From a virus: a stretch of DNA of 27,327 nt. The notes beneath the pieces are model-generated. The model was not told the DNA's origin. It saw only the letters and a list, made by a program, of their open reading frames with translations, and ran no database searches. The DNA is taken from IMG/VR virus record IMGVR_UViG_3300046836_000593, positions 1-27,327 of that record; one strand, given 5' to 3'. Of the stretch, positions 1 through 27,327 are shown in pieces. The position numbers and the translations under genes are program-made. Every line of letters starts with the position of its first letter. Position 1 is the first letter of the stretch.

Positions 1-111
1 GAACTGGGATTCTCTGACTGTGCTCCCGAGCATTCGATTCGCGGCCCACGGCCGCAAGAAATCGTGCGGCTGGCACGGGAACATAACCCGCGGGGAAGTC
101 ACAAACGCTTA

Positions 112-588
112 ATGACTGAGGATCAACAAGCGATGAAAACCCGCGACGCCATAAATGATGCATTCAGCGCCTCCGTAGTCGCCTTCCTCGATCTGGCACA
201 TTCGGAGGACATGGACGTTCCAGGAAGAAGTGAAGCGGCCGAATTCTACAAGGAAACAGCCGCTGTTTTGGCGTGGGTGCTCGAGCGGCGGGACTACCCA
301 CAATTCGCGTCCGTCGATCGCCTGATGACACGGCTGCTTCAGGTCCATGATCAGAATAAAGAGCCAAGAATCCGTAATGATGAGGTTCAGCGCGCCATGC
401 GAGCCGAATTCCGGGAAATCATCAGCGGTTGGATGCTCATCGACGGGCTGAGCGATCTCACGGACCGAATAGAACTGGCTGCGGAATGGACGAAGAAAAA
501 CCGCCCGCTGCAGCCCGACGAGGAAGCCACGATCAAACTGATGATCGAAGCGCAGATTGCCCGCTCGGATCCGCGAGGCGAGGATTAG
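112..588 (+). CDS. Hypothetical helical protein, possibly 5'-truncated by window
   Basis: I do not recognise this protein. From the ATG at 112 it would be 158 aa, soluble, charged and mostly helical, with no membrane segment, cysteine cluster or nuclease motif that I can see. The reading frame is open all the way back to base 1, so the true start may lie upstream of the window. Inside it, GTG 64 has no ribosome site, ATG 112 is preceded at a distance by GGGGAAG, and ATG 133 by GAGG about 11 bases away. It ends just before the convergent minus-strand gene at 604-879. It is the first member of the small-protein region that leads to the Gam-like gene. That it is a gene is likely from its length and uninterrupted, evenly composed frame; its function is unknown. 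Confidence 0.55.
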   Translation: MTEDQQAMKTRDAINDAFSASVVAFLDLAHSEDMDVPGRSEAAEFYKETAAVLAWVLERRDYPQFASVDRLMTRLLQVHDQNKEPRIRNDEVQRAMRAEFREIISGWMLIDGLSDLTDRIELAAEWTKKNRPLQPDEEATIKLMIEAQIARSDPRGED

Positions 589-603
589 CGCGCTGACAGG
601 GAA

Positions 604-879
604 TCAATCCGTTTCCTCGTCGTCGGCCTGGTCGGGCCCGGCGCCCGCCGGCAGGGCGTTCAGCCATGGGTCGAGACGCTCGCGAAGCAGCTTCGGCATC
701 GACAGGCCCCGGCGCAGGGCCTCGGCCCGCAGGGCGTAATACCGCTCGCGGGGGATCGATAGCGGCACCGTCAAAGGCGGCAGTGGCACCGGCCCGGGCC
801 TCCTGGAGTCATTCCAGTTGCTCTTGATTTTGCGGCGTCTATAAGGTTTCTCGCGATAGAGGCAGGGCGCGATGGTCAT
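604..879 (-). CDS. Small basic protein, possible ribbon-helix-helix-like DNA-binding
   Basis: This 91-aa protein is the only minus-strand gene I can support. It has an Arg/Lys-rich N-terminus, then around residues 34-65 a short strand (TVPLSIP) followed by two predicted helices (ERYYALRAEALRRG, then SMPKLLRERLDPWL), and an acidic tail (DDEETD). Strand-helix-helix of this size resembles ribbon-helix-helix or CopG-type repressors, and the same pattern appears in the small protein at 2402-2602. It is transcribed divergently from the Gam-like gene, with about 90 bases between starts, so a shared control region is plausible. I see no clear ribosome site and GC-rich DNA often carries spurious frames, so existence and function are both tentative. 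Confidence 0.45.
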   Translation of the reverse strand: MTIAPCLYREKPYRRRKIKSNWNDSRRPGPVPLPPLTVPLSIPRERYYALRAEALRRGLSMPKLLRERLDPWLNALPAGAGPDQADDEETD

Positions 880-971
880 GGATGACCGGAGTTCTCGCGG
901 GCTGTTTTGCGGGCGCGCCAGGTTTTTTGCTCGATTTTACGCATTCGACCAAGGATGGTCCTATAGCAACC

Positions 972-1604
972 GTGACGAAATCACGCAAAAAGTCGGATGA
1001 AAAGACGCTACCGCCTGTCGATTGCGACTCGCTGGCCGATGTCGACCGCCTGCTCGGCGACCTGGGTTCCCTCGATCAGCTCGAGGCGAAAGTGCAGGCC
1101 CGCTTTCAGGCCAAACAGGACTCTCTGACGGCCGATTTCAAGGGATCCCTCGTCATCACGATCGACGGCGAGCCGATCGGAATCGAGGACCGGCGGAAGC
1201 AGGTGCACAGCGCACTCGCGTCCTGGTGCGAGGCCCACCGCGAAGAAATTCTCCTGGATGATTTGAAGTCCCGCGAATTGAATTTCGGGACGGTGGGCTG
1301 GAGAAAATCTCCGGATTCGATCAGCAATCTCAAAGGCCAGCCAGCCAAGGGGAACAAGACGCTGCTCGAAAAGGTCATCGGCCATTTGCGGCGGGCCCTG
1401 CTGAAATTCAGCGACGTCGCCGCGGCCCTGGGCGATTGCCTGGCGATCAAGGCCGACTGGTCGAAAGACAAGCTGGCAGCAGCACTTAAGGACGGCAAAA
1501 TCAACGCGGCCGACCTGCGGGCGATCGGTTTCCGTCAGGTTACCGGCGAAGAGGAATTCTTCGCCGAGCCGCTCGAGCGGAAACTGGAATCGCTGGAGAG
1601 CTGA
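972..1604 (+). CDS. gam: Mu Gam-like host-nuclease inhibitor / DNA-end-binding protein
   Basis: In phage Mu, Gam binds the ends of double-stranded DNA as a dimer (Ku-like) and shields them from host exonucleases such as RecBCD. The family hallmarks are visible: a long charged coiled-coil helix (about residues 25-95, with DRLLGDLGSLDQLEAKVQ), a beta hairpin inside it (LVITIDGEPIG), then the conserved ELNFGTVGWRKSP block at about 102-114. A positively charged C-terminal part follows. From the GTG at 972 the protein is 210 aa, close to the family length. The frame extends back to ATG 882, but that adds a hydrophobic stretch foreign to the family; the Lys/Arg-rich start after GTG 972 and the AAGGATGG at 950-957 favour the later start. 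No Mu-type transposase is in the window. The family call is firm; the start is moderately sure. Confidence 0.88.
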   Translation: MTKSRKKSDEKTLPPVDCDSLADVDRLLGDLGSLDQLEAKVQARFQAKQDSLTADFKGSLVITIDGEPIGIEDRRKQVHSALASWCEAHREEILLDDLKSRELNFGTVGWRKSPDSISNLKGQPAKGNKTLLEKVIGHLRRALLKFSDVAAALGDCLAIKADWSKDKLAAALKDGKINAADLRAIGFRQVTGEEEFFAEPLERKLESLES

Positions 1605-1607
1605 CGA

Positions 1608-1790
1608 ATGGACCGCGAGCTGGCCGACTCGATCGTCCGTGCCGCGGTTCGCGGGGCTCTGCGGGAATGCGAACTGCTCGAATTAAATGATCGGACGCGC
1701 CTTGAGGAGGTCGTCGATCGCGTCCTCGGGTCAATCGACCGGCAGCGGCATGTAAGGACGGCGATGGCCGACCTCGTTCGCGACGAATAA
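1608..1790 (+). CDS. Small hypothetical protein downstream of Gam
   Basis: A 60-aa acidic, helical protein that starts 4 bases after the Gam stop, with GGAGAG just upstream as a ribosome site. The sequence (MDRELADSIVRAAVRG...) looks like a small helical bundle and has no recognisable domain. Tight spacing makes co-translation with the Gam-like gene likely, so a role in DNA-end protection or early replication is possible but not shown. Not recognised otherwise. Confidence 0.6.
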   Translation: MDRELADSIVRAAVRGALRECELLELNDRTRLEEVVDRVLGSIDRQRHVRTAMADLVRDE

Positions 1791-1821
1791 CCAGCAGGGG
1801 AGCGTCCGTGTCAGGTTTGTC

Positions 1822-1968
1822 ATGCGCCCCGATCGCCGTCAATTGCTGCTTTTCAGCGGTGCCAAGCCGCCAATTCCGGCCAAGCCGCGGGATCAGAAAG
1901 AGATCGCTCGCGACGAAAAGCTCCGCGCTATCCAGGAGCTCGCGCGCTGGTGGCGCTCGAAACGCTGA
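1822..1968 (+). CDS. 48-aa basic hypothetical peptide
   Basis: A short frame, ATG 1822 to TGA 1966-1968, encodes a 48-residue basic peptide that begins MRPDRRQLLLFSG, has a Pro/Lys-rich middle (KPPIPAKP) and ends in an amphipathic helix (DEKLRAIQELARWWRSKR). TCAGG lies 6 bases upstream. It follows the 60-aa gene by 31 bases on the same strand. The composition, with an ordered helix and a Trp-Trp pair, looks protein-like, but at this length chance cannot be excluded. Function unknown. Confidence 0.4.
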   Translation: MRPDRRQLLLFSGAKPPIPAKPRDQKEIARDEKLRAIQELARWWRSKR

Positions 1969-1988
1969 TCCATCCTATTGACGGCCTG

Positions 1989-2000
1989 CGGTGACACCAC
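1989..2000 (+). repeat. Dispersed 12-base motif, copy 1
   Basis: CGGTGACACCAC. Identical copies lie at 2620-2631, 12984-12995 and 26250-26261, all on the + strand and all between genes. The core GGTG-A-CACC is a small dyad. This copy is the least similar in flanking sequence and lies about 400 bases before the next likely gene start (2402). Confidence 0.7.
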
Positions 2001-2204
2001 CGACAAGGGCCGGCGTTGCATGCATGTAGAAAACGCCTGCTGCGGTTGTGAGTTTCCCTCCCGCGCCAAGGCGGCCATTGAGGGGGGGGCTATCCCGAGC
2101 TCGAATCGGCCAAAATTCGGCGTGATCAGGAGTCTGGCGATGCGGTCGAATCCTTTGGATTCCCGATGCTTACCAGGGCTCAAAAAATGGTTAGCGTATG
2201 CTTA

Positions 2205-2243
2205 GCAAAATGTAAAATTTGGCCGAAATACTTCGCATTTTGC
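2205..2243 (+). repeat. 8-bp inverted repeat around AT-rich -10-like sequence
   Basis: GCAAAATG at 2205-2212 and its perfect complement CATTTTGC at 2236-2243 flank a 23-base AT-rich centre that includes TAAAAT. It could be a regulator site overlapping a promoter. An eight-base stem with a long loop is weak evidence on its own. Confidence 0.35.
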
Positions 2244-2274
2244 CTGTCCGAAATTTCATAAACAATCAGTCTTC

Positions 2275-2288
2275 CTGATTCGAATCAG
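2275..2288. promoter_or_regulatory. Perfect 14-bp palindrome, candidate operator
   Basis: CTGATTCGAATCAG reads identically on both strands. An extra half-site AATCAG occurs 11 bases upstream at 2264-2269. It lies in the AT-rich part of the non-coding region, upstream of the small RHH-like gene at 2402-2602. Palindrome size and position fit a repressor or dimeric regulator operator. No T-run follows, so a terminator is unlikely. Confidence 0.45.
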
Positions 2289-2401
2289 CCAGGATGCTCA
2301 CTCGGTAGCCACTCCCTTTGAGCTTCGGCCGATGGATCGCGGGCGCGAACGTCCCGTCATATTTTACTTCACAAATCTCCGGGGGGCCGGAGTCCTTCCC
2401 G

Positions 2402-2602
2402 ATGGGCGCAGCGCCCGGCAGCCGCCGTCAGATTTACATTTCAGCGCCGATCCACCTGCGATTGCGGTTGATCGCCGCTCAACACGGAATCCCGATCCGG
2501 GCCCTCGCCGAGCACGTCCTGGGCGACGAGGCGCACGTCCGCGCCCTCGCACAGCAACACGGCCGCCGGGCCGGCAGCGACGAGGAACTGGCCGACAAAT
2601 GA
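2402..2602 (+). CDS. Small ribbon-helix-helix-like protein
   Basis: A 66-aa protein from ATG 2402, with GGAG about 10 bases upstream. A longer version from TTG 2318 is possible but its N-terminus looks unlike protein. After residues RRQ there is a strand (QIYISAP), then two helices (IHLRLRLIAAQHG and PIRALAEHVLG), then a charged tail. Strand-helix-helix at this size resembles RHH/Arc-type regulators or a short antitoxin-like DNA-binding protein, and parallels the minus-strand protein at 604-879. It lies between the 14-bp palindrome and the second copy of the 12-base motif, which suits a regulatory role. Function is inferred only. Confidence 0.5.
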   Translation: MGAAPGSRRQIYISAPIHLRLRLIAAQHGIPIRALAEHVLGDEAHVRALAQQHGRRAGSDEELADK

Positions 2603-2619
2603 TCGGTCTTGTAACGGCG

Positions 2620-2631
2620 CGGTGACACCAC
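2620..2631 (+). repeat. Dispersed 12-base motif, copy 2
   Basis: CGGTGACACCAC, here followed by GCAA so that 16 bases match copy 3 (12984-12999). It sits between the RHH-like gene and the zinc-ribbon gene, about 65 bases upstream of ATG 2697. GTGACA resembles a -35 box and TAAACT lies 15 bases downstream, so a promoter is possible. Confidence 0.7.
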
Positions 2632-2696
2632 GCAACCTGCATTAAACTCCTGCGCGTTGCCTCTCTTCGGCGGCGAAACTTCTGGGAAAGCTCCCG

Positions 2697-2948
2697 ATGG
2701 GCGATCTGCCCAAACTGCACGAATGCCCGGGGAACTGCGGTCGCCTGACGACCGAGACGGTCATACGACGCGGTAAAAATAACGAATCGCCGGAAATAGT
2801 GGCGGCACTCTGCCGCGACTGCCGCGAAACGATGCAGCGGCGGGCGCTCCGAGTGGAATCGCCGCTCGACGGCTGCCGCGAAGGATCAAAAAAAATCCCC
2901 AGCCGGGGCGAAGCGACGGCGCAGCCTAGAATCATTCAGCACTTCTGA
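2697..2948 (+). CDS. Small zinc-ribbon-like protein
   Basis: An 83-aa protein that begins at ATG 2697 with GGGAAAG seven to thirteen bases upstream. Two cysteine knuckles, C10-x3-C14 (ECPGNCG) and C39-x2-C42 (LCRDC), suggest a four-cysteine zinc ribbon with about 24 residues between knuckles. The tail is basic and probably disordered. Zinc-ribbon mini-proteins of this kind are common in phage genomes as DNA- or protein-binding accessories, but I cannot assign a partner. It follows the second 12-base motif and precedes the holin-like gene by 16 bases, so it may open the long rightward operon. Confidence in the gene is good and in zinc binding moderate. Confidence 0.6.
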   Translation: MGDLPKLHECPGNCGRLTTETVIRRGKNNESPEIVAALCRDCRETMQRRALRVESPLDGCREGSKKIPSRGEATAQPRIIQHF

Positions 2949-2964
2949 GACAGCGGGCCCCGTC

Positions 2965-3210
2965 ATGGATTTTGTTGCGATCGGTGATCTCGTCGCGAAG
3001 GTCGGCTTTCCGATTGTTGCCGCCATTGGCCTCGCCTATGTGATCTGGGAGCTGGCCCGCTGGGCAATGCGTACCGGTGACCGCCTGGCGATGCGCTTCG
3101 AAACGCATGTCGACTCGATCGAACAGACGCAGGCGGCGATCAAGCCGCAACTCGATCGCATTGAAGGAAAGATTGCCTGCCGCGCCCCCGCCACGACCTC
3201 GGGCGCATAA
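2965..3210 (+). CDS. Holin-like single-pass membrane protein
   Basis: 81 aa with one strong membrane segment at about residues 13-32 (VGFPIVAAIGLAYVIWELAR) followed by a charged helix (40-70) with coiled-coil character. This matches small phage holin-like or haemolysin-accessory (XhlA/BhlA-type) proteins, which sit in the inner membrane and help release or activate the lysin. The gene lies 8 bases before a cysteine peptidase of the NlpC/P60 type, a usual holin-lysin arrangement. No sequence signature fixes the family, so the holin role is inferred from topology and neighbour. Confidence 0.55.
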   Translation: MDFVAIGDLVAKVGFPIVAAIGLAYVIWELARWAMRTGDRLAMRFETHVDSIEQTQAAIKPQLDRIEGKIACRAPATTSGA

Positions 3211-3218
3211 AGGGAAAA

Positions 3219-3800
3219 ATGCTGCATTGCGATTTTCGCGCCGGCGACCTGCTGTTTTTTTACGGCACGACCTGGCAGTCGCGCGTCATCGAGTTCGCCA
3301 CCCGCGGGCCCAGCCACGTCGCCATCGTCATTGAACACGAGAAACGCCCGCTGCTGGCCGAATCGACGACGCTCTGCGAGCTCCCCTGCGAAATTCTCGA
3401 ACGGAAAGTGCGGGGAGTTCAATGTCACGATCCGATCGACCGGGTCGCCGGATATGAGGGAACTGTCGACCGTCTGCCGCTCCTTGCGGCGCTTTACCCG
3501 CATCAGAGTCTGCACCTGGCGACGATCGCCCTCAAGGAATTTCTCGGAAAACCTTACGACCTGGCCGGCGCCCTCGAAAGCGGGACGAGCCTTTTCAAGT
3601 CTTCGAACCTGATGCCCTATCCCGACCTGGGATCAATCTTCTGCAGTGCATTTTGTGCCCACCTGTTGATGCGCATCGGCCGGATGAACTGGGACAACCC
3701 AAAGCGAATCAATCCGGCTGACCTCTTTCATCGCGTGCGCCGCAACGCGACGCACGGACCGCCGGTCCGGCTCAAAGGGACCGATGAACGATTCCTTTGA
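3219..3800 (+). CDS. Permuted NlpC/P60-like (YiiX/YebB-type) cysteine peptidase, candidate endolysin
   Basis: 193 aa, start ATG 3219 after AAAGGGAAAA. The fold signature of circularly permuted NlpC/P60 proteins is present: N-terminal GDLLFFYG, then H33 in SHVAIVIE as catalytic His, an acidic residue E49 shortly after, and the catalytic Cys late in the chain, C142 in FCSAFC, followed by the typical Pro-rich NPKRINPADLF. Family members cleave peptide or amide bonds in cell wall peptides or lipids. No signal peptide is evident, so export would depend on a holin such as the preceding membrane protein. Candidate endolysin of the phage; an amidase or acyl-transfer role is an alternative. It overlaps the 34-aa membrane peptide gene by 17 bases. 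Confidence 0.75.
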   Translation: MLHCDFRAGDLLFFYGTTWQSRVIEFATRGPSHVAIVIEHEKRPLLAESTTLCELPCEILERKVRGVQCHDPIDRVAGYEGTVDRLPLLAALYPHQSLHLATIALKEFLGKPYDLAGALESGTSLFKSSNLMPYPDLGSIFCSAFCAHLLMRIGRMNWDNPKRINPADLFHRVRRNATHGPPVRLKGTDERFL

Positions 3801-3888
3801 AAACTATGCACTCGGCGCCCTATTGCTCCTGGTCGCGATCGACATTGCCGCCTGGATCGGGCGCCTGATTTTTCTGGCCCTCTCTTGA
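3784..3888 (+). CDS. 34-aa single-pass membrane peptide
   Basis: ATG 3784 to TGA 3886-3888 encodes 34 residues: a short acidic head (MNDSFENYALG), then a continuous hydrophobic helix (ALLLLVAIDIAAWIGRLIFLALS). AAAGGGA sits just upstream inside the end of the peptidase gene, which it overlaps by 17 bases, and the protease gene starts 12 bases after it. Clean hydrophobicity, ribosome site and position between lysin-like and protease genes argue for a real small membrane protein, perhaps a second holin, antiholin or lysis adaptor. Too short for family recognition. Confidence 0.6.
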   Translation: MNDSFENYALGALLLLVAIDIAAWIGRLIFLALS

Positions 3889-3900
3889 GGTTTTTCAAAT

Positions 3901-5064
3901 ATGGCCTCGTTATTCGCCCTGCTTCGCCCGGCGCTGGTGATCATCAGCCTGCTCGGTCTGGTTCCCTCAGAACTTCCCGCCGATTACCTGAAAGATCCGC
4001 CGGGGCGCGTGCTGGCTTCAGTGCGCGTCGCCAATGGCGGCTCGACCTGTTCGGCGACGATCATCAGCCGCGGCCCGCGGTGGGCCTGCGGAGTTGGCGC
4101 CGGGCACTGCTTCCAGGGGAACATTGGCGGCAAATTCAAGATTCACTTCGCCGACGGCTCGCAATGCGAGGCGACGTTACTGGCCATCGACCGCTCGATT
4201 GACGTGGCGCGTTTCGCCGTGCCGGCCGAGGCCGTTCTGGCAGTCGTTCCCATTCCTTCCTCGCTGTCCGGTCCTGCGATCTATGAAGCCTGTGGATTTC
4301 CCCGCGGCGACGGTCCGTTCTATTACCGTCTTTCGCCGGCGTCCGATTCGGTGAGCACCGCGAATGGAATGACCCGTTGGAAATTCTCCGTCGATGGCGG
4401 CGGCGCGATTCCCGGATGTTCGGGATGCGGGATCTTCGCCAACGGAAAACTATGCGGCGTTCTCAGTCACAATGACGGCGGCGAAGGAAAAATCTGCTAC
4501 GGATGCCCGCTCCCGGCGCTCAGGGCGTTTCTGGATCGAACTGATCAATCTGGTTGCGACCGCTGGCAAATGGGGAACTGGCTGGGACATCACGTCGCCA
4601 GCCATCACGCGCCGCGACCATTGGCCATTCGCAGTGGTGGACGAATTGAGCTGATGCCGCCCCCCGCCGATCCCGGCTGCCCCGGCGGCAATTGCCCGCT
4701 GCCGCGGCGGATTGCCGAAGTACCGGCCCCGCCGCCTGACGCCGATCCGGGACGGTCGATCCCATACGCCAATCCTTCCGATCAGCATGAGGCCCCCTAT
4801 GACGGACGCGGCCGGCCACCCGAGGGCCTCCGCACGCCGCGCCAGCGTTCGAGTGAAATCGATAAGCTCCGCAAATATCTGGCGGAACGGGAACACGAAA
4901 CGCCGGCACTTCCTCCCGACGATCACGAGCCGCCTTACGTCGGTCCCGGCCCGGACGACCCGCTCCCTAAAGAAAAATCCCCAGTCCTGGCGTTCGTCCT
5001 GGGCGCTCTCGCGTTCGTTGGCGTCTACGCGGTGAAGTTCCATAAAGCCGCGCAAGCGGTCTGA
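3901..5064 (+). CDS. Secreted, membrane-anchored trypsin-like serine protease
   Basis: 387 aa. A hydrophobic N-terminal signal or anchor (residues 5-20) is followed by a chymotrypsin-fold domain with the full triad: H69 in GAGHCF, D101 in SIDVARF, and S174 in PGCSGCGIF (a GxSG form with Cys instead of the usual GDSGG). Many cysteines suggest disulfides, fitting an exported enzyme. Residues of about 225-355 are a Pro-rich, probably disordered linker, and a C-terminal membrane helix (about 362-380, VLAFVLGALAFVGVYAVKF) would tether the enzyme. It sits in the envelope cassette between the 34-aa peptide and another membrane protein, so cleaving host envelope proteins during exit or superinfection exclusion is plausible. 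Chymotrypsin-like proteases are rare in phage genomes. Target unknown. Confidence 0.75.
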   Translation: MASLFALLRPALVIISLLGLVPSELPADYLKDPPGRVLASVRVANGGSTCSATIISRGPRWACGVGAGHCFQGNIGGKFKIHFADGSQCEATLLAIDRSIDVARFAVPAEAVLAVVPIPSSLSGPAIYEACGFPRGDGPFYYRLSPASDSVSTANGMTRWKFSVDGGGAIPGCSGCGIFANGKLCGVLSHNDGGEGKICYGCPLPALRAFLDRTDQSGCDRWQMGNWLGHHVASHHAPRPLAIRSGGRIELMPPPADPGCPGGNCPLPRRIAEVPAPPPDADPGRSIPYANPSDQHEAPYDGRGRPPEGLRTPRQRSSEIDKLRKYLAEREHETPALPPDDHEPPYVGPGPDDPLPKEKSPVLAFVLGALAFVGVYAVKFHKAAQAV

Positions 5065-5076
5065 TCCATCCGAAAT

Positions 5077-5093
5077 CCAAATTCCGAAATTGG
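5077..5093. repeat. 17-bp near-perfect dyad between genes
   Basis: CCAAATTCCGAAATTGG is a dyad with only one mismatched pair, in the 36-base gap before ATG 5101, and part of the run AAATCCAAATTCCGAAATTGGAA. It resembles AT-rich intergenic dyads that I recall from planctomycete genomes. It could be a regulator site or RNA hairpin; nothing shows which. Confidence 0.4.
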
Positions 5094-5100
5094 AACCTCC

Positions 5101-5799
5101 ATGCAGCCTGTCCTCGATTTTCTCGCCACGCCGCACGGCGTCATTGCCGCGGTCCTGTTTTGCGCCTTCGCCGCGGGGGCGCTCTTTCGCGTCCAGGCGC
5201 TGGCCGTCGCTGAGCGGAAATGGTGCGGAGACGTCGCCCATTTTGAAGCGGCTCTTGGACTTTCCGATACGATGACAGCGCCCTGGAGCGATCTGGCCAG
5301 TGGCGACATTCCCGGTTTCGTCGGCGCCATGAAGGCCAAGATTAAATATCTCGCCGATCGCTCGAACCGCGAGAAGGAAGTCGTCAACGTCCTGCGAACG
5401 CTATATGCGACTCCGTCAGGAAAAGCCGCGATCGACAAAGCCTATGCGGATCTGGCTGGCGGCGCGACGGCCGAGCAGCTCCAGGCCGACGTCGACGGCG
5501 TTGTCATTGCGGCTCCGAAAGGCCCCGGCCTGGGCCCGGTTGCGACTGATGTGGCGAACGCCGTCGCCAAGATTGAAGCACTGACTGCCAATCCCGCGCT
5601 GGCGAATCTGCTGCACCTTTTGCCCGCCGACCAGGGGATCCTCGGAAGTGCCCTGTTGACTGCCGGTCATGCGGTCGGAGCCGCCGTCTCAGCGACAGGC
5701 GCCATCGCTCCCGCAGCCGGAATCGCGATCGGCAATGTTCCCGCCGACCATACCGTGACAATCGCCGGGCCGGTGACTCCACCTGCAGCCGCGGCCTGA
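5101..5799 (+). CDS. Single-pass membrane protein of unknown function
   Basis: 232 aa. One N-terminal membrane helix (about residues 12-30, HGVIAAVLFCAFAAGALF) is followed by a helical soluble part and a Gly/Ala-rich C-terminus (residues 180-232) that ends in PPAAAA and is probably disordered or repetitive in structure. There is no catalytic motif. It is the last membrane protein of the envelope cassette and follows the protease gene by 36 bases. Topology (N-in anchor, extracytoplasmic body) would suit a spanin-like, lysis-accessory or superinfection-immunity role, but no family is recognised. Confidence 0.6.
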   Translation: MQPVLDFLATPHGVIAAVLFCAFAAGALFRVQALAVAERKWCGDVAHFEAALGLSDTMTAPWSDLASGDIPGFVGAMKAKIKYLADRSNREKEVVNVLRTLYATPSGKAAIDKAYADLAGGATAEQLQADVDGVVIAAPKGPGLGPVATDVANAVAKIEALTANPALANLLHLLPADQGILGSALLTAGHAVGAAVSATGAIAPAAGIAIGNVPADHTVTIAGPVTPPAAAA

Positions 5800-5852
5800 T
5801 GCTCACGCTGACAATTCAATTTCGCCCCCCTCAGAAACGAAAGCCCCGCGCC

Positions 5853-6086
5853 ATGCCCAGCCAGGCTCAGTACGAAGCCACGAAAGCCGCCCTGACCGAT
5901 CTTTCCGCGGCCGTCGCGACCGACGAATCAAACTCCTCCGCCGTGGACACGGCGACGGCGCAGCTCGCCAGTGCGCAAACCGCAAAGACGGCCTCCGGCA
6001 GCGACGTGCAAGCGAAGCTGACGGCGGTCGTCGATGCGGCCGTGGCGGACGGGTTCAGTGTCACGCCCAGCGCGCCCGCCGCCTAA
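5853..6086 (+). CDS. Small Ala/Thr/Ser-rich helical protein
   Basis: 77 aa from ATG 5853 (MPSQAQYEATKAALTDLS...), rich in Ala, Thr, Ser and Asp with heptad-like spacing, so probably an amphipathic helix or coiled coil, ending in a Pro/Ala tail like that of the preceding gene. An in-frame ATG at 5799 overlaps the previous stop (TGATG) and would add 18 basic residues; that start is possible through coupling, but the added part looks untypical. Low-complexity helical proteins at this place in phage genomes are often minor virion or scaffold-type components. Function not recognised. Confidence 0.5.
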   Translation: MPSQAQYEATKAALTDLSAAVATDESNSSAVDTATAQLASAQTAKTASGSDVQAKLTAVVDAAVADGFSVTPSAPAA

Positions 6087-6140
6087 TCTGCCGAACGAGC
6101 AAGCCCATAAAGTCACGATTCATTCCCGCGCAGGTGAAGC

Positions 6141-6587
6141 ATGCCATTTTCGGAAGCGATCACGAATGATCTCGTCGCACTTTCGCCGTCGCAGACCGTG
6201 ACGAGCGGGACGGCGGCGACGACGACGCCGGTCGGAATCCCGCACATGATGAACGGGCTACTGCTGGTTCTCGATGTGACGGCGGCTGCCGCGGCGGTCG
6301 GCGACACGTTCGACGTCAAAGTCCAGGCGCTGATCGAAGGAACGCCGGCGGCCGGGACCTGGTCCGACGTAATCCACTTCACGCAGGTGCTGGGGAACGG
6401 CAGCGCGAAACGGTTCATTGCGAAGATTGTCGGCGCGACGGCCGTCACAGCTTATCTCGATGCCGCCCTGGCCGCTGCCAATCAGAAAGACATTTTCGGC
6501 GATTACTACCGCGTCAATTACACGGTCGTCGACGGCGGCGCGCACGGTCAGTCGTTTACGTTCGCTGTCTGGGCGTTGCCCTTTTAA
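6141..6587 (+). CDS. Virion-like beta-rich protein
   Basis: 148 aa, predicted all-beta, rich in Thr, Val, Ala and Gly. The central stretch LLLVLDVTAAAAAVGDTFDVKVQ followed later by TWSDVIHFTQV follows a pattern I know from small phage structural proteins (strand, DxxVKVQ, W-x-D), and the protein at 14735-15190 carries a comparable VMDLKLQ block. It could be a head decoration or minor tail protein, though it lies upstream of the terminase rather than beside the capsid gene. It precedes the HNH gene by 7 bases on the same strand. The structural assignment is by composition and pattern only. Confidence 0.5.
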   Translation: MPFSEAITNDLVALSPSQTVTSGTAATTTPVGIPHMMNGLLLVLDVTAAAAAVGDTFDVKVQALIEGTPAAGTWSDVIHFTQVLGNGSAKRFIAKIVGATAVTAYLDAALAAANQKDIFGDYYRVNYTVVDGGAHGQSFTFAVWALPF

Positions 6588-6594
6588 GGGAAGA

Positions 6595-6909
6595 ATGCCA
6601 AACAGCCCTCGGAGGCACAATCCGGCGCCGCGCCGTCGGATCGAAGATCGTCGCCCGGCTCATCTGCGGGGCTATGATCATGCCTGGAAACAGGTCCGCG
6701 ACGAACGCCTGCGTCGAAATCCCTGGTGCCAGGAATGCGAGCGCGAAACCGGTTTGATCGTCGTCGAGGACCTGGTCGTCGATCACATCATCCCCGTCCA
6801 TGCGCGGCCGGCTTTGCGGCTGGTAATCGAAAATACGCAAACCCTTTGCAGACCGCATCATGCGGTCAAGACGCAACGGGACATTGAAAGGTATGGCGCG
6901 GCACGATAA
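6595..6909 (+). CDS. HNH endonuclease
   Basis: 104 aa from ATG 6595, preceded by AAGGGA. An N-terminal basic region is followed by a zinc knuckle C45-x2-C48 (WCQEC), the catalytic DH at 63-64 (VVDHIIPVH), N80 (IENTQTLC) and the second zinc pair C85-x2-H88 with HH at 88-89. This is the classic HNH/beta-beta-alpha-metal nuclease of the kind encoded next to terminases in HK97-like phages, where it stimulates specific cohesive-end cleavage by the terminase. Its stop overlaps the TerS start (TAATG). The place and sequence fit that role well. A free-standing homing nuclease is the less likely alternative. Confidence 0.88.
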   Translation: MPNSPRRHNPAPRRRIEDRRPAHLRGYDHAWKQVRDERLRRNPWCQECERETGLIVVEDLVVDHIIPVHARPALRLVIENTQTLCRPHHAVKTQRDIERYGAAR

Positions 6910-7394
6910 TGGGCCGTCGAGGACCAAAAAAGACCCCCGCCGCAACGCACAAAAAGCGGGGCACGTTTCAACCCTCCCGGCATTCCGGACCGGATTCGAA
7001 ACCGGTTCCCGGAATCCCGGAGCCGCCCGCCGACCTGACGGAAGCCGCCCGCGAAGCCTGGATCTCAATCGCCGGAAAACTGCTCGACGCGAAGCTGCTG
7101 ACGGCCCTCGATGACCTGGCTTTGCGACTGATGGCCGAGTCGGTCGACATGTATCTGCGGGCGGGGCGCGAAATTGAACACTGGGGACTGACCTCAGTCA
7201 CCGACAAGGGAAACACGATCCAGCACCCGGCAGTCGCCGTCCGCAACAAGGCCTGGTCGCAGATCGTCAAGTTGTGCCAGGAATTCGGAATGACCCCGGC
7301 GGCCCGGACGGGGCTCGCCGTCGACGTGAAGGCCTCGAGCGACGGCAAGACTGAGGCGATGGCCAAGATCCTCGGATTCAAGGTGACCGGATGA
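6909..7394 (+). CDS. terS: Terminase small subunit, P27 family
   Basis: 161 aa starting [10 protein letters not shown], the usual Arg/Lys-rich opening of P27-type small terminases, then a Pro-rich linker ([10 protein letters not shown]), [30 protein letters not shown], and a helical body with the family-typical block around [26 protein letters not shown], where small subunits usually read NP/HPxxxxxxxAxxxxxxxxxEFGLTP. Small terminases oligomerise, bind the packaging site and deliver DNA to TerL. The start overlaps the HNH stop by one base, and the stop overlaps the SEC-C start. Length and order (HNH, TerS, TerL, portal) all agree with the assignment. Confidence 0.88.
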
Positions 7395-7621
7395 TAGCCA
7401 GTCAGTCATTTTTGCTTTCTGTCGTTCCGGGCGCCGCCTGCATTCGCCCGATTCGGCGCGAAGGAAAGCAGGTCGGACGAAACGCGAAATGCCCCTGCGG
7501 CAGCGGAAAGAAGTTCAAGGCCTGCCATCTTCCCCGGCACATCCCCGATGAAATCGAAGACGAGACAGAAGCCGACGAGGTCGAAATCGAAAATTCCGCC
7601 GTCCCGCAAGCGGCCGACTGA
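7391..7621 (+). CDS. SEC-C motif zinc-binding mini-protein
   Basis: 76 aa with a perfect SEC-C zinc motif, [18 protein letters not shown], at about residues 29-46 (C34, C36, C45, H46). In SecA and many other proteins this module binds zinc and mediates protein contacts, for example with SecB or ribosomes. The C-terminus is very acidic ([15 protein letters not shown]). It starts in an ATGA overlap with the TerS stop and its last 74 bases overlap the start of TerL in another frame. Position between the two terminase subunits suggests an adaptor that works with the packaging machine, but this is inference. Confidence 0.75.
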
Positions 7622-9386
7622 AGTTTCTCCCGGAATCGCCGGTCGGCTACAAGCGCTCGAAAAACTGCTGAAGGATGGCCGACCCCGCGGCGAGCTCGAG
7701 CTGCTTTCGATCCGCCGGCAGCAGCGAGATCTGCGCGATGGTCATAAGCGAGGGCTGATCTGGAACGAAGATGCGGCGCAGCGGGCGATCGGATTCTTTT
7801 CGCTACTGTCGCATTGGAAGGGGGAATGGGCGGGAAAGCCGTTCGTCCTCGAACCGTGGCAAGAGCATTGCGTCGTAGCGCCATTGTTCGGCTGGTTCCG
7901 GGCAGATGGAACGCGGCGCTTTCGAACCGGATATGTCGAGATCCCCCGCAAGAATGGAAAAACTACTCTCGCAGCGGGAATCGGCCTGCAGGGGCTTTTA
8001 GCCGACCAGGAGGAAGGGGCAGAGGTTTATGCCGCGGCCACAATGCGGGACCAGGCCTGCATCCTTTTCGCGGACGCGAAACGCTGCCTTTCGAAAGATT
8101 TGCGAACGCTCGTCAAAGAATTTCAGTTTGCGATTACGTTCGAAGGACTGCACGGGACTTTTCGGCCGCTTTCCAGCGATCACGATACCCTCGATGGATT
8201 GAATCCGCATCGCGTCGTCGTCGATGAGTTCCATGCCCACAAGTCCCGCGGCTTATGGGACGTGCTGCTCGGCGGCCAGGGGGCGCGACGGCAGCCGCTG
8301 ATTCTGGCGATCACGACGGCCGGAGTCGATCGGCATTCGATCTGTTACGAGGTTCGCGAAAAGCTGGCACGGGCCGTCCTCGAGGGGGAAGCCGATCACA
8401 ACGACAGCGTCTTTGCCTTCATCTGCTGTGCCGATGAGACCGACCCCTGGGACGACGAAAAAACATGGCGGAAGGCCAATCCGAATTATGGAATTACCGT
8501 CAAACCCGAACACCTTGGCGAGCTCGCCAAGCAAGCTGCTGTCAGCGGCTCTGCGGAAAGCAACTTCCGTCGAAAGCACCTCAACCAATGGGTCGGCCAG
8601 GAATCAAGCTGGATCCCCTTACCGACGTGGGATAAGTGCCGCAGCGGGCTGCCTTCGCCGGTGTTCGACGAATCATTGGTGGGGCAGGAATGTTTCGCCG
8701 GCCTCGATCTCGGCTGGCGCGATGACTTCGCCTGTCTCGGATATACGTTCCCGAAGCGCGTAAAAATTGAGCAGCGGATCGAACACGGAAAGAACGCGGA
8801 CGACGAGCAGCTCGCCGAAGCAGCCCCGATGGCGACGGCCCGCTGGAAGATCTTGCGATGCGGCGTGAAATTGCATTGCTGGGTGCCGTCCGAAGGCCGG
8901 AGGGACATCACGCAGGCGCCATTGTGCAACTGGATCCGCGACGGGCTGGTGACCGTTGTTCCTGGCAATACGAATGACCCGCAGTTGATTCTTTCGCAGC
9001 TCGAACGCGACCGCAAGACTTATCACCTGATCGACCTGGCCCTCGACCCGAACAATGCTCGGCAGTTCGGATTGGAAGCGATGGAGCTGGGGCTTTCGGT
9101 TTTCGAGTTCTGGCAGACAAAACGCAATTACAACGAACCCTGCCGCGAGTTCGAACGCCTGGCCGCGGCCGGGCTGCTCGAGCATGACGGCAACCCGCTG
9201 CTGCGGTGGATGATCGGTAACGTCGTGATGGAAGCCGACGCCCGCGGCTATGTAATGCCGGCCAAACAGAAGTCAGCCGACAAGATCGACGGACCGGTCG
9301 CCCTGTTGATGGGTTTCGCCCGGGCCATGTTCGGCGAGCTGGAAACTGGCTCCGTATATGAACGTCGTGGAATGATTGTCCTATGA
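7548..9386 (+). CDS. terL: Terminase large subunit
   Basis: 612 aa, the packaging motor: an N-terminal ATPase drives DNA translocation and a C-terminal RNase H-like nuclease cuts the concatemer. Visible are the family opening ([26 protein letters not shown], about 80-105), Walker A PRKNGKTT at 133-140, Walker B VVVDEFH at 223-229, a coupling-type ITTAG motif, and nuclease acids including D387 in [10 protein letters not shown], a second Asp in LIDLALDPN, and the late [16 protein letters not shown] block. It belongs to the HK97/YmfN-type (Terminase_1) group. The first about 45 residues are a basic extension that overlaps the SEC-C gene; no alternative start lies soon after. It ends in an ATGA overlap with the next gene. 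Confidence 0.95.
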
Positions 9387-9604
9387 ATGACCTACTCGCG
9401 ATCGCCGGCCTTAGCTCGCTCGCCGGGGGCCTGTGGTGGATCTATCCCCCCGCGGCCCTGGTGATCTGCGGAGCGCTGGTCTTTGCACTGGCTGTTTGCG
9501 GCGCGGTCAATGAGCGCCGACAGAAGGTGCGGCGCCGGCTTTTGCAGCGCGTGAAACGCTTACGGACCGTCGGTAATGCCGCCGCCGCCGAGGAATTCGA
9601 ATAA
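9383..9604 (+). CDS. Small two-helix membrane protein between TerL and portal
   Basis: 73 aa. Two hydrophobic helices (about 4-20 and 22-42) separated by a Tyr-Pro-Pro turn are followed by a very basic tail (NERRQKVRRRLLQRVKRLR). The positive-inside rule puts the tail in the cytoplasm. The gene overlaps TerL by ATGA and the portal by TAATG, so it is coupled to both. A membrane protein here could dock packaging or procapsid assembly at the inner membrane, or be a misplaced lysis factor. No family is recognised. Confidence 0.7.
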   Translation: MNDLLAIAGLSSLAGGLWWIYPPAALVICGALVFALAVCGAVNERRQKVRRRLLQRVKRLRTVGNAAAAEEFE

Positions 9605-11262
9605 TGGGCTTCCTGTCGCAACTGCTGCCGACGTTCTCGAACAGCCTCGAAAATCCCCGCGTCTCGCTGAATGACCCGCGGGCCTGGGACGAACTGTTCG
9701 GGATCAACCTCTCCGACGTCGGCGTGCGCGTCACCCCGCAGACGGCGATCGGCTATTCCCCTCTCTGGCGCGGAATCAACCTGATCTCGAACGTCCTGAT
9801 GCGGCTTCCGTTCCACGTTTATAAGGCGATCGGCCACGGCAACACGAAGGATTTCAGCGGCGTCGACCGCTGGGCCATCGATCCGAAGCATCCGGCCTAC
9901 AAGCTGATTCACTGGCAGGTCAACGAAATCCTGTCGGTCGGGACCTGGAAGCAGGTCATGTGCTATCACGCCCTTTTCCGGGGCAACGGCTATTCGGCGA
10001 TCTGGCGGAATGCCCGCGGCGAACCGCTCGAGCTCTTGCCCCTTTCGCCGACCGATACGGTCCCGGTGATCGAGGACGGAAAGCTGCTCTATGCCTCGAA
10101 AGTCGGCAAAGAGAAGCGAAAAATCCCGGCTGCCGACGTCTATCACGTCAAGGGCCTGTCGTATAACGGCCTGGCCGGGCACGATGTCCTGACCGTGATG
10201 AAGGACGAATTGGGTTTAGGAATTGGGGCCCGGAAATACGCTTCGAAATACTTTGCCAATGGGGCAAGCACGGGGGGGGTGCTGATAATCCCCCGCGGCA
10301 TGACCGAGGCCGCCGCGAAGCAGCTCAAGAAAGACTGGAAGGATTACCAGGAAGGGCTCGACAACTCATTCCGGACGGCGGTCCTCGAGGATGGGGCGAA
10401 GTGGATCCCGACAACCTTTGATCCCGAAAAATCGCAGCTCATCAGTGCCCGGCAGTTTTCGGTTCGCGACGTCGCCAACATTCTCGGATTGCCGCCGCAC
10501 AAGCTCGGCGACGATTCTCGCCTCTCCTACAATTCGCTCGAGCAGGAAAACAACGCCACACTCGACGATTCTTATGATCCCTGGTTGCACCGCTTCGAAG
10601 AGGAAGCCGATCTCAAGCTGCTCTCTCAAAAAGAACGGGACGCCGGCAGCCACTTCTTTGGGTTCGACCGCCGGCCGCTGAAACGGCCTGACGCCAAGAC
10701 GCAAGCCGAGATCGATCAGATCCGGCTGAACAGCGGGCGGAATACGCTGAACGAGGTCCGGGCCGAAAACAACGAGCCGCCGGTCGAGACGGAGATCGGC
10801 GACAAGATCCGCATACCGACAACCGTCACCCTCGGCGCTCCAACGCCGGCCCCCGCGCCGCTTCCCGCGGCGACGAAGGGGGCAGATACAAACGCGGTCA
10901 ATGCGGCGCATCGGGCGTTGCTCGCCGACAGGCTGGAACGGTTTTCGGCAATCGACGCCGACCAGGTCGCGAAGGCTAACCGGCGCAGTCAGAAAGAGGG
11001 CTCGCTTGTAGACTGGGCCGCGACGTGGTTCACCCAGCAAGAGCCCAGGGTGCAGGATGCCATCGAACCAATCTTTGCCGCGATCTTCGCCGTCTCGAAT
11101 CGTGAAGGGCACTCGGAAGCCGCAAAGGCCTTCGGGCGGTCCTATTGTGACTCGGCCCGCGACGTCGCCCTCTTGAATCCCGACGCGCCCGCCTTCGAAG
11201 GCCTGCGCGACTCGATGCTCGATCAAGTTTTTCCGAAGCAGCCCCAGGAGACAACGCCGTGA
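9604..11262 (+). CDS. Portal protein, HK97 family
   Basis: 552 aa. Portals form a dodecameric ring at one capsid vertex through which DNA enters and leaves, and nucleate head assembly. Family marks are the N-terminal TAIGYSPLWRGINLISNVLMRLPFHVYK, GNGYSAIWRNARGEPLELLPLSP, the DVYHVKG strand, GLGIGARKYASKYFANGASTGGVL, and the FSVRDVANILGLPPHKLGD block followed by YNSLEQENN. The stem and wing are complete. Beyond about residue 430 there is an extra region of some 120 residues after a Pro/Ala linker, helical and charged, not usual in HK97 portals (roughly 400-440 aa). It might bind the protease, which starts in a GTGA overlap. Confidence 0.95.
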   Translation: MGFLSQLLPTFSNSLENPRVSLNDPRAWDELFGINLSDVGVRVTPQTAIGYSPLWRGINLISNVLMRLPFHVYKAIGHGNTKDFSGVDRWAIDPKHPAYKLIHWQVNEILSVGTWKQVMCYHALFRGNGYSAIWRNARGEPLELLPLSPTDTVPVIEDGKLLYASKVGKEKRKIPAADVYHVKGLSYNGLAGHDVLTVMKDELGLGIGARKYASKYFANGASTGGVLIIPRGMTEAAAKQLKKDWKDYQEGLDNSFRTAVLEDGAKWIPTTFDPEKSQLISARQFSVRDVANILGLPPHKLGDDSRLSYNSLEQENNATLDDSYDPWLHRFEEEADLKLLSQKERDAGSHFFGFDRRPLKRPDAKTQAEIDQIRLNSGRNTLNEVRAENNEPPVETEIGDKIRIPTTVTLGAPTPAPAPLPAATKGADTNAVNAAHRALLADRLERFSAIDADQVAKANRRSQKEGSLVDWAATWFTQQEPRVQDAIEPIFAAIFAVSNREGHSEAAKAFGRSYCDSARDVALLNPDAPAFEGLRDSMLDQVFPKQPQETTP

Positions 11263-11984
11263 AGACTTTGACAATTCGCAATAACCGTTCCCGGCCGGAG
11301 ATCCTGCTGTATGGGACAATCGGCGAGGATTGGTCAGATGATTTCGTGACCGCGAAAATGTTCGCTGATGCTCTCGGATCACTTCCCCCAGGTCCCGAGG
11401 TCGGGATCCGCATTAACTCATTCGGCGGGTCGGTCGCCGATGGATTCGCAATGTATAACGCTCTCAAGACCAGCGGGCGCAAGGTGATCGTCGACGTCGA
11501 CGGGTTCGCCGTCTCGGCCGCCTCGACCGTGATGATGGGGGGCGACGAGCGGCGGATGCACGAAAACTCCGTCGTGATGATTCACCGTCCGCAGAGCTGG
11601 AATTATGGTTACGCCTCGGACTTCCGCAAAGAGGCCGATGTCCTCGACCTTCTGCAAAATCAGATCGCCGGTGTCTATGCAGCCCGCGCCGGAAAAAGCG
11701 CCGACGAGTTTAATAAGCTGATGGACGCGGAGACCTGGTTCAGCGCCGAGCAGGCCAAAGAGGCTGGCCTGGCGACAGAAGTCGTCGCCAATGCCGGGTC
11801 GGGCGAAGACGACTCGCCGGAGACGGCCGATCCCGAGGAAGAGCCGGCCATGAACCGGATGCTCGCCCTCTATCGCAATGTGCCGGCAGCAGTTCGCGAA
11901 CGATTGAACGTCAAGCAACTGAAGGCCTGGCGGAACAACATCCGCCGCCGCCGCCTCGAACTGCTCGAAAAATCGGGGGAGTGA
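11259..11984 (+). CDS. ClpP-like prohead maturation protease
   Basis: 241 aa from GTG 11259 (CAGGAG 8 bases upstream), overlapping the portal stop. ClpP-fold serine proteases in HK97-like phages cleave the capsid delta domain and then themselves. The oxyanion-loop block INSFGGSVADGFAMYNAL, catalytic Ser S86 in GFAVSAAST, His H109 in VVMIHRP and Asp D157 in MDAETWFSAEQAKEAGL are all present. After residue 180 comes an acidic linker and a basic helical tail (RRRRLEL) that may target it to the procapsid. Its stop abuts the next start without a gap. Strong call. Confidence 0.93.
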   Translation: MKTLTIRNNRSRPEILLYGTIGEDWSDDFVTAKMFADALGSLPPGPEVGIRINSFGGSVADGFAMYNALKTSGRKVIVDVDGFAVSAASTVMMGGDERRMHENSVVMIHRPQSWNYGYASDFRKEADVLDLLQNQIAGVYAARAGKSADEFNKLMDAETWFSAEQAKEAGLATEVVANAGSGEDDSPETADPEEEPAMNRMLALYRNVPAAVRERLNVKQLKAWRNNIRRRRLELLEKSGE

Positions 11985-12848
11985 ATGCGAGAAATCTTTC
12001 TGGCGGCTATCGCCTGGTTCGCTCTCTTCGCGGTTTCGCAGGCCCAGGACTCGATTAGCATCCATCTGACGATGGGCAACCCGTCCCGCGCCGTCGCAAA
12101 CAAGGCGCTGCGGGAAAATTACCTCGTCCTGCATGATGAATGCGCGATGTCGTTCAACGCGACGATCGGCATTTCGAATTGGGTTTCCTGGCGGCTGGCA
12201 GCCGACGACATCGGCAACGCCGACCGTGCCGATCTCGATTTCGTTCGCGACGTCATGCTGCCGGAAGAGTTTCCGAAAACGCCCGTGCAGCTTTACCGGA
12301 ACAGCGGCTTCGATAAGGGGCATGTTATGCCGGCGGCTGATCGCTCGCGGCGAGCGAAAGGCATGCGCGGGACGTTCCTGCTGACGAATTGCATGCCGCA
12401 GGCCCCGAAGCTCAACCGCGGGCCCTGGAACCGGCACGAGGCCCACCGCCGCGAGCTGGCCGCCGGCGGCAAGGAATTATTCATTATCGCCGGGCCGGCC
12501 GGCTGGGGCGGTCTGGGGGAGAAAGGATTCCGCCGATCGCTGGGGCGCGATGTCCCCGACTGGACCGGCAAAAAACCGCTGTCGCCCGGTTTCGATGTCC
12601 CCGGCTGGTGCTGGGGCGCCTGCCTGATTCTGGACGATCGCGACGGCGATGATCTGGCGCGGGTCACCGCCAAGACGCCGGCCCTGGCCGTGATCATGCC
12701 GAACACGCAAGAGATCGATGGCCCCTGGGAGAAATATCAGGTCCCCGTCCGCTGGGTCGAAGACCTGACGGGGCTGAATCTGTTCGACCTGGTCGATGAG
12801 GAAGTGCAGGACGCGATCGAGGCGGCGCCCGTGGTGTCAGCGCGCTAA
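11985..12848 (+). CDS. Secreted DNA/RNA non-specific endonuclease (NUC/EndoG-type)
   Basis: 287 aa. A signal peptide (residues 1-20, ending AVSQA-Q) precedes a beta-beta-alpha-metal nuclease domain with the DxGH motif as DKGH at 110-113 (H113 the general base), R120 nearby, N135 in LTNCMPQ and N144 in LNRGPWN as metal ligand. These enzymes (Serratia nuclease, NucA, EndoG) cut DNA and RNA without sequence preference. Its ATG directly follows the stop of the head protease gene, so it is embedded in the head operon upstream of the capsid gene. With a signal peptide it should leave the cytoplasm, so it would digest extracellular or periplasmic nucleic acid, for example DNA of competing phages or lysis debris. 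Confidence 0.87.
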   Translation: MREIFLAAIAWFALFAVSQAQDSISIHLTMGNPSRAVANKALRENYLVLHDECAMSFNATIGISNWVSWRLAADDIGNADRADLDFVRDVMLPEEFPKTPVQLYRNSGFDKGHVMPAADRSRRAKGMRGTFLLTNCMPQAPKLNRGPWNRHEAHRRELAAGGKELFIIAGPAGWGGLGEKGFRRSLGRDVPDWTGKKPLSPGFDVPGWCWGACLILDDRDGDDLARVTAKTPALAVIMPNTQEIDGPWEKYQVPVRWVEDLTGLNLFDLVDEEVQDAIEAAPVVSAR

Positions 12849-12859
12849 CGATCCCCGCT

Positions 12860-12878
12860 CAATGACCGGTGGTCATTG
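12860..12878 (+). repeat. 8-bp hairpin after nuclease gene, possible terminator
   Basis: CAATGACC, loop GGT, GGTCATTG: a perfect 8-bp stem with a 3-base loop, 12 bases after the nuclease stop. There is no T-run after it, so it would be a poor intrinsic terminator, but it may stabilise the 3' end of the upstream mRNA or bind a dimeric protein. Confidence 0.5.
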
Positions 12879-12886
12879 CGGGAAGC

Positions 12887-12960
12887 GCAGAATGAAGAGC
12901 GAAGAGTGAAAAAGTCTTCGCCAGCGTCAGTCATTCTTCATTCTTCACTCTTCATTCTGC
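12887..12960. repeat. Large purine/pyrimidine inverted repeat
   Basis: The 13-base arm GCAGAATGAAGAG (12887-12899) is perfectly complementary to 12948-12960, and a second block GAAGAGTGAA (12901-12910) to 12944-12953, so the arms can pair in two registers. The right arm is a string of ATTCTTC / ACTCTTC heptads. Such heptad arrays occur between genes in planctomycete chromosomes as far as I recall; they may be mobile spacer DNA or a structured transcript end. Confidence 0.55.
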
Positions 12961-12983
12961 ACTCAATTCCCCTTGCACCCTTC

Positions 12984-12995
12984 CGGTGACACCAC
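12984..12995 (+). repeat. Dispersed 12-base motif, copy 3
   Basis: CGGTGACACCAC with GCAA following, as in copy 2. It lies about 210 bases upstream of the capsid ATG, right after the purine/pyrimidine inverted repeat. The 9-base part TGACACCAC also occurs in inverse orientation at 12832-12840, inside the end of the nuclease gene. Confidence 0.7.
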
Positions 12996-13203
12996 GCAAT
13001 GTCGCCTTAGAGAGTGATCCTGCGCCGCCAAAGCCAAACCAAGTTGCGGCAGCGGCCCGTGTGGGATGACCAGTTGCAGGCCACGACGCCCGCCAAGTCC
13101 GGCGTTCGAACCGCGCACGAGTGAGAAAAACGTCAGACCCCGTTTTGTGCCCGCAGTTCCGCCGGACTTTTCTTTTAAGAACCCCCCGCGCCCAAGAGCC
13201 GCT

Positions 13204-14664
13204 ATGAACGCACAAGAATTGCGCGCCAAACGCGCCAACGTCGTCAAGAACTCCCGCGAGCTGCTCGACAAGGTCGAGAAAGAAGGGCGGGACTTCAACG
13301 CCGAAGAAACGGCCCAGTGGAATCGGCTCGACGCCGATGTGAGGAACCTCGGGACCCAGATCGAACGGGCCGACCTGCAGGAAAAGCGCGAACACCTGAT
13401 CGCCAACGAGATCGCCAACGACCCGACCGGCCTCCGCAATAAGAAGCCGGGGAGCGCGGTCGAAGATCTTCCCGCCGAAGATGCGACCGGAATCATCCCG
13501 CATAACGAGGCGAAAGCCCTGGCCGTGCAGGGATGGTTCATGCGCAATAGCTCCGACGACGATGTCCGCGAGCAGTTCACCGAACGGCACGCCCGCGCCC
13601 AGAAGCAGACCGGCATCGGGCGCAACAGCAAAATGCTGAATATCGCCCCGCCTTCACTGGGGCAGACGAACACGCCCGACGGCCCGCTGCAGTCGATTCA
13701 GAACTACCGCCGGATCCGCCAGCAGCTCCGCCAGCGGATGGCCTGGGACGGCGCCCAGGGGAATTACGTCAACATCAACCCGCTGACCTCGCAGACCGGT
13801 TCCGGCGGCGGCTTCCTGGTTCCCGAAGGTTTTTCCGCGCAGTTCGAAACGGCCCTGCTGGCCTACGGTTATATGCTGCAGGTCGCCGACGTGATGACCA
13901 CGCCCGGCGCCAACCCGCTCCCCTGGCCGACCGCGAATGACACGTCGAACAAGGGACGGATGCTCAATCAGAATGCGGCCACCGATAACACGGGGGCGAA
14001 TATCGCCTATCCGAAATTCGGCGCCGTCATGTTTTACGCCTATAAGGCGACGAGCGACGAAATCCTCGTCCCCTTCGAGCTGATCCGCGACAACGCGGTC
14101 GGCCTCGTCGATTGGCTCGGCGAAGCCCTGGGAATTCGCATCGGCCGTATCGCCAATGACCAATGGACAACCGGCACCGGCAATAGCCAGTGCACCGGAA
14201 TCGTTCAGGCCTGTACCGTAGGCAAGACGGCCGCCAGCGCGACGGCGATCAAGTGGGACGAGGTGATCGACCTCGAGCACAGCGTCGACCCCGCTTACCG
14301 CGGGAACCCCGGCGTCGGCTATATGTGCCACGACGGGATCATCCAGGCCCTCCGCAAACTGAAAGACGGCGAAGGCCGTTACCTCTGGCAGCAAAGCGCC
14401 AACAGCGGCGAGCCCGACCGGCTGAACAATCGCCCGCTGACACGCAATCAGTCGATGCAGGCGACCGTCGCGACCGGCACGCAGACGCTGCTCTTCGGCG
14501 ATCTCTCGAAATACAAGATTCGCCGCGTCGGCGGGACCCGCATGTATCGGCTCGTCGAGCGTTACCGGGACAACGACCAGGACGCCTTCCTGGCGTTCGA
14601 GGAATTCGACGGCAACCTGATCGACGCGGGAACGCACCCCGTCAAGAGTCTCAAACAGGCCTAA
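13204..14664 (+). CDS. Major capsid protein, HK97 fold
   Basis: 486 aa from ATG 13204. The N-terminus is a charged coiled-coil delta (scaffold) domain (MNAQELRAKRANVVKNSRE... to about residue 75), as in HK97-type capsids, to be removed by the ClpP-like protease. The mature fold starts near residue 200 (SGGGFLVPEGFS, N-arm and E-loop onset), with LQVADVMTTPGANPLPWPT, the spine-helix block SDEILVPFELIRDNAVGLVDWLGEALGIRIGRIANDQWTTGTG, and the late P-domain TRMYRLVERYRDNDQDAFLAFEEFDG. The about 200 residues before the fold are longer than in HK97 (delta of about 100). The frame runs on upstream to 13066 but lacks capsid features. An own promoter is likely given the 355-base gap. Confidence 0.94.
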   Translation: MNAQELRAKRANVVKNSRELLDKVEKEGRDFNAEETAQWNRLDADVRNLGTQIERADLQEKREHLIANEIANDPTGLRNKKPGSAVEDLPAEDATGIIPHNEAKALAVQGWFMRNSSDDDVREQFTERHARAQKQTGIGRNSKMLNIAPPSLGQTNTPDGPLQSIQNYRRIRQQLRQRMAWDGAQGNYVNINPLTSQTGSGGGFLVPEGFSAQFETALLAYGYMLQVADVMTTPGANPLPWPTANDTSNKGRMLNQNAATDNTGANIAYPKFGAVMFYAYKATSDEILVPFELIRDNAVGLVDWLGEALGIRIGRIANDQWTTGTGNSQCTGIVQACTVGKTAASATAIKWDEVIDLEHSVDPAYRGNPGVGYMCHDGIIQALRKLKDGEGRYLWQQSANSGEPDRLNNRPLTRNQSMQATVATGTQTLLFGDLSKYKIRRVGGTRMYRLVERYRDNDQDAFLAFEEFDGNLIDAGTHPVKSLKQA

Positions 14665-14734
14665 GCCTGACAACGTTTTCGGCTTCGCGGCGGCTTCCGA
14701 TAATCACGACACATTTTGAATCGCGGGGAAAAAA

Positions 14735-15190
14735 ATGCTGGGAACCTGTAACCTGCTCGAAATTGCGGAGGTCCGCAAAATCGATAACGGCCACGTCGCC
14801 GGAACCTCGACGATTACCCCGACTTCGATCGACATGCTGGGGTATGACGCGATCCAGGTCATTTGCGACCTCGGGACCGTGACCGACGGCTCGGTCATGG
14901 ATCTGAAGCTGCAGCAGGGGGCCGCCTCCAACGGTTCCGACGCGGCCGACATGAAAGACCCTGCCGGCAACGTGATTCATGCCGGGTTCACCGGGGCGAC
15001 CAGCTCGAACACGGTCATCGCGGTTGACGCGACGAAGCCCAGCAAACGCTATGTGACCGTTGTCTTCGCACGCGCGACGCAGAACGCCGTGATCAACACC
15101 ATGATCGCGATTCTGTATCGCTCGTCCAATGCCCTGCCGGTCACTCAAGGCGCGACGGTCCTGGCGAGCAAGTTCGCTCCCGCGGCCTAG
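14735..15190 (+). CDS. Decoration-like beta-rich virion protein
   Basis: 151 aa, start ATG 14735 after GGGGAAAAAA. Predicted all-beta with Gly, Thr, Val and Asp-rich loops, and the block VMDLKLQQGAASNGSDAADM, which resembles the VKVQ block of the protein at 6141-6587 and the jelly-roll small structural proteins that follow capsid genes. Position directly after the major capsid gene fits a head decoration or stabilising protein. No enzymatic motif. The family is not recognised, so this is by context and composition. Confidence 0.55.
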   Translation: MLGTCNLLEIAEVRKIDNGHVAGTSTITPTSIDMLGYDAIQVICDLGTVTDGSVMDLKLQQGAASNGSDAADMKDPAGNVIHAGFTGATSSNTVIAVDATKPSKRYVTVVFARATQNAVINTMIAILYRSSNALPVTQGATVLASKFAPAA

Positions 15191-15247
15191 TCCGCCGGCT
15201 TCGGGCCCTGATGCCCGCAACTGTCAACTGAAAACCGAGAGCGAACA

Positions 15248-15736
15248 ATGGCCATCGACCCGAATGTCGACATTCTGAACCAGAAGCTCCAAGGGGGAGC
15301 AGACTGGGAAGTCGGCGGCGTCCTGAATATCGACAATGCGGCGGGCGGCTCGTTGCAGTTCGACGGCGTGCACACGCCGACGAAGGCCACGATCACCCCG
15401 GCTGCCGGTTCGGCGAACCAGTGCAACGTCACGATCCAACTGGCGGACGGCGCGGGAAATATCGGGCCGGCCGTTCTCGATGTCTACCTCTCTGATGCCG
15501 CTGCCGGGGGTGCCCTTACGGCCACGTCAGCCAGCGGAACTGTCGCCGCGGGCGCCACCGGAACCGACCTCGTTGCAATGACCGCGAAAAAGGCGATCCG
15601 CGTCCTCACTAATGCGACCGGAAGTTACACACTGCAGATCAATGACACCGCGAAAACGCTATTCGTCGTCTGCATCATGCTCCCCAACGGGAGGCATATC
15701 GCCGCGCCGGCGCTCGTCGTGGGCAACTACGGCTAA
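15248..15736 (+). CDS. Beta-rich structural protein, decoration or fibre-like
   Basis: 162 aa beginning MAIDPNVDILNQKLQGGADW. An N-terminal short anchor is followed by a compact beta domain with alternating Val/Thr strands (AGNIGPAVLDVYLSDAAAGG, TGSYTLQINDTAKTLFVVCIML). This pattern is common in Thr/Gly-rich phage head-fibre or decoration proteins. It lies between another decoration-like gene and the head-tail connector, so a virion surface protein is most likely. Not matched to a named family. Confidence 0.55.
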   Translation: MAIDPNVDILNQKLQGGADWEVGGVLNIDNAAGGSLQFDGVHTPTKATITPAAGSANQCNVTIQLADGAGNIGPAVLDVYLSDAAAGGALTATSASGTVAAGATGTDLVAMTAKKAIRVLTNATGSYTLQINDTAKTLFVVCIMLPNGRHIAAPALVVGNYG

Positions 15737-15777
15737 CGGATTTCCGAAATCCCTGCGTCAAAAACGACCGGGCCGAA

Positions 15778-16446
15778 ATGCTTTTCCACGAAATCCCCTG
15801 GTCGATCAAAGAGATCGCCGGCCAGAGTTACGTCGAACCGGTGACCGTCGACGAGCTCAAGCTGCAATGCCGCATCGACGGGCCCGACGAAGAGCTGCTG
15901 CTGGCCGACCTGGGGAAGGCGGCCCGGGAGCTCGTCGAGCATGACTGCCGGCGGGCGCTCATACAAAGACAATTCAAACTCGTCGCCGATCAGTTCCCCT
16001 ATTGGGGACAACTCGATCGGCAGTCCATCGAACGCACCAGCCAGGCGACTGGCGTTTTCTACGGCGGCGGAATTCTCGTCCGCCGCTGCCCGGTCGTCTC
16101 GGTCGACGTCTTTTCATACATCGATACCACGGGAGCTTTGCAGACGCTGGCCTCGGATGGAAGCGCCTACATTACCGACGTGATCAGCGAGCCGGGGCGG
16201 ATTTACCCGGCTTATGGCATTGCATGGCCGATCAGCCGCTGGCAGAACAACGCCCTGCAGATCACCTTCACGGCCGGATATGGAACGACGGTAAGTACGG
16301 TTCCATCGCGTGCCAGAAATGCGATCAAGATGCTGGCGAGCCATTGGTACTGGCATCGGGAAAGCGTCGGCATCGTCGGCGACGAAATCGCCCAGGGCTA
16401 TCAGGCCTGCGTCAATTCGCTCCGCTGGTCGGGAAGTCCGCTGTGA
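15778..16446 (+). CDS. Head-tail connector, gp6-like
   Basis: 222 aa. The helical N-terminal half is diagnostic of gp6/phiE125 gp8-like connectors: VEPVTVDELKLQCRIDGPDEELLLADLGKAARELVEHDCRRALIQRQF, followed by beta-rich middle sequence (VVSVDVFSYIDTTGAL) and a C-terminal helix typical for the family (RNAIKMLASHWYWHRESVG). Such proteins form a ring below the portal and prepare the tail attachment site. It starts at ATG 15778 shortly after the previous gene and is followed by the adaptor with a 3-base gap. Confidence 0.85.
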   Translation: MLFHEIPWSIKEIAGQSYVEPVTVDELKLQCRIDGPDEELLLADLGKAARELVEHDCRRALIQRQFKLVADQFPYWGQLDRQSIERTSQATGVFYGGGILVRRCPVVSVDVFSYIDTTGALQTLASDGSAYITDVISEPGRIYPAYGIAWPISRWQNNALQITFTAGYGTTVSTVPSRARNAIKMLASHWYWHRESVGIVGDEIAQGYQACVNSLRWSGSPL

Positions 16447-16449
16447 CAA

Positions 16450-16806
16450 ATGGACGCAAAACCTTACATCGGCCACGGCGCGGGGGAATACAACAACCGC
16501 GTCGCGATTGAAATCAACAATGGAACGGCCGACGCCAGCGGCCAGAAGAAAGCCAACTGGAACACGTTCGTTTACCGCTGGGCCAAGATCGTCCCGCGGA
16601 CCGGCCGCGAAAGCTGGCAGTTTAAGCAGATCCGATCCGAGATCGATTACCTCGTTTATCTGCGGAACGACAGCGACACGCGGACGCTACGGGCTTCGAT
16701 GCATCGAATCAACTTCGGCGGACTGTTTCTGAACATTGAAGCGATCTACGACGTCGATACCCGCCGCGTCGAATTCGTCCTGCATTGTCTGAATCCGCCG
16801 CCGTGA
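16450..16806 (+). CDS. Head-tail adaptor (head closure) protein
   Basis: 118 aa, beta-barrel pattern of SPP1 gp16-like head closure proteins: RVAIEINNGTADASGQKKANWNTFVYRWAKIVPRTGRE near the N-terminus (typical 'xxGQxxxxWxxxxxxWAxI' order) and later a DYLVYLRNDSD strand and INFGGLFLNIEAIYDVD (the 'xxFxGxxxxIxxIxDVD' motif). It seals the portal channel after packaging and links to the tail. The gene follows the gp6-like gene by 3 bases and precedes the gp10-like gene by 4. Confidence 0.85.
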   Translation: MDAKPYIGHGAGEYNNRVAIEINNGTADASGQKKANWNTFVYRWAKIVPRTGRESWQFKQIRSEIDYLVYLRNDSDTRTLRASMHRINFGGLFLNIEAIYDVDTRRVEFVLHCLNPPP

Positions 16807-16810
16807 CGAC

Positions 16811-17374
16811 ATGCGTAGACCGCTTCTATTTGTTACCGGAAATGAAGAACTCGATGCCAATCTCCGCGAGCTGGCAGGGCCCGCGGCGACAAGGATTTCC
16901 AAGGGGGCTCTTTCGGCCGGCGTCAAAGTTCTGGCCGCCGCCCAGCGAGCTAAAGCGCCTGTCGGAAAAACAGGAAACCTGAAGGCCGACATTGGTTCGC
17001 GAAATATCAAGGGCGCGTCGTCGCGAGGATTTACCGGGAAGGCCGGAATCGGCGTCGGTAAAAAGCGCGTCGGAACCTTGGTCAATCGCGGTTCGAATTT
17101 CAAGGCGACGGCCGGCATTACGACGGCCAGGCACGGGCACCTCGTCGGCCTGGGCACGAAGATGCGGACCCGAAAAAAGGTCGGCGGAAAGTTCGCCGGA
17201 GCGCAGAATAAATCAACCGGAAAGATGCCGGCGAACCCTTTTATTCGGACGGCTTCGCAACAGGCGCGGGGGGCCGTGATAAATGCCATGCGTGAGAAGA
17301 TTCGCCAGGGAGTCGCTCGCGAGGTGAATAAGCTTTCAAGAAAGGCCGGCGCGGGAGCTCCGGGAATTTACTAA
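16811..17374 (+). CDS. HK97 gp10-like neck/tail-joining protein
   Basis: 187 aa, highly basic. The family block RISKGALSAGVKVLAAAQRAKAPVGKTGNLKADI is clear (AxxxxxxAPVxTGxLxxSI in most members), followed by a beta region with HGHLVGLGTK, and the typical MPANPFIRTASQQARGAVINAM, where most read 'xPANPFLRPAxxxxxxxxxxxx'. Members lie in the neck between head closure and tail terminator. The C-terminus is Lys/Arg-rich. It ends one base before the next ATG. Confidence 0.88.
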   Translation: MRRPLLFVTGNEELDANLRELAGPAATRISKGALSAGVKVLAAAQRAKAPVGKTGNLKADIGSRNIKGASSRGFTGKAGIGVGKKRVGTLVNRGSNFKATAGITTARHGHLVGLGTKMRTRKKVGGKFAGAQNKSTGKMPANPFIRTASQQARGAVINAMREKIRQGVAREVNKLSRKAGAGAPGIY

Positions 17375-17836
17375 ATGCCGATCGCGGCTTCGCTCGAGCA
17401 TGTCCTGCATGACCTGATCGCCGGTCTCGCTGCATTCGCGGCGCTGGCCCCCGTCCCGGTCATCAGACCTTATAAGCTGGCCGAAACCGATTTCGTCAAA
17501 AGCACCGGCGCCCGCGCGGTGATCATCGAATCACCCGAGGAAGATCACGAGGTTTCTCTGGATGGCCTGGGCGGCGGAGTTTCTGCCCAGGCAACCGTCG
17601 AAGCGGTTTCGGAAGTGTTCGAGGACGCATGGCTGATCGCCGAAACGATGCGACTCAATGGGACGTCCCCAGGAACCGGCCTCGCCGGTTATTCCGGAAC
17701 CGTCGCCGGACTGACGATTCAACGGATCACAGTCGACAGAACGATGAAGGGATTCGCCCCCTACGAAGACGGATCCGATGAAGGTTTTTACTACGTGCGC
17801 TTTCAACTGACCGTCGACTACAGCGAAGCCAACTGA
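17375..17836 (+). CDS. Tail terminator-like protein
   Basis: 153 aa. Opening helices (LEHVLHDLIAGLAAFAAL) and then strands with VIIESPEEDHEVSLDGLGGG, a helix with SEVFEDAWLIAETMRLNGT and a final strand (FYYVRFQLTVDY). This alpha-beta layout and position between the gp10-like gene and the tail tube gene match tail terminator/completion proteins (gpU, DUF3168-like). They cap the tube once its length is set. No diagnostic motif exists, so the call rests on order and fold pattern. It follows without gap. Confidence 0.68.
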   Translation: MPIAASLEHVLHDLIAGLAAFAALAPVPVIRPYKLAETDFVKSTGARAVIIESPEEDHEVSLDGLGGGVSAQATVEAVSEVFEDAWLIAETMRLNGTSPGTGLAGYSGTVAGLTIQRITVDRTMKGFAPYEDGSDEGFYYVRFQLTVDYSEAN

Positions 17837-17848
17837 GGATCTATTCCG

Positions 17849-18265
17849 ATGGCCGTGAAATATACGAGTAAGGGAACGTCGCTCAAGCTAAGCATTTCTG
17901 CGGTCTATACCGTAGTTCCCTGCATTGATTCACTGAATGCCCCGCCGGTCAAGCCCCAGACCACGGACACGACCGCTCTTGATTCGGCCGTCGGGATGGA
18001 GCACAAGCCGACCGGATATTCCGATGGCGGGACCTGCACCGGATCAGCCTTCACCGATCCCCAGGACACGGTCCACAAGGCACTCCTGGCGCTGCTCGCG
18101 GCACCTGTCATTTCGCTGTGGCGGATTACCTGGTCCGATACCGGCGTCACGGTCTGGAGCTTCAGCGGAACGCTTACCGACTTTGGCGGATTCTCGGCCA
18201 AGGTGGGGGAGTTTCTTAAAACCAATTTCGAAATCACGCTCGATGGGATCGTGACCTATCCGTAA
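17849..18265 (+). CDS. Major tail tube protein
   Basis: 138 aa. Small, predicted beta-sandwich protein with short N-terminal MAVKYTSKGTSLKLSI, a loop rich in Thr and Pro (PPVKPQTTDTTALDS) and C-terminal strands FSAKVGEFLKTNFEITLDGIVTY. The phrase 'xxxxxFxITLDGxV' close to the end is typical of tube proteins. Between tail terminator and chaperone genes only the tube is expected, so the call is strong by synteny; the sequence itself is short. It would form hexameric rings around the tape measure. Confidence 0.78.
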   Translation: MAVKYTSKGTSLKLSISAVYTVVPCIDSLNAPPVKPQTTDTTALDSAVGMEHKPTGYSDGGTCTGSAFTDPQDTVHKALLALLAAPVISLWRITWSDTGVTVWSFSGTLTDFGGFSAKVGEFLKTNFEITLDGIVTYP

Positions 18266-18283
18266 TGAGGCTCGAGGCCTGAT

Positions 18284-18712
18284 ATGCTCTGTAAATTGAT
18301 CATCGACAGCGAGGGGCCGAATCCCGATTATTGCCCCCCCAACCCGGCCATCGACGCGGCGGCGTTCCATGCTTACAACGTTCCCCCGGACGTGATCGTT
18401 CCGGCCGGCACGATTTTGACGCCGGACGGAACGGGCCTCGATTGGGTACATTGCTTCCCGCATAGTGGGGCATTCATCGATCTGAAATCTGGCCGTCCGG
18501 TTCGCGGTCCGGATGGCCTCGTTTTGGCCGAGCCGGCCGACGAAGAATGCCGCGCCGCCGTCGAAAAGAATCTCGTTGGCTGGGGCGCGGCTCGCCGGAT
18601 GAATCCCGTCCAGGCCCGCGCCGCGCTCGACAAGGCAGTCGCGGCGACAAAGGCCCTTCAAGCCAGGAACGAAGCCGCCGCCGCACAAACGGAGAGTGCC
18701 ACCAAAGCATGA
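18284..18712 (+). CDS. Hypothetical protein between tail tube and chaperone
   Basis: 142 aa. The N-terminal part (MLCKLIIDSEGPNPDYCPPN) is Pro/Cys-containing, the centre has an Asp/Gly-rich beta region (GTILTPDGTGLDWVHCF), and the C-terminus is a long Ala-rich helix (ARAALDKAVAATKALQARNEAAAAQTE). The gene ends in an ATGA overlap with the chaperone gene. Such small proteins next to the tail tube are often minor tail components. Function unknown, not recognised. Confidence 0.65.
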   Translation: MLCKLIIDSEGPNPDYCPPNPAIDAAAFHAYNVPPDVIVPAGTILTPDGTGLDWVHCFPHSGAFIDLKSGRPVRGPDGLVLAEPADEECRAAVEKNLVGWGAARRMNPVQARAALDKAVAATKALQARNEAAAAQTESATKA

Positions 18713-19101
18713 CAATCGCAAGCCGTGCCGACCTCCTGGCCCCGTCGAAGCGCCGCTTCGGCGAGGGCATCCTGCCGATTTCCGGAATGGCGGTTCGCTT
18801 CCGCTCGCTTTCCGAAGCGGAGTATTCGGCCTTTGAAATGGAGCGGATGCGCCAGGATGACGATGGGAGGATGGTCACCGAGGCCGAGCCGCTGCGAACG
18901 ACGCGGGCCCGGCTCGCCGTCCTTTGCCTCTGCGACGAAAGCGGGGCGCCCGTCCTGGGGTCCGCCGATGTCGAGGGCCTCGCCGAATCTATCGACCTGG
19001 CGGATTCGCTGTTTCTCTTCGGCCGCCTGCAGGAGCATTGCGGCCTCTTGGGAAACGCCCAGCAGCTCGCCGCGCAGCTTGAGGCCGCCAAAAAAAACTA
19101 G
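18709..19101 (+). CDS. Tail assembly chaperone, short (G-like) form
   Basis: 130 aa. The N-terminal strands (GILPISGMAVRFRSLSEAEYSAFEMERM) and the RARLAVLCLCDESGAPVLGSADVEGLAESID block are typical of gpG-like chaperones, which coat the tape measure and recruit tube subunits. Reading frame ends at TAG 19099-19101, immediately after the slippery A AAA AAC at 19092-19098. Ribosomes slipping there continue in the -1 frame to make the longer GT-like product. Overlaps the previous gene by ATGA. Strong call by position and by the frameshift. Confidence 0.87.
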   Translation: MTIASRADLLAPSKRRFGEGILPISGMAVRFRSLSEAEYSAFEMERMRQDDDGRMVTEAEPLRTTRARLAVLCLCDESGAPVLGSADVEGLAESIDLADSLFLFGRLQEHCGLLGNAQQLAAQLEAAKKN

Positions 19102-19433
19102 CGGAAAACCCGCGGCGGCGATTCGCCTTTAAGCTCGCGGCGAAAATGGGCCGGCTCGACGTCGACGCCATGCTCGCCGAGATGACTCGCCGCGAGTTCG
19201 ACGAATGGATCTTGAGCGATGAGCTGGACGGGACGGTCTCGGGAATCGATCGCCTGACGTGGACTGTCGCGAATGGCGCGATGGCGATTTGTGCCGGCAA
19301 TAAGTTTCCCGTTGAGGCCGCGGCCTTGATTCCAGGCCAGCATGACGCCGGCGCTTCCTCCGGCCAATCCATCGAAGAGCAGAAAGCGGCCTGCTATGCG
19401 ATTGCCGCCCGACAAAACGCCAGCCTGAGATGA
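18709..19433 (+). CDS. Tail assembly chaperone GT-like fusion by -1 frameshift
   Basis: The 130 codons of the short form continue after AAC (19096-19098) by slipping one base back, with the next codon CTA at 19098-19100, and run for 111 more residues to TGA 19431-19433, giving 241 aa. The second part opens LAENPRRRFAFKLAAKMG and has VDAMLAEMTRREFDEWI, a pattern well known from gpT parts of other phages (FxxxxAxxxGxxxxxLLxxMTxxExxEW). Without the slip, this part would have only an ATG at 19146 and no ribosome site. Downstream stems GCGG/CCGC and GGCG/CGCC (19102-19127) may stimulate the shift. It precedes the tape measure gene, as usual. Confidence 0.87.
19092..19098 (+). promoter_or_regulatory. 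Programmed -1 ribosomal frameshift site
   Basis: The heptamer A AAA AAC is in the correct phase for codons AAA AAC of the short form, two codons before its stop. It is one of the strongest bacterial slippery sequences. It is part of an eight-A run (19090-19097) and is followed within a few bases by short GC-rich hairpins. Confidence 0.88.
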
Positions 19434-19437
19434 TGCG

Positions 19438-20688
19438 ATGCGCAGCCCCGGCGATCTGGTAACAGTCCTTTCGCTCGAAGATTTCGAGTTCCGGACCGGG
19501 CTGCGCCAATCCGCCCAGGAAACGAAGCAATTCGCGACCGACGTCACGAAGTCGGGAAATTCAGCCGCCGCCGGCATGGGCCGCGCCGTGGGGCAGATGG
19601 GGTTCGCCCTGCAGGACTTTTCCAGCGTCCTCAGCATGGGGGGCAAGAACGCGCTGGGAAGAGCCCTGATGTCGACGATGAACAACGTCCAGATGCTGGG
19701 CATGGCGTTTGGCCCGTGGGGCATGGCGATTACGGCCGTCGGCGGCGCTCTCGGCGCGACCCTGCTTCCCAAGCTGCTCGAGGGGGAAACCGCCTTTGAA
19801 CAGATCGCCAGTGCGACGGCCGAGGCCACGTCCCGGCTCGAGGATTACATATCGCACGGAAAAGAAATGATCCGCTTCCAGAGCGAGCTCGCCAACTTGG
19901 AAGGCCCGGGCCAGGTCAAAACCAAACGGGACGCGCTCGAAACCCGACAAAAGGAAATGGAGCTGGAGGGGGAGCAATTCACGAAACAGGCCGGCAATAT
20001 CCGCCGGCAGATGGCTGAACTGCAAAAGATTGCCGACGAGACGGCCCCTAAAGACGGGATTATGAAATGGCTCTTCAGTCCCGCGAAAAGTGGAGTGCGG
20101 GCCCTGGAGCTCGATCCGGCGATCGAGGCCCTGAATAAGCAGCTCGAGGCGGTCACGAAAAAATCGATCGAAGCGGGAAGAGCGCTGAATCAGATCGGCA
20201 AGCAAAAGGAAATGCTGAAAGACGTCGAACCCACCGTCAGCGGCAATGAGATCTCCAAATTCGATCTGGAGCTCCAGGAAAAAGACAATGCCCGGCTGCA
20301 GGCGATCAGGGATCATTCCAGCAATCCGGCGATGAAGCGGGCCAAATTGGGACTCGATCTGCAGGATCTGATGGACGTCGGCAAACGAAATCCGAACATG
20401 GCCGGCCTCGCCAGCCAGGGCATGGAAGATCTCTTCACGCAGTTCGCCGCGTCGTCGCATCAGACGCGCGGATCGCGCCTGTCCCCCGCCGCCCTCAGGG
20501 GATCGTCCGAGGCGATTTCGGCGATCAATCGCGCGTCGCAGGGCGCGACGATGGACCCGCAGAAACAGGAACTGCTGGAAGTCCGAAAGCTGGTTGACCT
20601 GGCCCGGCAGCAACTAGCAGAGCAGACGCGCTCCCGGCAGAACGCGAACGCGGTTATACCGGTCGCCCTGAATGGCGGAGGGCCATAG
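19438..20688 (+). CDS. Tail tape measure protein, unusually short
   Basis: 416 aa. N-terminal helices with LSLEDFEFRTGLRQSAQETKQF, an Ala/Gly/Met-rich hydrophobic region (about 45-115, including GFALQDFSSVL and MAITAVGGALGATLLPKLL), then a long charged helical region with many Lys/Glu/Gln heptads to about 400. This is the anatomy of a tape measure, which fixes tail length and is expelled into the host. At about 1.5 Å per residue it would give a tail near 60 nm, short for a siphovirus. Position directly after the chaperone pair makes the call secure. The start used is ATG 19438; ATG 19430 and 19433 nearby are in other frames. Confidence 0.83.
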   Translation: MRSPGDLVTVLSLEDFEFRTGLRQSAQETKQFATDVTKSGNSAAAGMGRAVGQMGFALQDFSSVLSMGGKNALGRALMSTMNNVQMLGMAFGPWGMAITAVGGALGATLLPKLLEGETAFEQIASATAEATSRLEDYISHGKEMIRFQSELANLEGPGQVKTKRDALETRQKEMELEGEQFTKQAGNIRRQMAELQKIADETAPKDGIMKWLFSPAKSGVRALELDPAIEALNKQLEAVTKKSIEAGRALNQIGKQKEMLKDVEPTVSGNEISKFDLELQEKDNARLQAIRDHSSNPAMKRAKLGLDLQDLMDVGKRNPNMAGLASQGMEDLFTQFAASSHQTRGSRLSPAALRGSSEAISAINRASQGATMDPQKQELLEVRKLVDLARQQLAEQTRSRQNANAVIPVALNGGGP

Positions 20689-20692
20689 AAAA

Positions 20693-21625
20693 ATGGCTGT
20701 CACCCGCATTTCTCCCCTGAGCGGAAAAGAGGCCAATCACAGCGGCGTCCAGAATCGGCGCGCTTCGCGCCGCTGGATCGTTCTCACGAACAACCGTTAC
20801 GACGACGAAATCACCGTTCTGACCTACGGCGCGAACAACGGGTTTTTCCCCGTCCCCTTCGTCAACAATCATCCGACCTGGCCGGGCCTGATCTGCCGCT
20901 CGCTGATCGGCCGCCAGGACGAGATCGCCCCCCTCAAGTGGATTGTCACGGCCGAGTACTCTTCCGAGCCGATCACGCAGGCGACCGTCGCCAGTCAATT
21001 CATTCCGCCGCTGGAGCGCCCCGCGCAGATCCGCATGCGGAAGTCGAAGTATATGAAGCCGCAGGTCAAGGACATCCTGGGCCAGCCCTATATAAACTCC
21101 GTCGGCGATCCGGTAGACCCTCCGATCGAGCTGGCCCGCGGCTATCCGATTTATCAGATTACGAAAAACGTCGCCTATGCCCCGCCGGCCTTTGCCGTTA
21201 ATGGCGATTGCATCAACTCGGTTCCATTCTTCATCGAGAACCAGTTCGTTGATACCTATCAGGCCCGCATTGAAGACTGGGACCGCAGCGAGCTCAAGGA
21301 CGAGACGGACATCAATGGCAACCTCTGGCAGTATTACGTCCTGACCTGGTCGATCGAGTTGAACCTGGTCGAGGTCGACAATCAGGGAGCGCCGACCGGA
21401 TGGCTGGTGGTCTACCTCAATCAGGGCTTGCGCTGCCGACGGTCTCCCGACCGCGTCCACAAATTCAACATCATGGACGACAGCACGCCGCCCCAACCAA
21501 TCACCAGCCCGGCACAGCTCGATCTGAATGGATTTCAGATTACAAATCCGACGTCGGCGACTGCGACCTATATCACTCGCCACGGATATTTCGAGGCCGA
21601 TTTCAACGAGTTTCCCCTGTTCTAA
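20693..21625 (+). CDS. Distal tail / tail tip structural protein
   Basis: 310 aa from ATG 20693, with GGAGGG about ten bases upstream; an ATG at 20672 in the same frame overlaps the tape measure gene. The protein is beta-rich with many Pro, Tyr, Trp and Asn (FFPVPFVNNHPTWPGLICRSL, PVDPPIELARGYPIYQITKNVAYAPPA), without signal peptide or catalytic motif. Its place behind the tape measure is where the distal tail hub is encoded. I do not recognise a Dit or Tal signature; so a tail tip component is inferred from synteny only. Confidence 0.6.
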   Translation: MAVTRISPLSGKEANHSGVQNRRASRRWIVLTNNRYDDEITVLTYGANNGFFPVPFVNNHPTWPGLICRSLIGRQDEIAPLKWIVTAEYSSEPITQATVASQFIPPLERPAQIRMRKSKYMKPQVKDILGQPYINSVGDPVDPPIELARGYPIYQITKNVAYAPPAFAVNGDCINSVPFFIENQFVDTYQARIEDWDRSELKDETDINGNLWQYYVLTWSIELNLVEVDNQGAPTGWLVVYLNQGLRCRRSPDRVHKFNIMDDSTPPQPITSPAQLDLNGFQITNPTSATATYITRHGYFEADFNEFPLF

Positions 21626-21637
21626 AAGGAATGTCCC

Positions 21638-22102
21638 ATGTCAGTCGCCACCTGGTCCGGCGGTAACTTCCAGCTCGGCGCCGGCGCGATCACCGATCAG
21701 ATGGTGAATAGCGGGGCCGCAATCGCCGTCACGAAGCTGCAGCATGCTTACTACAAAATGAACACCTTCGCCCTGAAGATCGGCGATACGCCGGTCACGC
21801 GCGAAGACATCGTGCACGTCGCCAATTCGGCCGGAACGCTGCGCACCTTTCAGGCAATGGTCAACGTCGCGCCAGCCAGCGGCAATATCACGTTTGACCT
21901 CAAGAAAAACGGGTCGACGGTCCTTTCCGCCGTGGTCACGATCGATAACACGATCAGCAATCGGCAGATCGTGATCGGCACAATCTCATCGCCAAATTAT
22001 AACGCGGGCGACGTCTTCTCGATCCTGGCCACAATTTCCAGCCCGACCGGGTCTCAGGGCCCCGCAGCCTGGGCCACGATGAGCGAATCGTCGGCGCCGT
22101 AA
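21638..22102 (+). CDS. Tail-associated beta-sandwich protein
   Basis: 154 aa, Thr/Ser/Ala/Val-rich and all-beta (SGNITFDLKKNGSTVLSAVVTIDN, a typical strand-turn-strand phage fibre pattern). The sequence opens with SVATWSGGNFQLGAGAITDQMVNSGAAIAVTKLQHAY; 'ITDxxVxxxAxIxxxKL' is a familiar motif of phage tail fibre/receptor-binding N-termini, where similar repeats form trimeric shafts. A short tail fibre or receptor-binding accessory is therefore likely. Starts 12 bases after the previous stop. Confidence 0.6.
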   Translation: MSVATWSGGNFQLGAGAITDQMVNSGAAIAVTKLQHAYYKMNTFALKIGDTPVTREDIVHVANSAGTLRTFQAMVNVAPASGNITFDLKKNGSTVLSAVVTIDNTISNRQIVIGTISSPNYNAGDVFSILATISSPTGSQGPAAWATMSESSAP

Positions 22103-22114
22103 CGAGAACGGGCC

Positions 22115-22879
22115 ATGATCTACGGCTTCAATTCTCTGAATGACATCAGGCGCATCGACCGCACGGTCAGTGCGCACGAGCTCACGTCGCCCCCGAAAAC
22201 AGGCGACAGGCCGCAATATCCGCTGCTGAATTTTTATCCGCGGATCGGGTTCTATAACGATAGCGGTTCGACTATTCCCCCCTTTGGCTGCGTCCTGCTC
22301 AAGGGGAGCCAGGCCCAGAAGACAACGACGACCGGCCCCGGCGTGCAGGTCGTCGCCGGACCCGTGCAGGGCATCTGCCCGTCTGTAAAGCAGCCCGATC
22401 GCTTTGGATGCCAGTCCGACGTATTCATTGCCGACGAGGCACTGGGAACCGGCTATCTCAATCAAGCATTCGGCGCCGCGCAGCAGGTCCCGCCATTTGT
22501 CGCACTCTATGACAGTGCCGACGGAACTCCCGCGACCGGCGAGCGCTGGGGTCCACGCTCAGGCACATTCAAGCTCAAGAAAAACACGGGGGGTTTTCTC
22601 GTCATAGGTCCCTACGACACGACAAACCATTATGCATTGGTTCTGCCAGAGTCGATGACGACCGTCCGCGGCAAGATCGCGTCCGACTGTGCACCTGGTG
22701 CGAGCGCGGATTTGACGATCTGGACCGGCGCGATCGGAGCCGAGGCGACGACCAGCCTAGCGATTACCAGCGTCTACAACGACAGCGATTGCACGATCCG
22801 GGCAACTCCGAAATTTGCCACCGCCATTTTTGTCCCGCTGAATTCGGCATGGCTATTCGTCGTGGGGAGAACGGCTTGA
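22115..22879 (+). CDS. Beta-rich late structural protein
   Basis: 254 aa with an N-terminal short helix (MIYGFNSLNDIRRIDRTVSAHEL) followed by several beta repeats (YNDSGSTIPPFGCVLLKG, FLVIGPYDTTNHYALVLP), few charged helices and four cysteines. Composition matches tail-tip or capsid-attached fibres. Domain FYNDSGSTIPPFGCVL looks like a compact beta-hairpin module seen in phage structural proteins. The stop overlaps the proposed TTG start of the next gene. Not recognised as a named family. Confidence 0.6.
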   Translation: MIYGFNSLNDIRRIDRTVSAHELTSPPKTGDRPQYPLLNFYPRIGFYNDSGSTIPPFGCVLLKGSQAQKTTTTGPGVQVVAGPVQGICPSVKQPDRFGCQSDVFIADEALGTGYLNQAFGAAQQVPPFVALYDSADGTPATGERWGPRSGTFKLKKNTGGFLVIGPYDTTNHYALVLPESMTTVRGKIASDCAPGASADLTIWTGAIGAEATTSLAITSVYNDSDCTIRATPKFATAIFVPLNSAWLFVVGRTA

Positions 22880-23523
22880 GATCGATAATTGAATCCTCTC
22901 CGCATCCTGGCCTGATCATGCCGCGGGCCGTCGATAAAAAGTTGGTCGATTGGCGGCAGCCGCACCCGCTGGAGCGACCGGTTAAGAAAAATCGAATCAG
23001 TCTCCATCCGGGCGGCGAGCCTAAGATTGTCGAACCTGATTTGCGATTGCCGCGCGCCGTCTGGTGGATGCCGCGAAATTGGCGAAGGCCCTGGAGAGAC
23101 AAACCGGGACTAATCTGTTGCTGCCAATCCTCCGCATCATCATCTTCGTCCGCGTGCATGGCGCCTTGCAGCCAATGCAGTCCAATATTGTCTCTACCGT
23201 GTATTCTGCACTTCACCTATGCGAGTTCCGATTGTATCGATCCGAATACCGGAGTTCTGGGGGTATATTGCAACGCGACGCTTCCGGCAATTTTTAACGG
23301 CACAAATTGGGTAAGCACACTTATTTGCGACGGAGTCTCCCATAACACAATTTTCGTTTGCGGCGGTGTTCATGCACCGTTCACTTTGGGAGGAACATTT
23401 GCGGAGGCCACATTCGGAGCCAGCAGCTCGACGTGTAATCCACTAAACATCGTTTTCAACACGACGACCAGCAGTATTTGTTGCACAACGACGGCGCATT
23501 TTACCATTACGGTGACCCTGTGA
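22876..23523 (+). CDS. Cys-rich structural or surface protein
   Basis: 215 aa from TTG 22876 (TTGA overlap with the previous stop); ATG 22849 or 22918 in the same frame are alternatives. The N-terminal 75 residues are basic and Pro/Trp-rich. Then comes a cluster CCC at 81-83, a Ser run, and C94, C98, C101, C109 (CCC-x10-C-x3-C-x2-C-x7-C), followed by a beta domain with seven further Cys (14 in all) and many Asn/Thr. I recall a comparable CCC...C..C block in front of beta domains in planctomycete phage-like loci. Metal binding or disulfide stapling is possible. Function unknown; probable virion-surface protein by place. Confidence 0.6.
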   Translation: MRSIIESSPHPGLIMPRAVDKKLVDWRQPHPLERPVKKNRISLHPGGEPKIVEPDLRLPRAVWWMPRNWRRPWRDKPGLICCCQSSASSSSSACMAPCSQCSPILSLPCILHFTYASSDCIDPNTGVLGVYCNATLPAIFNGTNWVSTLICDGVSHNTIFVCGGVHAPFTLGGTFAEATFGASSSTCNPLNIVFNTTTSSICCTTTAHFTITVTL

Positions 23524-23870
23524 GCTGCTGCGAGAAAATTGTTGATGCAGCAAGCAAAAACACCCCTTGCGAATGCGCCGCCGCTGGATTCTGCGCGAGG
23601 CACAAATGCACGAAGGTTCCGCATTTTCACATGCTTTGCAAGAGCCACATTGGATATTTCGAACAGTATGAAGCGGGCAATGGACCGGGACAAAATTTGG
23701 CGGCTCCCTCCACGCAGCCGTTCGCACTGGGCCTGGGCGACGTCGTCGCGTTCGCAATTCGCGTCATAACTCGCGGAAAGGTTGCGATGTGTTCAGCTTG
23801 CCAAAGCCGAAAATCTCGACTTAACCGAATTCGACTCTGGCCGGTCCGCTGGCCATGGAACAAAAAATGA
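23520..23870 (+). CDS. Cys/His-rich protein with GLGD-CxxC-LN C-terminus
   Basis: 116 aa from GTG 23520 (GTGA overlap with the previous stop). Cys at 3, 4, 17, 19, 25, 30 and 40 with H28, H35 and H37 (PHFHMLC) make one or two likely zinc sites, followed by YFEQYEAGNGPGQ and a C-terminal segment GLGDVVAFAIRVITRGK...C91-x2-C94...RKxRLN. Small proteins with this order (Cys/His module, GPGQ, GLGD, CxxC, LN) are in my memory a recurrent late phage or prophage gene type in planctomycetes; I know no function. The next gene starts in an ATGA overlap. Confidence 0.65.
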   Translation: MSCCEKIVDAASKNTPCECAAAGFCARHKCTKVPHFHMLCKSHIGYFEQYEAGNGPGQNLAAPSTQPFALGLGDVVAFAIRVITRGKVAMCSACQSRKSRLNRIRLWPVRWPWNKK

Positions 23871-24409
23871 CGCTCGAGGACCTATATCACAAGGCATGGC
23901 GACAGGGCCCGAATATCGGCGAGCACTGCCCGACGCTTCGCCTGCTTGCCAGCGAATGCGAGCATGTCACGGAATTCGGAACAGACTTGGCTGTCAGCAC
24001 GACGGCTTTTCTTGCCGCACAGCCGAAGACGCTGACGACGTTCGATGTGAAACCGTCGCCGGCGGCTGAAGCGCTCAGGCCATTTTCCGGCCGCACCAGT
24101 TTCGAGATTATCCGGGCCGATTCACTTTCATCCGACATCGACAGCGCTTTCGGGACTCCCGACCTGCTCCTGATTGACAGCCTCCATACATGCGCGCAGC
24201 TTTCGGCGGAATTCGCACGGTGGGCGAATCGAATACGGCGCTGGATTGTCTTACATGACACTCTGACTTTCGGCGACATCGGAGAGGACGGAACCCGCGG
24301 ACTTATTCCGGCCCTCCGTGAGTTTCTCGTGGTTCATTCGGAATGGCGGATTGTTGCGGAATACCGGAACTCGCACGGGCTGACTGTTCTGCGGAGACAG
24401 GCGCCGTGA
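23867..24409 (+). CDS. Class I SAM-dependent methyltransferase-like protein
   Basis: 180 aa from ATG 23867 (ATGA overlap, GGAA upstream); ATG 23855 would add four residues. Rossmann-type order: motif I HVTEFGTDLAVSTTAFL (E-x-G), an acid at the end of strand 2 (TTFDVKP, D60), then DLLLIDSLHT (D103, H107) and WIVLHDTLTFGDIGEDGTRG. IDxxH followed by VLHDT is what the Methyltransf_24 / cephalosporin-hydroxylase-like group shows. Motif I has GTDLA instead of the common Gx-GxS, so catalytic activity is not certain. Adjacent to the glycosyltransferase-like gene in a GTGA overlap, suggesting modification of a sugar or surface polymer. Confidence 0.72.
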   Translation: MTLEDLYHKAWRQGPNIGEHCPTLRLLASECEHVTEFGTDLAVSTTAFLAAQPKTLTTFDVKPSPAAEALRPFSGRTSFEIIRADSLSSDIDSAFGTPDLLLIDSLHTCAQLSAEFARWANRIRRWIVLHDTLTFGDIGEDGTRGLIPALREFLVVHSEWRIVAEYRNSHGLTVLRRQAP

Positions 24410-25176
24410 ATGTTCGCAATCTCATTGTGCATTGTTATCCGCGCAAATCCGGCAAATGGCGACGCACGCTCGCCCACCTAACAGACGGCTCGCGCTGGGA
24501 ACAATTCACGGGTCGGAAGATCGTGACGATCGCCTATGACGAATGTTGTAGCGACCCGGGCGAAGTTTGCAGCGAATGGCCCGCTGAATGTGAAGTCATC
24601 ATCAAGCCGAACATTCAGGGGCTGCAGGAAGTCGCCAGCTTTATCCCGATGATGGAGCGAATCGAATCCAGGGAGCCGGACGAATTCACGACCTATATTC
24701 ACTGCAAGGGCGCAACGCAGCCGGACGGGCACGGCTCGCACGGATGGCTTGATCTGATGGCGTCGGCCAATCTCGACTATCCCGATCTCATCAAGTGTAT
24801 GTTCGCGACCGGGAAAAACGTCTGCGGCGCCTTCCGGTCGCATGGACTTTGGGCATTTGCGGGGTATCACAACTGGCACTTCGCCGGGACTTGGTTCACG
24901 TTCCGCCATTCGCGAATTTTCGGGGAACTCGACTGGCGAAATATCCATCCGAATTTTATGGGAGTCGAGGCGTGGCCCGGAATCGTGCCGGTTGATGAAA
25001 GTGGCTGCCTGTTCTATGACAACGCGAACACGGCCCACCTCTATTCCAATGAATATCAGCGCGATTTTCTGATTCCGTCGATGAAATGGTGGCATAAATC
25101 GCTCGCGGACTGCGGACTTCGGCCTGCGACCTTTGCAACTGGCGCTGCGCATTTCCCTCTTCGCGCCGCTAAGTGA
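24406..25176 (+). CDS. Glycosyltransferase-like protein
   Basis: 256 aa from GTG 24406 (overlapping the methyltransferase stop). The opening NLIVHCYPRKSGKWRRTLAHL, middle FTTYIHCKGATQPD (97-107) and late WHFAGTWFTFRHSRIF (157-172) with GVEAWPG (186-192) form a pattern I associate with a group of uncharacterised glycosyltransferase-like proteins in planctomycetes and other bacteria (Y-x-H-x-KG and W-x-x-x-G-T-F/W). No classical DxD is obvious, so the assignment is by resemblance only. Eight Cys. Being coupled to a methyltransferase-like gene, it probably decorates or methylates a surface glycan or tail protein. Confidence 0.55.
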   Translation: MNVRNLIVHCYPRKSGKWRRTLAHLTDGSRWEQFTGRKIVTIAYDECCSDPGEVCSEWPAECEVIIKPNIQGLQEVASFIPMMERIESREPDEFTTYIHCKGATQPDGHGSHGWLDLMASANLDYPDLIKCMFATGKNVCGAFRSHGLWAFAGYHNWHFAGTWFTFRHSRIFGELDWRNIHPNFMGVEAWPGIVPVDESGCLFYDNANTAHLYSNEYQRDFLIPSMKWWHKSLADCGLRPATFATGAAHFPLRAAK

Positions 25177-25333
25177 AATCACCCATAGTCGGATTGTAGG
25201 CCGGGTGACGGTGATTCAACCGGTATTCGCTCCAAAGTCCAGTTTTCCGGCCCGCGCGCCGAAACCGACGCGCCAGGATGCCCCAGGACGACGCGAACTC
25301 TCGCGCGTGACCTATTCCCCGTCCGGTTCGCCC

Positions 25334-26227
25334 ATGCTCGTCCCTGCGCTAATCGACGCCTTCCTGGCATGGACCGGTCGTCATCGGGCTCCGGCGACGT
25401 CCCGATTCTACGGCAGCCGCCTCAAGCTATTTCGAATCAGATTCGCGACCCGCGAGTTTCGCCTGGCTCGGATTGACGCCTTCGATGCGATGGGGATCAC
25501 GCCCATAGAGGTCGACGAATATCTGCATGCCGCGGGATTCCGTCCAGACGGCCGGCCTCTCTCGGACAGCACCAGGCGGCACAATGCAGTCGCTTTGCAA
25601 TCTTTACAATCGTTCGCCGTCGACCAGAAGATCCTGGCCCGAGGCCAGGAAATCTTCGACGAGCTCGAAAAGCCGGCGATGGGGCGCCGCGAGCGGATCC
25701 CGACCGACGCCGAAATCGACAAACTCATGGAACCTGCGCCGCTGGCGTTCCGCATCATCTACGGAGCGCTCTCGCAGACAGGATGCCGCCCCGGTGAACT
25801 CTGCGGCCTGACCATTGAGCAAATTGACTGGTCCAAGGGGGCGCATGGCCTGATCGCTTTAGCGCGGCACAAGACCGCCCGCAAGACCGGCAAGCCGCGG
25901 CTCGTCCCAATTGGCCGGAAGTTTCTTGCTCTGCTGCACGTCGCCATCGGCGATAGGACGAGCGGGCCTGTTTTCCGCACCGAACGCGGCCAGGCCTGGT
26001 CACCAGGTCACGTCTCATCTATGCACCGCACGTTGCGGGACAAGGCCGGCTTGCCGCGGGACCTAGTGCTTTACCTGGCCCGTCACGGCTTCGCGACCCG
26101 TCAGCTCGAGGCGGGGACCGACATTAAGACCGTCGCCGACCTGCTGGGCCATGCCAGCGTCAAAACAACCGAGCGCTATACCCACCGCGACATCAGCACG
26201 CTTTCCGACGACCAGGACCGCGTCTGA
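25334..26227 (+). CDS. int: Tyrosine recombinase (phage integrase)
   Basis: 297 aa from ATG 25334; the frame also allows GTG 25307, GTG 25205 or TTG 25133, and start choice is uncertain as no good ribosome site is seen. SAM-like core-binding domain (LIDAFLAWTGRHRAPATSRFYGSRL) and catalytic domain with R152 (TGCRPGELCGL), Lys in ARHKTARKTGK (K180 or K184), R250 in LYLARHGFATR, H273 (LLGHASVKTT) and nucleophile Y282 (ERYTH). The usual HxxR box reads YxxR here (Y247). Integrases that insert and excise phage DNA at att sites have this set, so a temperate phage is implied. It lies on the far side of the late operon, not near a repressor. Confidence 0.93.
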   Translation: MLVPALIDAFLAWTGRHRAPATSRFYGSRLKLFRIRFATREFRLARIDAFDAMGITPIEVDEYLHAAGFRPDGRPLSDSTRRHNAVALQSLQSFAVDQKILARGQEIFDELEKPAMGRRERIPTDAEIDKLMEPAPLAFRIIYGALSQTGCRPGELCGLTIEQIDWSKGAHGLIALARHKTARKTGKPRLVPIGRKFLALLHVAIGDRTSGPVFRTERGQAWSPGHVSSMHRTLRDKAGLPRDLVLYLARHGFATRQLEAGTDIKTVADLLGHASVKTTERYTHRDISTLSDDQDRV

Positions 26228-26249
26228 CCGGATCAATATCGCCCGGCAG

Positions 26250-26261
26250 CGGTGACACCAC
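26250..26261 (+). repeat. Dispersed 12-base motif, copy 4
   Basis: CGGTGACACCAC between integrase stop (26227) and the beta-helix gene start (26318). GTGACA as a -35-like box and TATTCA 17 bases later would give a promoter about 40 bases upstream of the gene. Confidence 0.7.
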
Positions 26262-26317
26262 TTATGTTGCACTGTATTCACCCGCGGGCAACCCTCTCGA
26301 AACTCTTGGAGCTCTCA

Positions 26318-27327
26318 ATGCGTCACCTTCTCGCCTGTTTCGTGATTCTGTTTTTATCCGCGGTCGCGTTCGCCCAGCCAGGCGCCGATCCCTCGGTGCC
26401 GCCGACAGGCTTCGAGCAGATCTGCGCCGACCCCGGCTTTCGGGTTTTCAATGTGAAGGGTTTCGGGGCCAAGGGGGACGGTCTCAGCGATGATACGGTT
26501 GCCATCAGGGCGGCGATCGCCGCGGCCGTTTCGAACGGCTCGGGGAATATCTATTTCCCGGCCGGCGTTTACCTCGTCTGCGGCCAACCGACGGACGTCA
26601 ACCCGGGCTGGCCGATCATCTTCCGAATCAATATGGGGAATCTCGTCTTTTCCGGCGACGGTCCGACGAAATCGATTCTGTCCGGGCTCATGCCCGGATT
26701 GAAAGACCCGAAAACGACCTGGGTTAAGACGACCGATTCCTATGCGAAAATTTCACGCTTCAAAATGTTCGGCTTCGGATATGACGGCCAGGCCGCCGGG
26801 CCGATCGATACGATCCAGTTTCGCGGTCTCTCGCTCAATGGGAACTTCCCATACACCGGCTATTCGCTCGTCGGCGGAGATCGAGCGACGGGCAACGGTT
26901 GGGACGTTACGCATAAAGCTGTCGCGTTCGCAAACTCTGTCGCCTCGACGAGGATTCTATTTTTCAATTTCAATACGTGCAATTGGGCCGGTGAGAATGT
27001 CTATTCGGGAGAATCGGCGTCGCCTAGTTTTTACTTCGTCAATTCGACCGCCTGGGGCAGTAACGCGAGCATGATCAGCGTGCCCGCCATTACGATTGAA
27101 TCGTCAGCATTGGGCGGGACGGACTTCGCACATAGCGCCTACAACGGGACAGAGTGTATGTGTATGTCCCCGGGCCTTGGTCAGACATTTTCCAATTCGA
27201 TTGTGCAGGGCTGCGGAAACGGCAATGTGCATATCGGATACCGCGGCAGTTTTTACAAAGCGGTCAATTCGAAATTTGATTTGTGTTATCGGGGCATTCT
27301 CTTCTCGGAGAGCGCCTACAACGTCGA
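26318..27327 (+). CDS. Secreted right-handed beta-helix protein (pectate lyase superfamily), 3' partial
   Basis: ATG 26318, preceded by TTGGAG, opens a frame that runs to the window end without stop (336 codons seen). A signal peptide (MRHLLACFVILFLSAVAFAQ) is followed by FRVFNVKGFGAKGDGLSDDTVAIRAAIAAA (about 41-70) and IYFPAGVYLV, the classic opening of pectate lyase 3-type beta-helices found in phage tailspikes and polysaccharide lyases. Then come helix-like coils with Asn/Phe/Ser (ILFFNFNTCNWAG, SNSIVQGCGNGNVHIGYRG). With a signal peptide it would be exported, unlike a virion tailspike, so it could be a depolymerase made at lysis, or a host gene beyond the phage end. C-terminus missing. 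Confidence 0.85.
   Translation, partial: MRHLLACFVILFLSAVAFAQPGADPSVPPTGFEQICADPGFRVFNVKGFGAKGDGLSDDTVAIRAAIAAAVSNGSGNIYFPAGVYLVCGQPTDVNPGWPIIFRINMGNLVFSGDGPTKSILSGLMPGLKDPKTTWVKTTDSYAKISRFKMFGFGYDGQAAGPIDTIQFRGLSLNGNFPYTGYSLVGGDRATGNGWDVTHKAVAFANSVASTRILFFNFNTCNWAGENVYSGESASPSFYFVNSTAWGSNASMISVPAITIESSALGGTDFAHSAYNGTECMCMSPGLGQTFSNSIVQGCGNGNVHIGYRGSFYKAVNSKFDLCYRGILFSESAYNV

Follow-up and report, generated by a model that had tools for sequence, protein, structure and literature searches.

Glycosyltransferases encoded beside an O-methyltransferase have been reported to modify the capsid and tail-tube proteins of mycobacteriophages (PMC11600133, PMC12619734, citing Freeman et al. 2023). Such virion glycosylation cassettes of actinobacteriophages, likewise composed of glycosyltransferases and an O-methyltransferase in a tailed phage, are the closest known case to the locus presented here, which lies in IMG/VR record IMGVR_UViG_3300046836_000593, analyzed over its full length of 27,327 bases (hereafter “the window”) and belonging to a virus whose host, judging by its relatives, is probably a member of Planctomycetota. 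Few phage groups are known for certain to glycosylate their virion proteins, and Planctomycetota phages have hardly been studied; the function proposed below, if true, would extend this kind of modification to Planctomycetota viruses. A first-pass annotation, made from the letters of the window alone, had singled out two Cys-rich proteins, a methyltransferase-like protein and a sugar transferase-like protein next to the tail tip (P1 to P4, in gene order), and had supposed that the four act together.

The genes of the window run, 5' to 3', from terminase through portal, nuclease, major head, head-tail adaptor, neck and tail chaperone to unnamed genes and the tail tip, where a tail-tip protein recognized by family search (P0006, 22115..22879, + strand) directly precedes P1, and a tyrosine integrase (phrog_1, E 2.6e-38) follows 3' of the cassette; profile searches thereby agree with the earlier placement of the cassette between tail genes and integrase. 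All four cassette genes are on the + strand, namely P1 (22876..23523, 215 aa with 14 Cys), P2 (23520..23870), P3 (23867..24409, with an alternative ATG at 23855) and P4 (24406..25176), and the four-base overlaps described by the first-pass annotation are all where it had put them (TTGA at 22876-22879, GTGA at 23520-23523, ATGA at 23867-23870 and GTGA at 24406-24409), the first of these being the overlap of the P1 start with the preceding tail gene. The weak P1 start is made plausible by a GGGGAG about six bases 5' of the TTG, and its exact position is uncertain because of in-frame ATGs further in and a shorter P1 N-terminus in relatives. Tight overlaps by themselves are ordinary in phages, and the weight of the coupling lies in the conservation of the overlaps and in gene fusions (see below) rather than in overlaps alone. 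No promoter-like site was found in the cassette region, and neither a signal peptide nor a membrane helix was predicted for any of P1-P4 (max KD19 1.36). The lower GC content of the cassette (0.556 vs. 0.608) suggests an accessory block, and the pN/pS values obtained against relatives (0.23-0.26 for P4, 0.25-0.40 for P3, 0.38-0.47 for P2 and 0.57-0.61 for P1) indicate that all four are real genes under selection, P1 evolving fastest. Searches with P1, P2 and P4 returned nothing significant in Pfam, PHROGs, NCBIfam or PADLOC, and no PADLOC anti-phage defence model was matched.

Co-occurrence of the four genes elsewhere had been set beforehand as a test that could refute the proposal, and, besides a near-identical record (L002), the four-gene order recurs in two independent relatives, L003 and L006. 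All four genes are present in L003 in the same order and with start/stop overlaps, P1 also overlapping its preceding gene there, at identities to the window of 74% for P4, 62% for P3, 56% for P2 and 34% for P1. The 63-kb contig L006 has the same four in order, keeps the P1/P2 and P3/P4 overlaps and carries an extra small ORF with no family match between P2 and P3 (its by-eye reading as a HAD phosphatase finds no support in Pfam), its cassette adjoining host-type genes at a provirus end. Relatives of P4 were found in at least 77 further loci beyond the window, L003 and L006 in an IMG/VR scan that located them by a short motif and returned at least 80 loci, which are to be taken as a sample, and dozens of uncultured viruses carry the set, in many cases with its parts fused. 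A P2-type domain is N-terminal to P4 within one protein in at least seven viruses (L054, L062, L063, L069, L071, L091, L099), P4 is fused to P3 in L080, a family-2 glycosyltransferase (GT2) is fused to P3 in planctomycete loci (L012, L020-L024), and a single protein of L015 combines a Cys motif, a glycosyltransferase-like region and P3; these fusions argue that the parts act together, as the first-pass annotation had supposed.

The neighbourhood of P4 was surveyed with genes picked mechanically as ORFs, so that single neighbours may be wrong. In a test independent of homology, which took at least 4.5% Cys as Cys-rich, the gene immediately 5' of P4 was Cys-rich at 31 of the 57 non-redundant loci listed, as against 43 of 652 other genes (6.6%; odds ratio 17, p 1e-18), and 50 of the 61 P4 loci listed have either a Cys-rich upstream gene or a Cys-bearing N-terminus. 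Upstream genes encode tape-measure and other tail proteins, while those downstream of P4 (two per locus) match 2OG-FeII_Oxy_3 in 17/77 among the loci listed, their other matches being many methyltransferases, GT2, a sulfotransferase and a radical SAM protein. The P4 neighbourhood looks, in short, like a protein- or glycan-modification island closing the tail module.

P4 belongs to an unnamed family that Pfam does not contain; a PDB sequence search returned chance-level matches only, such as IFI16. At the level of its predicted fold it is a GT-A glycosyltransferase, in line with the sugar transferase that had been called: the AlphaFold2 model from a 66-sequence alignment has pLDDT 94.4 and pTM 0.91 (an alignment of 4 sequences gave pLDDT 48.7), its best Foldseek matches in the PDB are for the most part GT-A enzymes or transferases of sugar nucleotides (E down to 1e-4), VIA-align gave Z 9.9-11.1 over 163-188 aligned residues at rmsd 3.2-5.1, and matches in a viral structure library carry the names Glyco_tranf_GTA or Rhamnan synthesis protein F. 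P4 lacks the DxD that the majority of GT-A enzymes carry at the end of beta-4, this place reading H99-x-K101-G102, and among its 66 relatives K101 is invariant and H99 and G102 nearly invariant, E75, W114, G141, W157 and G161 also being invariant. Some GT-A families have no DxD either. The HxKG in place of DxD is, for the tail-protein modification discussed below, a point against.

P3 is a protein of the class I SAM methyltransferase type, as far as profile similarity can tell: it covers the full Methyltransf_24 profile with E 3.6e-5 and 25.0 bits, missing the gathering score of 26.3 by 1.3 bits, and the homologous domain of a planctomycete genome (L020) passes that family with 31.4 bits, RMNT_CmcI being a weak match. 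The earlier methyltransferase call holds up in this just-below-cut-off form, and the transferase fold of the last two proteins, on which the proposal had also been made to depend, is indicated by the GT-A model of P4 and the methyltransferase homology of P3. Among the SAM motifs checked (ExGxxxGxS, an acidic residue after beta-2, IDxxH and an HD pair), motif I reads EFGTDLAVS with Ala for the second Gly, and D60, LIDSLHT and VLHDT are present, with E36, G38, D60, D104 and D131 retained; in the P3-type domains of L017/L018 both the glycine of motif I and the acidic residue in the LLFIDS motif are missing. The Ala in motif I and the sub-cut-off score likewise count against a tail-tip modification cassette. 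Relatives of P3 are found in viruses and in polysaccharide clusters of several cellular genomes.

The first-pass annotation was right that the first two proteins are Cys-rich, P2 (7.8% Cys) and P1 (6.5%) being the richest of the 31 ORFs of the window. The conserved parts of P2 are CxCxxxxGxCxRHxCxKxxHxxxLC and a C-terminal GLGD...CxxCxxRKxRLN, the Cys/His spacing of which suggests zinc binding, and P2 is proposed to be an adaptor; other P4 proteins have different, apparently unrelated Cys domains in place of the P2 domain. The P1 family, with relatives in L003, L006 and L053, was recovered by an iterated profile search in 13 distinct viral contigs (the window and L003 among them) and two host genomes (L047/L048), its members mostly lying directly before P4-type genes. 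P1 is tied to the tail tip most strongly by Cys-rich tail proteins elsewhere: the L018 homologue of the 22115-22879 gene extends by 697 residues with 68 Cys and directly precedes a fused glycosyltransferase-methyltransferase gene, and the tail protein in the equivalent place of L020, before the GT2-methyltransferase gene, has Cys-rich modules followed by a long tract of Ser/Thr at its end. P1 is accordingly a probable component of the tail tip, presumably carried on the virion, and a possible acceptor. Mucin-like Ser/Thr tracts as a general signature were rejected: a tail-tip relative in L013 has poly-Ser, but such tracts occur only in some GT2-methyltransferase loci, are absent from most P4 loci and are not enriched upstream of P4 (1/175 genes vs. 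2/568), which makes them of no use as a signature for the window. The scarcity of such signals at P4 loci, and a P2-like protein standing alone after tail genes with no adjoining glycosyltransferase (L152), are further observations that do not favour tail-tip modification.

The P1/P2/glycosyltransferase set is also found in planctomycete chromosomes, where it adjoins giant YD-repeat (Rhs-like) genes and shares operons with them. In L048 the row comprises four genes of the P1-like kind, a GT2-P4 fusion and a gene for a P2-type protein; P1-like genes occur with P2-type domains and glycosyltransferases in L150, L151, L153 and L154 too, the P2-type domain being fused before family-2-like glycosyltransferases in L150 and L154. 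Relatives of P4 occur in 4 of 392 planctomycete genomes, with P4-type glycosyltransferases in the YD-repeat loci L045, L047 and L048, and the genomes with P2 domains and those with P4 coincide in 3/4 (hypergeometric p 1.4e-5); the two closest P4 sequences gave no match when genome contigs were scanned with them, and no P3-type methyltransferase was seen in planctomycete YD-repeat loci. As the set is common to the virus and to these loci, it seems to be a device for exposed proteins of virus and cell alike.

The reading ranked first, and held to be somewhat probable, is that the cassette glycosylates and O-methylates a tail-tip protein, the virion-surface role suggested earlier being the one that fits the tail context best. 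The four genes would be expressed late, together with the tail genes, and the small Cys-rich P1 would be added to the tail tip, where P1 or the preceding tip protein may be the acceptor; P2, probably zinc-binding, would bring the glycosyltransferase to that acceptor, P4 would move a sugar from a host nucleotide-sugar onto the tail-tip protein, and P3 might afterwards O-methylate the sugar (or the protein). A tip decorated in this manner may alter adsorption, stability or host-surface recognition.

Lysogenic conversion, ranked second and rather unlikely in our estimate, would have P3 and P4 modify a glycan or protein of the host surface so as to block a receptor or change the surface, with P1 and P2 helping or being displayed. 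The cassette adjoins the integrase and, in L006, host-type genes at a provirus end, places that lysogenic-conversion genes occupy as well, which is, like the lower GC content, a consideration against the tail-tip cassette; the many P3 relatives in cellular polysaccharide clusters, together with the chromosomal occurrence of the P1/P2/glycosyltransferase set beside YD-repeat genes, point the same way. The cassette, however, encodes no membrane-anchored glycosyltransferase, flippase, acyltransferase or signal peptide, its start overlaps a tail gene with no promoter-like site of its own, and its relatives are placed at tail ends. The four could also be mere neighbours, P1 and P2 being structural tail proteins and P3 and P4 acting on DNA bases, a sugar nucleotide or a small molecule; DNA is a frequent target of phage glycosyltransferases and the lone P2-like protein of L152 would suit this, but the fusions (P2-P4, P4-P3, Cys motif-glycosyltransferase-P3) and the recurring Cys-rich gene before P4 make it improbable. 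Least probable of all, and by our reckoning very much so, is a catalytically decayed set in which P4 and P3 are kept as structural or binding modules for glycans or cofactors and transfer nothing: the HxKG of P4, the weak motif I of P3 and the residues lost in L017/L018 would be expected of it, whereas the SAM-motif residues still present in P3, the invariant active-site-like residues of P4 and strong purifying selection (pN/pS about 0.25) would not.

Beyond tail-tip glycosylation and O-methylation as such, a broader idea, speculative and on balance doubtful, is that of a portable device for decorating surface proteins, in which P2, as a dedicated adaptor, would present the dedicated acceptor P1 to P4 and which would be exchanged between planctomycete YD-repeat loci and viral tails, its tailoring enzymes (O-methyltransferase, prolyl-hydroxylase-like 2OG oxygenase, radical SAM, sulfotransferase) being interchangeable; even S-glycosylation, with cysteine as the side chain that accepts the sugar, is conceivable.

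As for the known systems, the first-pass annotation's claim that none of this make-up had been described gives way in one part, since mycobacteriophage cassettes of O-methyltransferase and glycosyltransferases are described in the papers cited above, and stands in the other, the Cys-rich partners, the P4 family and the host-locus link not being described in the papers searched. Compared with the actinobacteriophage cassettes, the window has Cys-rich partners, a Cys/His domain that is fused to the enzyme in relatives, and a tail-tip site, in a planctomycete-type virus, and tblastn searches of 50,697 GenBank phage records found no relative of P1, P3, P4 or of two P4 relatives, remote kinship being possible. 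The fold of P4 is like that of GT-A enzymes over nearly the whole chain (GT2-like ArnC/GtrB/DPMS, GlcAT, the chondroitin synthase CHSY3 and viral Rhamnan synthesis protein F), at 5-14% identity, outside any Pfam family and with HxKG at the DxD position. P3 covers the Methyltransf_24 profile in full, differing from it in the score and partly degenerate motif I noted above, and the weak match to RMNT_CmcI (rhamnosyl O-methyltransferase, CmcI) is that of its L020 relative. Gtr serotype-conversion cassettes (GtrA/GtrB/Gtr) likewise place a phage-borne glycosyltransferase near an integrase, but the window set has no membrane proteins and no flippase, and the P4 model is soluble. The planctomycete YD-repeat loci share P1-like proteins, P2-GT2 fusions and a P4-type glycosyltransferase with the viral set, theirs being chromosomal, away from tail genes and with no P3-type methyltransferase found. 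New here are the proposed Cys-rich acceptor/adaptor pair, which makes the system easy to recognize, the unnamed P4 family, and the sharing of the set with host YD-repeat loci, a direct and testable tie between the decoration of phage tails and that of surface proteins in bacteria.

The cassette (window 22876-25176) has a GC content of 0.556, and its first gene, P1, one of 0.528, against 0.608 for the late module, which is as expected of an acquired block. The tyrosine integrase that follows (25133-26227), when read from its TTG start, shares 44 bases with the glycosyltransferase gene P4. Judging from L003, a viral locus with the same four genes in the same order, its true start appears to lie near 25330. 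Directly after the integrase, and incomplete at the record end, comes a pectate-lyase-like protein (Pect-lyase_RHGA_epim; 26252-27327) with a clear signal peptide, which is either a host-type secreted enzyme or a tailspike relative. A Mu Gam-like DNA end protection protein (882-1604; phrog_491, E 1.3e-16) occurs together with a tyrosine integrase in the same phage.

In L006, another viral locus with this gene order, an additional 118-aa ORF (5118-5474), which belongs to no Pfam family, separates P2 from P3. Elsewhere, tail proteins of the planctomycete prophage type (L020, 6055-8994; L023, 5438-8386) combine Cys-rich modules with a mucin-like Ser/Thr tail that is several hundred residues long, and their genes are directly followed by a GT2-methyltransferase-DUF6171 fusion gene. 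The P3-type domains of the fused proteins in L017 and L018 have lost the glycine of motif I along with further key residues, and are probably inactive methyltransferases retained within a glycosyltransferase fusion.

Planctomycete chromosomes carry a recurrent operon (L150, L151, L153 and L154) comprising a giant glycosyltransferase/TPR-like protein, small Cys-rich proteins in tandem, a P2-type domain adjoining glycosyltransferases or fused to them, and a giant YD-repeat protein whose N-terminus is rich in Cys and Gly. At a prophage tail end in planctomycete genome G369 (L046), P4 forms a single fusion protein with GT2 modules and a TubC_N docking domain, the usual setting of which is polyketide/peptide synthases.
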